Of a stretch of 64,000 bases of DNA, positions 1 to 64,000 are shown one piece after another. This stretch comes from Rhodanobacter fulvus Jip2 (lineage in GTDB: Bacteria; Pseudomonadota; Gammaproteobacteria; Xanthomonadales; Rhodanobacteraceae), in contig NZ_AJXU01000031.1 of NCBI RefSeq assembly GCF_000264315.1, forward strand, positions 1-64,000. The letters run 5' to 3'. Positions within the stretch are counted from its first letter, which is position 1. Each line of letters opens with the position of its first letter. Position numbers and translations under genes: made by a program. The notes under the pieces are model-generated. The model did no database searches. It had not been told where the DNA came from and was given only the letters and a program-made list of their open reading frames with translations.

Positions 1-115
1 GGGTTGGGGAGGGGTCGCTCTTTGCCCCGGCAAACCCAAAAGCGCCCCTCCTGACCTCCCCTGCGACCAAAGGAAGTCACTTTAAGGGCAAGCAGGGGAG
101 GAACCTGCTTGTGCC
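1..115. repeat. Edge of an interspersed CTCCCC/GGGGAG repeat
   Basis: No gene is visible here. The first 15 bases are the reverse complement of a stretch inside the repeat at 45.58-45.59 kb, and the CAGGGGAGG block near 100 matches the hairpin arms of the elements at 35.1 and 45.5 kb. It is probably a partial copy of that intergenic repeat family lying downstream of the leftward glycosidase gene; the rest lies outside the window. Confidence 0.55.
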
Positions 116-2245
116 TCACTGATGCCGCCGATTCGCCTCACGCACCGCATCGACAAACCCGCCAAACGGAATGTCGGTAATGCCCACCAGCCCCACGTGA
201 CTGTTCTCCCCATCGAGCAAGCGGCCGGTAACGGGCTGATCCAGATACTGGAACCAGTGCGCGCCCACGATCTGCGGATCATCGGCGGCCGCCGCCAGAA
301 AGCGTGTGTAGGCCTCGCCGCGTTGCGCTTCGCTCGCCACCGCCACCACGCCGTTGCCGAACGGTCCGCGGTCGTCGGAGCCGAAGTGGAATTCGCTGAT
401 CAGCACCGGCTTGTCCAGCGCGCGCATCGCGGCGGCATCGAAGCCGTGTTGCGGCAGGTCGGCGTAGACGTTGAAACTGACCACGTCGCAATAACGGGCG
501 CAGGCCGCCACCGCCTCCGGCGTATTCACCGCAAAGCGGCCGCCCAGGAACAGGTGATGCGGATCGTGCCGGTGGATGGCTTCCGCCACGGTGCGGAAAT
601 AGGCGTCCGCGTACTGCCGCAGCCACGCGCGATAGTCGTCGGCGATGGCCGGATGCGCCGCATTCGGCAGCGGCGCGGCAAAGCCGGTGGCGTCGAGTGC
701 GCTCCATGAGGTCAGCGCGATGCCCCAGGCGTTGGCCAGCGTTTCGGGTGCCACATATTTCTTGCGCAGTGCGGCGATGAACGCCTGCTTGGCCGGGCTG
801 GCCGCGTTGCCCGCCAGCGTGCCTTGCGCCAACCCCCAGCGCCCCTGCGCGCCCGCGCCGGCCCAGGCCAGTTCGTTGTCGGCGAAATAGCCCAGCAGCC
901 ACGGGTCGTCGCGCACGCCGGCGCTGGCCTTGATCACGGCGACATCGGTCGCCTGCACAAATCGCGGGTCGAACGGGTCGGGCATGCGGCCCCAGTAATC
1001 CAGCCCGCTGGCGACATTGGCGTAAGCGCCGGCGATATTGATCGAGCGCGTGTACGGCAGGCGATGCGCCTGCCCCAGCGCCGGGTCGCTCCAGTCGCCC
1101 AGGGTGTTGAAACCCCAGGCCTGCAGCCGATCCAGCGCGCGCGTGCGCCACGCGGCCAGCCAGCCCGCACCATCGACGCGATACAGGTTGGCCGCGTAGA
1201 AATCGAACCAGCGCCCGTGGTTGTAGCCGATGCCCTGGCTGGCGCCCTGCTCCGCGCTGCGATTGTCGCCCGTGCCGTAGAACGCGGCCCATTCGCCATC
1301 CTGCGGCGGCAAACCGGTGAACATGAACTCGCGGCCTTCGACATAGCTGCGCCCACCATCGGCGGCCACCGCGTTGACGCCCAGCGAGAAGAACGCGTGG
1401 CCAGCAGGCGTCACCAGATGCCAACGCTCGCCCAGCTTCTGCGTGTGGAACCAACCGGTCGTGGCGAGATTATGGACGTCCAGACGTCCACCGTACTCGT
1501 CCTGATCGGCGCGCATTCTGGCCTTGTCGAGTGCAACGCGCTCGCTGGCATGCGCGGCGCGCAGGGCGGCGTCGGACGCGATCTTCTCCGGCCACTGGCC
1601 GCGCGTGGCCTGGCCGTAGCGATCGACAATGCCGGTATAGGCGGCGCGCTGGAGCGCCTGCCCGGAAACCGCCTCGACGCGCCCGAACAGCAGTGTCTGT
1701 GGCGCCTGTGGTGCCGGCACCCCGAAGCGCAGTGTGTGCGCCGTACGCGGTTCAAGCCGGCCTTCCACCGTGGTGGCGAGAAGAACCGGCCTGCCGTCGT
1801 CGTCGAACGGCATCGGCGGCGCAACCTGCATGCCCATCTGACGTGGGCTCGTCGCATGCAACGGAATCACCAGCGTCTGCGGCGGTCCGGCCGGCAAACC
1901 CACCTGCGCGTGCAGGTGCTGGTCGGGGTTCGCCCCGCCGATGTCGATGGTCAGCGTGACCGACCACGGCATCGCGTTCTGCACCTGAACCTGCACCTGC
2001 AGCTCATCGCCGGCAGCCAACGCGTTGGCCGACGTCACCGTCAATGCCGGCGAGGCGGCCGCCTCGAAGGTGAAACGCTGCAGGGTGATACCGTCGATCA
2101 CCTGCGGTGCGCCGTCGCGGTGCACACGCTCCAGCGTGACGGGTGCCGTTGCGGCGGGCGCGGCCAGGTCAATCGGCGTCATCGATGCCTGCGCGTGGCA
2201 GCCGCACAACAGGCCCAGGCAACCGGCGAGGACAATCCGCTTCAT
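116..2245 (-). CDS. GH50/agarase-like glycoside hydrolase lipoprotein
   Basis: Predicted 709-residue secreted glycosidase. I chose the ATG at 2245 because it opens a lipoprotein signal peptide (MKRIVLAGCLGLLCGC, lipid-attachment Cys16); the 28 codons further upstream look non-coding. Residues of about 20-210 form a beta-rich N-terminal region, and about 265-700 a clan GH-A-like TIM barrel starting at GWFHTQKLGERWHLVTPAGH, typical of agarase-like proteins. Candidate acid/base is Glu458 in ADNELAW and candidate nucleophile Glu618 in LISEFHFG. The family call is by motif only. No other agar-degradation genes are near, so the true substrate may be another galactan or plant/fungal glycan. The upstream APC permease gene ends 84 bp before this start on the same strand. 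Confidence 0.75.
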   Translation of the reverse strand: MKRIVLAGCLGLLCGCHAQASMTPIDLAAPAATAPVTLERVHRDGAPQVIDGITLQRFTFEAAASPALTVTSANALAAGDELQVQVQVQNAMPWSVTLTIDIGGANPDQHLHAQVGLPAGPPQTLVIPLHATSPRQMGMQVAPPMPFDDDGRPVLLATTVEGRLEPRTAHTLRFGVPAPQAPQTLLFGRVEAVSGQALQRAAYTGIVDRYGQATRGQWPEKIASDAALRAAHASERVALDKARMRADQDEYGGRLDVHNLATTGWFHTQKLGERWHLVTPAGHAFFSLGVNAVAADGGRSYVEGREFMFTGLPPQDGEWAAFYGTGDNRSAEQGASQGIGYNHGRWFDFYAANLYRVDGAGWLAAWRTRALDRLQAWGFNTLGDWSDPALGQAHRLPYTRSINIAGAYANVASGLDYWGRMPDPFDPRFVQATDVAVIKASAGVRDDPWLLGYFADNELAWAGAGAQGRWGLAQGTLAGNAASPAKQAFIAALRKKYVAPETLANAWGIALTSWSALDATGFAAPLPNAAHPAIADDYRAWLRQYADAYFRTVAEAIHRHDPHHLFLGGRFAVNTPEAVAACARYCDVVSFNVYADLPQHGFDAAAMRALDKPVLISEFHFGSDDRGPFGNGVVAVASEAQRGEAYTRFLAAAADDPQIVGAHWFQYLDQPVTGRLLDGENSHVGLVGITDIPFGGFVDAVREANRRHQ

Positions 2246-2329
2246 GTTTCCGCCGTCTCGATCGAAACGTCGAGTATGGCGCGCGAAGGTGAAGCGCAGC
2301 CATCGCCGCGCGCACACCGAACGCAGCAT

Positions 2330-3658
2330 TCAAACCGCCTTGCGCCCTTCCAGCCAGCGCCAGCCGTAATACACCGGCACGCCCAGCGCGATGATCAACA
2401 GGCTCATGCCTGCGTCACCGGGGCGGTTGATCGCCGAGGCCACGATCACGCCGAACACGGTGATCACGAACACCAGCGGCAGCAGCGGATAGAACGGCAC
2501 CCGGTACGGCGCCGGGTCATCGATGAAATGCTTGCGGTACCAGAACAGCGTGGCGATGCCGAACACGTGGCCCAGCCATTCGCCCACCGTGGTGTAGTTG
2601 AGCAACTGGTTGAAGCTGCCCGACAGCGTCAGCACGATCGCCCACGCGCCCAGCGCCAGCAACGCGATCTGTGGCGCCCGCGTGCGCGCATCGATGCGCC
2701 CGGCCGCGCGAAAGAACATGCCGTCGGCGCCCATCGTCTGCAGCACGCGGGCGCCGCCGGCGATCGCGATGCTGCAGTAACCGAAGGTGGAGCAGGCAAT
2801 CCCCGCCGCGATCACGGTGGCGCCGTGCGGGCCGAACAGCTTTGCCATCAGGTCCGCCGCCGGGGCCTCGCTGGCGGCCAGGCCCGCATGGCCCAACCCG
2901 CCCAGATAGGCCAGGTTGGCCAGCACGTAGCAGATCACCACGCCGCCCATGCCCAGGCCCAGCGCGCGCGGCAAGGTGCGCTGCGGATCGCGCACCTCGC
3001 CCGCCAGGTCGTTGAGATAATGGAAGCCGCCGTAGCTGAAAAGCACCGGCAGCAATGCGCCCGCGAAGGCCCACGACGACACCGGTCGCGTGCTGTCGGT
3101 CGACAGCGCCAGGCCGAAGTTGCCGTCGGCCAGGATCAATCCGGCCACCACCAGCAGTGCCAGCGCGGCCAGCTTCAGCACGGTGAACGTATTCTGGATC
3201 AACGCACCGGCGCGGATGCCGAACAGGTTGACCCCCACGATGAACACGATCGCGCCCACCGCCACCGGCGACGCATAGAGCAGCGGCAGGCCGATCGCCG
3301 CACACAGGTAGCGGGCGAACATGGTGGCCACCGCGGCCACGCTGCCGGGGTAGTTGATCAGCGCCATCGTCCAGCCGAACAGGAACGCCGGCAGCAGGCC
3401 GAACGCCTCGCGCAGATAGACGTAGATGCCGCCCGCCTGCGGCCGCCGCGCGCCCAGCTCGGCGTAACACAGCACGCCGGCCAGGGTCAGCAAGCCGCCG
3501 ATCGCCCACAGGATCAGCACCTCCGTGCCCGAACCCGTGTTGCGCGCCACCGTGGCGGGCGTGAGGAAGATGCCGGCGCCGATGACGCCGCCGATCACGA
3601 TCATCGCCGCGTCCCAGGTGTTCAGGCGGCGGGCGTAGGCGGCAGGTTGGTTGGTCAT
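2330..3658 (-). CDS. APC family amino acid permease
   Basis: A 442-residue inner-membrane permease of the amino acid-polyamine-organocation superfamily, with about 12 hydrophobic segments. The first carries the family signature GGVIGAGIF (about residues 23-31), and a second conserved patch, PQAGGIYVYLREAFG, follows in the third segment. It should import or exchange an amino acid or related amine; the substrate cannot be read from the sequence. The ATG at 3658 is preferred over a GTG three codons upstream because AAGG lies 8 nt before it. It is divergent from dinB across about 130 bp and sits upstream of the agarase-like gene on the same strand. Confidence 0.85.
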   Translation of the reverse strand: MTNQPAAYARRLNTWDAAMIVIGGVIGAGIFLTPATVARNTGSGTEVLILWAIGGLLTLAGVLCYAELGARRPQAGGIYVYLREAFGLLPAFLFGWTMALINYPGSVAAVATMFARYLCAAIGLPLLYASPVAVGAIVFIVGVNLFGIRAGALIQNTFTVLKLAALALLVVAGLILADGNFGLALSTDSTRPVSSWAFAGALLPVLFSYGGFHYLNDLAGEVRDPQRTLPRALGLGMGGVVICYVLANLAYLGGLGHAGLAASEAPAADLMAKLFGPHGATVIAAGIACSTFGYCSIAIAGGARVLQTMGADGMFFRAAGRIDARTRAPQIALLALGAWAIVLTLSGSFNQLLNYTTVGEWLGHVFGIATLFWYRKHFIDDPAPYRVPFYPLLPLVFVITVFGVIVASAINRPGDAGMSLLIIALGVPVYYGWRWLEGRKAV

Positions 3659-3788
3659 GGCCGCCACCTTGCCATTGTGCAGGTGGTTTCGGCCAGCCCC
3701 ATTCGTACCGCGGGATCGGCCGTCGGCATCACTGCTGACACATGCCGGCAGTGGCCGGCTCTAGAATCCGGGCATCAGTATTCCGGTT

Positions 3789-4901
3789 GTGCGCGTGTCC
3801 GTTCCTCCACGAAAAATCCTGCATATCGACATGGATGCGTTCTACGCGTCGGTGGAGCAGCGCGACGATCCGTCGTTGCGCGGCAAGCCGGTGGCAGTGG
3901 CATGGCGAGGCGCGCGCTCGGTGGTGTGTGCGGCCAGCTACGAGGCGCGCGTGTTCGGCGTGCGCTCGGCGATGCCGGCGATGCGGGCCGAGCGCCTGTG
4001 CCCCCAACTGATTTTCGTGCCGCCGGATTTCGTGCGCTACAAGGCCGTGTCGCGGCAGATCCGCGAAATCTTCGCCCGCCACACCGACCTGATCGAACCG
4101 CTGTCGCTCGACGAAGCCTATCTGGACGTCACCCAACCGAAGACCGACCTGCCCTCGGCCACCGCCACCGCGCAGGCGATCCGCGCCGCGATCCGGGCCG
4201 AGACGGCGTTGACCGCATCGGCCGGCGTGGCGCCGAACAAATTCCTGGCCAAGATCGCCTCGGACTGGAACAAGCCGGACGGGTTGTGCGTCATCCGCCC
4301 GCACCAGGTCGAGGCGTTTCTCACGCCGCTGCCCGTGGGTCGCCTGCCCGGCGTGGGCAAGGTGATGGAGGCGAAACTGGCAGCCCTGGGCATCGCCACG
4401 GTGGGCGAGTTGCGCACCCACGCGCTGGCCGAGCTGGAGCAGCGCTTCGGCCGCTGGGGTCGCCGCCTGCACGAACTGGCGCAGGGCATCGACCACCACG
4501 CAGTCGAGCCCGAACGTCCCACCCTGCAGATTTCCGCCGAGGACACCTTCGAGCACGATCTGCCGCTGGACGAGATCGAACCGCACATCCGCCGCCTGGC
4601 CGAGAAGGCCTGGGCCGGGCACTTGCGCCAGCATGGCGCCGGGCGTCACGCCCGCGTGGCGCGCACGGTGGTGCTGAAGCTGAAGACCTCCGATTTCCGC
4701 ACGCTCACCCGCAGCCTCACGCCGGCCACACGGCCGGCGTCAGCCCACGCGCTGGCCGACATCGCCTGCGCGCTGCGCGACCGCGTGGATGCATCGGCGG
4801 ATCATCGCTATCGGCTGGTGGGCGTGGGCTTGTCAGGCTTCATCGAGGCCGAGGACGACGCCGCCCAGGGCGACCTGTTCGAAGACCACGGACAACCGTG
4901 A
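3789..4901 (+). CDS. dinB: DNA polymerase IV (Y-family translesion polymerase)
   Basis: A 370-residue Y-family polymerase that bypasses template lesions, normally held by the sliding clamp. The palm motif DMDAFYASVEQ (metal ligand Asp14) and SLDEAYLD (Asp108, Glu109) are intact. A helix-hairpin-helix patch (LPGVGKVMEAKLAALG) is followed by the little-finger domain after about residue 240. The C-terminal QGDLFEDHGQP resembles a clamp-binding QxxLF peptide (QGDLF). It starts with GTG at 3789, giving the family length of about 350-370. I looked for a LexA box upstream and found none. It is convergent with the glycine-zipper gene across a long perfect hairpin. Confidence 0.95.
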   Translation: MRVSVPPRKILHIDMDAFYASVEQRDDPSLRGKPVAVAWRGARSVVCAASYEARVFGVRSAMPAMRAERLCPQLIFVPPDFVRYKAVSRQIREIFARHTDLIEPLSLDEAYLDVTQPKTDLPSATATAQAIRAAIRAETALTASAGVAPNKFLAKIASDWNKPDGLCVIRPHQVEAFLTPLPVGRLPGVGKVMEAKLAALGIATVGELRTHALAELEQRFGRWGRRLHELAQGIDHHAVEPERPTLQISAEDTFEHDLPLDEIEPHIRRLAEKAWAGHLRQHGAGRHARVARTVVLKLKTSDFRTLTRSLTPATRPASAHALADIACALRDRVDASADHRYRLVGVGLSGFIEAEDDAAQGDLFEDHGQP

Positions 4902-4934
4902 CCGCGCGTCATGCCACGGACGGCATGGCCAGAC

Positions 4935-4974
4935 GTAGCATCTTATGGACGTCCAGACGTCCATAAGATGCTAC
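4935..4974. terminator. Perfect 19-bp hairpin between convergent genes
   Basis: The arms GTAGCATCTTATGGACGTC and its exact reverse complement are separated by only CA. It lies between the ends of dinB (+) and the glycine-zipper gene (-), so it could stop transcription from both sides, although no clear T-run follows. The core 21 bases (4943-4963) recur exactly at 1470-1490 inside the glycosidase gene. Confidence 0.7.
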
Positions 4975-4981
4975 ACGCACG

Positions 4982-5323
4982 TCAGTCCTCCACCTCGTGG
5001 CAACGGCGCTCGGTGGTGTAGTAGGTCTTCTTGTCCTGCGCATTCTTCTGCACGCGATTGCCCACGTAGCCACCGGCCACGGCACCGCCCACGGTGGCCA
5101 GGGTCTTGCCCTTGCCGCCGCCGACCTGGTGGCCCAGCAAGCCGCCGGCCACCGCGCCCACGCCGGTGCCGATCAGGCGTTTGTCGTCCTTCGAACCGTT
5201 GTGCTTGACCTGCACGTTCTCGCAGACGGTGTGGCGCTGGCCGGTCTGCGCGGCGGCCGGCGTGGCGGTCAGCGCCGGCACGGCCAGCGCGAGCGAGGCG
5301 ATCAGGGCGAAGGAGGCTTTCAT
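4982..5323 (-). CDS. Glycine-zipper 2TM envelope protein (17-kDa antigen-like)
   Basis: A 113-residue exported protein. The ATG at 5323 starts a clear signal peptide (MKASFALIASLALAVPAL, cleavage near residue 24-26). The mature part has a glycine-zipper pair, GTGVGAVAGGLLG and VGGAVAGGYVG (about residues 52-85), of the Rickettsia 17-kDa surface antigen type, which usually inserts in or lines the outer membrane. It ends in a charged tail with a Cys (RRCHEVED), and another Cys sits near the mature N-terminus (HTVCENV). Such proteins are often envelope-stress associated; the exact role is unknown. Confidence 0.8.
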   Translation of the reverse strand: MKASFALIASLALAVPALTATPAAAQTGQRHTVCENVQVKHNGSKDDKRLIGTGVGAVAGGLLGHQVGGGKGKTLATVGGAVAGGYVGNRVQKNAQDKKTYYTTERRCHEVED

Positions 5324-5458
5324 GGCGGGACTCCAGAGTGGCGATGCCTCTGGATATCCCGCCCTCCGTGACGGCCCGGTCAAGCCCGCGCCAGCCGTTC
5401 AGTGCCGGTTGGCGCTGGCCGCCGGGAACCCGGCGGCAGCGGGCCTTGGGGCCGCTGT

Positions 5459-7300
<1,842 letters not shown>

Positions 7301-7353
7301 GGTTTTTCCTCGGGAGTTGCGGGCTGGCGGCGTGTGGCCGCCGGCCACGGGAT

Positions 7354-8265
7354 TCAGGAGACAGGGATAGCGCGTTGGGGCCGCCGCAACTGCACGTCGC
7401 GCTGCGGCAGGGGAATCGTTATGCCGTGCGCCAGCAAGGCATCATGCAGCGCCCAGTTGTAGGCGGCCAGCGCGGCGCCGGGGCGGCGGGTGGCCTCGGC
7501 ATTCAGCCACACCACCAGCTCGAACTGCAGCGCCCAGTCGCCAAAGGCCACCAGTCGCACCTGCGGTGCCTTGTCGCCCTCGGCGTCCAGCGTGAACTTC
7601 ACTTCGTGCACGGCCTGAAGCGCGGCTTGCCGCACGGTTTCCTTGTCGCTGGCATAGGCCACGTGGAACGGGACCTTCAGGCGCCGGAAGCCCTCGCGCA
7701 CGGTCCAGTTGACCACGCGACCGTTCACGAACTCGGAGTTCGGCACCAGGATGTCGATGTCGTCGTTGGTGGTGATGCGGGTGGCGCGGATGTGGATGTC
7801 GCGCACGCGGCCATGCACGCCGGAAGCCAGGTCGACGAAGTCGCCCACCTTGAGGCTGCGGTCGAACAGCAGCACCACGCCGCAGACGAAGTTGTTGAAG
7901 ATGGCCTGCAGGCCGAAGCCCAGTCCCACGCCCAGCGCGCCGGCAAACACGGTGAAGCGGGCGATCGGGATGCCGCTGGCGTTCAGCGCCAGCAGCACGC
8001 CGACCAGCAACAGCAGGTAGTGCATCAAGCGTCCGAACACATAGATGGACGACAGGTTGACGTGCTCGTAGCGCCGCGCATAACGGCGCAGCAACTGCCG
8101 CACCAGCATCGACAGCAGCACGCACAGGCCGAACAGCAGCACCGCCGCCGTGAGCGACCCCACGGTCAGATCAAAGCCGCCGCCGCGAAACAGCGGGCGA
8201 TTCAACCACTCGCTGACCGGCGTAGCTGCGGGCTCCGCGGGAATCAGTGCCGCCGCCAGCAGCAT
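7354..8265 (-). CDS. MscS-family mechanosensitive channel
   Basis: A 303-residue small-conductance mechanosensitive channel homologue for osmotic-shock relief. There are about three membrane segments (near 36-58, 78-96 and 105-130). The last is a glycine/alanine-rich pore helix, GALGVGLGFGLQAIFNNF, leading into the beta domain LKVGDFVDL. The C-terminal cytoplasmic part (VKVP-like LKVPFHVAYASD, PQVRLVAFGDW) is typical. It lies between aceF (10 bp upstream) and lpdA (53 bp downstream) on the same strand, so it is probably in the PDH operon, an unexpected partner. Confidence 0.88.
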   Translation of the reverse strand: MLLAAALIPAEPAATPVSEWLNRPLFRGGGFDLTVGSLTAAVLLFGLCVLLSMLVRQLLRRYARRYEHVNLSSIYVFGRLMHYLLLLVGVLLALNASGIPIARFTVFAGALGVGLGFGLQAIFNNFVCGVVLLFDRSLKVGDFVDLASGVHGRVRDIHIRATRITTNDDIDILVPNSEFVNGRVVNWTVREGFRRLKVPFHVAYASDKETVRQAALQAVHEVKFTLDAEGDKAPQVRLVAFGDWALQFELVVWLNAEATRRPGAALAAYNWALHDALLAHGITIPLPQRDVQLRRPQRAIPVS

Positions 8266-8275
8266 GCGGCCCCCG

Positions 8276-9916
8276 TCACAGCAGCAGGCGGCGGATGTCG
8301 GCCAGCTGGTTGGCCACGAACACGGCGAAACGGGCGGCCAGCGCGCCGTCGATCACGCGGTGGTCGTAGGACAGCGACAACGGCAGCAGCAACCGCGGCG
8401 CGAACTCCTTGCCGTTCCATACCGGCTTCATCGCCGACTTGGACACGCCCAGGATGGCCACTTCGGGCGCGTTGACGATCGGCGTGAAATAGGTGCCGCC
8501 GATGCCGCCCAGCGAGCTGATCGAGAAGCAGCCGCCGGACATGTCGGCCGGGCCCAGCTTCTTTTCGCGCGCCTTTTTCGAGATCTCGCCCAGCTCGCGG
8601 GCCAGATCCAGCAGGCCTTTCTTGTCGCAGTCGCGGATCACCGGCACCACCAGGCCATCGGGCGTGTCCACCGCGATGCCGATGTGGAAATACTTCTTCA
8701 GGATCAGCTTCTCGCCGCTCTCGTCCAGCGAGGCGTTGAACTGCGGGAACGCCTTCAGCGCCGCCACCACCGCCTTGATCTGGAACACCAGCGGGCTGAT
8801 CTTGGTGTCCTTGTTTTCCGCGCCCAGCTGCTTGCGGAACGCCTCCAGCTCGGTGATGTCGGCGTCTTCGTGCTGGGTGACGTGCGGGATCATGGCCCAG
8901 TTGCGGGCCAGGTTGGCGCCGGAAATCTTCTGGATGCGCGACAGCGGCTTTTCCTCGATCTCGCCGAACTTGGCGAAATCGACCTTCGGCCACGGCAGCA
9001 GGCTGAGCCCGTTGCCCGCGCCCACCGCACCGCCGGCCACCGGACGCGCGCCGGAGGCCAGCGCGTGCTTCACATAGCCGCTCACGTCGTCGCGCTGGAT
9101 GCGGCCGCCGCGACCAGTGCCCTTGACCTGCGCAATGTCCACGCCCAGCTCGCGGGCAAACGCGCGCACCGCCGGGCTGGCGTAGGGCGCATCGCCGGGC
9201 ATCACCACGCTGGCATCCACCGGCGGACGCGCCACCGGCAGGTTGCTGCGATCGGCTTGCGGTGCGGGCGCAGCCGCCACGGGTGCCGGTGCCGGTGCCG
9301 CAGCGGCTGCCGGAGCAGCGGGCGCGGCATCGCCGCCCTCGATCATGGCGATCACATCGCCCTCGGAGAGCTCGTCGCCCACCTTCACCTTCAGTTCCTT
9401 CACCACGCCGGCGAATGGCGACGGCACTTCCATCGTGGCCTTGTCCGACTCCAGCGTGATCAGGCTCTGATCCTTGGTGACGGTGTCACCAACCTTGACC
9501 AGCACTTCGATCACCGGCACGCCGGAGTGGCCGATGTCCGGCACCAGCGCGGGGCGCACGCCGCCGGCGGATGGCGCGGGCGCGGCGGCGGCGGGCGCCT
9601 GGGGCGCCTCGGCCTGCCTGGCGGGCGCCGGGGCGGCGGCCTTGGGCGCTTCCTGGGCGGCGGGCGCGGCGCCAGCACCGTCGGCCTCGATGATGGCGAT
9701 CACCGCGCCTTCGGAGACTTCATCGCCCACTTTCAGCTTCACTTCCTTTACCGTGCCGGCGAACGGCGCGGGGACTTCCATCGTGGCCTTGTCCGATTCC
9801 AGGGTGATCAGGCTCTGTTCTTTCTCGACGCGGTCGCCGGCCTTGACCAGTACTTCGATGACCGGTACGTCAGCGTGGCCGATGTCGGGAACACGAGCTT
9901 CTTTGAGATCGGCCAT
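8276..9916 (-). CDS. aceF: Dihydrolipoyl acetyltransferase (PDH E2), two lipoyl domains
   Basis: A 546-residue core subunit of pyruvate dehydrogenase that moves the acetyl group from E1 to CoA. Two lipoyl domains (about 1-78 and 122-195) each carry [10 protein letters not shown] with lipoyl lysines 43 and 159, joined by Ala/Pro-rich swinging linkers. A peripheral subunit-binding domain follows ([15 protein letters not shown]...GTGRGGRI), then the catalytic domain ending in SYDHRVIDG, which holds the active-site His and Asp. The ATG at 9916 starts the lipoyl domain ([13 protein letters not shown]), with GGAG 9-12 nt upstream. First gene of aceF-mscS-lpdA. The 288 bp upstream (9917-10204) hold its promoter region; I see no gene there. 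Confidence 0.95.
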
Positions 9917-10204
9917 GAATGGCTCCTGGAAAATGGCGGGGACAATGGTGCGCCGCCGGAGGGGGATCGCGGCGGAAACAAGTGCCAATCATAACGAACA
10001 GGCGGGTCTTTCGCCCACTATGCGGCGGAGTATGCGGGTCGTGGGGACGCTCGGCGGCGACGCACCGGCCCATGACGGATGCGGTGGACGGATGCGATGG
10101 GCGGTGCGATGACGCGGGTCACGGATCGACGGCTGGGGTCGACTGCGGGGCGGCGGCGCCCGGGGCCGAAATCACCGGGGTTGCGCCTGGCGGGCAGCGC
10201 GTTC

Positions 10205-10534
10205 TCAGCGGCGCCGGTCGTCGATGTCACCTACCGTGCCATCGATGATGGTCACCGTGGTCAGGTGGTTGCCGCGGCGGTATTGCCACTGTTCGCCACG
10301 ATCGGCGTCGGTGATGACGCGCACGCCACGGCCGCGGCGCGACGGGGCGGGACGGCGTCGGAATTTGCGCGACGGCTTTCCCAGCAGCTCGACCACGCGC
10401 ATCACGCTGTCGCCGGTGGTGAGGACCTGGTTGCCGACGCGCAAGGTATTGGAGGCGAGGGCCGGCGTGCTGGCGAGGCCGAGCGCGCAGGCGAGTGCCA
10501 GTGCGAGCGGCAGGGAGGTGGTGGGTTTGGGCAT
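10205..10534 (-). CDS. DUF2845-type periplasmic protein
   Basis: A 109-residue exported protein. The ATG at 10534 gives a signal peptide (LPLALALACALGLASTPALAS). The mature part matches the DUF2845/SmpA-like pattern: TLRVGNQVLTTGDSVMRVVELLGKP, an Arg-rich loop, then EQWQYRRGNHLTTVTIIDG, and a basic end, DIDDRRR. Family members are small periplasmic beta-sandwich proteins of unknown role. It stands alone between aceF and the DUF924 gene, on the same strand as both. Confidence 0.75.
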   Translation of the reverse strand: MPKPTTSLPLALALACALGLASTPALASNTLRVGNQVLTTGDSVMRVVELLGKPSRKFRRRPAPSRRGRGVRVITDADRGEQWQYRRGNHLTTVTIIDGTVGDIDDRRR

Positions 10535-10669
10535 GGTCGTTCCCGATGGCGAGGTAACCCGTGATGGGCGTCGATCAGGCTGGCGCGGTGCGCCGCCGGG
10601 CGGTATCGGAAACCGCTGCATGTCCGCGAAGGGGTTCGCCGGCATCGGCGCCAGTGCGGCGCCGGTCGA

Positions 10670-11245
10670 TCAGAAGCCAGCGCCCGGCTGCGCCAGGTAG
10701 ATCGCCTCCTCCGCCGTCGACGAACGGCCCAGCACCGCGTTGCGGTGGGGGAAACGACCGAAGCGCTCGATGACGTCGCGATGGCGCCGCGCGTAATCGA
10801 GAAAGCCCTCGAACGATGCCCGCTGTTCCGGTTGGGATTCGGCGCGGAGCGCCTCGAACAGCGCCACCGAGCGGTGCTGCACGGCGAGATCCTCGGCGTG
10901 TTCCAGCGGGAGGTAGGCGAACACGCGCTGCAGCGGCGGCAGGGCCTGGTCGTCGCCGCGTTCGATGCCCGCCAGCGCCAGCGACAAGGCTTTGGGGTCT
11001 TGCGCCCAGGCCCGGGCATCGTTGCGGTGGAGGTTGCGGCTGAACTGGTCCAGCAGGATCAGCAGCGCCAGCCAGCCCAGCGGCGTACGCGTCCAGCCAT
11101 CGAGTTCACCGTCGGCCGCGGCGGTGGCGACGGCACCGAAACGGGTGCGGATCTGCGCGTCGAACGCGGCGTCGGCGGCAAACCAGTGCGCGGCGCTTTC
11201 CTCGGCAAACCAGAAGGCAAGCACGGCCTCGGCGGTCGGCGACAT
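10670..11245 (-). CDS. DUF924 family protein
   Basis: A 191-residue cytoplasmic protein with the DUF924 pattern: AVLAFWFAEE at the start, FDAQIRTRFG, then LLDQFSRNLHRNDARAWAQD (about residues 68-87) and the C-terminal FLDYARRHRDVIERFGRFPHRN. The family is all-helical and TPR-like, with no agreed biochemical role. The start at 11245 follows a good AAGGAAGAG ribosome site. Its start is 12 bp after the stop of the upstream four-helix-bundle gene, so the two are probably cotranscribed. Confidence 0.85.
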   Translation of the reverse strand: MSPTAEAVLAFWFAEESAAHWFAADAAFDAQIRTRFGAVATAAADGELDGWTRTPLGWLALLILLDQFSRNLHRNDARAWAQDPKALSLALAGIERGDDQALPPLQRVFAYLPLEHAEDLAVQHRSVALFEALRAESQPEQRASFEGFLDYARRHRDVIERFGRFPHRNAVLGRSSTAEEAIYLAQPGAGF

Positions 11246-11256
11246 GGGCTCTTCCT

Positions 11257-11703
11257 TCAATAGCGCGCGGTGCCACCCAGGCCATGCATGTCCAGGTGGA
11301 TGCCGTGCAGGCGCGGCAGTTGCCGGCGCAGCACCAGCGCCACGTCGGCAGGGGCGGTGGCAATGGTGGCGCGTTCGAATTGGTGCAGCAAGCGCACTTC
11401 GTGCCGGCTCAGTGCGTGGATCCAGTCGTTGTCCGTGCGCGAGGCGTTGTTGGGCATGCCCGCCGCCCACTGCGCCCGCAGCGTGCCGCGCCAGGTGCCA
11501 CGCTGCCGGGACGGTTCACCGGTCGTGCGCTGTTGTGCCTGCAGGTCGGCCACCACCAGCATCAGCGTCTGGGCGTTTTCGTTCAGCACGCTGCGCAACC
11601 CCGGCTCGCGCGCGGCGGTGGCGGCGCGGCGGTACAGCCGGCACAGGTCGATGCTGTGCTGGATCAGGGGTTCGTAGATGGAACGGGGAGCGAACAGCGC
11701 CAC
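11257..11703 (-). CDS. Four-helix-bundle protein, DUF2383/PA2169-like
   Basis: A 148-residue soluble all-helical protein. The pattern (YEPLIQHSIDLCRLYRRAA, then RSVLNENAQTLMLVVADL, an acceptor loop GTWRGTLRAQWAAG, and a last helix ALSRHEVRLLHQFERA) resembles the DUF2383/PA2169 ferritin-like bundle family, but the match is modest. It begins with GTG at 11703, with GGAG 7-10 nt upstream. It lies 12 bp upstream of the DUF924 gene, probably in one operon. No metal-binding ExxH pair is evident, so a ferroxidase role is not supported. Confidence 0.6.
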   Translation of the reverse strand: MALFAPRSIYEPLIQHSIDLCRLYRRAATAAREPGLRSVLNENAQTLMLVVADLQAQQRTTGEPSRQRGTWRGTLRAQWAAGMPNNASRTDNDWIHALSRHEVRLLHQFERATIATAPADVALVLRRQLPRLHGIHLDMHGLGGTARY

Positions 11704-11788
11704 AATCGGCTCCAGCGGATGATGAAGCGAGATGACGCGTCATCCTCGTCGCTCACCGCTTAGGGTGCCCTGAACGGCGATCAGGCGG

Positions 11789-12538
11789 TCACTGCCCGAT
11801 GTGCAGCAGCTTCAGCGGCTGGCCATTGCTGCCACGCACGCCCTGCTGCAGTTCGGCCAGCCGGGTGATCGCGGGGCACAAGGCGGCGATCTGCGGCTGC
11901 AGCGCCTGCATCCGCTGTTCCAGTCGTGGCCGCAGGCCGCTGGCCAGCCCGGTGGCCTGGTCGCGCAGTGCCGCCGCCGTCTGCAGATCACCCCGCATCG
12001 CCGCGTCGAGCGCCTGTTGGCCCAGGTCGTTGGCCAGCAACGGCAGCACGTCGGCGGCGATCTGGTTGGCGTACTGGTCGATGACGTCGCTCTGCCAGTC
12101 GTGGGTGCTGTTGCTGGCGGCGATGCGCTGCTTGAAGGTGGCGGCATGGCTGGCCAGGCGACGATCGAGCTCGGCCCGGGTGTCGGCGCCGAGGCTCATG
12201 CCCCGGGTCTCCTCCTTCAGCGCCCGCACCGCCAGATCCAGCCCGTGCTGCGCCACCGTGCGCACGCGCGGCGCCAGCGCACGCAGCTCGCGCTCGAACA
12301 GGGTCAGGCGATCCTGCTGCTCCGCGTTCAGGGGTACCGCGGTGCCGTCGGTACGCAACGTGCCTTGTTGCATCTCAACGTGGAACGGGGCCGGTGACGG
12401 CCGGTCGAACAGGATGCTCGAAGGCTTCAGGGTGACGTCGTAGCTGCTGCTGGCGTGGCAGGTGGTCGCCCATTCCTGCGCCGACAGCGAGGTGGCCGTC
12501 AACGTTGTGCACAGCAAGACAAGCAGGCGAAGGCGCAT
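11789..12538 (-). CDS. DUF2884 (YggN-like) exported protein
   Basis: A 249-residue periplasmic protein. The start at 12538 gives a signal peptide, MRLRLLVLLCTTLTATSLSAQ. The mature part is mostly charged helices and follows the DUF2884/YggN pattern: an early Cys, VTLKPSSILFD, HVEMQQGTLRTDGTAVPLNAEQQDRL, LALxxxxALAPRV, and a Cys near the C-terminus (LCPAITRLAELQQG). Function is unknown. It is the last gene of a leftward group whose upstream neighbour is a small membrane protein 84 bp away. Confidence 0.75.
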   Translation of the reverse strand: MRLRLLVLLCTTLTATSLSAQEWATTCHASSSYDVTLKPSSILFDRPSPAPFHVEMQQGTLRTDGTAVPLNAEQQDRLTLFERELRALAPRVRTVAQHGLDLAVRALKEETRGMSLGADTRAELDRRLASHAATFKQRIAASNSTHDWQSDVIDQYANQIAADVLPLLANDLGQQALDAAMRGDLQTAAALRDQATGLASGLRPRLEQRMQALQPQIAALCPAITRLAELQQGVRGSNGQPLKLLHIGQ

Positions 12539-12621
12539 CGGATGGATCCCTGGAAAACGTTCATCACCCATAGCGGCCGGCACACCAATCCCTGCTGAAT
12601 GCGCCCGCGGGCAAACGTCCA

Positions 12622-13149
12622 TCAGCGCCGGTGCATGAACCGGGCACGCACGTCCGGCCGACCCAGCCGCCACGCCAGCCACAGCAGCACCGGCACGGCG
12701 ACGGCCTTCATCCCCAGCGCCAGCAGGTAACTGTGCGGAAGCTGCGCCACCATCAGCGATACGGCGGTGTCCGCCGGAAACAGCGCCCGCATCGCCGAAG
12801 CCAGCAGCACGCCGCTGGCCAGCGCCCACGCCGCCAGCAGCACGGCGGCGACGCGCAGCGCGGAACGCGCCCAGGCCTGGCGCAGGATCACGCCCGCGCA
12901 CAGCACGATGATGACGAATGCGACCAGCAGGTAAGCCGCATCCCAGGCCAGCATGCGCTGCAGCGCCGGCACGTGGTCGGTGTCGCCCGCGGGCCAGCGT
13001 TGCAGCTCACCCCAGACGGCGCTGCCGTGATTGATGTATTGCACGCCACCGATCGCGGCGAACAGCAACAGCAGCCAGGTCACCACACGCCATGCCGCCA
13101 ACCCGCGTCCGGGCGCCACCCGGCCTTCGGCGCGAACCAGCAGCGGCAT
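12622..13149 (-). CDS. Four-helix integral membrane protein, unknown
   Basis: A 175-residue protein with about four membrane helices: near 20-40, 68-90, 97-122 and 133-160. I do not recognise the family. The loop after helix 1 (YINHGSAVWGELQRW) is probably periplasmic. Its ATG shares one base with the TGA of the upstream peroxiredoxin gene (TGATG at 13147-13151), so translation is probably coupled. That suggests a job connected with the exported peroxiredoxin, possibly redox delivery, but no cysteines support this. Confidence 0.75.
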   Translation of the reverse strand: MPLLVRAEGRVAPGRGLAAWRVVTWLLLLFAAIGGVQYINHGSAVWGELQRWPAGDTDHVPALQRMLAWDAAYLLVAFVIIVLCAGVILRQAWARSALRVAAVLLAAWALASGVLLASAMRALFPADTAVSLMVAQLPHSYLLALGMKAVAVPVLLWLAWRLGRPDVRARFMHRR

Positions 13150-13679
13150 CAGCCTGCCGCCTTCGACGCGGCGAGGTCGGCCAGCACCTGGGCGGAGTTC
13201 TTCTCCGGGTCGACGTCCTCATAGACCTTGGCCACCTTGCCCTGCGGGTCGATCAGGAAGGTGGTGCGTCGCGCGTAATGCGAGTCGCCGCGGGACGCCA
13301 GGACGCCATAGGCGGCGGCGACGGTGGTATCCGCGTCGGACAGCAACGGGAAGGGCACGTGGTATTTGCGCGCAAACTCGGCATGCGATTTCACGTCGTC
13401 GAGGCTGATACCCACCACCCTGGCGCCGGCCTTGCGCAGCTTGGCGATGTCGTCGCGGAAGGTGCAGACCTCGGTGGTGCAGCCGGGGGTGAAGTCCTTC
13501 GGGTAGAAATACAGCACCAGCCATTGGCCGTGGAAATCGGACGGCTGCAGCCAGTGACCGTTCTGATCCTGCAAATGGAAGGCCGGCGCGACCTGCCCCA
13601 CCTGTGGTCCCGCTGCCCATGCCGGGGCCGCCAGACCGAACAACAAGGCCACGACAAGCAAACAGGAAATGCGACGCAT
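13149..13679 (-). CDS. bcp: Exported Bcp/PrxQ-type peroxiredoxin
   Basis: A 176-residue thiol peroxidase that reduces peroxides. The core matches Bcp/PrxQ: LYFYPKDFTPGCTTEVCTF holds the peroxidatic Cys and a resolving Cys five residues on (atypical 2-Cys), and the pairing Arg is in ARRTTFLID. Unlike E. coli Bcp it has an N-terminal signal peptide (MRRISCLLVVALLFGLAAPAWAA), so it should act in the periplasm. Start 13679 is preferred over 13694 because GGAGAG lies 5 nt upstream. It is coupled to the downstream membrane-protein gene by a one-base overlap. Confidence 0.9.
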   Translation of the reverse strand: MRRISCLLVVALLFGLAAPAWAAGPQVGQVAPAFHLQDQNGHWLQPSDFHGQWLVLYFYPKDFTPGCTTEVCTFRDDIAKLRKAGARVVGISLDDVKSHAEFARKYHVPFPLLSDADTTVAAAYGVLASRGDSHYARRTTFLIDPQGKVAKVYEDVDPEKNSAQVLADLAASKAAG

Positions 13680-13743
13680 GAGCGGACTCTCCATGGATGA
13701 CTGGAAAAAGCGACAGTCCGCAGTTTACGCGTAGAAACGAGGA

Positions 13744-13770
13744 AGGGCGCCACCGGCGCCCCTCCTTTTT
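13744..13770 (-). terminator. Probable intrinsic terminator
   Basis: GGGCGCC-ACC-GGCGCCC hairpin (13745-13761). Read leftwards it lies about 30 bp after the stop of the gene at 13792, with an A-tract before the stem and a moderately T-rich stretch (TTCCTCGTTTC) after it. It separates that gene from bcp. Confidence 0.6.
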
Positions 13771-13791
13771 CATCCCGCCTGTCGGCCCCGC

Positions 13792-14250
13792 TCAGCGTCG
13801 CGTGATGGTGAACTTGCCCACCGACACGCCGAGGTTGACGCCCTCACCCGTGCCCGCCAGTGCCAGGGACGTGGTGCCCTTGGTCAGCACCTGCGCACTC
13901 GAGCTTTTCACCACGCCCGCCTCGGCGCCGGCCTGGGCGTAATCGCCGAACACATCGGAAATATCATGCACATCGCTGATCTCGCCCTTGCCGTTGTTGA
14001 TGCGGTACTTGCCGGCGGTGAGGCCGCCGCCGACCACCTCGATTTTCACATTGGCTTTCTGGCCGTTTTCGCAGGTGATGGTGCCGGTACCCTCGGCGTG
14101 CTTGTAGATCAGCGACCAGCCGGACAGGTTGTAGACCAGATGGCAATCCACCTTGGCATCGGTTGCCCGGGCCTGGCCGGCCGGCATCATCGTCGCCGCA
14201 CCCGCGCAGGCCAACACGAGTGCCGCCAGTCCAAAAGTACGCTTGATCAT
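13792..14250 (-). CDS. Exported protein of unknown family
   Basis: A 152-residue periplasmic protein. The ATG at 14250 is chosen because AAGGAG stands 6 nt upstream; the ATG two codons earlier touches that site. A signal peptide covers about residues 1-30 (LAALVLACAGAATMMPAGQARA). The mature part contains CHLVYNLSGWSLIYKHAEGTG, a second Cys in TITCENGQKANV, and a glycine-rich beta tail ending AGTGEGVNLGVSVGKFTITRR, suggesting a small beta-barrel or sandwich with one disulfide. I cannot assign a family. It is divergent from the universal stress protein gene, with an inverted repeat between them. Confidence 0.75.
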   Translation of the reverse strand: MIKRTFGLAALVLACAGAATMMPAGQARATDAKVDCHLVYNLSGWSLIYKHAEGTGTITCENGQKANVKIEVVGGGLTAGKYRINNGKGEISDVHDISDVFGDYAQAGAEAGVVKSSSAQVLTKGTTSLALAGTGEGVNLGVSVGKFTITRR

Positions 14251-14331
14251 GGTCATCTCCTTGAAAGGTGGGGAGGGCGCAGCGTGTACATCGCCGCGTG
14301 ATGCGAATGTGCAGACAAGACGGCCATATCC

Positions 14332-14360
14332 CGCGCGATGAACACGGCGTTCATCGCGCG
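14332..14360. promoter_or_regulatory. 12-bp inverted repeat in a divergent intergenic region
   Basis: CGCGCGATGAAC-ACGGC-GTTCATCGCGCG, a perfect 12-bp dyad with a 5-nt centre. It lies 82 bp upstream of the exported-protein start (14250) and 100 bp upstream of the Usp start (14460). Size and place suit a repressor or activator site, but the regulator is unknown. Confidence 0.45.
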
Positions 14361-14459
14361 CGGAACGCGGTTTGTCGCACGATCGCCGCGGTTTGTGTTT
14401 GTGCCGACAGGGCTTCTAGACTCGTTGCGTCCGATATCGAACGGCGCCGAGGAGCAACC

Positions 14460-14876
14460 ATGGTCAAGTATTCGCTGGTGGGTTACGACGGCTCCGATGC
14501 ATCACGCCGCGCTTTCCAGTTCGCCATCGACCTGGCCCGTTGCAACCACGGCCGCGTGCGCGTGGTGTCGGTGCTGCAGGTCACCGAGGGCGGCGCCGAT
14601 GTGTCGGCCTTGTTGATGGCCGACTCGGGCACCCGGCGCGCGCGCGAGTTGCTGGACGAGCTGACCGCCATCGTGCCCGACGCCAACGAACTGGTGGACG
14701 TGGAACTGACCTACGGCAGCCCCGGCGACGTGCTGCTGAGCCAGATCGAACAGCACGGCGTGGATCACCTGGTGATCGGCCACACCGAGCGTGGCGCGCT
14801 GGCGCGCTGGCTGCTGGGTTCGGTCTCCAGCAACGTGCTGGCCAGGGCGCACGTGCCGGTCACCGTGGTGCGCTGA
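14460..14876 (+). CDS. Universal stress protein (UspA family)
   Basis: A 138-residue cytoplasmic Usp-fold protein. It begins KYSLVGYDGSDASRRAFQFA, and the ATP-binding loop is present near the end (IGHTERGALARWLLGSVS, the GxxG-9x-GS form), so it may bind ATP. Start 14460 follows GAGGAG about 7 nt upstream. Members respond to starvation and oxidative or respiratory stress; the exact role is not readable. It stands alone, divergent from an exported-protein gene. Confidence 0.88.
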   Translation: MVKYSLVGYDGSDASRRAFQFAIDLARCNHGRVRVVSVLQVTEGGADVSALLMADSGTRRARELLDELTAIVPDANELVDVELTYGSPGDVLLSQIEQHGVDHLVIGHTERGALARWLLGSVSSNVLARAHVPVTVVR

Positions 14877-15009
14877 AGCGATCCGCCGCGCGGCCGGCAA
14901 GTCGGGTGGCGTTAATCCGCCGGCACCCACACGACCTATCCTGTCTCATCCCCTCGTCATGTGGCCGCGCGCAAGATGCCGCCACATCCGATGACTCACA
15001 GGAATCGCG

Positions 15010-15831
15010 TTGACCTATACCACCGCCCTGCCCTGGACCCTCGAAAGCCTGGACCTCGGCCGCATCGACATTGCCCGCATCCGCCACAACGAGGATCTGT
15101 TTTTCCTGCTGTGCAGCTCGTCCTTCGTCGAAAGCGGCTCGGACCTGTACGCGCAGAATCTCGTCGACCACTTCGCCGACGACGCCGAGTTGCAGGCCTG
15201 GCTGATCGAACACTGGAAACACGAGGAACTGCAGCACGGCCGCGCGCTGGCCGCCTATGTGCGCGCCGTGTGGCCGGAGTTCGACTGGGACGCGGCGTTC
15301 GCCAGGTTCTGGCACGACTACGGCGCGGTGTGCACCGCCGAGCAGTTGGAGTCGTGTCGCGGGCTGGAGCTGGCCGCGCGCTGCGTGGTGGAAACCGGTA
15401 CCGCCAGCCTTTACCGCGCCCTGCACGACATCACCGACGAGCCGGTGCTGAAGGAACTGACCGGCTACATCAAGAGTGATGAAGTGCGCCACTACAAGCA
15501 CTTCTACCGTCACTACCTGCTGTACCGGGAACGCGGGGACTTCGGCCGCTACAAGGTTTTCCGGGCGATCCTGCGGCGGGTGCGCGAGATCAAGAGCGAG
15601 GACAGCGACATTGCCCTTCGCCACGTGTTCAACCAGTGCTACCCGCACCAGCGCGAAAACGAGGCGGAGTACCGCCGCATCAGCGACCGGGCGCAGGGCC
15701 TGCTGCGCCGACACATTCCCGCGGAAATGACGGTGAAGATGTTGATCAAGCCACTCGACCTGTCACCGTGGATGCAGAAGGCCATGGCCCGCCCGCTGGC
15801 GCGCATCACCGAGAAACTGTTCCTGCACTGA
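15010..15831 (+). CDS. Ferritin-like di-iron domain protein
   Basis: A 273-residue helical protein. Two ExxH motifs, in WKHEELQHGRAL (about residues 63-74) and YIKSDEVRHYKHFY (about 155-168), with further acidic residues (ETGTASLYRAL), suggest a carboxylate-bridged di-iron site like those of ferritin-like oxidases and desaturases. Substrate unknown. It begins with TTG at 15010, with AGGA 7 nt upstream; no ATG or GTG fits better. The 133 bp between the Usp gene and this start hold no obvious terminator. Confidence 0.75.
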   Translation: MTYTTALPWTLESLDLGRIDIARIRHNEDLFFLLCSSSFVESGSDLYAQNLVDHFADDAELQAWLIEHWKHEELQHGRALAAYVRAVWPEFDWDAAFARFWHDYGAVCTAEQLESCRGLELAARCVVETGTASLYRALHDITDEPVLKELTGYIKSDEVRHYKHFYRHYLLYRERGDFGRYKVFRAILRRVREIKSEDSDIALRHVFNQCYPHQRENEAEYRRISDRAQGLLRRHIPAEMTVKMLIKPLDLSPWMQKAMARPLARITEKLFLH

Positions 15832-15861
15832 GCCGGCGTGCGCTATCGCCGCCGCGTCGCG

Positions 15862-16599
15862 CTATTTCTTTTTCGGCTTGTCCAGCTTCTGCCACTTCGC
15901 GGGATCGAAACCGCCGACCTCGTACAGCAGCGTTTCCTTCTTTTCGCCATCGGCCAGGCTGACGTCCATGGTGATTTTCGTCGCGCCGTGCAGCAAGGTG
16001 AGGAATTGCTTGTCATCGCGGATCATCAGCGCCGGCTCGCCGCTGGGCGGTGCAAACGCCTTGATCCCCACCGGCTTGCCGTCGACGGTCGCCTTGATGG
16101 TGCAATTGCCGCGACAGACGAAGCCCGCGCCCGAACCGAACAGGAACACGCTCTGGCCCCAGTCGGTATGCCGCCGCAGGATCAGGCGCACGCTGTCGTT
16201 GCCACCGGGCTTGCTGCTCTGGATGGTGGCGGTCGACTGGGTGCCGCCCTGCATTGGCGAAACCTGATACAGCCACAACCCTGCCAGGCGGTTTTTCTCG
16301 CTGGTTTCGCGATAGCGCTTCTCGATATCCGGCAGGGTCTTCTGCACTTCCGCGGCCGCAGCGCTCTGCGGGAAACGGCGCACGATGTCCTGGCCCATCG
16401 ACACGGCCATCTGGTCGTTGCCGATGCGCACCAGCTGGCGATACGTGTCGAGATTGGTGGCAGCCGCCTGCGCTTTCGCGGTGGCCTGCTGCTGCTCCGC
16501 GCTCGGTGCCGGCGCACCGCCGCCGGAACAGCCGGCAAGCATCACCAGCCCACAGGGAAGTGTGGCCAGGGCCAGGCGAAAAATCGTCAGTCGGATCAT
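15862..16599 (-). CDS. Lipoprotein of unknown function
   Basis: A 245-residue protein with a lipoprotein signal (FRLALATLPCGLVMLAGC) and an Ala/Gln-rich first part. Residues of about 30-90 look like a helical repeat (DTYRQLVRIGNDQMAVSMGQDIVRRFP), and about 95-230 like a beta-rich domain with two nearby Cys (FVCRGNC). ATG 16599 is preferred over a TTG two codons upstream. It is convergent with the ferritin-like gene (31-bp gap). The tail is Lys-rich (KLDKPKKK). No family recognised. Confidence 0.75.
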   Translation of the reverse strand: MIRLTIFRLALATLPCGLVMLAGCSGGGAPAPSAEQQQATAKAQAAATNLDTYRQLVRIGNDQMAVSMGQDIVRRFPQSAAAAEVQKTLPDIEKRYRETSEKNRLAGLWLYQVSPMQGGTQSTATIQSSKPGGNDSVRLILRRHTDWGQSVFLFGSGAGFVCRGNCTIKATVDGKPVGIKAFAPPSGEPALMIRDDKQFLTLLHGATKITMDVSLADGEKKETLLYEVGGFDPAKWQKLDKPKKK

Positions 16600-16680
16600 C
16601 GGCAAAGGCTCGCAGGGACAAAGCCTTTAGCTTGAATCGTCCACCGTTGTGGCGCAACCGCAGCTACGGCACGGGTGCGG

Positions 16681-16983
16681 TCACGCCCGCAACGGTGCAT
16701 TCGTATCGAGCTGCTCCACGTCGGTGATCTGGTCGAACCATACCCGTCGGCGCCAGTCCGACAGATTCAGGTGCTCCAGCTCCACCACACCATTGACGCC
16801 CTCCTTGCCGGTGCCGTCATAGAACATCTGCACGGTGGGGCGGGCGCACACCACGCCCTCGCAATGCTGGCCATCGACCAGATGCAGGCGAACGCGTGCG
16901 CCACCGGACAATGCCTGCACCAGCATCTCGAAGCGCTGGATATCCCGTGGCTCGGTGTAGACGTGCGTGGCTTGCCTGGTCAT
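16681..16983 (-). CDS. DUF3247 family protein
   Basis: A 100-residue soluble protein. The pattern MTRQATHVYTEPRDIQRFEMLV, RVRLHLVDGQHCEGVV, RPTVQMFYDGTGKEGVNGVVELE and WFDQITDVEQLD fits DUF3247, a small beta-rich family I know mainly from Xanthomonadales. Function unknown; the fold may be Sm-like. The ATG at 16983 matches the family N-terminus. It lies 81 bp upstream of the lipoprotein gene, same strand. Confidence 0.82.
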   Translation of the reverse strand: MTRQATHVYTEPRDIQRFEMLVQALSGGARVRLHLVDGQHCEGVVCARPTVQMFYDGTGKEGVNGVVELEHLNLSDWRRRVWFDQITDVEQLDTNAPLRA

Positions 16984-17072
16984 GGATGCATCCGTCGAAA
17001 CGCGTTGCCGCCACGCTAGACGCCGTGGCGGCAACGCGGTGTCAACGTGCGGATGCGGTCACCCCGGAAAGC

Positions 17073-17105
17073 AAAAAGCCCCTCCGGCAGGGCCGGAAGG
17101 GCTTT
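17073..17105 (-). terminator. Intrinsic terminator of the GH3 glucosidase gene
   Basis: AAAGCCCCTCCGGC and GCCGGAAGGGCTTT (17075-17088 and 17092-17105) form a stem with a 3-nt loop and one mismatch. Read leftwards it is followed by a T-run (complement of 17073-17077). It begins 22 bp after the glucosidase stop codon. Confidence 0.85.
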
Positions 17106-17126
17106 CGAATGCACTGCCAGAACGGG

Positions 17127-19382
17127 TTATTTGCCGTTGACGTCCACTGTCGTCGCCGGCAGTTTCACCGCCACGCTGGCCTGCGGATCGAGCGCGGACC
17201 TGGCCACGGTCACCTGATACTCGCCGCTGGCGATTTTCCAGGTCTTGTCCTTGCTCTGGTACATCGCCAGCAGGCGCGGATCGACCTTGACGCTGACCTT
17301 GCGGCTTTCACCCGGCTTCAGCGCCAGCTTCTGGAACGCGCCCAGGCGCTTGGGCGCTTCCCACGAGCCCTTCGGCGAGGCGACGTAAACCTGCGCCACG
17401 TCCTTGCCGGCCACCGCACCGGTGTTCTTGATCGTGAAGCTCACCGTCAGCTGGCCATCGGCCCAATGGGCGGCCAGACCGTCGTAGCTGAAGCTGGTGT
17501 ACGACAAGCCATAGCCGAACGGGAACAGCGGCTTCAGGCCTTTCAGGTCGAACCACTTGTAGCCGACGGCCGCGCCTTCGCTGTAATTGACGTCGAAACG
17601 CAGCTCCGGCTTCTTCGGGTCGCCATCGAGCACCGGACGCGGCAGCTGCTGCTCCGAGGCCGGGAAGGTGATGGGCAGATGGCCCGACGGATTCACCTCG
17701 CCGAACAGCACCCGGCCGATGGCTTCGCCACCGCTGGTGCCCGGGTACCACGCCTCCAGCACCGCCCCGACATCCTTCAGCCACGGCATCAGCACCGCGC
17801 CACCGGTTTCCAGCACCACGGCCGTATGCGGATTGGCCTTGGCCACCGCGGCGATCAACGCATCCTGGTTGTCCGGCAGCGACAGGTTGGGCACGTCAAA
17901 CGCTTCGGCCGTCCACTGGTGGGCGAAGACGATGACCAGGTCACTCGACGCAGCCAGCCGAGCTGCCACTGCAGGATCGGAACCGTCGTTGAACGTGACT
18001 TGGGCGCCGCCGGCGCGGGCCTGGATTGCCTTCAGCGGCGACGACGGGAAGTACACCGTGGGGCCGGGGAATGAATCGGGACCCAGCCCCTTCACCGCCA
18101 TGCCACCCACCGGATAGACCTGCGACGAGCCACCGCCGGAAAGCACGCCCACGTCGGCATGGGAACCGATGATGGCGATTTTCTTCAGGCCCGTCTTGAT
18201 CGGCAGCAGCGCGTTGTCGTTCTTCAGCAGCACCATGCCTTCTTCGGCATCGTTCTGCGTGACCTTCGCATGGGCGGCGAAATCGATGTTGTTCTTGGGG
18301 CCGGTGACCGGATCGTCGATCAGCTTGTGCTCGAACATGGCGTACAGGACGCGCCCGGCCATGTCGTCCAGCCGCTTCTGCGGCACCCAGCCATTGGCCA
18401 CGGCCTCGCCCAGCGCGTCGCCGAAATAGCGCGACTTGTCGAACGGCACGCCGGACTGCTGGTCCAGGCCGTTGTTGGCCGCCTGAACCGTGCTGTGGGT
18501 CGCGCCCCAGTCGGACATCACGAAGCCCTTGAAGCCCCAATCACCCTTCAGCACCTCGTTCAGCAGGTACGGATTCTCGCAGGCATAGATGCCGTCGAGC
18601 CGGTTGTAGGAGCACATCACCGAACCGGGGTTGCCCTGTTCGTTGGCGATCTGGAACGCCAGCAGATCCGACATGCGCGCCGCCGCATCGTCGATCTCGA
18701 CGTTGAGGAAGTTGCGGCCGGTCTCCTGATCGTTCAACGCGTAGTGCTTCAACGTCGAGATGATGTGGTTCGACTGGATGCCCTTGATCTGCGCACCGAC
18801 AATGGTGCCGGCGAGCAGCGGATCTTCACCGCCATATTCAAAATTGCGCCCGTTGCGCGGTTCGCGCACCAGGTTGACGCCACCGGCCAGCATCTCGTTG
18901 AAGCCGGACGAACGCGCCTCGGCACCGATCATCGCGCCGCCGGCAAAACCGACCTCGGGATTCCAGGTGGCCGCGGTGTTCATGCCCGAGGGCAGCGAGG
19001 TGCGCTCGCGCACGTTCGGGCCGCGCTGCGACGCCACGCCCACGCCGGCATCGGTCTGCCACTGGTTGGGAATGCCCAGGCGCGGGATGCCGTAGACGAA
19101 ACCCGCGGACTGGTGCAGCGATTCCTTCGGCCGCTTGTAATGCTTGCCGTCCAGGTCGGTGCCGAAATACCCCATCACCAGGCGCAGCTTTTCCTCCTGG
19201 GTCATTTCCTTGAGGACCAGCTGGGTGCGTTCGGCGGCGCTCAGGTGGGTGTTCATCCACGGCTTGCCGGCGAGTTCCTGGCGCGTCGGCGCGGGTGCCG
19301 GCTGCTGGGCAAACGCGGGCGACGCCATCAGGCCGCCGAGCGCGCACGCGGCGATCAAGCCGATTTTCCTGGGTACCGTCAT
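17127..19382 (-). CDS. GH3 family beta-glucosidase, exported
   Basis: A 751-residue periplasmic GH3 enzyme that removes terminal beta-glucose (or a related sugar) from oligosaccharides. Start 19382, behind GAGGACG, gives a signal peptide (IGLIAACALGGLMASPAFAQ). The N-terminal (alpha/beta)8 domain has the KHY substrate motif (Lys212-His213) and nucleophile Asp291 in FVMSDWGATHS. The alpha/beta sandwich follows (IAIIGSHADVGVLSGGGSS), then a C-terminal fibronectin-III-like domain (VKVDPRLLAMY). Closest in layout to BglX-type beta-glucosidases. An intrinsic terminator follows it. Confidence 0.92.
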   Translation of the reverse strand: MTVPRKIGLIAACALGGLMASPAFAQQPAPAPTRQELAGKPWMNTHLSAAERTQLVLKEMTQEEKLRLVMGYFGTDLDGKHYKRPKESLHQSAGFVYGIPRLGIPNQWQTDAGVGVASQRGPNVRERTSLPSGMNTAATWNPEVGFAGGAMIGAEARSSGFNEMLAGGVNLVREPRNGRNFEYGGEDPLLAGTIVGAQIKGIQSNHIISTLKHYALNDQETGRNFLNVEIDDAAARMSDLLAFQIANEQGNPGSVMCSYNRLDGIYACENPYLLNEVLKGDWGFKGFVMSDWGATHSTVQAANNGLDQQSGVPFDKSRYFGDALGEAVANGWVPQKRLDDMAGRVLYAMFEHKLIDDPVTGPKNNIDFAAHAKVTQNDAEEGMVLLKNDNALLPIKTGLKKIAIIGSHADVGVLSGGGSSQVYPVGGMAVKGLGPDSFPGPTVYFPSSPLKAIQARAGGAQVTFNDGSDPAVAARLAASSDLVIVFAHQWTAEAFDVPNLSLPDNQDALIAAVAKANPHTAVVLETGGAVLMPWLKDVGAVLEAWYPGTSGGEAIGRVLFGEVNPSGHLPITFPASEQQLPRPVLDGDPKKPELRFDVNYSEGAAVGYKWFDLKGLKPLFPFGYGLSYTSFSYDGLAAHWADGQLTVSFTIKNTGAVAGKDVAQVYVASPKGSWEAPKRLGAFQKLALKPGESRKVSVKVDPRLLAMYQSKDKTWKIASGEYQVTVARSALDPQASVAVKLPATTVDVNGK

Positions 19383-19720
19383 GTTTCGTCCTCGGGTTGC
19401 GTTGGGCGACGCGCCGGCCGGATGCCACGAGGGTTGTGCCGGGCGGGAACGTCGATGGGGAAGGAGCGTTTTGCGCCCGGTCGGGTGTCCGGAAGTGGCT
19501 GATTCCGGACCGGGACACCGCCGATTCATCACCCCTTCAGAACCGCCCTACAGTAGTTGGAGCGCGGTTCGGATGTCCAGACGACGTTGATGGCTCGGCG
19601 ACCACTCGGGGCGCCTGCCGAGGACGCGAATCGGGCATGCTGTGATGCAGTGCGGCATGCTTGCGCACACGACCGGCACGCCGGACAACACCCACCCCCT
19701 CGCCCCTTTGCGGAGCCTTC
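19383..19720. other. 338-bp divergent intergenic region
   Basis: No gene seen. It should hold promoters for the GH3 gene (leftward) and the GST gene (rightward). Points of note: GGATGTCCAGACGACG at 19571-19586, a degenerate form of the 16-base core of the hairpin at 4.95 kb, and two GCATGC palindromes 20 bp apart (19635-19640 and 19655-19660). Neither can be tied to a regulator. Confidence 0.4.
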
Positions 19721-20389
19721 ATGATCGTTGTCCACCATCTCAACAACTCGCGCTCGCAACGCATCCTGTGGCTGCTGGAGGAGTTGGGCGTGCCGTACGA
19801 GATCAAGCGCTACCAGCGCGACCCGAAAACCATGCTGGCGCCGCCCGAACTGCGCGCGGTGCATCCGCTGGGCAAGTCGCCGGTGATCACCGACGGCGAG
19901 CTGACCGTGGCCGAGTCGGGCGCCATCGTCGAATACCTGGCCGATCGTTACGGCGCCGGTGTGCTGATTCCCGCGCACGGCACGCCCGAGCGCCTGCGCT
20001 GCAACTACTGGCTGCACTACGCCGAAGGTTCGGCGATGCCGCCTTTGCTGCTGAAACTGGTGTTTCATCGGGTGGAAAATGCGCCGATGCCGTTTTTCGC
20101 CAAGCCGTTCGCCAGGGGCATCGCGCGCAGGGTGCAGCACGATTTCGTCGATCCGCAACTGGCCCTGCATCTGGACTACCTCGAATCCCGGTTGCGAAAC
20201 AGCGACTGGTTCGGCGGCGCCACCTTCAGCGTGGCCGACATCCAGCTGAGCTTTCCGCTGGAAGCGTTCGCCGCCCGCGGCGGGCTGGACGAGACGCGGC
20301 CGAAACTGTGCGCATTCCTGCAACGCATCCACTCACGCCCGGGCTACCAGCGCGCGTTGCAGCGTGGGGGCGAGTACCAGCTGGGCTGA
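19721..20389 (+). CDS. Glutathione S-transferase
   Basis: A 222-residue GST. The N-terminal thioredoxin-fold domain (IVVHHLNNSRSQRILWLLEE, then HPLGKSPVITDGELTVAESGAI) binds glutathione; the Ser in NNSRSQR is the likely activating residue. The C-terminal helical domain contains WFGGATFSVADIQLSFPLEA (N-cap box region). The start at 19721 follows GCGGAG. It probably serves in detoxification or thiol maintenance; substrate unknown. It is upstream of the ElaB/YqjD-like gene in the same direction. Confidence 0.9.
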   Translation: MIVVHHLNNSRSQRILWLLEELGVPYEIKRYQRDPKTMLAPPELRAVHPLGKSPVITDGELTVAESGAIVEYLADRYGAGVLIPAHGTPERLRCNYWLHYAEGSAMPPLLLKLVFHRVENAPMPFFAKPFARGIARRVQHDFVDPQLALHLDYLESRLRNSDWFGGATFSVADIQLSFPLEAFAARGGLDETRPKLCAFLQRIHSRPGYQRALQRGGEYQLG

Positions 20390-20477
20390 ACGGTACCCGC
20401 GCCCAACCGCGCGGGTATACGCCTCACTCACGAACGCGCTGGCAGCCTGTGACGTCAACAGAGTCCAGGAGAACGCC

Positions 20478-20810
20478 ATGCACAGACGTGATATCGAACG
20501 GCAGATTCGCGATGCCAGCGAGCAGGCCGGCCAGCGCGTTCGCCAGTCCGCGAGCGGCGCGGTAGACAACGCGCAGAACCTCATCGACCGCGGCCGTCGC
20601 CGCATCCAGGAGCGCTTTGGTGCGGGCGATGGCCGCTATCGCCGGCAGCTGACCCGCGCCGCGGAAGACCTGGCCGACGAAACCAACTACCACTACCGCC
20701 GCATGCGCCGCCAGGTGAATCGCCACCCGGTCGCCACGGTGGCGATCGTGGCCGGCACCATTGGCGCGTTCCTGCTGCTGCGCCGCGCCTTCAGCAGCGA
20801 CGACGATTGA
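20478..20810 (+). CDS. ElaB/YqjD/DUF883-like inner-membrane anchored protein
   Basis: A 110-residue protein with a long charged amphipathic helix region (residues 1-80, rich in Arg and Gln) and one C-terminal membrane helix (PVATVAIVAGTIGAFLLLRRAF) followed by SSDDD. This is the architecture of ElaB/YqjD-type tail-anchored proteins, some of which bind ribosomes in stationary phase. The ATG at 20478 has AGGAGA 7 nt upstream. A strong terminator follows. Confidence 0.75.
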   Translation: MHRRDIERQIRDASEQAGQRVRQSASGAVDNAQNLIDRGRRRIQERFGAGDGRYRRQLTRAAEDLADETNYHYRRMRRQVNRHPVATVAIVAGTIGAFLLLRRAFSSDDD

Positions 20811-20844
20811 GAAACGAGGGCGCGCAACGCTGACATCGGAAGAT

Positions 20845-20876
20845 AAAAAAACCGCCCGGAAAGGGCGGTTTTTTTA
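20845..20876. terminator. Bidirectional intrinsic terminator
   Basis: ACCGCCC-GGAAA-GGGCGGT hairpin flanked by an A6 run on the left and a T7 run on the right, so it has the poly-U form in both directions. It sits between the convergent ElaB-like gene and aceE. Confidence 0.93.
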
Positions 20877-20891
20877 TTGCTGCAAGGTCGA

Positions 20892-23621
20892 TCAGACGCT
20901 CAGCGGATTCGGCTTTTCCGGATCCAGGTTGTACTGCTTGATCGCGCGGCTGACGTCCTTGGCGCTGACCTTGCCTTCCTTCGCCAGCGCGGCCAGTGCG
21001 GCATGGGCGATCCAGCGGCGATCGACCTCGAAGAACTCGCGCAGGTGCTCACGCGTGTCGGAGCGGCCGAAACCTTCGGTGCCCAGCACGGTGTAGTGCA
21101 TGCCGTCGGGGATGAACGCACGGATCTGGTCGGCGAATTCGCGCACGTAGTCGGTGGCGGCAATCGCCGGGCCGGCACGCCCATCCAGCAAACCGGTGAC
21201 ATACGGCACGCGCTGCTCGGCTTCCGGATGCAGGCGGTTCCAGCGCTCGGCATCGAAACCGTCACGACGCAGCTCCACGAAGCTGGGGCAGGACCAGATG
21301 TCGGATTTCACCCCGAAGTCCTTCTCCAGCAACTCGGCCGCCGCAATCACCTCACGCAGGATCGTGCCCGAACCCAGCAGCTGCACGCACGGCGCCACCG
21401 CCTTGCCCTTGCCCTTGCTCTTATCCGAATCCCGACTCCCGACTCCCGAATCCCGGAGCAGGTACATCCCCTTGATGACGCCTTCCTCGCAGCCCTTGGG
21501 CATGTCCGGATGGGCGTAGTTCTCGTTCATCACGGTGATGTAGTAGTAGTGGTCTTCCTGCTCCTGCAACATGCTGCGCACGCCGTCCTGCATGATCACC
21601 GCCACCTCGTACGAGAACGTGGGGTCGTACGCCTTCACGTTGGGAATGGCGCCGGCCAGCAGGTGCGAATGGCCGTCCTCGTGCTGCAGGCCTTCGCCGT
21701 TCAACGTGGTGCGGCCGGCGGTGCCGCCGACCAGGAAACCGCGCGAACGCATGTCGCCCGCCGCCCAGCAAAGGTCGCCGATGCGCTGGAAGCCGAACAT
21801 CGAGTAGTAGATGAAGAACGGCAGCATCGGCTGATTGCTGATGCTGTAGCTGGTGGCCGCGGCCATCCACGAGGCCATGCCGCCGGCTTCGCTGATGCCC
21901 TGCTGCAGCACCTGGCCCTTCTGGTCTTCGCGGTAGTACAGCAGTTGGTCGGAATCCTGCGGCCGGTATTTCTGGCCGAACGGCGCGTAGATGCCGATCT
22001 GCCGGAACATGCCTTCCATGCCGAAGGTGCGCGCCTCGTCGGCCACGATCGGTACCACGCGCGGGCCGATGGCCTTGTCGCGCAACAGCAGGTTCATGCC
22101 GCGCACCAGCGCCATGGTGGTGCTGATCTCGCGGTCGCCGGTGCCCTTGGTGATCTGCTCGAACGCGGACAGGTCCGGCGCCTTGAGCTTCACGTCGGTG
22201 GTGCGGCGACGCTGTGGCAGCGCGCCGCCGAGTGCCTTGCGGCGCTCCAGCATGTACTGCACTTCCGGGGAGTCCTTGCCCGGGTGGTAGTACGGCACTT
22301 CGTGCAGCTTGTCGTCGGGCACGGGGATGTTGAAGCGGTCGCGGAACGTGCGCACCGACTCGTCGTCCAGCTTTTTCTGCTGGTGGGTGGGGTTCTGCGA
22401 TTCGCCCGAGCCCAGGCCCATGCCGTAACCCTTGACCGTCTTGGCCAGGATCACCGTCGGCATGCCCTTGGTGGCCGACGCGGCGTGGTACGCCGCATAC
22501 ACCTTGTGCGGGTCGTGGCCGCCACGATTCAGGCGCCAGATGTCGTCGTCGCTGAGGTTGGCCACCATCTCGCGCGTCTCCGGATACTTGCCGAAGAAAT
22601 GCTCACGCGTGTACGCGCCACCGAAGGCCTTGCAGGCCTGGTACTCGCCGTCGACGGTTTCCATCATCAGCTTGCGCAGCACGCCCTTGCTGTCGCGCGC
22701 CAGGAGCGGATCCCAGTAGCTGCCCCAGACCAGCTTGAGGGCATTCCAGCCGGCGCCGCGGAACACGCCTTCCAGCTCCTGGATGATCTTGCCGTTGCCG
22801 CGCACCGGGCCGTCCAGCCGCTGCAGATTGCAGTTGATCACGAAGATCAGGTTGTCTAGGCCCTCGCGGCCGGCCAGCGAGATCGCGCCCAGGGACTCCG
22901 GCTCGTCGCACTCGCCGTCGCCCATGAAGCACCAGATCTTGCGATCGCTCTTGGGCACCAGGCCGCGATTCTCCAGATACTTGAAGAACTGCGCCTGGTA
23001 GATCGCCTGAATGGGGCCCAGGCCCATCGACACCGTGGGCACCTGCCAGTAGTCGGGCATCAGCCACGGGTGCGGGTAGGAGGTCAGCGAACGGCCACGG
23101 CCGATCACGTCGGCGCGGAACAGGTCGAGCTGGTCGGCGTCGAAGCGGCCCTCGAGGAACGAGCGGGCATAGATGCCCGGGCTGGAATGGCCCTGATGGA
23201 AAATCAGGTCGCCCGGATGCTCGGCGCTGGGGGCGCGCCAGAAATGGTTGAAGCCCACGTCGTACAGCGTGGCGCTGGAGGCGAAGCTGGCGATATGGCC
23301 GCCCAGTTCGCCCGGCTTGCGATTGGCCCGTACCACCATCGCCATCGCGTTCCAGCGGATCAGCGAGCGGATGCGCCATTCCATCGCCGCATCGCCGGGG
23401 CTCTTGGCCTCCTGGCTGGGCGGGATCGTGTTGACGTATTCGGTGGTGGGGTTGAACGGCAGGTAGCCACCCGAACGGCGGGTGGTATCGACCATCTTTT
23501 CCAGCAGGAAATGCGCACGCTCGGTGCCATCGTGATGGATCACCGCATCAAGCGAATCGATCCACTCGCTGGTTTCGGTAGGGTCGATGTCCTGGTTGAG
23601 GATATCGTCGAGCTGATCCAT
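20892..23621 (-). CDS. aceE: Pyruvate dehydrogenase E1 component (homodimeric type)
   Basis: A 909-residue thiamine-diphosphate enzyme that decarboxylates pyruvate and acetylates the E2 lipoyl groups. The TPP site GDGECDEPESLGAISLAG...NLIFVINCNLQ is intact; the pyrimidine and C-terminal domains follow (ISEAGGMASWMAAAT, LGTEGFGRSDTREHLR). The ATG at 23621 has GGAGAATCTTC in front. Oddity: at residues 723-733 the sequence RDSGVGSRDSD is encoded by four tandem 7-bp units of an intergenic repeat, followed by DKSKGKGKAVAPC; the region corresponds to a shorter loop before VQLLGSG in E. coli AceE (from memory). Its partners aceF and lpdA are 11 kb away. Confidence 0.96.
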   Translation of the reverse strand: MDQLDDILNQDIDPTETSEWIDSLDAVIHHDGTERAHFLLEKMVDTTRRSGGYLPFNPTTEYVNTIPPSQEAKSPGDAAMEWRIRSLIRWNAMAMVVRANRKPGELGGHIASFASSATLYDVGFNHFWRAPSAEHPGDLIFHQGHSSPGIYARSFLEGRFDADQLDLFRADVIGRGRSLTSYPHPWLMPDYWQVPTVSMGLGPIQAIYQAQFFKYLENRGLVPKSDRKIWCFMGDGECDEPESLGAISLAGREGLDNLIFVINCNLQRLDGPVRGNGKIIQELEGVFRGAGWNALKLVWGSYWDPLLARDSKGVLRKLMMETVDGEYQACKAFGGAYTREHFFGKYPETREMVANLSDDDIWRLNRGGHDPHKVYAAYHAASATKGMPTVILAKTVKGYGMGLGSGESQNPTHQQKKLDDESVRTFRDRFNIPVPDDKLHEVPYYHPGKDSPEVQYMLERRKALGGALPQRRRTTDVKLKAPDLSAFEQITKGTGDREISTTMALVRGMNLLLRDKAIGPRVVPIVADEARTFGMEGMFRQIGIYAPFGQKYRPQDSDQLLYYREDQKGQVLQQGISEAGGMASWMAAATSYSISNQPMLPFFIYYSMFGFQRIGDLCWAAGDMRSRGFLVGGTAGRTTLNGEGLQHEDGHSHLLAGAIPNVKAYDPTFSYEVAVIMQDGVRSMLQEQEDHYYYITVMNENYAHPDMPKGCEEGVIKGMYLLRDSGVGSRDSDKSKGKGKAVAPCVQLLGSGTILREVIAAAELLEKDFGVKSDIWSCPSFVELRRDGFDAERWNRLHPEAEQRVPYVTGLLDGRAGPAIAATDYVREFADQIRAFIPDGMHYTVLGTEGFGRSDTREHLREFFEVDRRWIAHAALAALAKEGKVSAKDVSRAIKQYNLDPEKPNPLSV
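21426..21453. repeat. Four tandem 7-bp units inside aceE
   Basis: CGAATCC, CGACTCC, CGACTCC, CGAATCC on the + strand, i.e. GGATTCG/GGAGTCG units in the coding direction. This is the same heptamer class as the intergenic arrays at 33.77 kb (CGGGATT x4) and 62.1 kb. As 28 bp of a 7-bp unit, gain or loss of one copy would shift the aceE frame. Confidence 0.85.
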
Positions 23622-23720
23622 GAAGATTCTCCGCGGCGCCGTGCGGTGCCTGACTTGATGTGGGAACCCGCAGCCGGGGATGCAGCGAGCCCATCAAGTT
23701 TAGCGGCCGGCCCACCCGTG

Positions 23721-23738
23721 CGCCACCGCACGGTGGCG
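23721..23738 (-). terminator. Hairpin downstream of maeB
   Basis: CGCCACCG-CA-CGGTGGCG, a perfect 8-bp stem 35 bp after the maeB stop in the 152-bp gap before aceE. There is no T-run, so it may be a weak or Rho-assisted end point, or may fall in the aceE 5' region. Confidence 0.4.
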
Positions 23739-23772
23739 GTCCGGTATCGCGGCAAGGCGGTCGCGAGCCCCC

Positions 23773-26070
<2,298 letters not shown>

Positions 26071-26189
26071 CGATGCGCTTTTTATGGGAGGAAGACAGAG
26101 AAATCCGCGCGGCGGATATTCCTTTTCGATGTTAGCACCGGGTTAAACGAGGTGCCTGTTACGAAAGTACCGTTGCGCATTGTTCGCCT

Positions 26190-26260
26190 GTAGGAGTGGC
26201 TTCAGCCGCGATGCCTTTTCGAACACATCCAGCGCATCGCGGCTGAAGCCGCTCCCACAA
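26190..26260. repeat. REP-like inverted pair (CGGCTTCAGCCGCGATGC)
   Basis: Arm 26191-26214 (TAGGAGTGGCTTCAGCCGCGATGC) and arm 26234-26259 (its near-perfect complement ending CCGCTCCCACA) surround a 19-bp centre. Each arm carries a small palindrome, GGCTTCAGCC. Related units are at 33.80 kb and 53.71-53.79 kb. The pair sits between the QEGLA gene end and the maeB start, with no transposase nearby. Confidence 0.85.
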
Positions 26261-26267
26261 CGGCGCT

Positions 26268-27617
26268 TTAAACGCCGATCGACAATTCGTCGGCCTGCAC
26301 GTTTTCCATCTGGATGCCGTTGATGAACAGCGAGAACGCCAGCTTGCCCGCCAGCCCGTGCATGTGTTGCATCCACGGTGGCAGCCAACGCGGGGGCAGG
26401 ATGGCGCCGGAATCGAAATATGGTTGCAGCGAGATCACGTCGTGCAGCGCCAGCTTGCCGGCGAACAGATGACGCAGCAGATCCATCCGTCGTTGCTTCA
26501 GCGCCCAGCGGAAAAACGTGTGCACGGTGAGCAGGCCGGACAGATAGACGTTGTCCTTGGCGAACGCCGCGCCGCCCTCCAGCGGTACGCCGCGGAACAC
26601 GCGTTGGGCCGAGTGGAAGCTGTCGGCCACGCTTTGGCCACAGGCGCTGAAGTACTGGTAGACCTCGACGAAGTTGGCGCCGTTGAGCGCCATGTCGATC
26701 GCCACGATGCGCAGGCTGATGCGCTTGAGGCGGGTGATGTCGATCGCGCCGGACATCAGCTCGGCGAAGACCGCCAGCCCTTCCTGTGTGGCCGTCACCC
26801 GCGGCGAGGTGCGCGCCAGCGAGGCCAGCAATGGCTGGCGGCGACCGTTCAACGCAGTCAGCGAATGGACGAAAGCCTCGTGCGCCAGCAACTGGTGGCG
26901 GTCGTATTCGCTGAAGCAGGTGCCGCCGCGCAGGCGGATGCGGGTGGCGCCGGCGGCGGCCTTGGCGGTGAGCTCCGGATCGACCTCGACGCGGATCACG
27001 CCCTCGCCGAAAAACGCATCCAGCGTGGCGGCCACGTCGCTGCGCAGGGCGTCCGCCGGTACCGGCATGCCGCTTTCGTCGGCGAGCAGGTCCGCACCCA
27101 GTTCGTCGGCCAGTTCCACGAAATAGCGGGCCGCATCGAGGTTGCTGCGCTGGCTGCCGGGGATCGGATCGTCGGGACGTCCGTACAGCGCGATCGACGG
27201 CGCAGTGACCGCCGCGGTACCCACTGATTCCAGCATGTCGGCGGCGATGCGCCAGGACTCGGCGGTGCGGCGCAGGTAATCGTCCAGCGGATCGATGTCC
27301 CGCGGATCGTTGCCGCCCGCCGCCGCCTCGATGGCGGCCAGTTCGGCCCGGGCCGCGGCCAGCTTCGGCCGCGTATAGGTGATCGGCGGCAGCGTGAAAC
27401 GGCCGTTGCCGTAGGCGCGGATCATCTGGCTTTCCAGCGAGGCCGGCCACGCCACGGTGGGCAGGATGCGGATCTCCCGCACCGCGGCCAGCAGGCGCTG
27501 GTCGAGCGCGGCGCAGCGCTGCAGTTGTGCCGCGCTGGCGGGCGGCGTGCTCAATCCCTGGCCCTGCCGGTCCGACGGCACAACGCAGGGGCGACGCGGC
27601 TGATTCGGGCGGTGCAC
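26268..27617 (-). CDS. DUF1704 / QEGLA-motif protein, putative metallopeptidase
   Basis: A 449-residue protein of the group annotated as flavohemoglobin expression-modulating QEGLA motif protein (DUF1704). The core has LLAHEAFVHSLTALNGRRQP, an HExxxH site (His246, Glu247, His251), then TATQEGLAVFAELMSG, whose Glu279 could be a third metal ligand. Eukaryotic DUF1704 proteins (the MATCAP tubulin tyrosine carboxypeptidases) use this layout for zinc, so peptidase activity is a fair inference; the substrate is unknown. The start is GTG at 27617 with GGAG upstream, 48 bp after the rsgA stop; the long upstream reading frame overlaps rsgA and is not coding. Confidence 0.82.
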   Translation of the reverse strand: MHRPNQPRRPCVVPSDRQGQGLSTPPASAAQLQRCAALDQRLLAAVREIRILPTVAWPASLESQMIRAYGNGRFTLPPITYTRPKLAAARAELAAIEAAAGGNDPRDIDPLDDYLRRTAESWRIAADMLESVGTAAVTAPSIALYGRPDDPIPGSQRSNLDAARYFVELADELGADLLADESGMPVPADALRSDVAATLDAFFGEGVIRVEVDPELTAKAAAGATRIRLRGGTCFSEYDRHQLLAHEAFVHSLTALNGRRQPLLASLARTSPRVTATQEGLAVFAELMSGAIDITRLKRISLRIVAIDMALNGANFVEVYQYFSACGQSVADSFHSAQRVFRGVPLEGGAAFAKDNVYLSGLLTVHTFFRWALKQRRMDLLRHLFAGKLALHDVISLQPYFDSGAILPPRWLPPWMQHMHGLAGKLAFSLFINGIQMENVQADELSIGV

Positions 27618-27664
27618 ATGGGTCGACTCCGGCAGGCTCGCATGGCTGTGGATGGGGCGCTCGG

Positions 27665-28720
27665 CTAATCGCGTTCGCGTTGCCCGCGGGGGCTGTGCGG
27701 GCGGTCGATCGGGCGGCCCCCGCGCTGGCGGCGCAAGCGCGCTTCCAGGGTGGCGGCCTGCTCCTCGCGCTCGTCGTGCAGTTTCAGGTAATTGCGCCAG
27801 CGGCCGGGGCTGAGTTCGCCATTGTCCAGCGCGATCTGCACCGCGCAGCCCGGCTCGCTGCCGTGGCCGCAGTCGGCGAAGCGGCATTGCTCGGCAAGCA
27901 GTTCGATGTCGGCGAACAGGTCGAGGTTTTCCTCGCCGGTGAGTTTCAGCTCGCGCATGCCGGGCGTGTCGATCAGGCAGCCGCCGCTGGGCAGCGACAA
28001 CAAGGCGCGATGGGTGGTGGTGTGGCGGCCGCGGCTGTCGTGGCTGCGCACTTCGGCGGTGGCCATGGTGGCCGTGCCCAGCAAGGTGTTGGTGAGGGTG
28101 GATTTGCCGGCACCGGAGGAACCCACCAGCACCGCGCTGTCGCCCGGCTGCAGGTACGGCGCCAGCAAGGCCGCACTGGCCGGGTCCTTGCCGTTCAGCG
28201 GATGGATCGGCGTGCCGGCCGGCAGCCGTTCGCGCAAGGCAGCGATCAGTTCGTCGGCATCGTCGCGGGTGTCGAGCTTGCTCAGCAGCACTACCGGCTG
28301 CGCGCCGGAATCCTCGGTCAATGACAGGTAGCGCTCGATCCGGGCCGGGTTGAAATCGCCGTCCAGGCCGGTCAGCACCAACACGTAGTCGATATTGGTG
28401 GCGATCAATTGGCGCTCGTAGCGCTCGCCGGCCGCCGCCCGCGACATCACGGTACGACGCGGCCGCACGGTGACGATATGCGGCGGCGCACCGTTGGCCA
28501 CTTCGACGAAATCGCCGACCACCGGCCGCTCCGCCGGGTCAATGCCGCGCTTCAGGAAACGGCCGTCCGGCTGGGCGCCGAACAGCACCTCGCCATCATG
28601 CAATTCATAGCCGGCGCGATGCTGGGCCACCACCCGGGCCAGGCGCAGGCCGGCGGCGGGCAAGGTATCGCCACGCCAGCCGATACGGCGCAGGCGTTCG
28701 ATGGTTTCGGCGTCACTCAT
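27665..28720 (-). CDS. rsgA: Ribosome small-subunit-dependent GTPase A
   Basis: A 351-residue circularly permuted GTPase that checks late 30S maturation. An N-terminal OB fold is followed by the G4-like LLSKLDTRDD before the P-loop GSSGAGKSTL and the G3 motif DTPGM. The zinc-binding end has Cys/His in CRFADCGHGSEPGCAV. A His in RGRHTTTHRALL replaces the usual catalytic Gln, as in the family. The C-terminus is highly basic (RLRRQRGGRPIDRPHSPRG). Probably cotranscribed with the QEGLA gene. Confidence 0.95.
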   Translation of the reverse strand: MSDAETIERLRRIGWRGDTLPAAGLRLARVVAQHRAGYELHDGEVLFGAQPDGRFLKRGIDPAERPVVGDFVEVANGAPPHIVTVRPRRTVMSRAAAGERYERQLIATNIDYVLVLTGLDGDFNPARIERYLSLTEDSGAQPVVLLSKLDTRDDADELIAALRERLPAGTPIHPLNGKDPASAALLAPYLQPGDSAVLVGSSGAGKSTLTNTLLGTATMATAEVRSHDSRGRHTTTHRALLSLPSGGCLIDTPGMRELKLTGEENLDLFADIELLAEQCRFADCGHGSEPGCAVQIALDNGELSPGRWRNYLKLHDEREEQAATLEARLRRQRGGRPIDRPHSPRGQRERD

Positions 28721-28933
28721 GGCGGGGATCTGCTTGTGTTGTCCGGCGGAACCGGAAGGTTGGGACGGTCGTGTCGAGGCGGCCAGCCCGGGGATCAGAG
28801 GACACGGCGATTATGCCTTGCCCGCAGTTCGCCGCACGATAGCCCCTTATTGGCCCTTGGCCGACCTCGCGCTGCACTGCATCACGCTGGTAGCATTCGG
28901 TAACCGGCGGTGGCGTCGGCCTGACTCACGAGG

Positions 28934-30193
28934 ATGCCGGTGGTGGCTTCGATCAAACCCAGTGCGCACCTGGCGGAAGTGCGCTACGAGATCCGTGGCG
29001 CGCTCAACCGGCGCGCGCGCGACATGGAGGCCAGCGGCCTCGACATCATCAAGCTGAACATCGGCAACCCCGGCCGCTACGGTTTCGAAGCGCCCGCGCA
29101 CCTGCGCGAGGCCGTCGCCAGCCACCTGCACCAGAGCGACGCCTACGGCCACGAACAGGGCCTGGAACTGGCCCGCGAAGCCATCGCCGAACAGCAGCGC
29201 GCCCGCGGCGCCCGTGGCGTCGACATCGAACACATCTTCATCGGCAACGGCGTCAGCGAGCTGATCGACCTGTCGCTGCGCGCCCTGCTGCAGCCGGGCG
29301 ACGAAGTGCTGCTGCCCAGCCCGGATTACCCGCTGTGGAGCGCCGCCACCATCCTGAATGACGGCACGCCGCGCTATTACCGTTGCCTGGCGGAGAACGA
29401 CCACCTGCCCGATCCGGACGAAATCGAGGCGCTGGTGACCCCGCGCACGCGCGCGCTGGTGCTGATCAACCCCAACAACCCCACCGGCGCGGTGTACCCG
29501 CGCGCGCTGCTGGAGCGCCTGGTGGCCGTGGCCGCACGACACAAGCTGCTGCTGCTGTGCGACGAAATCTATGACGAGGTGCTGTACGACGGCGCCGTGT
29601 TCCAGCCGCTGGCCGAGGTCGCCGGCGATCTGCCCTGCGTCAGCTTCGGCGGCTTGAGCAAGGTCCATCGCGCCTGCGGCTACCGCGTGGGCTGGATGAG
29701 CCTGTCCGGCAGCCACGCGCTGACCGCCGACTATCGCGACGCCCTGCAACTGCTGGCCGCGCTGCGGCTGTGCGCCAACATGGCGGTGCAATGGGCCGTA
29801 CCGCCCGCGCTGCACAGCGCACCCACCATCAACGCGCTGACCGCCGCCGGCGGCCGTCTGCACGAGGCGCGCCGGCTGGTGATGGAAGGCGTGGCCGCCA
29901 GCCGCCACCTCGACCTGGTGGCCCCAGCCGGCGCCCTGTACGCGTTCCCGCGCGTGCGCGCCGAGAGCTTTGGCGAGTTCGACGACAACGCGTTCGCGCT
30001 GCGTCTGCTGGAGGAGGAGTCGGTGCTGGTGGTGCCCGGCAGCAGCTTCAACGTGCCCAGGAGCCACCATTTCCGGCTCACTCTGTTGCCGCCGCCGGCG
30101 CAACTGATGGAAGTGTTCGTGCGCATCGACCGGGTGCTGGAGCGCATGGCGAGCGAGCAGCCCCGACGCAAAGTCGCCAGCGCCGCCGCCTGA
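28934..30193 (+). CDS. alaA: Alanine-type aminotransferase (AlaA-like)
   Basis: A 419-residue class I/II PLP aminotransferase, probably making alanine from pyruvate and glutamate. It aligns well with what I recall of E. coli AlaA: LKLNIGNPGRYGFEAP, IFIGNGVSELIDL, SPDYPLWSAA, NPNNPTGAVYPR, DEIYDEVLYD, and the PLP lysine in FGGLSKVHRACGYRVGW. GTG codons at 28940 or 28943 are possible alternative starts, since AGGA at 28931 is too close to the ATG. It is divergent from rsgA and shares one base with the next gene (TGATG). Confidence 0.9.
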   Translation: MPVVASIKPSAHLAEVRYEIRGALNRRARDMEASGLDIIKLNIGNPGRYGFEAPAHLREAVASHLHQSDAYGHEQGLELAREAIAEQQRARGARGVDIEHIFIGNGVSELIDLSLRALLQPGDEVLLPSPDYPLWSAATILNDGTPRYYRCLAENDHLPDPDEIEALVTPRTRALVLINPNNPTGAVYPRALLERLVAVAARHKLLLLCDEIYDEVLYDGAVFQPLAEVAGDLPCVSFGGLSKVHRACGYRVGWMSLSGSHALTADYRDALQLLAALRLCANMAVQWAVPPALHSAPTINALTAAGGRLHEARRLVMEGVAASRHLDLVAPAGALYAFPRVRAESFGEFDDNAFALRLLEEESVLVVPGSSFNVPRSHHFRLTLLPPPAQLMEVFVRIDRVLERMASEQPRRKVASAAA

Positions 30194-30816
30194 TGACCGG
30201 CGGGCCGGCTGCCGCCATGCCGCTCCGCCACCTCGCCCTGGGCGATTCCTACACGGTGGGCGAAGGTGTGCCCGCCGATGCCAGCTGGCCGGCGCAACTG
30301 CGACGGCGACTGCACGAGGACGGCATTGCCGTCGATCCGCCGCGCATCGTGGCGGTCACCGGCTGGACCACCGACGAGCTGGCGGCGGGCATGGATGCCG
30401 CCGCGCTGGTGCCCGCGTGGGATCTGGTCACCCTGCAGATCGGGGTGAACAACCAGTACCGCGGCCGTCCGGTTGCCGAGTACCACCAGGAATTCGCCAA
30501 CTTGCTGCAGCGCGCCATCGCGCTGGCCGGCGATCGCCCTGCCCGCGTCGTGGTCGTTTCGATTCCGGACTGGGGCGTCACCCCGTTTGCCCGCGACCCG
30601 CAGCGCGATGACGCCGTCATCGCCGCCGAACTGGATGCCTGCAACGCGGTGGCCGGTGCCGAGACCATGCGTCGCGGTGCCGGTTGGGTCGATGTCACGA
30701 CGATCTCCCGCCAGCGCCCCGGCGATGTCGTCGGTGACGGTCTGCATCCATCGGGCGCCCAATACGCGGCCTGGGTCGAGGCGATCGCGCCCGCCGTGCG
30801 TGCCGCGCTGCGCTGA
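30193..30816 (+). CDS. SGNH/GDSL-family hydrolase
   Basis: A 207-residue esterase or lipase-like protein. Block I is LALGDSYTVGEG (nucleophile Ser), block III is LQIGVNNQYRG (Gly/Asn oxyanion residues), and block V is GDGLHPSGAQY (Asp and His of the triad). There is no signal peptide, so it is cytoplasmic. Its ATG overlaps the alaA stop by one base, suggesting coupled translation. The substrate is unknown; SGNH enzymes deacylate lipids, sugars or thioesters. Confidence 0.88.
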   Translation: MTGGPAAAMPLRHLALGDSYTVGEGVPADASWPAQLRRRLHEDGIAVDPPRIVAVTGWTTDELAAGMDAAALVPAWDLVTLQIGVNNQYRGRPVAEYHQEFANLLQRAIALAGDRPARVVVVSIPDWGVTPFARDPQRDDAVIAAELDACNAVAGAETMRRGAGWVDVTTISRQRPGDVVGDGLHPSGAQYAAWVEAIAPAVRAALR

Positions 30817-30927
30817 TACCGCTGCGCGCAAACCTTCAGGCACGGCGATCGCCCGCAGCGCCTTGATCGGCGACAAGGTCCCCACATATCAGCCGGCGTA
30901 TCATTACCCCCTTTTCGGAGCCTCCCC

Positions 30928-31851
30928 ATGTCCCTCGACAGCCCCACCCGCGAACGTATCGAAACCCTGCTCAAGGACCACCGCGTGGTGCTGTTCATGA
31001 AGGGCGACCGCCAGCAGCCGATGTGCGGTTTCTCCGCCGCGGCCACCAACACGCTCAACGAACTGCTGCCCGAGTACCACACCGTCAACGTGCTGGAAGA
31101 CCCGGAAATCCGCGAGGGCATCAAGCTTTACGGCGAGTGGCCCACGATCCCGCAGCTGTATGTGGAAGGCGAGCTGGTGGGCGGTGCCGACATCATCCGC
31201 CAGATGTACGGCAGCGGTGAGTTGCACGCGCTGTTCGGCGCCGCCGCGCCGGACCGCACACCGCCGGAAATCACCATCACCGACGCCGCCGCCGAGGCGA
31301 TCCGCCAGGGCACGGCCAATGCGGCCGGCGTGGCGCTGCATCTTGAAATCGGCCCCGATCACAGCGCCGGCTTCCAGCTGGCACCGGCCGGCGACCATGA
31401 CATCGTGGCGGTTTCGAACGGGCTGGAAGTGCATTTCGACCCGGCCAGCGCCCAGCGCGCCCGCGGCATCGTGATCGACTGGGTCTCCACCGTGCAGGGC
31501 GAGGGCCTCAGCCTGAAGTTCCCCGGCGCGCAGGAGATCGGCATGCTCACCGTGCAGCAGCTGAAGGACCGGCTGGCCGCCAACGACATCACCCTGGTCG
31601 ACGTGCGCCCCGCCGCGGACCGCGCCAAGGCCGCGCCGCTGGCGCAGGCACGGGTGCTGGAAGACGAAGGCTTCGAGCAGCTGGCTGCGCTGCCCAAGGA
31701 CACGGCGCTGGCCTTCATCTGCCACTTCGGCATGTCCAGCCGGGCCATGGCCGAGCGCTTCGCCGCGCACGGCTTCAGCAACGTGCACAACGTGGAAGGC
31801 GGCATGGACACGTGGTCGCGCGAGATCGACGCCAGCGTGCCGCGTTACTGA
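30928..31851 (+). CDS. grxD: Monothiol glutaredoxin fused to a degenerate A-type domain and a rhodanese
   Basis: A 307-residue three-domain protein. Residues 1-105 are a Grx4-type monothiol glutaredoxin (PMCGFS, Cys33; WPTIPQLYVEGELVGG), which binds Fe-S clusters with glutathione. Residues of about 113-200 resemble the HesB/IscA A-type carrier fold (EITITDAAAEAIRQG...GLEVHFDPASAQRARGIVIDWV) but lack the three ligand cysteines. Residues of about 205-307 are a rhodanese domain with Cys265 in FICHFGMSSRA. The combination suggests Fe-S trafficking plus sulfur transfer. It stands alone, convergent with amn over a strong hairpin. Confidence 0.9.
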   Translation: MSLDSPTRERIETLLKDHRVVLFMKGDRQQPMCGFSAAATNTLNELLPEYHTVNVLEDPEIREGIKLYGEWPTIPQLYVEGELVGGADIIRQMYGSGELHALFGAAAPDRTPPEITITDAAAEAIRQGTANAAGVALHLEIGPDHSAGFQLAPAGDHDIVAVSNGLEVHFDPASAQRARGIVIDWVSTVQGEGLSLKFPGAQEIGMLTVQQLKDRLAANDITLVDVRPAADRAKAAPLAQARVLEDEGFEQLAALPKDTALAFICHFGMSSRAMAERFAAHGFSNVHNVEGGMDTWSREIDASVPRY

Positions 31852-31858
31852 GTGACCC

Positions 31859-31891
31859 GACGGCGACGGCGACTCATTCGCCGTCGCCGTC
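31859..31891. terminator. Perfect 14-bp hairpin overlapping the end of amn
   Basis: GACGGCGACGGCGA-CTCAT-TCGCCGTCGCCGTC. It lies between the convergent grxD fusion and amn and probably ends both transcripts. The right arm and loop contain the last codons of amn (EDGDGE and stop). There is no T-run. Confidence 0.75.
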
Positions 31892-32665
31892 CTCCTCGAA
31901 GCGCAGGTGCTTCACGCTGCGACCGTTGCGGCGCACCAGCTTCAGCGCCTCGATACCGATGCGGATGTGCGCCTCCACGAATTGCGAAGTGACGCCGCGG
32001 TCGCTGGCCTCGGTTTTCACACCCTCCGGAATCATCGGCTGATCAGACACCAGCAGCAGCGCGCCGCAGGGAATCTTGTTGGCGAAACCCGCCGCGAAGA
32101 TGGTGGCGGTCTCCATGTCCACCGCCATGCAGCGGGTGCGGCGCAGATAATCCTTGAATGCCTCGTCGTGCTCCCACACGCGGCGGTTGGTGGTGTACAC
32201 GGTGCCGGTCCAGTAATCGTGGCCGAGGTCGCGGATCATCGTCGACACCGCGCGCTGCAACTGGAACGCCGGCAACGCCGGCACTTCCGGCAGCAGGTAA
32301 TCGTTGCTGGTGCCCTCGCCGCGGATCGCCGCGATCGGCAACACCAGATCGCCCAGCTGGTTCTTTTTCTTCACCCCGCCGCACTTGCCCAGGAACAGCG
32401 CCGCCTTCGGGCAGATCGCGCTGAGCAGGTCCATCACGGTGGCCGCGTTGGGACTGCCCATGCCGAAATTGATCAGGGTGATGCCGTCGGCGGTGGCGTT
32501 GGGCATCGGCCGGTCGCGGCCCTGCACTTCCACCCCGTGCCACTGCGCGAACAGCTCCACGTAGTTGCCGAAGTTGGTCAGCAAAATGTGTTCGCCGAAC
32601 TGATCCAGTGCGGTGCCGGTGTAGCGCGGCAGCCAGTTGGAAACGATCGCCTGCTTGTCTTTCAT
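31874..32665 (-). CDS. amn: AMP nucleosidase, short form
   Basis: A 263-residue purine-phosphorylase-fold enzyme predicted to split AMP into adenine and ribose 5-phosphate. It carries the catalytic domain (INFGMGSPNAATVMDLL, LFLGKCGGVKKKNQLGDLV, CMAVDMETATIFAAG, LLVSDQPMIPEGVKT) but not the N-terminal regulatory domain of the about 480-residue E. coli Amn. The C-terminal EEDGDGE is encoded by the terminator hairpin. The start at 32665 is the only good one. Confidence 0.85.
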   Translation of the reverse strand: MKDKQAIVSNWLPRYTGTALDQFGEHILLTNFGNYVELFAQWHGVEVQGRDRPMPNATADGITLINFGMGSPNAATVMDLLSAICPKAALFLGKCGGVKKKNQLGDLVLPIAAIRGEGTSNDYLLPEVPALPAFQLQRAVSTMIRDLGHDYWTGTVYTTNRRVWEHDEAFKDYLRRTRCMAVDMETATIFAAGFANKIPCGALLLVSDQPMIPEGVKTEASDRGVTSQFVEAHIRIGIEALKLVRRNGRSVKHLRFEEDGDGE

Positions 32666-32795
32666 CGGTATTCACGCGTGCGCAGCAACGGATGACCGGC
32701 ATCTTAATGCGCCAGCCGGCAGGGGTCCGCCGAGCGCCAGCATTCACGGCCACATGCTATGTTCGAAGGCGTTACACGTAGCCGGGGACAACGTG

Positions 32796-33740
32796 ATGCG
32801 CATGGGTCTGGCTGTCGATGCGTCCTGCGATCTGCCGCAGGCTTTCCTGCAACAACACAACATCGTGGTGATGCCGATCGCGGTGAAGGTGGACGACGAG
32901 ACGTTTCTGGATGAGCGCAACCCGGCCGAGATCCGGCGTTTCCTGGATCGCCAGTTGGGCAGCCGCAGCCATTCGGCGGAAACCGAGCCGTGCTCGGTGC
33001 GCCAGATCGAGAACCTGTTCCTGGAACGGCTGGTACTGGAGCAGGACTGCGTGTTCTGCCTCACCATCACCGCCACCCGCAGCCCGATCTTCGACCACGT
33101 CAACCGCGCCAGCTTCGCCATCCTCAAGAGCTATCGCGAGGTGCGCAAACAGGCCGGCGTGCCCGGGCCGTTCATGATGCGGGTGATCGACACACGCAAC
33201 CTCTTCGCCGCCGAAGGGCCCGCCACCATCGAGGCGGTGCGGATGATCGACGCCGATGAGCCCCCGGCCGCGATCCGCGAGCGGCTGCTGCACGTGGCCA
33301 ACAACACCTACGGCTACATGCTGCCGCGCGACCTGTACTACCTGCGCGCCCGCGCCAAGAAAAAGAATGATCGCAGCGTGGGCCTGGTCAGCGCGATGCT
33401 GGGTTCGGCGCTGGACATCAAGCCCATCCTGCAATGCCATCGCGGCGAAACCGGCCCGGTGGGCAAGGCCCGCGGTTTCGAGCAGGGCGCGCAGATGCTG
33501 TTCGACCACGCCACCCGGCGCGTGCGCGCCGGCCTGCTGGTGCCGGCGATGTGCGTGAGCTACGGCGGCGACCTGGCCGTGCTGGCGCAGCTGCCCGGCT
33601 ATGCCGAGCTGCGCGCGGCGTGCGCGGAAACCGGCGTGCAACTGACCGAAGCGCCGATGAGCATCACCGGCATGGTCAACGTGGGCGAGGGCGCCGTCAC
33701 CCTGGGCTTCGCCGCCGAGGAGCATGAGGTGCGGTTCTGA
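32796..33740 (+). CDS. DegV family fatty-acid-binding-type protein
   Basis: A 314-residue DegV-fold protein. It begins MGLAVDASCDLPQAFLQQHNIVVMPIAVKVDDETFLDE, the DegV N-terminal pattern, and ends in a second domain with GRTAR-like DIKPILQCHRGETGPVGKARGFEQG. DegV/FakB proteins bind fatty acids for a kinase in Gram-positives; no fakA-like kinase is visible here and the proteobacterial role is unclear. ATG 32796 with GGGGA upstream. It is divergent from amn across 130 bp. Confidence 0.85.
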   Translation: MRMGLAVDASCDLPQAFLQQHNIVVMPIAVKVDDETFLDERNPAEIRRFLDRQLGSRSHSAETEPCSVRQIENLFLERLVLEQDCVFCLTITATRSPIFDHVNRASFAILKSYREVRKQAGVPGPFMMRVIDTRNLFAAEGPATIEAVRMIDADEPPAAIRERLLHVANNTYGYMLPRDLYYLRARAKKKNDRSVGLVSAMLGSALDIKPILQCHRGETGPVGKARGFEQGAQMLFDHATRRVRAGLLVPAMCVSYGGDLAVLAQLPGYAELRAACAETGVQLTEAPMSITGMVNVGEGAVTLGFAAEEHEVRF

Positions 33741-33764
33741 GAGACGCACCGATGCTTTTGGAGC

Positions 33765-33895
33765 CGGGATTCGGGATTCGGGATTCGGGATTCGTAAAGG
33801 CATCGCGACTGAAGTCGCTCCCACAAGGGCTGCTGAAGCGCGGGCGCTGGCGCGCGACGCTTTTGCGATTCCCTATTCCCCATTCACGGCTCCAT
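33765..33895. repeat. Composite heptamer/REP intergenic element
   Basis: The left end is (CGGGATT)x4 at 33765-33792, the middle a REP-like unit (CATCGCGACTGAAGTCGCTCCCACA), and the right end degenerate ATTCCCT-ATTCCCC-ATTCACG near 33871-33891, opposite in sense to the left array. The same left/right heptamer layout occurs at 62.09-62.23 kb. It fills the gap between the convergent DegV and SDR genes. Confidence 0.85.
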
Positions 33896-33902
33896 TGGGG
33901 CC

Positions 33903-34685
33903 TCAAAACCCGAAATTGAGAAAGCCGCCATCCACCCCCAGCACCTGCCCCGTGACATAGCTGGCTGCCGGCAGGCACAGGAAGGCGATGGCCGCGGCCA
34001 CTTCTTCCGGCTCGCCGATGCGCTTCAGCGGCGTGCGCTCCAGCACTTCGTCCAGGTAATCCTCATCCAGCAGGGCCGGCTCCGAACGCTGCGTGCGGAT
34101 GTACCACGGTGCCACCGCGTTGACGCGGATGCCGTCCACCGCCCATTCGGCGGCCAGGTTGCGGGTGAGCTGGTGCAGTGCGGCCTTGCTCATGCCGTAG
34201 GGTGAGCCGGTGCGCACGTGGGTCGCGCCGGATACCGATCCCACGTTCACGATCGCCGCATGCGCGTGCTGCGCCAGTTGCGGATGTGCCAGCCGGCACA
34301 TCTCGAACGCGGAAACCAGGTTCTGTTCGAAGATGCCGCGCCATTCGGCTTCGCCGTATTCCAGCGTGGGTTTCACCACGTTGCCGCCCACGTTGTTGAC
34401 CAGCAGCGACAGCGGCGCGCCGAGGTCGGCGATCCAGTCGAACACGGCCAGCCTGTCTTCCGGCTCGACCAGGTCGGCGCCGAACGCCAGCACCTCGCTG
34501 GCAGGGAAATCATCGGCCAGCTCCACCCGCACCTGTTCCAGGTAATCCTCGTCGCGCGCCACCAGCAGCAGGTTGGCGCCCAGCCCGGCCAGCTCGCGGG
34601 CGGTGGCGTAGCCGATGCCCTTGCTGGCACCGGTGATCAGGGCGGTGTGGCCTTGCAGCTGCCAGGCGTCGATGCGGCTATTCAT
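33903..34685 (-). CDS. Short-chain dehydrogenase/reductase
   Basis: A 260-residue classical SDR, tropinone-reductase-like. NAD(P) motif ITGASKGIGYATA, NVGG (VNNVGGNV), catalytic Ser in NVGSVSG and YxxxK in YGMSKAA, C-terminal VTGQVLGVDGGFLNFGF. Arg and Asp after strand 2 (LLVARDEDY) favour NADP. The substrate is unknown. Start 34685 (MNSRIDAWQLQGHTALITG) fits the family; upstream codons look non-coding. Confidence 0.9.
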   Translation of the reverse strand: MNSRIDAWQLQGHTALITGASKGIGYATARELAGLGANLLLVARDEDYLEQVRVELADDFPASEVLAFGADLVEPEDRLAVFDWIADLGAPLSLLVNNVGGNVVKPTLEYGEAEWRGIFEQNLVSAFEMCRLAHPQLAQHAHAAIVNVGSVSGATHVRTGSPYGMSKAALHQLTRNLAAEWAVDGIRVNAVAPWYIRTQRSEPALLDEDYLDEVLERTPLKRIGEPEEVAAAIAFLCLPAASYVTGQVLGVDGGFLNFGF

Positions 34686-34768
34686 GCGCGAAAGCTTACA
34701 CGACGGCTTGCCGCCAGCCAGCCACCGGCGCAACACTCGACGCTTACCGCCGTCGACGGATCACGCGC

Positions 34769-34981
34769 ATGAAAACCATCGCCCTGCCGCTGTTGTGCCT
34801 GTTCGCCCTGGCCGGCTGCTCCGGCACGCCCGCGCCGCCGCCCGGTGACCCGCCCAAGCCGCAGGCCAGCACGCCGTTCGATGCGCTGAAGGCCAGCGAG
34901 CAGCGCGCCCGTGACGTACAGAAAACCGTGGACGACCATGCGGCCGAGCAGCGCAAGCAGATCGACGCGGCGACCGAATAA
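34769..34981 (+). CDS. Small lipoprotein, 70 residues
   Basis: A signal peptide MKTIALPLLCLFALAGC gives lipid-attachment Cys17. It is followed by a Pro-rich stretch (SGTPAPPPGDPPKPQ) and a charged helix (ALKASEQRARDVQKTVDDHAAEQRKQIDAATE) that may form a coiled coil. It resembles small Xanthomonad lipoproteins of unknown role. Divergent from the SDR gene by 83 bp. Confidence 0.75.
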   Translation: MKTIALPLLCLFALAGCSGTPAPPPGDPPKPQASTPFDALKASEQRARDVQKTVDDHAAEQRKQIDAATE

Positions 34982-34992
34982 GCCCGGCGCCT

Positions 34993-35044
34993 GCGCGGGC
35001 AACCCTTCACCTAACCAGCGCGGGCAACCCTTCACCTGAAGGGT
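34993..35044. repeat. 20-bp direct repeat ending in a hairpin
   Basis: The 20-base unit GCGCGGGCAACCCTTCACCT occurs at 34993-35012 and again at 35018-35037 (25-bp period). The second copy continues into GAAGGGT, so ACCCTTC-ACCT-GAAGGGT (35027-35044) forms a hairpin followed by CGCTTTTG. This could end the small lipoprotein transcript. Confidence 0.6.
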
Positions 35045-35085
35045 CGCTTTTGAACTTCCCGCCAGCCCGGGCTACCCCCTCACAA

Positions 35086-35180
35086 CCTCCCCCTGCGCGC
35101 AGGGGGAGGAGCTAGAGCCCGCCGCTCTTGCTCCCTCCCCTGCAACGCAGGGGAGGGTTGGGGTGGGGTGCTTTTGATTT
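35086..35180. repeat. CTCCCC/GGGGAG double-hairpin repeat
   Basis: Two perfect 11-bp hairpins: CCTCCCCCTGC/GCAGGGGGAGG (35086-35109) and CCCTCCCCTGC/GCAGGGGAGGG (35133-35157), then GTTGGGGTGGGG. The same two hairpins in the same order occur at 45486-45616, and a partial copy at the window start. Non-coding; it lies before the ABC ATPase gene. Confidence 0.85.
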
Positions 35181-35241
35181 TCGGTTGGCCGCCCGCCGCA
35201 ATCGCCGATAATGGCCGTCCGTCCCCGTCCATGGCCATCGC

Positions 35242-36081
35242 ATGAGTTTGTCCGTCATCCCCCCGCCCCACGACATTGCCGCCGGCGCCTCGGTCCTGCG
35301 CATCGACAACGCCAGCGTGATGCGTGGCCAACGGCTGATCCTGGATCGGCTCAGCCTGCAGGTGGACGCGGGCCAGCACACCGCGATCCTGGGTGCCAAC
35401 GGTTCGGGCAAATCGACCCTGGTGCAATTGATCGCACGCCAGCTCTATCCGCTGGTGCGTACCGACGGCGGCGGTCCCAACGTCAGCGTGTTCGGCCGTG
35501 ACCGCTGGAACGTCAGCGAATTGCGCCAGCTGCTGGGCATCGTGTCGCCTGCGCTGCAACTCGACTACACCAGTGACGCGCCGCTGGAAGTGTTCGACGC
35601 GGTGGTGTCGGGCTTTTTCTCCGCACGCGGGCTGGGGCTGGATCACCAGGTCAGCGACCGCATGCGCGAGCAGGCGCAGCAGGCATTGCAGCAGATCGGC
35701 GCGGCGCACCTGATCGGTCGGCCGATGGCCACGCTGTCCACCGGCGAGGCGCGCCGCGTACTGATCGCGCGGGCGCTGGTGCACCAACCGCGCGCGCTGC
35801 TGCTGGACGAGCCCTGCGCGGGGCTGGACATGGCCAGCCGCCGCCGCTTCCTGGAGAACCTGCGCGAACTGGCCCGCGGCGGTACCACGCTGATGCTGGT
35901 GACCCATCACGTGGAGGAGATCGTGCCGGAGATCGCCCAGGTGCTGTTGCTGCGCGAGGGCCGCGTGCTGCGTCAGGGCAGCAAGGCCGAGGTGCTCACC
36001 GGACCGACGTTGAGCGAGGCATTCGGCATGCCGGTGCAGGTGCAGCGGCATGGCGATTACTACGCGGCCACGCCGGCCTGA
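35242..36081 (+). CDS. ABC transporter ATP-binding protein
   Basis: A 279-residue ABC ATPase domain: Walker A GANGSGKSTL, Q-loop before LLGIVSPALQ, signature LSTGEARRV, Walker B ALLLDEP, and the H-loop in LVTHHVEEI. It resembles one half of ModF-like or iron-type ATPases. No permease or binding protein gene is adjacent, so its partner is elsewhere or it acts without a membrane partner. Intergenic repeat elements flank it on both sides. Confidence 0.88.
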   Translation: MSLSVIPPPHDIAAGASVLRIDNASVMRGQRLILDRLSLQVDAGQHTAILGANGSGKSTLVQLIARQLYPLVRTDGGGPNVSVFGRDRWNVSELRQLLGIVSPALQLDYTSDAPLEVFDAVVSGFFSARGLGLDHQVSDRMREQAQQALQQIGAAHLIGRPMATLSTGEARRVLIARALVHQPRALLLDEPCAGLDMASRRRFLENLRELARGGTTLMLVTHHVEEIVPEIAQVLLLREGRVLRQGSKAEVLTGPTLSEAFGMPVQVQRHGDYYAATPA

Positions 36082-36099
36082 GATCCTGTGAAGCGTGTT

Positions 36100-36297
36100 C
36101 TTCCTTCCCCCGCCTGCGGGGGAAGGTGCCCGACAGGGCGGATGGGGGTGCTTTTCGCAGTGCAAAAGCAGGATCAAGAGCGCCCCCATCCGCCTTACGT
36201 GCCGCTCCTGCGGCACGCCCATCGGGCCGGCTTCGCCGTTCGCTTCCGCATCCTGCCTTCACAGTCGGCACCTTCCCCCGCTTCGCAGGGGAAGGAA
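36100..36297. repeat. CTTCCCCC/GGGGGAAG palindromic repeat pair
   Basis: The left part is TTCCTTCCCCCGC/GCGGGGGAAGGTGCCCGACAGGGCGGATGGGGGTGCTTTT. The right part runs in the opposite sense (AGCGCCCCCATCCGCC..., then GGCACCTTCCCCCGC/GCAGGGGAAGGAAT). Together they form a long imperfect inverted repeat in the gap between the convergent ABC ATPase and sppA genes. A related element is at 56.09-56.22 kb. Confidence 0.8.
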
Positions 36298-36357
36298 TAA
36301 TCCGACGCCGCGCCCGCCCGTCGAATTTTCACGATCTCTGAGGGCGCGGCGCGCTGC

Positions 36358-38235
36358 TTACCAGGGCGCGCAGAAACAGTCGGCGTAGACGTTGGGCTTG
36401 CCCGCCTCCGCGTTGCGCAACAGCCGCAGCGGCCCCGACATCGCCGGCAACTGCGCAAACCAGCGCGGCAGGTGCACGCCCCAGCTTTGCAGCGTGTGCA
36501 CGGTGGCATTCTGGCCAAACCCCAGCATGAAGCGTTCGATGCCGCCCAGCGGCGTCTCCTGGTAGCGCACGCCGTAGTCCTTGCCCAGCTTGGCGCGCGT
36601 GGCGGCATCGGCGATGGCGTCCTGCAGGCCGCCCAGTTGATCGACCAGCCCGCGTTTCAGCGCCTGCTCGCCGGTCCACACGCGGCCCTGGGCGATCGCG
36701 TCGATGGCGGCGTAGCTCTGCCCCCGCGCCTTGGCCACGTTGCCCACGAAATCACGGTAGCCCTTGTTGATGATGGCCTGGATCACCGCACCCACGTTCG
36801 GGTCCAGCGGGCGGGTGATGTCGAACGCGCCGGCCATCGGGCCGGTGGCCACGCCGTCGCTCTGCACGCCCAGTTTCGCCAGCGTGCCGGGCACGGTGTA
36901 GAACAGGCCGAAGATGCCGATCGAGCCGGTGATGGTGTTGGGCTCGGCGAAAATGCGGTTGGCATTCATCGAGATCCAGTAGCCGCCGCTGGCCGCCACG
37001 TTGCCCATCGAGACGACCACGGGAATGCCGGCCGCGCGGGTCAGCGCCACTTCGCGGCGGATCTGCTCGGCCGCGTAGACCTCGCCGCCGGGCGAGTTCA
37101 CCCGCAGCACCAGCGCCTTGGTCTTGTTGTCCTCGCGCGCGGCGCGGATCAGCGCCGCGGTGGATTCACCGCCGATCGATCCGGGCGACTGCTTGCCACC
37201 GGTGATCTCGCCCTCGGCCACCACGACGGTGACGCCCGGCGCGCGTGCATCCTCGCGATCGGGCTGGGCGGCGGCGTAATGCGACAGGCTCACCTCGCGG
37301 AAGCCATGGCCCTTCTTGTCGGCCGGCACGCCCTGCTTGCGCAGCATCGCGATCAGTTCCGCGCGGGTGGCGGTGCCGTCCACCAGATGCTGGTTCAGCG
37401 CCAGTTGCGCCAGGTCGCCCTGGGTGCCGGCGATGTGCTGCGGCAGCTGGTCGATGTCGTCGCGCAGGGTTGCCGGCGCGATCTTGCGCAGCGCCGCCAC
37501 TTCATCCAGGTAGCGGTCCCACAGCCCGTTCATCCAGTAGCTGTCCGCCGCCTTCGACTCGGCCGAGGCGTGGTCGAGGATGTACGGCTCGGCCGCGCTC
37601 TTGAATTCGCCCACGCGGAACAGGTGTACGTCCACGCCCAGCTTGTCCAGCAGGTCCTTGTAGAACAGCCGGTAATTGGCCAGCCCGGTCAGCATCACAC
37701 CGCCCTGCGGGTCCACCAGCAGGCGGTCGGCGTGGGCGGCGAGGTAGTACTGGCCCTGGTCGAGATTGACCGCCCACGCGATCACCGGCTTGCCCGCGGC
37801 GCGGAAGCGGTCCAGCGCCGCGCCCACGTCGCGCAGCGCGGCAAAACCGCCACCCTGCAGACCATCGGGCAGCAGCAGGATGCGGGTGATCCGCGGGTCG
37901 GTCGCCGCTGCGTCGATGGCGCCGACCAGGTCGCGCAACTGCACCTGCTTGGGGTCCTCGCCGGACAGTCGCGCCAGCGTGCGCTGCATCGGGTCGATGC
38001 TGTACTGCTCGACCAGTTGGCCATCCAGCTTCAGCACCAGCACGCTGTGATCCTCCACCGAGCGCTGCATGCGGCTGCCGGCGATGCCAGCCGTCACCAG
38101 CAACAGCAGCACGAACAGCACGCCGAAAAACACCAGGTTGATGATCACCAGCCGGACCACGTTGATGCCGCGCCCCAGCGTGGCCAGGAACGCGCCGAAA
38201 CCACGGCGACGACGGAACGGGGGCGGTGGCGTCAT
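36358..38235 (-). CDS. sppA: Signal peptide peptidase SppA, 67-kDa type
   Basis: A 625-residue inner-membrane serine/lysine protease that degrades cleaved signal peptides, facing the periplasm. One membrane helix at about residues 27-53 anchors it. Two tandem ClpP-like domains follow: the general base Lys212 in GEFKSAAEPY in the first, and nucleophile Ser416 in GNVAASGGYW in the second, as in E. coli. Its ATG overlaps the MATE gene stop by 4 nt (ATGA), so the two are probably coupled. The C-terminus (YADCFCAPW) has two Cys. Confidence 0.94.
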   Translation of the reverse strand: MTPPPPFRRRRGFGAFLATLGRGINVVRLVIINLVFFGVLFVLLLLVTAGIAGSRMQRSVEDHSVLVLKLDGQLVEQYSIDPMQRTLARLSGEDPKQVQLRDLVGAIDAAATDPRITRILLLPDGLQGGGFAALRDVGAALDRFRAAGKPVIAWAVNLDQGQYYLAAHADRLLVDPQGGVMLTGLANYRLFYKDLLDKLGVDVHLFRVGEFKSAAEPYILDHASAESKAADSYWMNGLWDRYLDEVAALRKIAPATLRDDIDQLPQHIAGTQGDLAQLALNQHLVDGTATRAELIAMLRKQGVPADKKGHGFREVSLSHYAAAQPDREDARAPGVTVVVAEGEITGGKQSPGSIGGESTAALIRAAREDNKTKALVLRVNSPGGEVYAAEQIRREVALTRAAGIPVVVSMGNVAASGGYWISMNANRIFAEPNTITGSIGIFGLFYTVPGTLAKLGVQSDGVATGPMAGAFDITRPLDPNVGAVIQAIINKGYRDFVGNVAKARGQSYAAIDAIAQGRVWTGEQALKRGLVDQLGGLQDAIADAATRAKLGKDYGVRYQETPLGGIERFMLGFGQNATVHTLQSWGVHLPRWFAQLPAMSGPLRLLRNAEAGKPNVYADCFCAPW

Positions 38236-39653
38236 GCGCGTTCTTCCACGGAGGTCAAAGTGGCAGCGTAGCCGGTCGGGCCGCCGTGGTCATGCACGCG
38301 CCAGCGTTGTTTCCAGGCGCTGCGCCAGAACCGCACGAACAGCATCACCGCCGCCACCGACAACCCGGCGATCAGTCCCATCCACATGCCGCGCGCGCCC
38401 AGGCCATGGTGGAACGCCAGCCACCAGCCCACCGGCATGCCGATGATCCAGTACGCAAACAGGGTGATCGCCATCGGGATGCGGGTGTCCTTGAGCCCGC
38501 GCAGCGCGCCATTGGACGCCACCTGGATGCCGTCGGAAAACTGGAACAGCCCCGCCAGCATGATCAGCTGCATCGCCAGCGCGATCACCTTCGGGTCATT
38601 GGTGTAGAGCGCGGCGATGTAATGCGGCAGGGTCAGCATCAGGCCGGCCGAAAACAGCTGCGTCACCAGGGTCAGCCCGATCCCGCAAAAACCGGCATAA
38701 CGCACGCCGCGCGCATCGCCGCGACCCACCGCGTTGCCCACCCGCACGGTGATCGCCATGGCCAGCCCCAGCGGGATCATGAAGAACAGCGAGGCGATGT
38801 TCAGCGCCACCTGGTGGCTGGCGATCACGTCCTCGCCCAGCGTGGCGATGATCAGCGCGGTGGCCACGAACAGGCCGGCCTCGGCCAGCAGCGACACCGC
38901 CATCGGCAGGCCGATGTGGATCAGCGCGCCGATGCGGCGCAAGTGCGGCCGTTCGAAACGGTCGAACAGGCCCAGCCCGCGGTAGTTGCGATGGCGCAGC
39001 ACATAGAAGCCGAATGCCAGCATCTCCAGCCACAGCACGGTCGCCGTGGCCACGCCGCAGCCGTGTGCGCCCTGCGGCGGGATGCCCAGCTTGCCGAACA
39101 TCAACACGTAGCCCAGCGGTACCAGCAACACCAGCCCGCCCAGGCTGAAATACATCGACGGCCGCGTCAGCGACAGCCCTTCGGACAGCCCACGCAGCGC
39201 GAAATAGCAGGTCAAGGCGGGCGCGCCCCAGCTGATCGCCAGCAGGAATCGCTGCACCTCGTCCCGCAAGCTGGGCGTCACCCCGATCAGGTCGATCAGC
39301 GGCGCGGCATGGCGCACCGCAAACCACAGCAACACGCCCATGCCAAGCGCCAGCCACAGCGCCTGGTGGAATACCGCGCCGACTTCCGCCCGGCGGCCCG
39401 CGCCATCGAGCTGCGCCACCGACGGCGGCACCGCCATCATCATGCCGATGCCGCTGACGATCGCCAGCGACCAGATGCTGGCGCCCACCGCCACCGCGCC
39501 CAGCACATGCGCGCTGACGTGGCCGGCCAGCAGCGCGTCGATCACATTGCTGCCGATGGCGGCCAGCTGGGCGGCGATCAACGGCAGCGCAAGATGGACG
39601 GTGGCGCGCACCTCATGCAGCAGGCGGGCACGCTCGGGACGGAAGGATTTCAT
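38232..39653 (-). CDS. MATE family efflux transporter
   Basis: A 473-residue, about 12-helix cation/drug antiporter of the MATE (NorM-like) family. The two homologous halves begin at VRATVHLALPLIAAQLAAIGSN and at about residue 235 (GALIHIGLPMAVSLLAEAGLF), with typical PxxxxQ-like and GAPAL motifs. It exports organic cations using a Na+ or H+ gradient; substrates unknown. ATG 39653 is preferred because it begins just before the first helix; 39680 is possible. A long antisense-like extension of this frame to 40.7 kb overlaps the DUF3667 gene and is not coding. Confidence 0.88.
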   Translation of the reverse strand: MKSFRPERARLLHEVRATVHLALPLIAAQLAAIGSNVIDALLAGHVSAHVLGAVAVGASIWSLAIVSGIGMMMAVPPSVAQLDGAGRRAEVGAVFHQALWLALGMGVLLWFAVRHAAPLIDLIGVTPSLRDEVQRFLLAISWGAPALTCYFALRGLSEGLSLTRPSMYFSLGGLVLLVPLGYVLMFGKLGIPPQGAHGCGVATATVLWLEMLAFGFYVLRHRNYRGLGLFDRFERPHLRRIGALIHIGLPMAVSLLAEAGLFVATALIIATLGEDVIASHQVALNIASLFFMIPLGLAMAITVRVGNAVGRGDARGVRYAGFCGIGLTLVTQLFSAGLMLTLPHYIAALYTNDPKVIALAMQLIMLAGLFQFSDGIQVASNGALRGLKDTRIPMAITLFAYWIIGMPVGWWLAFHHGLGARGMWMGLIAGLSVAAVMLFVRFWRSAWKQRWRVHDHGGPTGYAATLTSVEERA

Positions 39654-39758
39654 CGATGCACGGGCTCTGGGGGCGGCCATTCTAGCGGAGCCACAGGTCA
39701 CGCCCGTGTGCCGGTCGGCCTGTGCGAAAATCGCCCGCTGCACCGGATGGGGACCGCG

Positions 39759-40967
39759 ATGAAGCAACTGACCAGCTACGAGGGAGTGCACTGCGCCAAT
39801 TGCGGTGCCGCGATGCAGGGCGAGTTCTGCCACGAATGCGGCCAGTCCATCCACAGCGTGCTGAAACCAATGCACCACATGGTCGAGGAAACCGTGGAGA
39901 CGGTGCTGCACATCGACGGCCGCATCGTGCAGACGCTGCCGCCGCTGCTGCTGAAGCCGGGCTTCCTCACCCTGGAATACTTCGCCGGCCGCCGCGTGCC
40001 GTACATCGCGCCGTTCCGGCTGATGTTCGTGCTGTGCCTGTTGTCGTTCTTCGTGGTGCATCTGGCGATCAACCGGTTCACCAGCAAAATCGACGCCCAC
40101 GACTTCCCGTTGGTGAAGGTGGAGAGCACGGCGATCGATACAGCCAACAGTCCGGCGGAGGTGCGCGAGGCATTGCATGGCCAGCTGGATGGACTGCGCG
40201 CCGCCCGAGACACCGGCGTGCTGCCTGCCAAGGCACTGGAACGGCTCGACGCCTCCGCGGTGGAGCTGCAGCAGAAGGCCAGCCGCCGCCTGGTCGCACT
40301 TGGCGCGGCGCCGATACCGGCCCGTTCCCTCGCCGCGCCTTTGAGCGGTGAGGTGGTGGCGAAACCCGTGCAGCAGGGGGAAAACGACCATGCGGCGAAA
40401 AAGGTGGATGGCGGGGAATCGAAGCCCGTGCGGATCAGTTGGCTGCCGAATGCGGTGAATGCGCATCTGACCGAGCTGGGGCACCGGATGCACGACAACT
40501 GGCGCACCATGAAGGACAGCGACGACCCGGTGGAGCGCGCGGAAGCCAAGCAACGCATGATCAATGGCGTGTTCGGCAAGCTGCCGGCGTCCATGTTCAT
40601 ACTGATCCCGGTATTCGCCGGCCTGCTGAAGCTGTTTTATGTCTTCCGCCGGCGGCTCTACATGGAGCACCTGATCGTGGCCCTGCACAGCCATGCCTTC
40701 ATGTTCCTGGCCCTATTGCTGATCACCCTCACCGGCATGCTGTCGACCTGGCTTCGTCCGCACGCGGCCTGGACCGGCACCGCACTGGGTTGGGTGCAGG
40801 CCGCGCTGATCCTGTGGATCCCTGCTTACCTCCTGCTCATGCAGAAGCGCATGTACCACCAGGGCTGGCCGATGACGGTGCTGAAATTCTGGTTCATCGG
40901 CTGGTGCTACTTCTGGTTGCTGACGTTCGCGCTGATGGTTGCCGCGGCGCTGGGCATAGCCCATTGA
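39759..40967 (+). CDS. DUF3667 membrane protein with zinc ribbon
   Basis: A 402-residue membrane protein. The N-terminus has a CxxC pair set (HCANCGAAMQGEFCHECGQS, residues 11-30), probably a zinc ribbon, then LKPGFLTLEYFAGRRVPYIAPFRLM leading into a first membrane helix; both are typical of DUF3667. A variable soluble region (about residues 115-275) follows, then about four membrane helices (FILIPVFAGLLKLFYVF to the end). Function unknown. It is divergent from the MATE gene by 105 bp. Confidence 0.85.
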   Translation: MKQLTSYEGVHCANCGAAMQGEFCHECGQSIHSVLKPMHHMVEETVETVLHIDGRIVQTLPPLLLKPGFLTLEYFAGRRVPYIAPFRLMFVLCLLSFFVVHLAINRFTSKIDAHDFPLVKVESTAIDTANSPAEVREALHGQLDGLRAARDTGVLPAKALERLDASAVELQQKASRRLVALGAAPIPARSLAAPLSGEVVAKPVQQGENDHAAKKVDGGESKPVRISWLPNAVNAHLTELGHRMHDNWRTMKDSDDPVERAEAKQRMINGVFGKLPASMFILIPVFAGLLKLFYVFRRRLYMEHLIVALHSHAFMFLALLLITLTGMLSTWLRPHAAWTGTALGWVQAALILWIPAYLLLMQKRMYHQGWPMTVLKFWFIGWCYFWLLTFALMVAAALGIAH

Positions 40968-41107
40968 GGTCGCTTTCAGACGGCTGTCATGGCGGGTTTT
41001 GCACAGCGTAACGGGACTGTCAAGGCGCCTTCGGGGGCGATGACAATTGTGTGAACCCTGCCCCAACCGAATTTGCAGGTTGTTGAAATAACAGATGTTT
41101 TTTTGCC

Positions 41108-41137
41108 TGACCAAAACATGGTCAAGGTGACCAAAAA
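41108..41137. promoter_or_regulatory. TGACCAAAA repeat cluster, possible operator
   Basis: TGACCAAAA at 41108-41116, the inverted half TGGTCA at 41119-41124 and TGACCAAAAA at 41128-41137. The centre can pair as TGACC..GGTCA or GGTCA..TGACC, so it could be a protein site or a small hairpin. The regulator is unknown. Confidence 0.35.
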
Positions 41138-41185
41138 GGCGCTACGGCGCGCTTCGGGGCACCCCCTCCCCGCTGCATCCACAGA

Positions 41186-41210
41186 CTTATCCACAGCTCT
41201 TGTGGATAAG
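41186..41210. promoter_or_regulatory. Inverted pair of perfect DnaA boxes
   Basis: CTTATCCACA-GCTCT-TGTGGATAAG. Both arms contain the exact R1-type consensus TTATCCACA (41187-41195 and, inverted, 41201-41209), 5 bp apart, 160 bp upstream of priA. It may bind DnaA. No dnaA, dnaN or gyrB gene is in the window, so this is not evidence of the chromosomal origin. It could also fold as a 10-bp hairpin. Confidence 0.65.
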
Positions 41211-41369
41211 CATAAAAACCGCCAGCGGTTAGTCACTTACCCCCGCTTCCTCGATAGGCGGGCAGCAAAGTGGCGCAACTCGATCCATGCGATTTGCCTG
41301 CCATCGCGGCGGGCGAAACCTGGGGGTCGACCGGTGCCGCCGCTACACTGGTGCGCCACGAGGTAACCC

Positions 41370-43544
41370 ATGCCCGCCGTCCTTCGCGTCGCCCTGCCGG
41401 TGCCCTTGCCCGCCCTGTTCGACTACCTGCCGCCCGCGGTCGGTGAGGCCGGCGTGGGCGCGCGGGTGCTGGTGCCGTTCGGGCGCCAGCGGCTGGTTGG
41501 CGTGGTGGTGGCGATCGACGCCGAAGCCGCCGTGGAAAGCCGCCGGCTGAAGCAGGCGCTGCGCCTGCTCGACGACGACGCGCTGCTCGACCCCGAACTG
41601 ATGCAGACCCTGGCCTGGGCCGCCGACTATTGGCTCGGCGCGCCGGGCGAGGCCTACGCCAACGCGCTGCCGCTGGCCCTGCGCGAGCCGAAACCGCTGC
41701 CGCCGATCGGCGACGAATACTGGTCGCTGACCCTGGCCGGTCGCAGCGCCCATGACGCCGGCAGCCGCCGCGGCGGCAGCAAGGCGCTGCTGACCCTGCT
41801 GGTCGACGGTGCATTGAGCGCGCAGGAGCTGACCGAACGCCAGCCAGGGTGGCGCGAGGCTGCTCGCCGGCTGGCTTCAGCCGGCCTGCTGGAGCGCAGC
41901 GAGCGGGCGCCCGCGGACCGTGCGCTGCCCGCCTCCTCCGCACCGCAACTCAACGACGAACAGCAACAGGCGGTGGCCGTGGTGGGCGCCGCCCTGGGCG
42001 ACTACCAACCCTTCCTGCTCGACGGCGTCACCGGCAGCGGCAAGACCGAGGTCTACCTGGCCCTGATCGAGCAGGTGCTGGCGCAAGGCAGGCAGGCGCT
42101 GCTGCTGGTACCGGAGATCGGGCTGGCGCCGCAGACCGTGCGGCGGCTGCGCCAGCGGCTGGGCGTGATCGTGGAAGTGCTGCACTCCAGCCTGTCCGAG
42201 GGCGACCGCGCGCGCGCCTGGCTGCGCGCCCGCGCCGGCAGCGCGCGGGTGATCCTGGGCACGCGCTCGGCCGTGTTCACGCCGCTGCCGCAAGCCGGTT
42301 TGATCATCGTCGACGAAGAGCACGACAGCGCCTACAAACAGCAGGAAGGCTTCCGCTACCACGCCCGCGACCTGGCCTTGGTGCGCGCGCGCGCGCTGGG
42401 CGTGCCGGTGCTGCTGGGCTCGGGCACGCCGTCGCTGGAATCGCTGGCCAACGCCGCCGCCGGCCGCTACCGCACGCTGCACCTGCGCGCCCGCCCCGGC
42501 GCCATCCGCCCGCCGCAGGTGCAGATCGTGGACATGCGCATGCAGCGGCTGCAGCACGGCATGTCGCCCGCGCTGCTGGCCGCCGTGGCCGACACCGTGG
42601 CGCGCGGCGAGCAGGCGCTGGTATTCCGCAACCGCCGCGGCTACGCGCCGGTGCTGCTGTGCCACAGCTGCGGCTGGCATGCCGGCTGCCCGCACTGCGA
42701 TCGACCACTGACCCTGCACGCGGGCCGGCGCCAGCTGATCTGCCATCACTGCGATCACCGCCAGCGCATGCCGCAGGTGTGTCCGGTGTGCGGCGTGGGC
42801 GACCTGAAGCCGCAAGGCCAGGGCACCGAGCGGCTGGAGGAGGCGCTGGTGGCGCAGTTCCCGCAGGTGCCGGTGCTGCGCGTGGATCGCGAAACCACCC
42901 GCCGCCGCGATGCGTTCGAGCAGCTGCTGGCGCAACTGCAGGATGACGCCCCCGCCATCCTGGTCGGCACCCAGATGCTGGCCAAGGGCCACGACCTGCC
43001 CAACCTCACCCTGGTGGCGATCGTAGGCGTGGACGAAGGCCTGCACAGCATCGACTTCCGCGCCGAGGAACGCCTGGCCCAGCTGGTGGTGCAGGTGGCC
43101 GGCCGCGCCGGTCGCGCCCGCAAGCCCGGCCGTGTGTTGCTGCAAACCCATCAGCCGGAACACCCGTTGCTGCGCAATCTGCTGGCACGCGGCTACGCGG
43201 CCGCCGCTGCCGACCTGCTGGACGAGCGCCGCAAGATTCAATTGCCGCCCTACAGCCACCAGGTATTGCTGCGCGCCGACGCGCCCCAACGCGAACACGT
43301 CGACACCTTCCTGCGCGACGCGCGGGCGCTGCTGCCCGAGCTGGACGCGTTGCAGATCGCCGGCCCGATGCAGGCGCCAATGCCCCTGCGCGCGGGCCGC
43401 CAGCGCGGCCAGCTACTGCTGGAAAGCACCCAGCGCAGCGTACTGCGTGCGATGCTGCGGCCATGGCAACACGCGCTGTTCGCGCTGCCCTCGGCGCGGC
43501 GGGTGCGCTGGTCGCTGGATGTGGATCCGATCGATCTGTATTGA
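41370..43544 (+). CDS. priA: Primosomal replication restart helicase PriA
   Basis: A 724-residue superfamily 2 helicase that reloads replisomes at stalled forks. It has the N-terminal 3'-DNA-binding domain (residues 1-105), a winged-helix region, Walker A DGVTGSGKTEVYL (Gly222-Thr226), Walker B/DEAH as IIVDEEHDSAYK, the zinc-binding Cys cluster (LLCHSCGWHAGCPHCDRP, CHHCDH, CPVCGVGD), and motif V/VI VQVAGRAGRARKPGR. The start follows CGAGGTAACCC. Length is normal. A DnaA-box pair lies upstream. Confidence 0.96.
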   Translation: MPAVLRVALPVPLPALFDYLPPAVGEAGVGARVLVPFGRQRLVGVVVAIDAEAAVESRRLKQALRLLDDDALLDPELMQTLAWAADYWLGAPGEAYANALPLALREPKPLPPIGDEYWSLTLAGRSAHDAGSRRGGSKALLTLLVDGALSAQELTERQPGWREAARRLASAGLLERSERAPADRALPASSAPQLNDEQQQAVAVVGAALGDYQPFLLDGVTGSGKTEVYLALIEQVLAQGRQALLLVPEIGLAPQTVRRLRQRLGVIVEVLHSSLSEGDRARAWLRARAGSARVILGTRSAVFTPLPQAGLIIVDEEHDSAYKQQEGFRYHARDLALVRARALGVPVLLGSGTPSLESLANAAAGRYRTLHLRARPGAIRPPQVQIVDMRMQRLQHGMSPALLAAVADTVARGEQALVFRNRRGYAPVLLCHSCGWHAGCPHCDRPLTLHAGRRQLICHHCDHRQRMPQVCPVCGVGDLKPQGQGTERLEEALVAQFPQVPVLRVDRETTRRRDAFEQLLAQLQDDAPAILVGTQMLAKGHDLPNLTLVAIVGVDEGLHSIDFRAEERLAQLVVQVAGRAGRARKPGRVLLQTHQPEHPLLRNLLARGYAAAAADLLDERRKIQLPPYSHQVLLRADAPQREHVDTFLRDARALLPELDALQIAGPMQAPMPLRAGRQRGQLLLESTQRSVLRAMLRPWQHALFALPSARRVRWSLDVDPIDLY

Positions 43545-43623
43545 CCCGGCGCCCAACTTTCGCCACGGGCCGTCATCGACATGGCGGTGGCATACTCGCT
43601 CTTTTGCCGGCCCGGAGCCTTCC

Positions 43624-45480
43624 ATGCGATTCCTGTCCGCCCTCGCCTTCGGCACGCTGATGCTGCCGCTGGTTGCCCTGGCCAATGATCCCAACTCCTA
43701 CGCCCAGCCCGACCAGGTGCGGGTGACCCATCTGGATCTGGATCTCCATATCGATTTCCCGCACAAGCAGTTGGATGGCCAGGCCACGTTGAAGCTGGAC
43801 TGGACGAACCCGCAGGCGCAGTCGCTGGTGCTGGATACGCGTGACCTGAAGATCGCGAAGATCGAAGCGGTCGGCAGCGACGGCAAGACCACGCCGCTGA
43901 AATATGCGCTGGCGCCGCGCGACAAGGTGCTGGGCAGCAAGCTCACCATCGCCACGCCGAAGCATCCGGCGCAGGTGCGCATCGTCTACACCACCTCGCC
44001 CGGCGCGTCGGGCCTGCAGTGGCTGACGCCCGCGCAGACGGCGGACAAGAAGTTGCCCTTCATGTTCTCGCAGTCCGAGTCGATCCACGCCCGCTCGTGG
44101 GTACCGCTGCAGGATTCGCCGGCGGTCCGCTTCACCTACGACGCCCACGTCACGGCGCCGAAGGACATCCGCGTGGTGATGAGCGCGCCGAACGACGCCA
44201 GGCATCCGCTGGACGGCGACTATCGCTTCAACCAGACGCACCCGATCCCGTCGTATCTGCTGGCCATCGGCGCGGGCGATATCGCGGCAAAGGAAACCGG
44301 CCCGCGTTCGGCCGTCTATGCGGAGCCGTCGGTGGTGGCCAAGGCCGCGCACGAGTTCGAAGACACCGAGAAGATGATCGCCACCGCCGAGCAGTTGTAC
44401 GGCCCGTACCGCTGGGGCCGCTACGACATCCTGGTGCTGCCACCGTCGTTCCCGTACGGCGGCATGGAAAACCCCAACATGACGTTCGCCACGCCCACCG
44501 TGCTGGTGGGCGACAAGAGCCTGGTGTCGCTGGTGGCGCACGAGCTGGCGCATTCCTGGTCGGGCAACCTGATCACCGCCGCGTCGTGGCGCGACATCTG
44601 GCTCAACGAGGGCTTCACCACCTACGTGCAGGGGCGCATCACCGAGGCGCTGTACGGCAAGCCGCTGGCTGATGAGGAAGCGCTGCTGTCGGCGCGCGCG
44701 CTGCAGAAGGATATTGCCGCGATGCCGGCCAACGCGCAGAAGCTGGCGCCCGATCCGCGCGGCGTGGGTGCCGACGATTCGCTGTCCGACGTGGCCTACG
44801 ACAAGGGCTCGTGGTTCCTGCGCACGCTGGAGCAGCGCTTCGGTCGCGCCGATTTCGACGCCTACCTCAAGGGCTATTTCGACCACTTCGCGTTCCAGAG
44901 CATCACCACCGAGCAGATGCTCGACTACCTGAAACCGAACCTGATCGAGAAATACCCCGGCAAGATGAGCTGGGACGAAGTGAACGCCTGGGTTTACGGC
45001 GAAGGCATTCCGAAAGATGCGCCGCTGCCCGATTCGCCGCGCTTCGACGCGATCGACAAGCAGCGCGGCGACTTCCTGGCCGGCACGCTGGCCGCCGCCA
45101 AACTCGATGCCAGGGGCTGGAACACGCAGGAGTGGATGTACTTCCTCGACCGCCTGCCCGACGCGCCGCCGCTGGCGAAAATGCAGCAACTCGACGCCGC
45201 CTGGCACCTCACCGGCACGCCCAACGCGGAGATCGGCATGCGCTGGTACAGCCACGCCATCGCCGCCGGCGACAAGGCCGTGTGGCCCGCCGCCGCCGAG
45301 CACATGATCCGCATCGGCCGGCTCTACCTCACCACGCCGCTGTACAAGGCCTTCGCGAAAACGCCTGAAGGCCTGGCCTATGCCGAGCAGGTCTACGCCA
45401 AGGCCAAGGCCGGCTACCACCCGCTGACGCAGCAGGCGGTGGAGTCGATCATCGCCAAGGCGAAGAAAGCGAACCACTGA
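43624..45480 (+). CDS. M1 family aminopeptidase (leukotriene A4 hydrolase-like), exported
   Basis: A 618-residue zinc aminopeptidase. The signal peptide MRFLSALAFGTLMLPLVALA directs it to the periplasm. It has the substrate motif GGMEN (residues 279-283) and the zinc site HELAH (His306, Glu307, His310) with distal ligand Glu329 in LNEGFTTY. The C-terminal helical domain resembles leukotriene A4 hydrolase, as in the cold-active M1 peptidases. It probably recycles peptides. 80 bp downstream of priA; an intergenic repeat follows. Confidence 0.93.
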   Translation: MRFLSALAFGTLMLPLVALANDPNSYAQPDQVRVTHLDLDLHIDFPHKQLDGQATLKLDWTNPQAQSLVLDTRDLKIAKIEAVGSDGKTTPLKYALAPRDKVLGSKLTIATPKHPAQVRIVYTTSPGASGLQWLTPAQTADKKLPFMFSQSESIHARSWVPLQDSPAVRFTYDAHVTAPKDIRVVMSAPNDARHPLDGDYRFNQTHPIPSYLLAIGAGDIAAKETGPRSAVYAEPSVVAKAAHEFEDTEKMIATAEQLYGPYRWGRYDILVLPPSFPYGGMENPNMTFATPTVLVGDKSLVSLVAHELAHSWSGNLITAASWRDIWLNEGFTTYVQGRITEALYGKPLADEEALLSARALQKDIAAMPANAQKLAPDPRGVGADDSLSDVAYDKGSWFLRTLEQRFGRADFDAYLKGYFDHFAFQSITTEQMLDYLKPNLIEKYPGKMSWDEVNAWVYGEGIPKDAPLPDSPRFDAIDKQRGDFLAGTLAAAKLDARGWNTQEWMYFLDRLPDAPPLAKMQQLDAAWHLTGTPNAEIGMRWYSHAIAAGDKAVWPAAAEHMIRIGRLYLTTPLYKAFAKTPEGLAYAEQVYAKAKAGYHPLTQQAVESIIAKAKKANH

Positions 45481-45485
45481 TTGCT

Positions 45486-45616
45486 CCTCCCCCTGCGCAG
45501 CAGGGGGAGGCTGGTGACCGAAGGGAATCCTTCAGGTGAGGGGGCAAAGCTCTTGATCTCCCATCAAGATCAAAAGCTGACCCCTCCCCAACCCTCCCCT
45601 GCGATGCAGGGGAGGG
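45486..45616. repeat. CTCCCC/GGGGAG double-hairpin repeat
   Basis: Hairpins CCTCCCCCTGC/GCAGGGGGAGG (45486-45510) and CCCTCCCCTGC/GCAGGGGAGGG (45592-45616), separated by about 80 bp including TTGATCTCCCATCAAGATCAA. Same family and order as 35086-35157. It lies in the 175-bp gap between the M1 peptidase and the hydrolase gene. Confidence 0.85.
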
Positions 45617-45654
45617 AGCCGCACCTCTCCGACTCCTCCTCCAAGAAACCGCCC

Positions 45655-46641
45655 ATGCCGTCATCACCAGACACCACCACTCCCCTCTGGAAACGCATGC
45701 TTTTTCGGCGGCTGAAATTCCTGGCCTGGCTGGCCGGCCTGCTGGTGATCGTGCTGGGGGGCAGCTACCTGTTCGCGCCGCAGTGGCTGCTGCAGGCCAA
45801 CCTCAAACGCGAGGCGATGGCGGCGCATCTGCAGGTGCATGCGGTGCAGGCCGGCGATACCCGCTGGGCGTATTACGAAGGCGGCGAAGGCCCCACCATC
45901 GTGCTGCTGCACGGCTTCGCCGCGGACAAGACCGAGTGGCTGAAGGTGGCGAAGGAGCTCACGCCGCACTTTCACCTGATCATCCCCGACCTGCCCGGCT
46001 GGGGCGATTCCTCACAGGTGGCCGGGGCCAGCTACACCATCGAGGCGCAGGCGGCGCGGCTGGATGCGTTCGTGCAGACGCTGCACCTGGGCCAGTTCAT
46101 GCTGGCCGGCCACTCGATGGGCGGCGCGATCGCAGGTATCTACGCCAGCGAGCACCCCGACCACGTCGCCGGCCTGGCGCTGCTGGACAGCTTCGGCCTG
46201 AAGAATGCGGGCAACGCTTTCACCCGCGACGCTGCGGCCGGCAGGAACCCGTTCGTGTTCGACAACCGCGCGGGGCTGGAGCGCGCCATGGCATTGGCAT
46301 TCACGCAGCCGCCCGAACTGGCCGGGCGCTTTGCCGACGTGCTGGTGGCGCGCAACCAGCGTGACCGCGCTTTCATCGAAAGCAGCTTCAACACGCTGCG
46401 CCAGCCCTCGCAATACCTGTCGCTGCAGCAGCGCCTGAGCCAACTGACCATGCCCGTGCTCGGCCTGTGGTGCCACGACGACAAGGTCGTGGACATCTCC
46501 GCGCTGGACAGCCTGCGCAACGGCCTGGTGTCCGCCAGCGCCATCAGCACCAGCGTCATCAGCGGCTGCAATCACATGCCGATGCTGGAAAAGCCCGAGC
46601 AGACCGCCACGATCCTGACCAGCTTCGCGCTGTCGCATTGA
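45655..46641 (+). CDS. Membrane-anchored alpha/beta hydrolase
   Basis: A 328-residue protein with an N-terminal membrane anchor (LKFLAWLAGLLVIVLGGSYLF, about residues 21-41) and an alpha/beta-hydrolase domain facing the periplasm. Oxyanion motif VLLHGFAADKTEW, nucleophile elbow GHSMGGAIAG (Ser about residue 154), Asp in GLWCHDDKVVD and a final His in ISGCNHMPML. Probably an esterase or lipase; substrate unknown. ATG 45697 (MLFRRLK) is an alternative start. Confidence 0.85.
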   Translation: MPSSPDTTTPLWKRMLFRRLKFLAWLAGLLVIVLGGSYLFAPQWLLQANLKREAMAAHLQVHAVQAGDTRWAYYEGGEGPTIVLLHGFAADKTEWLKVAKELTPHFHLIIPDLPGWGDSSQVAGASYTIEAQAARLDAFVQTLHLGQFMLAGHSMGGAIAGIYASEHPDHVAGLALLDSFGLKNAGNAFTRDAAAGRNPFVFDNRAGLERAMALAFTQPPELAGRFADVLVARNQRDRAFIESSFNTLRQPSQYLSLQQRLSQLTMPVLGLWCHDDKVVDISALDSLRNGLVSASAISTSVISGCNHMPMLEKPEQTATILTSFALSH

Positions 46642-46771
46642 TGGGACATGAAGGGCGGGCGCGAATCCCCCCGCTCCGTGATGCGTCACCACGGGTGACA
46701 TGGGAGAATGCGCGGGTCCCGGGCCGACAACGGCCTCGACGTCCCTTGCACGATCACGGAACCATGCAGCG

Positions 46772-47356
46772 ATGATGCGAAACCCTGTGCGCAACGGCGT
46801 GGATGCGATCGTGCGGATGTCCTCCACCCGCACCAACTACTGGGGCGAACTGGCGGTGGACGTGGTGCTGGGCGTCGTCCTGATGGTTGAAGGCGCACGC
46901 CGCCACCCCGGTGCACTACTGGGAACGCTGGCCATCGCGCTGGGCCTGTTCGCCTTCAGCTTCGTGGAATACTTCTTCCACCGCTGGATGTTCCACACCC
47001 GCATCCCGCTGTTCGCACAAGGCCACGAGCTGCATCACCAGCACCCGCTGGGCTACGACTCCCTGCCGTTCTTCCTGCCCCCGCTCATCCTGCTGGCCCT
47101 GACCGGCGTGTTCGTGGCCCTGATGCCCACCGGCTTCGCCCTGCTGCTCGCCGGCGCCATCACCTTCGGCTACATCCTCTACGGCCTGGCCCACTTCACC
47201 ATCCACCACGTCCGCTTCAAGCAACCGCTACTGCGCCGCTGGGCCGGCGCCCACCACGTGCACCACTACCATCCCGACAGCAATTTCGGTGTGACCACAC
47301 CGCTGTGGGATGTGCTGCTGGGTACGCGTTATGTGCGGCAGGCGCGGGTGAGCTGA
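46772..47356 (+). CDS. Fatty acid hydroxylase / sterol desaturase family protein
   Basis: A 194-residue membrane di-iron oxygenase-like protein. The histidine boxes are present: EYFFHRWMFH (about residues 68-77), GHELHHQHP, then FTIHHVRF and AGAHHVHHYHPDSNFGVTT. About four membrane helices flank the boxes. Members hydroxylate or desaturate fatty acids, sphingolipids, sterols or carotenoids; the substrate here is unknown. A second ATG one codon on (46775) is equally possible. Confidence 0.85.
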   Translation: MMRNPVRNGVDAIVRMSSTRTNYWGELAVDVVLGVVLMVEGARRHPGALLGTLAIALGLFAFSFVEYFFHRWMFHTRIPLFAQGHELHHQHPLGYDSLPFFLPPLILLALTGVFVALMPTGFALLLAGAITFGYILYGLAHFTIHHVRFKQPLLRRWAGAHHVHHYHPDSNFGVTTPLWDVLLGTRYVRQARVS

Positions 47357-47550
47357 TCGTTTTTCGCCTCCTTCGGTAACGGTGTGGAAGGGAGAGAACG
47401 GAAGCATCCGACTGAGCGTGCGCGATGCGATTTCGACTGGCGGTGTGGAAATTCCCATGGACGAACGAAGAAAATGATGAGGGCACCTTGACCGCGCGCG
47501 GACGCTGCATCGCTCAAGGCAAAAGCCCGCGCAGTTACGATGCGCCCACG

Positions 47551-48525
47551 ATGCATGCCCAGCCCTCCACCAGAACCATCGGCCTGCTCGCCTACGACGA
47601 TATGCAGGCACTCGATCTCGTCGGTCCACTGGACGTGTTTGGCGCGGCTAATGCGTTTGCGCCGGGGCCGCAGGCCTATCGGCTCTGCGTCATCGGCCTG
47701 AGCACGCAGTCGGTGCGTGCGGAGAACGGCTTGCTGGTGGTGCCCGAGCACACGCTGGAAGATGCGCCGCCGCTGGATACGCTGCTGATTCCCGGCGGCA
47801 TGGCCGCCCGCCACGGCATGAGTGGCGACGCGCGACTGCTTGGCTGGCTAAGCGAGCGGGCGGCGCTCACACGGCGCGTCGTATCGGTTTGCACCGGGCT
47901 GTACATTCTTGCGGCGACGGGTCTGCTCGACGGACGCGCGGTTACCACGCATTGGCGATACGCGGACGATGCAGCGCGTCGCTATCCTGACCTGCGCATT
48001 CAACCGGACCGGTTGTTCCTGCGCGATGGACGTTTCGCCACGGCCGGCGGATTGACCGCCGGCATCGATCTTGCGCTTGCCCTGGTGGAGGAAGATCTTG
48101 GTGCGCCCGCTGCCCTCAGCGTGGCGCGCCAACTGGTGATGTACGTGAGGCGGCCAGGCAATCAGGCGCAATTCTCCGCACCGCTGGCGGCGCAGGCGCA
48201 GGGCAACGGGCGCATGGGGCCGCTGGTGGACTGGCTGCTGGCCCACCTCGATGGCGAGCTGACCATCGAGCGCATGGCCGAACAGGTCGCGATGAGCGCG
48301 CGCCATTTCCGCCGCGTGTTCGCCGAGACCTTCGGCATGACGCCAGCGCGGTTCGTGGAGAAGCTGCGGCTGGAGCAGGCGTGCATGCGCCTGACCATCA
48401 GTCGCGCGTCGGTGGAACGCATCGCCGCCGGCGTGGGCTTCAACAGCGCCGATGCGTTCCGCCGCGCGTTCCATACGCGTTACGGCGCAACGCCCCACGA
48501 GTACCGCGAGCGCTTCTCCAGCTGA
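47551..48525 (+). CDS. GlxA-type AraC family transcriptional regulator
   Basis: A 324-residue regulator. Residues of about 8-190 are a DJ-1/PfpI class I amidotransferase-like domain (YDDMQALDLVGPLDVFG, LLIPGG, and SVCTGLYILAATGLLDGR with the elbow Cys). Residues of about 225-322 are an AraC double helix-turn-helix (TIERMAEQVAMSARHFRRVF, then RIAAGVGFNSADAFRRAF). It is likely to activate a nearby or distant catabolic gene in response to an unknown amino-acid-like ligand. The next gene, the P460 cytochrome, is 86 bp downstream and a possible target. Confidence 0.88.
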   Translation: MHAQPSTRTIGLLAYDDMQALDLVGPLDVFGAANAFAPGPQAYRLCVIGLSTQSVRAENGLLVVPEHTLEDAPPLDTLLIPGGMAARHGMSGDARLLGWLSERAALTRRVVSVCTGLYILAATGLLDGRAVTTHWRYADDAARRYPDLRIQPDRLFLRDGRFATAGGLTAGIDLALALVEEDLGAPAALSVARQLVMYVRRPGNQAQFSAPLAAQAQGNGRMGPLVDWLLAHLDGELTIERMAEQVAMSARHFRRVFAETFGMTPARFVEKLRLEQACMRLTISRASVERIAAGVGFNSADAFRRAFHTRYGATPHEYRERFSS

Positions 48526-48610
48526 TATTTGGCCGGAATCGTCGGCAGCGCGTCCTTCGCGGCACACATTCCCGCAGCACACTGCTCCCACACTTCTTTG
48601 GGGGCTTCGC

Positions 48611-49216
48611 GTGCAGATTCGGTCCATTTACTTGATGCTTTCGATCGCCGTCGCGCTGCCGACTTTGGCCGTCGCCCGCGATGCCATCACCGCAAACACC
48701 CACGCTCCCGCTTACACCGCGGACGACAAACTGATGCTGCCCGCCGACTATCGCGAATGGGTCTACCTGAGCTCGGGCCTGGGGATGAGTTACAGCGAGA
48801 AGGCGCCAAACAGCGACCCCGTGTTCGACAATACCTTCGTCAATCCGGAGAGCTACCGCGAGTTCCTCCGTACCGGCACCTGGCCCGACAAGACGCAGAT
48901 CGTGCTGGAACTGCGCGGTTCGACCAGCAACGGATCGATCAACCAGCACGGCCATTACCAGAAGGGCGACGTGCAAGGTGTCGAGGTGCATGTGAAAGAT
49001 ACCGCGCGCTTCAAGGGAGGCTGGGCCTTCTTCGGCTTCGATGGCGGCGCCGTCGCGGAAAAGATCCCCACGACCGCATCGTGTTATTCGTGCCACGCGG
49101 CCCACGGCGCGGTGGATACGACCTTCGTGCAGTTCTATCCGACCCTGCTGCCGATCGCGCGGCAGCACGCCACGCTCAGTGCGGCGTTTCTGAAGGAAGA
49201 AGGGATCATCAAATAG
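48611..49216 (+). CDS. Cytochrome P460 family c-type haem protein
   Basis: A 201-residue periplasmic protein with signal peptide (IYLMLSIAVALPTLAVA) and one haem c site CYSCH (Cys158, Cys161, His162). The domain matches the cytochrome P460 pattern: VFDNTFVNPESYREFLRTG, TQIVLELRGSTSNGSIN, VEVHVKDTARFKGGWAFFGFDGG. Characterised P460 cytochromes oxidise hydroxylamine/NO and carry a Lys-haem cross-link; whether this one does is not visible. The start is GTG 48611 behind GGGGGC; ATG 48635 is an alternative. Confidence 0.83.
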   Translation: MQIRSIYLMLSIAVALPTLAVARDAITANTHAPAYTADDKLMLPADYREWVYLSSGLGMSYSEKAPNSDPVFDNTFVNPESYREFLRTGTWPDKTQIVLELRGSTSNGSINQHGHYQKGDVQGVEVHVKDTARFKGGWAFFGFDGGAVAEKIPTTASCYSCHAAHGAVDTTFVQFYPTLLPIARQHATLSAAFLKEEGIIK

Positions 49217-49275
49217 GCACCGTGCAGAGCGGCGTTACGACAACGTCCGCCATCAACCGGTTCAGCGCCGCACCG

Positions 49276-50166
49276 CTAAAGCCGCGGCGACAGCGCCTGC
49301 ACAAAGTAGTCGGTTACGCGGTGCACGCGTGCCGATATGAAGCGACGTTGCGGCCAGACGACGCTGACGTCCCGGGTGCCCATCACAAAGTCGTTGAGTA
49401 TCGTGACGACGTCGGGATGCGCCAGTTCGTCGGCAAGCGACGCTCTCGTGAACATGCCGATACCCACGCCGGCCAGCACGCCCGTGCGTATCGCGTCGAC
49501 GCTGTTGGATGAAAAATTGCCACGCACGGGTACGTTGAACGGCCCTTCCGGACCGGTGAAGGGCCAGTGCGTCGACTCCACCATGCCTTCGTATACAAGG
49601 CAGTTGTGATCGATCAGGTCGGCGGGCGTCCTTGGCGTGCCCTTCAGCTCGAAATAGCGGCGTGACCCGACGCATACGAGGCTGGTGCTGCCTATGCGTC
49701 GCACCACGGCGTCGGGTTCGTTGACGGTGCCCACCCGTATCGTCAGGTCGATACGGTCTTCCACCATGTCGCGCGCGGCATCCGACAGGAGCAGCTCCAC
49801 CTTCAGCCCGGGATGGCGCGACAACAGCCCGGGTATGAGCGGAAGAACGTGGAGCCTGCCGAACGTCGAGGGCGCGGCGATCCGCATGCGCCCGGAGATA
49901 TCGAGGATGCTGCTGGTCAGCTCGTTGTCGGCCGCACCGATCTCGTCGAGCAGCGGCTTGGTGCGATCGAAATAACGCTGGCCCTGATCCGTCAGGGTCA
50001 CGCTGCGCGTACTTCGATTGAACAGCACCACGCCCAGGCGTTTCTCCAGCGCACCGATGGCCTTGCTGATGGCGGACTGGGAACTGCTGGTTCGCCGCGC
50101 GGCGGCGGAAAAGCCGCCCGCCTCCGCCACGGCAATAAAGGCGCTCAGTTCTTGAAACCTGTCCAT
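49276..50166 (-). CDS. LysR family transcriptional regulator
   Basis: A 296-residue LysR protein. The N-terminal winged helix (MDRFQELSAFIAVAEAGGFSAAARRTSSSQSAISKAI) is complete and the effector domain (about residues 90-296) is of normal length. It is divergent from an NAD(P)-binding oxidoreductase gene and an SDR gene, a classic LysR layout, and a T-N11-A dyad lies between them. It probably controls those two genes and itself; the effector is unknown. Confidence 0.92.
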   Translation of the reverse strand: MDRFQELSAFIAVAEAGGFSAAARRTSSSQSAISKAIGALEKRLGVVLFNRSTRSVTLTDQGQRYFDRTKPLLDEIGAADNELTSSILDISGRMRIAAPSTFGRLHVLPLIPGLLSRHPGLKVELLLSDAARDMVEDRIDLTIRVGTVNEPDAVVRRIGSTSLVCVGSRRYFELKGTPRTPADLIDHNCLVYEGMVESTHWPFTGPEGPFNVPVRGNFSSNSVDAIRTGVLAGVGIGMFTRASLADELAHPDVVTILNDFVMGTRDVSVVWPQRRFISARVHRVTDYFVQALSPRL

Positions 50167-50195
50167 CGCGCTCCCTCAGGCCGTACGGCCAATTG

Positions 50196-50210
50196 ATTCC
50201 AATACGGAAT
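50196..50210. promoter_or_regulatory. LysR-type T-N11-A dyad
   Basis: ATTCC-AATAC-GGAAT, a perfect 5-bp inverted repeat of the T-N11-A form, inside a wider CAATT(N13)AATTG dyad (50190-50212). It lies 30 bp upstream of the LysR start and 102 bp upstream of the oxidoreductase start, the usual place for a LysR site. Confidence 0.6.
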
Positions 50211-50311
50211 TGAGCTTATGAGAAATCGCCTGATTATCATTTCTTCCAGCGCTAATTACGATCTCTCCGCACTGCAGCAACAGCATTCCACCTTCCAACC
50301 GGAGAGACACC

Positions 50312-50911
50312 ATGCGTTACGCCATCATCGGCGCGGGTCAGATCGGCCAGGCCCTCGCCCACGCTTTTGCCCGCAAGAACATCGACGTTGCCGTGGCGAG
50401 CACACGCCCACCCGAAGCGATCGCCCCGCTCGCGAAGTCGATCGGCCCGACGGTCGCGCCCCGCTCGCTGAAGGACGCGCTGGAAGCGGACATCGTTTTC
50501 CTGGCGGTTCCCTTCTGGTCGCATCGGGATGTCGCGAAAGCGGTCGAAAGCTGGAGCGGCAAGATCGTCGTCGACGTGACCAATGCATACGGCGTGCCCC
50601 TGGAACAGCTCGACGGCCTGCCCTCTTCCGCCGTCATCGCCCGGGCCCTGCCGGGGGCGCGGCTGGTCAAGGGCTTCAACCACCTGCCGGCCGGCGTGCT
50701 GGCCGAAGACCCCTCGGTCAAGGGTGGAAGGCGGGTGGTTTTCCTGTCCAGCGACGACGACGCGGCGATAGCCCCGGTGGCCGCCCTGGCGGAGCAACTG
50801 GGCTATGCGCCGGTTGATCTGGGACGGCTCGACGAAGGCGGCGCGCTGGTCCAGGCCCGGGGCAACCGCTGGACCCAGCTTATTTTCCAGGACCTCATCA
50901 AATTCGATTGA
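50312..50911 (+). CDS. F420-dependent NADP reductase-like oxidoreductase
   Basis: A 199-residue Rossmann-fold protein. It begins with the nucleotide motif MRYAIIGAGQIGQALAHAF and VAVASTRPPEA, and continues with LVKGFNHLPAGVL and a C-terminal ALVQARGNRWTQLIFQDL. It resembles NADPH-dependent F420 reductase/NADP oxidoreductase coenzyme F420-dependent proteins (ProC-like N-terminus). Xanthomonads are not known to make F420, so the partner is probably different. The start follows GGAGAGACACC. It is likely cotranscribed with the SDR gene (87-bp gap). Confidence 0.82.
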   Translation: MRYAIIGAGQIGQALAHAFARKNIDVAVASTRPPEAIAPLAKSIGPTVAPRSLKDALEADIVFLAVPFWSHRDVAKAVESWSGKIVVDVTNAYGVPLEQLDGLPSSAVIARALPGARLVKGFNHLPAGVLAEDPSVKGGRRVVFLSSDDDAAIAPVAALAEQLGYAPVDLGRLDEGGALVQARGNRWTQLIFQDLIKFD

Positions 50912-50998
50912 ACGCTCGATCGAGCGGCGTTGCATCCCGTCGCGCCGTACTTCCGGCGCGCTCAAAAACGGCGCGCTCGCAAACCCAAGGAATCCATC

Positions 50999-51793
50999 AT
51001 GAAAATCGATCTTACGGGCCGCAAGGCCGTGGTTACCGGCTCCACCGCGGGCATCGGCCGCGCCATTGCCGAGGGGCTGGCGCTTGCCGGGGCCGCGGTC
51101 GTCATCAATGGCCGCACTGAGGAACGGGTCGCCTCGGCGCTGCGCGAGCTGCGCGCGAAATTTCCCGATGCAGAGTTTGTGGGCGTCACCGCCGACCTGG
51201 CCACGCCGGAAGGCTCGGCGGTGCTGGTGGCGCAGGTGCCCGACGCCGACATCCTGGTCAACAACGTGGGCACGGCGCACCTCAACAACTTCTTCGACCA
51301 GAGCGACGACGAATGGCTCGACCTGTTCCAGCTCAACGTCATGAGCGGCGTGCGCGCCGCCCGCCATTACGTGCCGAAAATGGTGGCACGAGGACGTGGG
51401 CGCGTGGTGTTCATCAGCAGCGAGTCCGGGCTCAACATCCCCAAGGAGATGATCGATTACGGCGTCACCAAGACCGCGATGCTGGGCGTTTCGAGAGGTC
51501 TGGCCGAACTGGTGGCCGGAACCGGCGTCACCGTCAACGCGGTACTGCCCGGCCCCACGAACTCGGAGATCCTGTCGAACTGGATGCAGGGGACGGCGCG
51601 GGAGCAAGGCATTACGCAGGACCAGGCCGAGCAGCAATTCCTGGAGACCCAGCGCCCGACGACTCTGATCAAGCGCTTCGCGACCACGGAAGAAGTCGCC
51701 AACATGGTCGTCTATGTCTGCTCCGACCAGGCATCGGCCACCACCGGCGCGGCCTTGCGCGTCGACGGCGGTGTCGTGCGGTCCATCGCCTGA
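50999..51793 (+). CDS. Short-chain dehydrogenase/reductase
   Basis: A 264-residue SDR. Cofactor site VVTGSTAGIGRAIAEG with NGRTEERV (Arg after strand 2, favouring NADP), NNVG (LVNNVGTAH), catalytic Ser in FISSESG and YxxxK in DYGVTKTAML. It ends TGAALRVDGGVVRSIA. Substrate unknown. Second gene of the LysR-linked unit. The 71 bp after its stop, before the YgjP-like gene end, hold no clear terminator. Confidence 0.9.
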   Translation: MKIDLTGRKAVVTGSTAGIGRAIAEGLALAGAAVVINGRTEERVASALRELRAKFPDAEFVGVTADLATPEGSAVLVAQVPDADILVNNVGTAHLNNFFDQSDDEWLDLFQLNVMSGVRAARHYVPKMVARGRGRVVFISSESGLNIPKEMIDYGVTKTAMLGVSRGLAELVAGTGVTVNAVLPGPTNSEILSNWMQGTAREQGITQDQAEQQFLETQRPTTLIKRFATTEEVANMVVYVCSDQASATTGAALRVDGGVVRSIA

Positions 51794-51863
51794 GGACGCA
51801 CTCGCACGGCGTGGGTGCAGTCGGCCGCCAACACGCTGGTCGGTCGACTTGCCCTGCGTCGAA

Positions 51864-52646
51864 TCAGTCGGCCACGTCCCCGATCAGCCGGTCCAGCTCG
51901 GCTTTCAAGACCGCCCCGTGCTGCCGCAGCCAGGCGCGCTGTTCGCGCCAATCCGGGAACAGGTTTTCCACCTGCGTCCAGAACCGTGGCGAATGGTTGC
52001 GTACCTTCAGGTGACACAGCTCGTGCGCCAGTACGTAGCGCAGCGCGGCCGGTGGCGCCAGGGCCAGCGCCAGGTCCAGGTTGATGCGGTCGCGGGTGTC
52101 CAGGCTACCCCACAGGCTTTTCATGGGACGGATGCGCAGCGACGTGGGCGCCAGCCCCAGTTGCGGCACGTAGCCCGCCATCCAGCGCGACACGTCGCGG
52201 CGGATCTGCGCTTCCAGGTGCGAGGCCAGCAGGCCGCGCGCGATCGGCAGCGCGCGGGTGTGCGGGCGCGGGATCACCAGGGTCAGCCCTTCGGCATGCG
52301 ACTCGATCTTGGGGTAGCTGCCTTCGGCCCAGTCCAGCTCGACCAGCTCGCCGCGCAGCGGGAACGTACATGGATAGCCCAGCCGCAGCGGCGGCAGCGG
52401 CTTCACCATCAGGTTCAGCTCATCGAGCTTCAGCTCCAGCCATTCGGCGTGGCTGCGCAGAAAGGCGCTGACCTGGGCCGGATGGGTACCGTGCGGATAG
52501 GTGACGCGGGCGCCCTTCGGCGTGACCGTGAGGCGCAGCCGGCGGGCGCGCGGATGCGCAGTCTTCAGCACGCGGATGATGCGCCCGCCTACCGTCGACA
52601 ATTCCAGCCAATCGCCTTCCAGATGCTGCGCCATGACCTCGCCCAT
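51864..52646 (-). CDS. YgjP/DUF45-type zinc metalloprotease
   Basis: A 260-residue protein of the M48-like YgjP/SprT-related group. The zinc site is ALRYVLAHELCHLKVRNHSPRFW (HELCH with a third His seven residues on), near residue 215. The N-terminal part is beta-rich (RARRLRLTVTPKGARVTYP), and PMKSLWGSLDTRDRINLDLAL is typical of the family. It is probably cytoplasmic; substrate unknown. ATG 52646 is used; ATG 52634 is possible. Confidence 0.85.
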   Translation of the reverse strand: MGEVMAQHLEGDWLELSTVGGRIIRVLKTAHPRARRLRLTVTPKGARVTYPHGTHPAQVSAFLRSHAEWLELKLDELNLMVKPLPPLRLGYPCTFPLRGELVELDWAEGSYPKIESHAEGLTLVIPRPHTRALPIARGLLASHLEAQIRRDVSRWMAGYVPQLGLAPTSLRIRPMKSLWGSLDTRDRINLDLALALAPPAALRYVLAHELCHLKVRNHSPRFWTQVENLFPDWREQRAWLRQHGAVLKAELDRLIGDVAD

Positions 52647-52768
52647 TGCCTGATCGCCTTGCCCGCCGGTGGCGGATCGTGGGCGCTGCCCGTCCGCCAA
52701 GCTTCCACTTACCGCCGGCCGGCCGCAAGCACGGAACGCGCGTCAGTGCGTCGCAGCGTGACGCCGGT

Positions 52769-53686
52769 TCAGCTGTCGGCCGGGCGCGGCAGGCCGAACC
52801 ATTCCTCCAGCTTGCCCAGCAACCGCTCCAGCTCCAGCGTCAGCAGGGCGAAACTGGCGTCCATCTCGGCGTGGGCGTCCTGCTGGCTGTCGCCCAGCTC
52901 GTCCATCACCACGTCCAGGAATTTCAGCTTGCGGATCACCAGATCCTCGCCCAGCACGAAGCTGATGCGGTCATCGAAGGTCAGCCCCAGCATGAACACC
53001 TGCTTGCCGTTGCGCAGGTGCTCCTTCACTTCCTCGGCGTCCAGCTCCTGCCGGCGGCAGCGCGCGATGGCGCCGGTGGCGGTGGCCGGGTCGCGCAGTT
53101 CGCATTCGTCGCCCAGCGCCAGGCCGGCCGGCAGGTTGCCGGTGGAGAGCCAGTCGGTCATCAGCACGCGCGGGCCTTCCTCCGGCGCCAGCGGCACGGC
53201 GGGGAAACTGCCCAGCGCCTCGCGCACCTGGGTCAACGCGTTCTCGGCCGACTTGCGGCTGGAGGTATCCAACACCAGCCAGCCGTTTTTCTTGTCCACG
53301 TAGGCGGCCATGCGCGAGTTGCGCACGAAGGCGCGCGGCAGCAGTTCGGTCAGCAGATCCTCCTTGATTCGCTTGCGCTCGCGGCCACCGACCTTGCGGC
53401 CTTCTTCTTCGGCGATCTTCTGCACCTTGCGATGCAGCTCGTCGTTGATCACGGCGGCCGGCAGCAACTTGTCCTCGCCGCCCACGGTAACCAGGGTGCA
53501 TTGCTTGACGCTGTGCGTCAGCGGCTCGCCCTCGCCGCGGCCCACCGGCGGCACGAAGCCGCGGGTGAACATTTCCAGCGGGCCGCAGGGGCGCAGGCGA
53601 TGCTCGGCCAGGGCGTCGTCGAGGCGGTCGAGATCAGTGGCTACGGCGGGGGAAAAGCGGAACAGCGTGAGATTGCGGAAAAACAT
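52769..53686 (-). CDS. rdgC: Recombination-associated protein RdgC
   Basis: A 305-residue ring-shaped, non-specific DNA-binding protein that limits RecA activity and affects fork repair. Clear family features: MFFRNLTLFRF start, LRPCGPLEMFTRGFVPPVG, EVKEHLRNGKQVFMLGLTFDDRISFVL, and a C-terminal helix. Length is normal. It lies 122 bp upstream of the YgjP-like gene, same strand; a REP-like pair separates it from the aminotransferase gene. Confidence 0.95.
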   Translation of the reverse strand: MFFRNLTLFRFSPAVATDLDRLDDALAEHRLRPCGPLEMFTRGFVPPVGRGEGEPLTHSVKQCTLVTVGGEDKLLPAAVINDELHRKVQKIAEEEGRKVGGRERKRIKEDLLTELLPRAFVRNSRMAAYVDKKNGWLVLDTSSRKSAENALTQVREALGSFPAVPLAPEEGPRVLMTDWLSTGNLPAGLALGDECELRDPATATGAIARCRRQELDAEEVKEHLRNGKQVFMLGLTFDDRISFVLGEDLVIRKLKFLDVVMDELGDSQQDAHAEMDASFALLTLELERLLGKLEEWFGLPRPADS

Positions 53687-53710
53687 TCAATGTCCGGATC
53701 GGTGCGGTGA

Positions 53711-53789
53711 TGTGGGAGCGACTTCAGTCGCGATGCTCTTGCTCTGAGGCTGAAAAGCAAAAAGCATCGCGGCTGAAGCCGCTCCCACA
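53711..53789. repeat. REP-like inverted pair
   Basis: Arms TGTGGGAGCGACTTCAGTCGCGATGC (53711-53736) and its partner with CGGCTGAAGCCG (53764-53789) are complementary except for compensated changes in the inner palindrome. Same family as 26.19-26.26 kb. It lies between tyrB (ending at 53806) and rdgC, both leftward, so it could act as a terminator or an mRNA-stabilising hairpin. Confidence 0.85.
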
Positions 53790-53805
53790 GGGTTTTGGCA
53801 AGGTA

Positions 53806-55011
53806 TCAGCTGACCGCGGCGATGGCGGCCACCACGGCATCCAGGTTGGCCCGGTTCAGCGCGGCCACGCAGATGCGGCCGCTGGTCAGCGCGTAGATGG
53901 CGAAATCCTCGCGCAGGCGCTCGACCTGGGCCTTGCTCAGCCCGGAGTACGAGAACATGCCTGCCTGACGGTTGATGAAGTCGAACTGCGGCAAACCCGC
54001 CTCCGCCAAACCATCGACCAGGCCCGCGCGCATCTCGTGGATGCGCGTGCGCATGCCGCCCAGCTCTTCTTCCCACGACGCGCGCAACTCGGGATTGCCC
54101 AGCACGCCGGCCACCAGGTACGCACCGTGAGCGGCGGGGCTGGAGTAGATCGAGCGGATGGTGGTCTTGATGCGCGACAGCACCCGCGCGGCCTCGTCGC
54201 GGTCACGGCCGACCATGCTGATCGCACCCACGCGCTCGCCGTACAGCGAGAACGACTTGGAGTACGAGTTGGCCACCACGAACGCTTCGATACCGGACGC
54301 GGCCAGCAGCCGGATTGCGGTGGCGTCGGCGTCCAGGCCCTTGTCGAAACCCTGGTAGGCGGCGTCGACGAAGGGCAGCAGCTTGCGCTCCTTCATCAGT
54401 TCAATCGCCTGCTGCCACTGCGCCGCGTCCAGGTCCACGCCGGTGGGGTTGTGGCAGCAGGCGTGCAGCAGCACCACGGTACCTGGCTCAAGCTTGCCCA
54501 GATCCTCCAGCATGCCGGCGAAATCCAGGCCGTGGGTGCCCTTGTCGTAATAGCGGTATTCCAGCAGCTCGAACCCGGCGGTGCGGAACACCACGTGGTG
54601 GTTGCCCCAGCTGGGGTTGCTGATGGCGATCTTGGCGCCGGCGCCGGCGCCGGCGGTCTGCTTCAGCAGATCGGCGGCCACGCGCAAGGCGGCGCTGCCG
54701 CCGATGGTCTGCGCGGTGGCCACGCGGCCTTCGGCCAGCAGCGGCGAATCGGCGCCGAACAGCAATTGCTGGGTCAGCTCGTTGTAGGCCTTCAACCCGT
54801 TGATGGGCAGATATCCGCGGGGATTTTCCGCTTTCGCCAAGGTCTGCTCGACATCGCGCACCGCTTTCATCAGCGGAATCTTGCCCTGCTCGTCGCAATA
54901 GATGCCCACGCCAAGATTGATCTTGCCCGGGCGCGGATCGGCCACGAAGGCCTCGGTCAGGCCCAGGATCGGATCGCCTGGAGCCATTTCAACGGATGCA
55001 AAGAAAGACAC
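53806..55011 (-). CDS. tyrB: Aromatic/aspartate aminotransferase
   Basis: A 401-residue class I PLP aminotransferase. DPILGLTEAFVADPRPGKINLGVGIY start, NPSWGNHHVVF, ACCHNPTGVDL, PFVDAAYQGF, PLP lysine in NSYSKSFSLYGERVG, and the substrate Arg near NRQAGMFSYSGL. The patches read closer to TyrB than AspC as I recall them, but the split is uncertain. GTG 55011 with GAGGG 8 nt upstream is the best start; the longer upstream frame crosses the promoter region. It is divergent from the DUF465 gene (223 bp). Confidence 0.9.
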   Translation of the reverse strand: MSFFASVEMAPGDPILGLTEAFVADPRPGKINLGVGIYCDEQGKIPLMKAVRDVEQTLAKAENPRGYLPINGLKAYNELTQQLLFGADSPLLAEGRVATAQTIGGSAALRVAADLLKQTAGAGAGAKIAISNPSWGNHHVVFRTAGFELLEYRYYDKGTHGLDFAGMLEDLGKLEPGTVVLLHACCHNPTGVDLDAAQWQQAIELMKERKLLPFVDAAYQGFDKGLDADATAIRLLAASGIEAFVVANSYSKSFSLYGERVGAISMVGRDRDEAARVLSRIKTTIRSIYSSPAAHGAYLVAGVLGNPELRASWEEELGGMRTRIHEMRAGLVDGLAEAGLPQFDFINRQAGMFSYSGLSKAQVERLREDFAIYALTSGRICVAALNRANLDAVVAAIAAVS

Positions 55012-55234
55012 GAGCAGCCCTCTGGTAAATGGTGGAATGATCAAAACCCGCGGTTGGACTCCAGCACCGCTTGCCGCGGCGCCCGGGATGCATGCCGGCA
55101 GGCCATCGCGCACTTTACTGCTTTGCACCATGACTTGTCCCGTGACCGGCCCGCGCCGCGGCTGGTCAGATACTGACCAGCCGCGCACAGCGGCGCTACA
55201 CTTGCCAACTTCTCCACTTGTCACCGGCCCCGCC

Positions 55235-55441
55235 ATGCAGGTTCAGGATCACGCTGAAATCGCCCACTTGCTCGCCGAGTTGCGGATGGAGCATCGCGAT
55301 CTCGACGCGGCGATCGAACAGCTGGCCACCACGCTGGGCCGTGACGAACTGCAGCTGACCCGGCTGAAGAAACGCAAGCTGCTGCTGAAGGATCACATCT
55401 CCCGCCTGGAGAGCAAGCTGATCCCCGATCTGGACGCCTGA
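55235..55441 (+). CDS. DUF465 (YdcH-like) small coiled-coil protein
   Basis: A 68-residue protein with two helices and the DUF465 pattern: LLAELRMEHRDLDAAIEQL, then LTRLKKRKLLLKDHISRLE. Such proteins are helical hairpins similar to SlyX, of unknown role. The ATG at 55235 gives the family length. The GNAT gene follows 37 bp downstream. Confidence 0.85.
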   Translation: MQVQDHAEIAHLLAELRMEHRDLDAAIEQLATTLGRDELQLTRLKKRKLLLKDHISRLESKLIPDLDA

Positions 55442-55478
55442 CCGCAGCGACTTTCCCTGCGCCCGCTGGAACCCACCA

Positions 55479-56081
55479 ATGACGACTCCCGCCCCGACCC
55501 GCCTGCAGGACGACCACGTCGTGCTGGAGCCCCTGAGCCTGGATCACGTACCCGCCCTGGAGGCCGCCGCCGCCGACGGCGCGCTGTGGAACCTGTGGTT
55601 CACCGGCGTGCCTGCACCCGGCGAGACGCAGGCCTATGTGGAAAAAGGCCTGCTCGGCCAGGCGGAAGGCCGGATGCTGCCGTTCGCCATCCGCGAGAAA
55701 AGCAGCGGCGAGATCGTCGGCACCACGCGTTACTACGATATCGTGCCCGAGCTGCCGCGACTGGCCATCGGCTACACCTGGTACGCAAGGCGCTGGCAGA
55801 AAAGCCACCTCAACACCGCCTGCAAGCGCTTGCTGTTGCAGCACGCGTTCGAGGTCATCGGCGCCGTGGCGGTGGAGTTCCACACCGACCTCCGCAACCT
55901 CGATTCACAACGCGCCATCGAACGCTTGGGCGCCCGCCGCGAAGGCGTGCTGCGCGCGCACAAGCGCCGCCGCGACGGCAGCCTGCGCGACACCGTCTGC
56001 TACAGCGTGCTGGCTACGGAATGGGCCGACGTGAATCGCTGGCTGGATTTGCGGTTGGGGCGGTTGAGTAGCGGGCGGTAA
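55479..56081 (+). CDS. GNAT family N-acetyltransferase (RimJ/RimL-like)
   Basis: A 200-residue acetyltransferase. It begins with the RimJ/RimL-like pattern RLQDDHVVLEPLSLDHVPAL, then FAIREKSSGEIVGTTRYYDI, and LAIGYTWYARRWQKSHLNTACKRLLLQHAFE, which replaces the usual Q/RxxGxG/A acetyl-CoA loop with a WQKSHLN variant known in this subgroup. It ends with NLDSQRAIERLGARREGVLRAH. Substrate unknown; amino groups of proteins or small molecules are possible. Confidence 0.87.
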   Translation: MTTPAPTRLQDDHVVLEPLSLDHVPALEAAAADGALWNLWFTGVPAPGETQAYVEKGLLGQAEGRMLPFAIREKSSGEIVGTTRYYDIVPELPRLAIGYTWYARRWQKSHLNTACKRLLLQHAFEVIGAVAVEFHTDLRNLDSQRAIERLGARREGVLRAHKRRRDGSLRDTVCYSVLATEWADVNRWLDLRLGRLSSGR

Positions 56082-56089
56082 GAGCGGCC

Positions 56090-56215
56090 CCCTTCCGCCC
56101 TTCGGGCACCTTCCCCCGCAAGCGGGGGAAGGAAGCTGGCTAGTACGAGGAGTCCGATCGCTCCCTTCCCCCGTCCCACGGGGGAAGGTGCCCGAAGGGC
56201 GGATGGGGGTGCTCC
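56090..56215. repeat. CTTCCCCC/GGGGGAAG palindromic repeat pair
   Basis: The left unit (CCGCCCTTCGGGCACCTTCCCCCGC/GCGGGGGAAGGAAG) and the right unit (CCCTTCCCCCG/CGGGGGAAGGTGCCCGAAGGGCGGATGGGGGTGCT) are opposed, forming a long imperfect inverted repeat. It shares the GGTGCCCGA..GGGCGGATGGGGGTGCT tail with the element at 36.1 kb. It fills the gap between the convergent GNAT and pssA genes. Confidence 0.85.
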
Positions 56216-56224
56216 AGAAAACCC

Positions 56225-57640
56225 TCAAAGCAACCGATTCACCAACCGATCCAGTCGCGTGCGATTGAGCCGCCGCAGATGCTTGCGCACGACCGCTGGA
56301 TACCGGCGCGGGCTTTCCAGTGCGTGGTAATCGGACAGCCGCGTGGCGTGCTTTTGCAGCGCGGCCCATTCGGCCTGATGCCGGGCATGCAGCAGCCGCT
56401 GCGGGTCGCGCAGCAGCAGGCCGTTTTCCAGGTCCAGCGCCCAGGCGCGCGGATTGAGGTTGTTACCGGTGAGCACGGCCATGTCGTCATCCACGAACAG
56501 GCCTTTCAGGTGGTAGCTGTTGCTGCCGTGGCGCCACAGGTGGATGTTGAGCTGGCCGCTGTCGATCTGCCGCCGATGCGCGCGGGCAAACCGGCGCAGG
56601 TTGTTTTCGTAGAGGTAGGGCAGCAGGCCGATGGTCTTGAACGGCTGCTCGGGCGGGATGTAGAAATCGTTGGCGGTCTTGTCGCCCACCATCAGGTGGA
56701 TTTCACAGCCGCGACGCAGCAGTTGCCCCAGCACCGCCCGCACCGGGCGCGGCAGGTTGAAGTACGGCGTCAGCAGGATCACTCGCTCGCGGGCGCCGCG
56801 CAGCACGGCCAGCAAGGTGTCGTTGAGCGCGTTGTCGGTGCGGCCGAAACCCAGCAGCGGCGTCACCGCCACCTCACCGTCGCCCAGGCTGTCGTCGGGA
56901 ACGGCGTAGGCCGCCTGATGCAGCGACTGGCGCAGGTCGCGGATGGCCGGCTGCAGCGCCTTCGTGGTCGGCGCCTCACCGCTGTTCAACCGGCATACGG
57001 CGGGGCTGGCGACAAACTGCCGCTCGACGAAGCCGACCATCGCGTCGGCCAGTTTCGCGTCGCGGAACAGGTGGTAGCGGTCCAGTCGGTAGCGGCCGTG
57101 ACAGGCGAGGTAGACATCGTTGAGACTGGCGCCGCTGTACAGCACGCTGTCATCGATGACGAAGCCTTTCAGGTGCAGCACGCCAAACAACTCGCGGTTC
57201 TGCACCGGCACGCCGTAGATGGCCACGCCCGGCCCCAGGCGCCTGGCGTATTCCCGATACATGCCCGCGTTGCCTTCGCTTTTCTGCTTGCCGATCAGGC
57301 CGCGGCGGGCGCGATGCCAGTCGACGAACACGGAGATTTCCAGGGCCGGATGGCGCGCTTTCGCCGCGTACAACGCCTCGAGGATCTCGCGGCCACCATC
57401 GTCGTCCTGCAGGTACAGCGTCACCAACACGATGCGGCGGGTGGCCTGGGCGATGTGCTGCAGCAACGTGCGGCGAAACGCGGCGGCATCGTCCAGCACC
57501 GCGATGGCGCTGGCCGGCACGGCGAAAAAAGGCAGCGCATCGAGCGGGTCGGCGCGCTTGCGGCGGAACGGCAGCATGCGTCGCGCCATCCGGCCGGGGG
57601 CTTTCAGCAAGGTGGTTTTCGAAGGCATGCGCTTGATCAT
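56225..57640 (-). CDS. pssA: Phosphatidylserine synthase, PLD type
   Basis: A 471-residue CDP-diacylglycerol-serine O-phosphatidyltransferase, the first step to phosphatidylethanolamine. It matches E. coli PssA closely as I recall it: DDGGREILEALYAAK, FVDWHRARRG, two HKD motifs (HLKGFVIDDSVLYSGAS and YHLKGLFVDDDMAVLTGNN), and GDKTANDFYIPPEQPFK. It acts at the membrane surface. The start is uncertain: ATG 57640 (MIKRMPSK), 57652 and 57628 are all possible; codons further upstream run into a terminator and are not coding. Confidence 0.93.
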   Translation of the reverse strand: MIKRMPSKTTLLKAPGRMARRMLPFRRKRADPLDALPFFAVPASAIAVLDDAAAFRRTLLQHIAQATRRIVLVTLYLQDDDGGREILEALYAAKARHPALEISVFVDWHRARRGLIGKQKSEGNAGMYREYARRLGPGVAIYGVPVQNRELFGVLHLKGFVIDDSVLYSGASLNDVYLACHGRYRLDRYHLFRDAKLADAMVGFVERQFVASPAVCRLNSGEAPTTKALQPAIRDLRQSLHQAAYAVPDDSLGDGEVAVTPLLGFGRTDNALNDTLLAVLRGARERVILLTPYFNLPRPVRAVLGQLLRRGCEIHLMVGDKTANDFYIPPEQPFKTIGLLPYLYENNLRRFARAHRRQIDSGQLNIHLWRHGSNSYHLKGLFVDDDMAVLTGNNLNPRAWALDLENGLLLRDPQRLLHARHQAEWAALQKHATRLSDYHALESPRRYPAVVRKHLRRLNRTRLDRLVNRLL

Positions 57641-57680
57641 GCCGGCCATCATCGCAAACCCGCGTGTACGCGCCGGCGTG

Positions 57681-57704
57681 AAAAAAGGCGCCCGCGGGCG
57701 CCTT
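57681..57704 (-). terminator. Intrinsic terminator of the DUF4156 lipoprotein gene
   Basis: GGCGCCCGCGGGCGCC self-complementary stem (57687-57702) with an A6 run at 57681-57686, i.e. a T6 run when read leftwards. It begins 24 bp after the lipoprotein stop and separates it from pssA. Confidence 0.85.
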
Positions 57705-57725
57705 CGGCGTGCTGGAACGGCCAGC

Positions 57726-58130
57726 TCAGTTGCCCTTGACCGGGAACGTCTGCGCGTTGCCGGGCGCGGGCGTGGCCGCGGGCGTGGCGGACGAGCGCAC
57801 CGGGCTGATCGTGCGCGTGCCACACTGGTACACGCCCCACGCCTGCGAGCCGTCGGCGGGTTCGGCCAGCGGCTTGACGGTGTCGGCGTGCATCTTGGCG
57901 GCCTCGTTGCGAGCCATCACTTCCAGCTCCTCGCGGATCGTCATGCCATTGCGGTTGACCGGGCCGATGTGGTCCATCACCGAGACGGTGACCTTGCCCA
58001 GTTCGTGGCAGGCCGACACGTCGCCATTCCAGGCCGTGCGCACGTTCTTGGCCGCTTCGTCCATGGTGATGCCCCACGTGCACGCGCTCAGCGCCAGCAC
58101 GGGGACGAGCAACAGCAGGTTCTTGCGCAT
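57726..58130 (-). CDS. DUF4156-like lipoprotein
   Basis: A 134-residue lipoprotein. The signal MRKNLLLLVPVLALSAC gives Cys17. The mature part fits DUF4156: VSACHELGKVTVSVMDHIGPVNRNGMTIREELEVMARNEAAKMHADTV and GVYQCG, with two cysteines that probably bond. A Ser/Pro-rich tail (SSATPAATPAPG) follows. Function unknown; likely outer-membrane attached. 122 bp downstream of the M16 peptidase gene, same strand. Confidence 0.82.
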   Translation of the reverse strand: MRKNLLLLVPVLALSACTWGITMDEAAKNVRTAWNGDVSACHELGKVTVSVMDHIGPVNRNGMTIREELEVMARNEAAKMHADTVKPLAEPADGSQAWGVYQCGTRTISPVRSSATPAATPAPGNAQTFPVKGN

Positions 58131-58252
58131 GGAAATCTCCGTGTGTGAACTGGGTGGAAAGATCGCGCCGCGACCGCGCGGCAAGGCGCCATCGTAGCGC
58201 GAGGGCGGTGCCGCGTGCCGGCGGATGGCACGCGATACCCCGCCCGCGGGGC

Positions 58253-61108
58253 TTATTTCGGCGCCACCGGTTTGCCGTCGGTATCCAGCACCTGGATGTC
58301 ACCCAGTTTCAACGCACGGATCGGCGCCTCGACCTTTTTCAGGTCACCCACGATCACCCACGTCAGCTGGTCGGGATGGATGATTTCCTGCGCGGCGGCC
58401 TGCACCGAGGCATCGGTCTGCGCCTCGATGCGCGACTTCAGCGTGCGCACGTAATCGTCGGGGCGGTCGTACTGCACGATGTCCTGCAACGCGCCCATCA
58501 CCGCCGAGGTGGTCTGGTAGCCGCCCGGCATGCTGCGCACGTCGCCGACCTTGATCTTGTCGATCTCCTGGTCGGTGAGCGGTTGCGGGCCGATCACCGC
58601 GCGGGCCTCTTTCAACAGCTCGGCGATGGATGGCGCGGTCTTGTCGGTCTGCACCGGCGCGTACAGCAGGAACGGGCGTTGGCCCAGGGCATTCTGCAGG
58701 ATGCTGAAGGCGCCGTAGGCCCAGTGCTTGTCCTCGCGCAGGTTCATGTTGAGGCGCGAGGTGAAGGTGCCGCCGAACGCGCCGTTCATGGTCTGGATCT
58801 GCAGGTTGTTGGGCGCCTCGGTGGACGGCGCGAGGCTGCCGGCCAGGATCAGGCTTTGCTGCGCGCCGGGGCGGTCGATCAGGTAGACGCGTGCACGCGG
58901 CGGCGGTGCCACCTTGCCGATGTTCTTCGCCGGCACTTTGCCCGCGGGCGCCTGCCACTGGCCGAATGCCGCATCCAGGGCCGGGATGATCTTCGCCAGC
59001 GTGGTGTCGCCGGCGACCAGGATGCGCACGTTGTCGGGCCGGATGTAGTCGGCCATGAAGCGGCGCATGTCGGCGGCCTGCAGCGCCTTGATCGACGCAT
59101 CCGTGCCCGAGCCGGTGAACGGGATGGCATAGGCGTGGCCCTTGCCGTACAGCAGCGGCGGCAAGGTGCGCAGCGCGATGCCGACGGGCTGGCTCTTTTC
59201 CTGCGCGATACCGGCCAGCCACTGGCCGCGCACGCGGTCGATATCGGCCTGGCGGAAGGCGGGCTGGCGCACGATGTCGGCGAACAGCGCCAGCGATGGC
59301 TGCAAGGCGTCATCCAGCGCGTTCAACGAGGCGTTGCAGAAATCCAGCCCGCAATCGGTGTCGATCAGCGCGCCCAGCCGCTGCTTGCGCTTGGCGATTT
59401 CGACCGAATCCAGCTGCGTGGTGCCCTCGTCCAGCATCGACATGGTGAAGCTGGAGGTACCCAGCTTGCGGCCCTGGTCGGCGGCGTAGCCGGCATCAAA
59501 CAGCAACCGCACCTGTACCGCCGGCACGGTATGACGCTCGGCCAGCACCACCTCGATGCCGTTGGCCAGACGGCCGCGCTGCACGGCCGGGAAGCTCAGG
59601 TCGGGATAGCTGTCGACCTTGGGCACGCCCTTGCCGCGGTCGACGCGGCTGTCGACGGTGCGGAAATCGGCGGCGCGCGAAAGCACCGGCGCAGGCTTGC
59701 CGGGGGCGGCGGCGCGACCGGCGGCGGCAGCGCTGTCGACGCTATCGACCTTGCCCGGTACCACGGTCAAGGTGTAATCGCCGCGGGCGATCCAGCGGTT
59801 CGCCGCGGCGGTGACGCTGGCCGGCGTGGCGGCCATGAACTCGTTGAACTGCTTCAGGTAGGCTCCCGGATCACCGTGATAGAGCTGCCCCTGGGCCAGG
59901 ATCGACGCCTGCGTGTTGACGCGCTCCAGCCCGCGCACGAACGAGGCGCGGGTTTCCGTCTTCACCCGCGCCAGCTCGTCGGCGCCGGGACCGTGCGCCA
60001 GGAAGTTGCGCCATTCATCGGCAATGGCCGCTTCGACGCGTGCGGGGTCGACGCCTTGTTTCACGTCGACCTGCAGCTCGAACAGGCTGGCCAGCGAGTG
60101 TTGCTCCACATCCACCGAGACGTCGTCGGCCAGCTTGTCGCGATAGACCAGCCGCTGGTACAGCCGCGAGGTCTTGCCGCCGCCCAGCACCGCGGCGGCC
60201 AGTTCCAGCAGGTTCTCGTCGGTGCTGCCGCGCGGCGGCACGTTCCATTCGCGGTAGATGCGCGTCTGCGCCACGTTGTCGGTCATCGTGCCGCGGGTGG
60301 ACTGCTCGCGCGGCGCCACCCACGGTTGCGGCCGCGGCACGCGCGGGCCGGCCGCGATATCGCCGAAGTACTTCAGCATTTTCTCTTTTGCCACCGCCGG
60401 CGTGATGTCGCCGGCCAGCACCACCACCGTATTGGCGGCGCCGTAGTAGTCGCGGAACCACTGCTTCACGTCGCCCAGCGAGGCGGCGTTCAAATCGGCC
60501 ATCGAGCCGATGGTGTCGTGGTGATAAGGATGGTTGGCGGGGAACGCCTCGGCCTGGATCAGCTCGCTGGCGCGCCCGTAGGGCTGGTTTTCGCCCTGGC
60601 GTTTCTCGTTCTGCACCACGCCGCGCTGCTCGTCGAGCTGCGGCTGGCCGATGGCGCCCAGCAGATGGCCCATACGGTCGGACTCCATCCACAGCGCCAT
60701 GTCCAGCGCGGTGGTGGGCACGGTTTCGAAATAGTTGGTGCGATCGAGCCAGGTGGTGCCGTTCTGGTCGGTGGCGCCGGCCCGTTCGAACGGCTTGAAG
60801 AACTCGTCCTTGTGGTTTTCCGAGCCCTGGAACATCAGGTGCTCGAACAGGTGCGCGAAACCGGTCTTGCCCTTGGGCTCGTACGAGGAGCCCACGTGAT
60901 ACCACACGCTGACCGCCACCACCGGCGCCTTGTGATCCTCGTGCACCACCACGGTCAGGCCGTTGGGCAAGGTGAACCGCGTATAGGCGAGCGCGGGAAT
61001 CGTGCTGGCGGCATCGGTGACCGCGGGTGGGTCGGCCAAAACCGGCACGATGCCCACGGAAAAAGTCAGCAAACCGGCGAGCCACAACGCGTGCGTTTTC
61101 AGGGCCAC
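58253..61108 (-). CDS. M16 family double-domain zinc peptidase, exported
   Basis: A 951-residue pitrilysin-type protease. It has a signal peptide (HALWLAGLLTFSVGIVPVLA). The N-terminal M16 domain has the inverted zinc motif HLFEH (His86, Glu89, His90) in KTGFAHLFEHLMFQGS, with the distal Glu in LDEQRGVVQNEKRQ. The second M16 half (from about residue 500) lacks the site and includes ASLNALDDALQPSLALFADIV and GTFTSRLNMNLREDKHWAYG. It should degrade peptides in the periplasm. The start is GTG 61108 with AAGGA upstream. It is divergent from a sigma-54-type promoter. Confidence 0.92.
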   Translation of the reverse strand: MALKTHALWLAGLLTFSVGIVPVLADPPAVTDAASTIPALAYTRFTLPNGLTVVVHEDHKAPVVAVSVWYHVGSSYEPKGKTGFAHLFEHLMFQGSENHKDEFFKPFERAGATDQNGTTWLDRTNYFETVPTTALDMALWMESDRMGHLLGAIGQPQLDEQRGVVQNEKRQGENQPYGRASELIQAEAFPANHPYHHDTIGSMADLNAASLGDVKQWFRDYYGAANTVVVLAGDITPAVAKEKMLKYFGDIAAGPRVPRPQPWVAPREQSTRGTMTDNVAQTRIYREWNVPPRGSTDENLLELAAAVLGGGKTSRLYQRLVYRDKLADDVSVDVEQHSLASLFELQVDVKQGVDPARVEAAIADEWRNFLAHGPGADELARVKTETRASFVRGLERVNTQASILAQGQLYHGDPGAYLKQFNEFMAATPASVTAAANRWIARGDYTLTVVPGKVDSVDSAAAAGRAAAPGKPAPVLSRAADFRTVDSRVDRGKGVPKVDSYPDLSFPAVQRGRLANGIEVVLAERHTVPAVQVRLLFDAGYAADQGRKLGTSSFTMSMLDEGTTQLDSVEIAKRKQRLGALIDTDCGLDFCNASLNALDDALQPSLALFADIVRQPAFRQADIDRVRGQWLAGIAQEKSQPVGIALRTLPPLLYGKGHAYAIPFTGSGTDASIKALQAADMRRFMADYIRPDNVRILVAGDTTLAKIIPALDAAFGQWQAPAGKVPAKNIGKVAPPPRARVYLIDRPGAQQSLILAGSLAPSTEAPNNLQIQTMNGAFGGTFTSRLNMNLREDKHWAYGAFSILQNALGQRPFLLYAPVQTDKTAPSIAELLKEARAVIGPQPLTDQEIDKIKVGDVRSMPGGYQTTSAVMGALQDIVQYDRPDDYVRTLKSRIEAQTDASVQAAAQEIIHPDQLTWVIVGDLKKVEAPIRALKLGDIQVLDTDGKPVAPK

Positions 61109-61199
61109 GGTAATTCCTTGGCATGGGTGAAGGATATTGAGCCTAGGCGGCACGGCGGCCGCAGCGCAACTGGCGCCAGGCATGCCGGGCGACGGCATG

Positions 61200-61252
61200 C
61201 GGACATTGTTGTCCGGCGATGTCCGCGCCCGTTCGGACGATGTCCGCGGACA
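61200..61252. promoter_or_regulatory. Iterated TGTCCG/CGGACA half-sites, candidate activator sites
   Basis: Six copies of one hexamer in 53 bp: CGGACA 61200-61205, TGTCCG 61210-61215, TGTCCG 61220-61225, CGGACG 61234-61239 (one change), TGTCCG 61241-61246 and CGGACA 61247-61252; the last two form a perfect 12-bp palindrome. The first two TGTCCG copies are 10 bp apart, on one face of the helix. The cluster is centred about 95-120 bp before the likely start of transcription of the sigma-54 promoter, where enhancer-binding proteins usually bind. Confidence 0.75.
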
Positions 61253-61289
61253 GCACGCGCATTTTCCAGACCGGATTTTTATTCCGGAA

Positions 61290-61302
61290 AATCACCAGCT
61301 TG
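61290..61302 (+). promoter_or_regulatory. Possible IHF site
   Basis: AATCACCAGCTTG matches WATCARNNNNTTR with one mismatch (C for R), next to an A/T-rich stretch at 61261-61291. It lies between the half-site cluster and the -24/-12 promoter, as IHF bending sites do in sigma-54 systems. Confidence 0.45.
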
Positions 61303-61317
61303 CGCTATTCCGAAAGG

Positions 61318-61334
61318 CTGGCACGGCGATTGCT
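61318..61334 (+). promoter_or_regulatory. Consensus sigma-54 (-24/-12) promoter
   Basis: CTGGCACG-GCGA-TTGCT matches the RpoN consensus YTGGCACGNNNNTTGCW at every position (GG at 61320-61321, GC at 61332-61333). Transcription would start near 61344-61346, giving a leader of about 37 nt before the ATG at 61382. Confidence 0.88.
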
Positions 61335-61381
61335 CTCTTGGTCATGCAGGGGTTTTCAATCACGGAAAAGGAAGAGCGATC

Positions 61382-61588
61382 ATGAAATTCGAAACGATAA
61401 TGTTGCACAGCTTGTTTGCGGCCTGCTTCGCACTGTGCGTGCTGGTGATGGGCGCGATGCTGCACGCGCAGCCGGTGGCACACACGGCGCCGGGCTCCTC
61501 AGTCGCGACGATGCTGCTGGACGCGCCCGACAGCTGCGTGCTGCCGCACGACGGCGTGCTTTGCCCGCCATCCACGCAGGTGTTGTAA
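61382..61588 (+). CDS. 68-residue exported peptide, sigma-54 controlled, unknown
   Basis: A small protein: a signal peptide or N-terminal helix covers about residues 8-29 ([19 protein letters not shown]), followed by a mature part of about 39 residues, [20 protein letters not shown] then [19 protein letters not shown], with two Cys nine apart that could bond. I know no family. Support for its being real: a GGAAGAG ribosome site 4-10 nt upstream, a consensus sigma-54 promoter with upstream half-sites, and no competing frame. trmL starts 43 bp after its stop, so some trmL transcription may come from here. It could be a secreted signal, an envelope peptide or a surface component. Confidence 0.75.
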
Positions 61589-61631
61589 GACCGACGCAGA
61601 CGCGGGGGCGATGAATGCCGATAATGGCCGG

Positions 61632-62105
61632 ATGCTCCATGTGATCCTGTTTCGCCCCGAGATCCCGCCGAACACCGGCAACGTGATTCGCCTGTGCGCG
61701 AATACCGGTGCCGCGCTGCACCTGATCCGCCCGCTGGGTTTTGAACTCGACGATGCGCGGCTGCGCCGCGCCGGGCTGGATTATCACGAGTACGCCAGCG
61801 TGGCCGTGCACGACGACTTCGCCGCTTGCCTCGACGCCATCGGCTCGCCGCGCGTGTTCGCCTTTTCCACCCGCGGCCAGGTAGCCCACGTCGACGCGCG
61901 CTTCGCCGATGGCGATGCGCTGCTGTTCGGCTGCGAAACCGCCGGCCTGCCTGCCGACGTGTTCGAGTCGATCCCCGCCAACCAGCGCCTGCGCCTGCCC
62001 ATGTGCCCGAACAGCCGCAGCCTCAATCTGTCGAATTCGGTGGCCGTGGCGGTCTACGAGGCCTGGCGGCAGCTTGGGTTCGTTGGGGCGGGGAATCGGG
62101 AATAG
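61632..62105 (+). CDS. trmL: tRNA (cytidine34/uridine34-2'-O)-methyltransferase
   Basis: A 157-residue SPOUT-family enzyme that 2'-O-methylates the wobble base of tRNA-Leu isoacceptors. [23 protein letters not shown] start, [30 protein letters not shown], and the knot motif [33 protein letters not shown] 61632 fits the family; the ATG seven codons upstream is an unlikely alternative. The last residues (GNRE) and the stop codon come from a heptamer repeat that begins at 62091. Confidence 0.94.
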
Positions 62106-62228
62106 AGAATCGGGAATAGGAAAAGCAAAAACCTCGGCACCCGCGGCATCCTTTCCGCCGGCGAAACACCGCTCTTCCAATTCCCCATTCCCCATTCCCC
62201 ATTCCCCATTCCCCATTCCCCATTCCCG
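62091..62228. repeat. Heptamer-bounded intergenic element spanning the trmL stop
   Basis: Left array GGGAATC-GGGAATA-GAGAATC-GGGAATA (62091-62118); right array (ATTCCCC)x6 plus ATTCCCG (62180-62228), opposite in sense. The 60-bp centre contains CCGCGGCATCC and CCGCCGGCG. Same layout as 33.77-33.90 kb. It supplies the end of trmL and fills the gap before ubiJ. Confidence 0.88.
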
Positions 62229-62271
62229 GCAACGCGGGCGACGCAAACGCCGCACAGCTACAATCGCCGGG

Positions 62272-62919
62272 ATGAACTCCACGCCCAATACCTGGATGCC
62301 GCAACCGCTGCGCAAGCTGGCCGGCCGCGCGCTGCAAACCGCGTTGAACCACACGCTGTCGCTGGACCCGGACACGCAGCAGAAACTGGCCGCATTGAAC
62401 GGCCGCAGCGTGCAACTGCACCTGCGCGGACCGGAGCTCGCATTGGCGATCACGGTCGACGACGCCAAGCTGGTGGTGGGTCCGCCACAGGAAAGCAGCC
62501 AGCTGCGCGTCGCGGCCACGCCCGGCAGCCTGCTGGCGATGCTGTTTCGCCGCGACGACGACGGCATCGCGCCGGGCAAGGTGGAGATCGCCGGTGATGC
62601 GGAACTGGCGCGCCGGCTGGAAAAACTGGCCAGCAAGTTCGCGCCCGATTTCGAGGAAGCATTCGCGCGCAGCTTCGGTGATGTGCTGGGCGTGCCGCTG
62701 GCCAAGGCCGTCCGCCGCGGCCTGAGCCACGCCCGCGAAAGTGCCGCGCACCTCACCGAGGACGGCGCCGACTGGCTGCGCGAGGAAGCGCGCGTGGCGC
62801 TGGCACCGGGCGAGGTGGAGGACTTCCTCGACGGCGTGGACCATCTGCGCGAGCGCAGCGAGCGGATGGAATCGCGCGTGCAGCGGCTCATCGCGCGGCT
62901 GCAAGGCAGCGCCGCATGA
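62272..62919 (+). CDS. ubiJ: Ubiquinone biosynthesis accessory factor UbiJ (SCP2 domain)
   Basis: A 215-residue cytoplasmic accessory factor of the ubiquinone-synthesis metabolon. The N-terminal half is an SCP2-type lipid-binding domain ([56 protein letters not shown]); the C-terminal half is helical with a coiled coil ([22 protein letters not shown]). It overlaps ubiB by 4 nt (ATGA), matching the ubiJ-ubiB order of E. coli, which supports the call. Confidence 0.92.
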
Positions 62920-64000
62920 CGCCGCTGGGAGTCGTGCCGCGGCTGCTGCGGGTGGCCTCGGTGTTGCTGGCGTATCGGTTGGACGAACTGGTCGACGCCA
63001 CCCACCTGTACCGTCCGCTGAAACTGTTGCGCCCGTTGCTGGCGCGGCCGCGCGCCAACGTGGCGCAGCTGTCGCGCGGCGAGCGGCTGCGGCTGGCATT
63101 GACCGAGCTGGGCCCGATTTTCGTCAAGGCGGGCCAGGTGCTGTCGACTCGCCGCGACCTCGTCCCTGCCGATATCGCCGACGAGCTGTCGCTGTTGCAG
63201 GACCAGGTCGCGCCGTTCCCCGGCGCCGAGGCCCGCGCCATCGTCGAGCAGCAGTTGAACGCATCGACCGACCAGCTCTACGCGCACTTCGACGAAAGGC
63301 CGCTGGCCTCCGCCTCGATCGCCCAGGTGCACGCGGCTACCTTGCGCGATGGCCGCGAGGTCGTGGTGAAGGTGCTGCGTCCGGGCATCGATGCGCGGAT
63401 CGCCCGCGACGTGAAGCTGTTGCGCTCGCTGGGCGAACTGGCCCAGCGCTGGCACCCGAACGCCGACAAGATCCGGCCGCTGGACGTGGTGGCCGAAGTC
63501 GAGAAGATGCTGGAAAACGAGCTGGACCTGCAGCGCGAAGGCGCCAGCGCCAGCCTGCTGAAGCGCAACTTCGACAGCGGCGTGGATCTCTACGTGCCCG
63601 CCGTGCACTGGGAGCTCACCGCCGCGCGCGTGCTGACACTGGAGCGCGTGCACGGCGTCAGCAGCGACGACATCGCTGCCATCGACGCGGCCGGCATCGA
63701 CCGCAAGGCGCTGGCGGCCAAGGGCGTGCGGGTGTTCTACGAGCAGGTGTTCCGCGACAACTTTTTCCATGCCGATGCGCACCCCGGCAACATCTGGGTG
63801 GACACCGCGCGCACCGGCGAGCCGCGTTTCATCGCGCTGGATTTCGGCATCATGGGTTCGCTACCCGAGGCCGATCAGTACTGGCTGGCGCAGAATTTCA
63901 TCGCCCTGTTCGAGCGCGATTACGCCCGCATCGCGCAACTGCACGTGGCCGCCGGCTGGATGCCCGCCACCCTGCGGCTGGACGAACTGGAAGCGGCGGT
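62916..64000 (+). CDS. ubiB: Ubiquinone biosynthesis kinase-like protein UbiB (5' part)
   Basis: The frame is open from ATG 62916 to the window edge (361 codons of about 540 expected), so this is partial because of the window and not broken. It is an ABC1/UbiB atypical kinase-like ATPase needed for ubiquinone synthesis. The KxGQ motif is in [14 protein letters not shown] (Lys71), the Ala-rich nucleotide loop in [13 protein letters not shown], the lysine in [10 protein letters not shown], and the metal-binding DFGIMGS near the cut end. It is coupled to ubiJ by the 4-nt overlap. Confidence 0.93.

Follow-up and report, generated by a model that had tools for sequence, protein, structure and literature searches.

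The window, a stretch of 64,000 nucleotides from the genome of Rhodanobacter fulvus Jip2, carries on its reverse strand the gene aceE, which encodes the E1 component of pyruvate dehydrogenase. An array of G-rich heptamers lies inside this gene, and arrays of the same or related units stand elsewhere in the window:

20892–23621, reverse strand: aceE, pyruvate dehydrogenase E1 component, 909 residues, start at 23621 and stop codon included (open reading frame, phmmer, Pfam)
21387–21461, reverse strand: variable inter-domain loop of AceE, residues 721–745, 25 residues (loop alignments, pLDDT, Pfam domains)
21427–21454, reverse strand: heptamer array of four in-phase units, GGGATTC GGGAGTC GGGAGTC GGGATTC, residues 723–732 (sequence, TRF, unit search)
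21399–21422, reverse strand: Lys/Gly-rich tail 3' of the array, AAGAGCAAGGGCAAGGGCAAGGCG, a hexamer-like run (TRF 21401–21422, period 6; loop sequence)
33766–33793, forward strand: intergenic array of four GGGATTC units, the unit shared with aceE, behind a stop codon
62091–62118, forward strand: G-rich arm of a convergent array pair, GGGAATC/GGGAATA type
62179–62227, reverse strand: C-rich arm of the convergent pair, seven units of GGGAATG type

The best solved relative of this AceE is the E. coli pyruvate dehydrogenase E1 (1l8a), to which phmmer matches residues 10–906. The variable loop is flanked by the Pfam domains PDH_E1_M (residues 483–705) and Transketolase_C_1 (residues 743–867). In an AlphaFold model based on a 30-row alignment (mean pLDDT 75.7), residues 731–740 have a pLDDT below 50, and this stretch is bracketed by predicted strands at 720–723 and 745–750; the loop is predicted to be a disordered linker between domains. 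Aligned with 1l8a, it counts 25 residues in this genome against 11 in E. coli, which bears out the sequence-only reading that preceded this work, where the E. coli loop was said to be the shorter one.

TRF places the array at 21425–21455, with a period of 7, 4.4 copies and 91% matches. Read on the coding strand, a C, the four units and a closing GG give residues R723 to S732, then D733. That a tandem heptamer of an intergenic family sits within aceE had been proposed from the letters alone, and the four in-phase units confirm it. We drew synonymous versions of the same loop peptide with aceE's own codon usage: none of 200,000 contained two or more in-phase GGGANTC units (the maximum was one, against four observed), and 18 of 200,000 placed four GGG tracts at a spacing of 7. 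Outside the loop, aceE uses GGA for none of its 86 glycines and AGT for none of its 48 serines. The DNA of the loop is therefore recognisable as repeat DNA read as protein. A coincidental stretch of low-complexity protein was considered as the origin of the array and is ruled out by the codon resampling. The window contains no Rfam element at the gathering score, and the 200 nt behind the aceE array hold no C-rich partner, so that the array stands single.

The heptamers form a large dispersed family in this genome. Three consecutive GGATTCG units, with up to three mismatches, give 148 + 123 matches genome-wide (overlapping ones each counted) and 0 + 0 for the backward pattern. Arrays of at least three units were then described in 444,523 bp of sampled DNA, about 12% of the genome, made up of the window and 20 stretches chosen for holding arrays. 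The sample holds 48 arrays. Among the 47 outside aceE, 34 have four units, and GGGATTC makes up 119 of their 203 units; 17 begin 2–11 nt past a same-strand stop codon and 25 within 150 nt of one, in reading frames selected by composition. All 12 close pairs of arrays are convergent, with the G-rich arm first. In 26 of the 47, a (G)NAARRGC tail lies 0–3 nt from the array end, a motif present at 0.85% of random positions. A visual reading of GC content by codon position, rather than a gene finder, shows clear coding composition on both flanks in one frame for a single array of the 48, that of aceE. A few sampled arrays have an ambiguous coding context, including L217:13443 and L210:10402–10510.

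Both GGGATTC and GGGAATC arrays occur in this genome. The aceE heptamers had been said to recur at 33.77 and 62.1 kb; the first location holds, with four GGGATTC units at 33766–33793, and the units at 62.1 kb are related but different. In the matching 80 kb of the related genomes G013 and G028, the aceE array is the sole array found, and there is none in the matching 80 kb of G006 and G008, where the aceE loop is short.

The two middle units of the aceE array, GGGAGTC, are found in none of the 203 sampled units outside the gene, so those arrays did not supply the aceE copy by a fresh transfer. Four pure GGGATTC units, read in the frame of the loop, would bring in F and I, where the GGGAGTC units give V and S; F at this position is also absent from most relatives. 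Judging from these codons, the occurrence of V and S instead of F and I may reflect selection on the peptide.

G-rich heptamers of the same kind, GGGNATC/GGGAATC, have been described in Xanthomonas, in the passages of Rehm et al. 2015 (PMC4692102) used here. Both GGGATTC and GGGAGTC are one base off the Xanthomonas consensus GGGAATC. The family described above resembles its Xanthomonas counterpart, as given in those passages, in its dispersed 7-bp G-rich tandem units with four units as the commonest number, in its convergent pairs and in its nearness to stop codons. The same passages report 70 and 75 convergent pairs, describe intragenic arrays as uncommon (11% and 7%, counting partial overlaps) and leave the role of the heptamers to be elucidated at the time of description. 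The main text of PMC4692102 has no match for aceE, for pyruvate or for the AAAAGC string of the tail, and the tail motif is absent from its passages. No paper linking aceE with the heptamers came up by title or abstract start, and any claim that the link is unpublished rests on that.

Across the genus, the length of the AceE loop is variable. The sequence-only reading had held that an unchanging insertion shared by every relative, with diverged codons, would mark ordinary protein sequence. This is not what is seen: among the 45 genomes compared, 32 have a short loop of 13–15 residues, mostly 14, and the remaining 13 vary from 19 to 25. At least three GGG tracts in a 7-nt phase are seen in five of these 13 long-loop genomes (G000, which is the present genome, G013, G028, G020 and G011), and eight do not have them. 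The nearest relative by AceE, G002 (96% at the amino acid level), has a short loop of 14 residues, LLKDGGKGKKGELR; over the 180 nt that precede the loop, its identity to this genome is 95–98%. G009 has an additional second copy of aceE, with a 19-residue loop.

We counted how often the loop has changed length. A 111-row AceE tree, built without the loop by a quick method from hand-picked rows in which long loops are over-represented (64 with 16 residues or more, 47 short), requires at least 18 changes between long and short, 13 of them forced by starred branches, against 35.8 with shuffled labels. The trait of a long loop is therefore clustered, yet far from a single event. This tree took in only six of 80 named loci and omits G057, G058, G086, the contig-broken G017, G033 and G037, and the second copy of G024. 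In a DNA tree of the Rhodanobacter core, made by a careful method with 37 rows, the six long rows amount to six changes, all forced by starred branches (5.7 with shuffled labels), and a single change is obtained in none of 200 bootstrap trees. Forcing five of these long rows together, a group named after viewing the tree, is 539 log units worse (p-AU 9e-61). The short alleles, KPKKGE[PL]R, are near-identical from Xanthomonas to Rhodanobacter, which points to gains rather than to repeated deletion. In the genus g2, four unit types are found among six loops. In all repeat-bearing aceE loops seen, the coding strand is the G-rich strand; this is not what repeated random insertion would yield.

The unit itself differs between genomes. 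Loops are built from GGGATTC in this genome and its allies, GGGACTC in G184, GGGACCC in G174 and G181, GGGGACC in G047, GGGAGCA in G048 and G057, and GGGACGA in G051. Seven unit types, picked after the loops had been seen, were counted in 63 of the 233 family genomes, with aceE's own matches removed and overlapping matches counted. Two or more exact units stand in the aceE of 25 genomes; in these, the main unit of the loop ranks first of the seven in the host for 14 and second for 11; ties for the top AceE unit in three of them (G011, G053 and G219) were settled by using the first one. A rank of 1 or 2 is thus reached in 25 of 25 cases, against a mean of 11.6 and a maximum of 21 in 20,000 shuffles. 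The mean share of the AceE unit among the host arrays is 0.52, compared with 0.25 after shuffling, and none of the 20,000 shuffles is as high. Shuffling within genera gives a weak p of 0.041, so the match is partly shared ancestry. G060, outside the 25, has one GGGACGA unit in its loop and one match in its genome.

The abundance of arrays follows the class of loop. The median number of array matches per genome is 60 for long loops with in-phase GGG (n = 25), 13 for other long loops (n = 22) and 6 for short ones (n = 16), with Mann–Whitney p values of 0.021 and 5e-5 over the 63 genomes. The unit test and the group of heptamer-bearing loops are two different sets of 25: genomes with two or more exact units in the former, loops with at least three in-phase GGG in the latter. 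Eight genomes (G108, G111, G137, G142, G061, G063, G065 and G029) give no match for the seven tested units and have long loops from which the repeat is nearly or wholly gone; the extra residues of AceE seem to outlast the repeat.

A further unit was predicted from a loop and then searched for. In G267, from another family of the order, the loop reads GGGCTGA GGGCTCA GGGCTGA GGGCTGA. Of 52 genomes searched for GGGCTSA, G267 has the most matches (195 + 245, these 440 including the few from its own aceE) and 42 have none. The backward control for GGGCTSA is itself a GGGASTC pattern and so provides no null; read as GGGASTC, it gives 245 matches in G297, 188 in G428 and 24 in G306, which have GGGACTC loops, and 245 in G245, 201 in G291 and 102 in G479, which have no clear GGGACTC loops. 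Nine more genomes carry GGGCTSA, with 225 matches in G219, 102 in G279, 79 in G492, 42 in G255, 41 in G273, 37 in G080, 36 in G077, 4 in G260 and 2 in G210. The unit is missing from the six loops seen among them (G219, G492, G255, G080, G077 and G210), which counts against a strict rule of host match, and in G219 and G077 it is more numerous than AceE's own unit. Overall, heptamer repeats have settled in the aceE loop again and again, largely with the unit type of the host, a point that the sequence-only reading had missed.

The flanks of the loop carry traces of how long alleles may have arrived. Between G028 and its sister G006, which has a short loop, identity is 98–100% over the 180 nt ahead of the loop; downstream it falls to 82% in the first 60-nt block and 90% in the second, then returns to 97–100%. 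This localised dip looks like short-tract exchange. Two short–short control pairs keep 95–100% in the first four downstream blocks. The comparison of G000 with G002 is less clean (88, 93, 98 and 88%), and no clear dip appears in G020/G036 or G029/G035. In the 120 nt downstream, the nearest neighbours of long alleles are mostly short alleles, not other long ones, and the best match of G028 in the set reaches only 88.3%. Tracing donors by these 120 nt was tried and gave no consistent donor.

We consider it probable that the AceE insertion is a member of the genome's own G-rich heptamer family that resides in frame, is tolerated, has been gained recurrently, and is exchanged or renewed by recombination. 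Additional Gly, Ser, Arg, Asp and Lys residues would be tolerated in the linker that joins the middle domain of E1 to its C-terminal one, in which long loops would have arisen many times in the family. Gains would stem partly from interspecies homologous exchange of short tracts; slippage, and recombination with the other arrays of the genome, would then refresh the units where they stand. The reading frame would permit unit steps of three only, selection at the level of the peptide would edit hydrophobic codons, and the array itself would require no function. A mixture of arrival by short-tract recombination and renewal in place is the most likely form of this process.

Inheritance alone offers another account, in which one ancient insertion descended vertically with many losses, and the unit match is nothing but the shared ancestry of genome and gene. 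Long loops indeed run throughout the deep lineages g4, g5, g7, g12, g18 and g19 in the rows sampled, RDSG heads and often a PC end are common to them, and the repeat has one and the same orientation in all repeat-bearing loops seen. We nevertheless hold this account to be quite improbable: long rows of the Rhodanobacter core adjoin short sisters and their grouping in one clade is rejected, repeated deletion could hardly produce near-identical short alleles across genera, and the unit types within g2 are too varied for it. If long alleles had instead spread by interspecies recombination alone, each unit type would be that of the donor. Set against the controls, the localised drop in identity past the loop in G028/G006 fits this, as does the less clear one in G000/G002; so does the want of a close match for the downstream part of G028. 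It is still unlikely as the whole explanation, because units match the recipient genome across genera and families, where donor types should often mismatch, and because it is mostly short alleles that match best downstream.

Two other accounts would give the array a role. It could be retained as a G-quadruplex in aceE mRNA or DNA: the four-tract motif, a predicted match, is present in this genome's aceE array and in 22 of the 25 heptamer-bearing loops, against 1.7 expected from synonymous resampling, with none in 463 windows elsewhere in those aceE genes. An oligonucleotide (GGGAATC)3GGG folds as a G-quadruplex in K+, with a T1/2 of 50.4 °C, according to a passage of PMC4692102. However, the motif is kept in just 3 of 39 long loops without in-phase repeat (0.6 expected), and the majority of the genus lacks an array at this loop. 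The motif arrives and mostly vanishes with the repeat, hence it gives no sign of being retained for itself; given the 3 of 39, selection for it is not supported, and we regard such a function as very doubtful. The idea of the sequence-only reading, that slippage turns E1 off in a fraction of cells as at a contingency locus, appears to us barely credible. Its arithmetic is sound, since the unit of 7 bp is not a multiple of 3 and a change of one or two units would shift the frame of aceE, and unit number does differ at the intergenic array 62179–62227, with seven units in G000 and four at the equivalent place in G002. Against it, aceE is the gene of a central enzyme, the array lies mid-gene, and no internal stop is found among the aceE matches listed. 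The only clean change of unit number noticed in AceE, between species, is one of three units: within one starred clade the loop has 27 residues in G172 and G177 and 34 in G181, a difference of 21 bp, which the reading frame allows. With the frame kept in this sole clean change, and one genome per species compared, the suggested mutational hot spot is not supported.

A last possibility, very unlikely in our view, is that an active lineage-specific process (an enzyme, a template or strongly biased conversion) writes or refreshes the arrays and changes the heptamer unit genome-wide, somewhat like telomere repeats whose type follows their template, with the aceE linker as one of several standing targets. 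If active writing were true, the linker would be a built-in reporter of the unit currently being written. Returning to a recurrently gained, tolerated resident, the aceE loop is a frame-constrained record of how heptamer arrays spread and change in this order. It provides a natural case of non-coding repeats that repeatedly enter a core enzyme at one place, the unit type tagging their origin, and the in-frame arrays show a route from non-coding repeat to protein.

Among known systems, the palindromic RPE elements of Rickettsia, 105–146 bp long and present in 19 reading frames (Ogata et al. 2000, as covered in passages of the review PMC2229807), offer a parallel, an intergenic repeat being read in frame and tolerated within a conserved protein. 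Unlike the RPE so described, the aceE array measures 28 bp and has no palindromic partner, and, judged by eye, it is the sole clear case flanked by coding sequence on both sides among the 48 arrays of the 444,523-bp sample; we do not class it with the RPE because there is no palindrome in the gene. With phase-variation loci it shares a tandem unit indivisible by three within a coding frame, but it sits mid-gene in a core enzyme, on/off variation is not observed with one genome per species, and between species only a frame-keeping step is seen. From the Xanthomonas heptamers, as far as the passages of PMC4692102 describe them, it differs in that one enzyme loop is occupied repeatedly across genera and families, with the unit changing.

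A conserved tail, (G)NAARRGC, lies shortly 3' of the heptamer array in 26 of the 47 arrays sampled outside aceE (stretches L206-L225 and the window), against a background rate of 0.85% of random positions. In several of the convergent array pairs, the same tail is mirrored ahead of the C-rich partner. The tail looks like a component of a single defined element.

REP-like sequence occurs near the array in seven of these 47 cases. In the window, a stem of this type encloses an intergenic array, the whole being placed directly 3' of a stop codon:

33738-33825, REP-like stem enclosing the intergenic heptamer array, with stem arms GATGCTTTT ... AAAGGCATCGCGACTGAAGTCGCTCCC

Another dispersed heptamer type, GGGCTGA/GGGCTCA, is present in several genomes of the order, with 36 to 440 matches per genome (G267, G219, G279, G492, G255, G273, G080 and G077).

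The AceE proteins of some relatives (loci L018, L032, L037 and L043) carry an extra small insertion after HPD[LM]P, a few residues upstream of the variable loop, for example SDKSGG or SSNGGVS; the length variation therefore concerns the entire linker region. Finally, two genomes of the genus, G009 and G024, possess an additional aceE copy (loci L130 and L132), diverged and nearly full-length; compared with the aceE of the window, this copy is 76% identical in G009 and 59% identical in G024.
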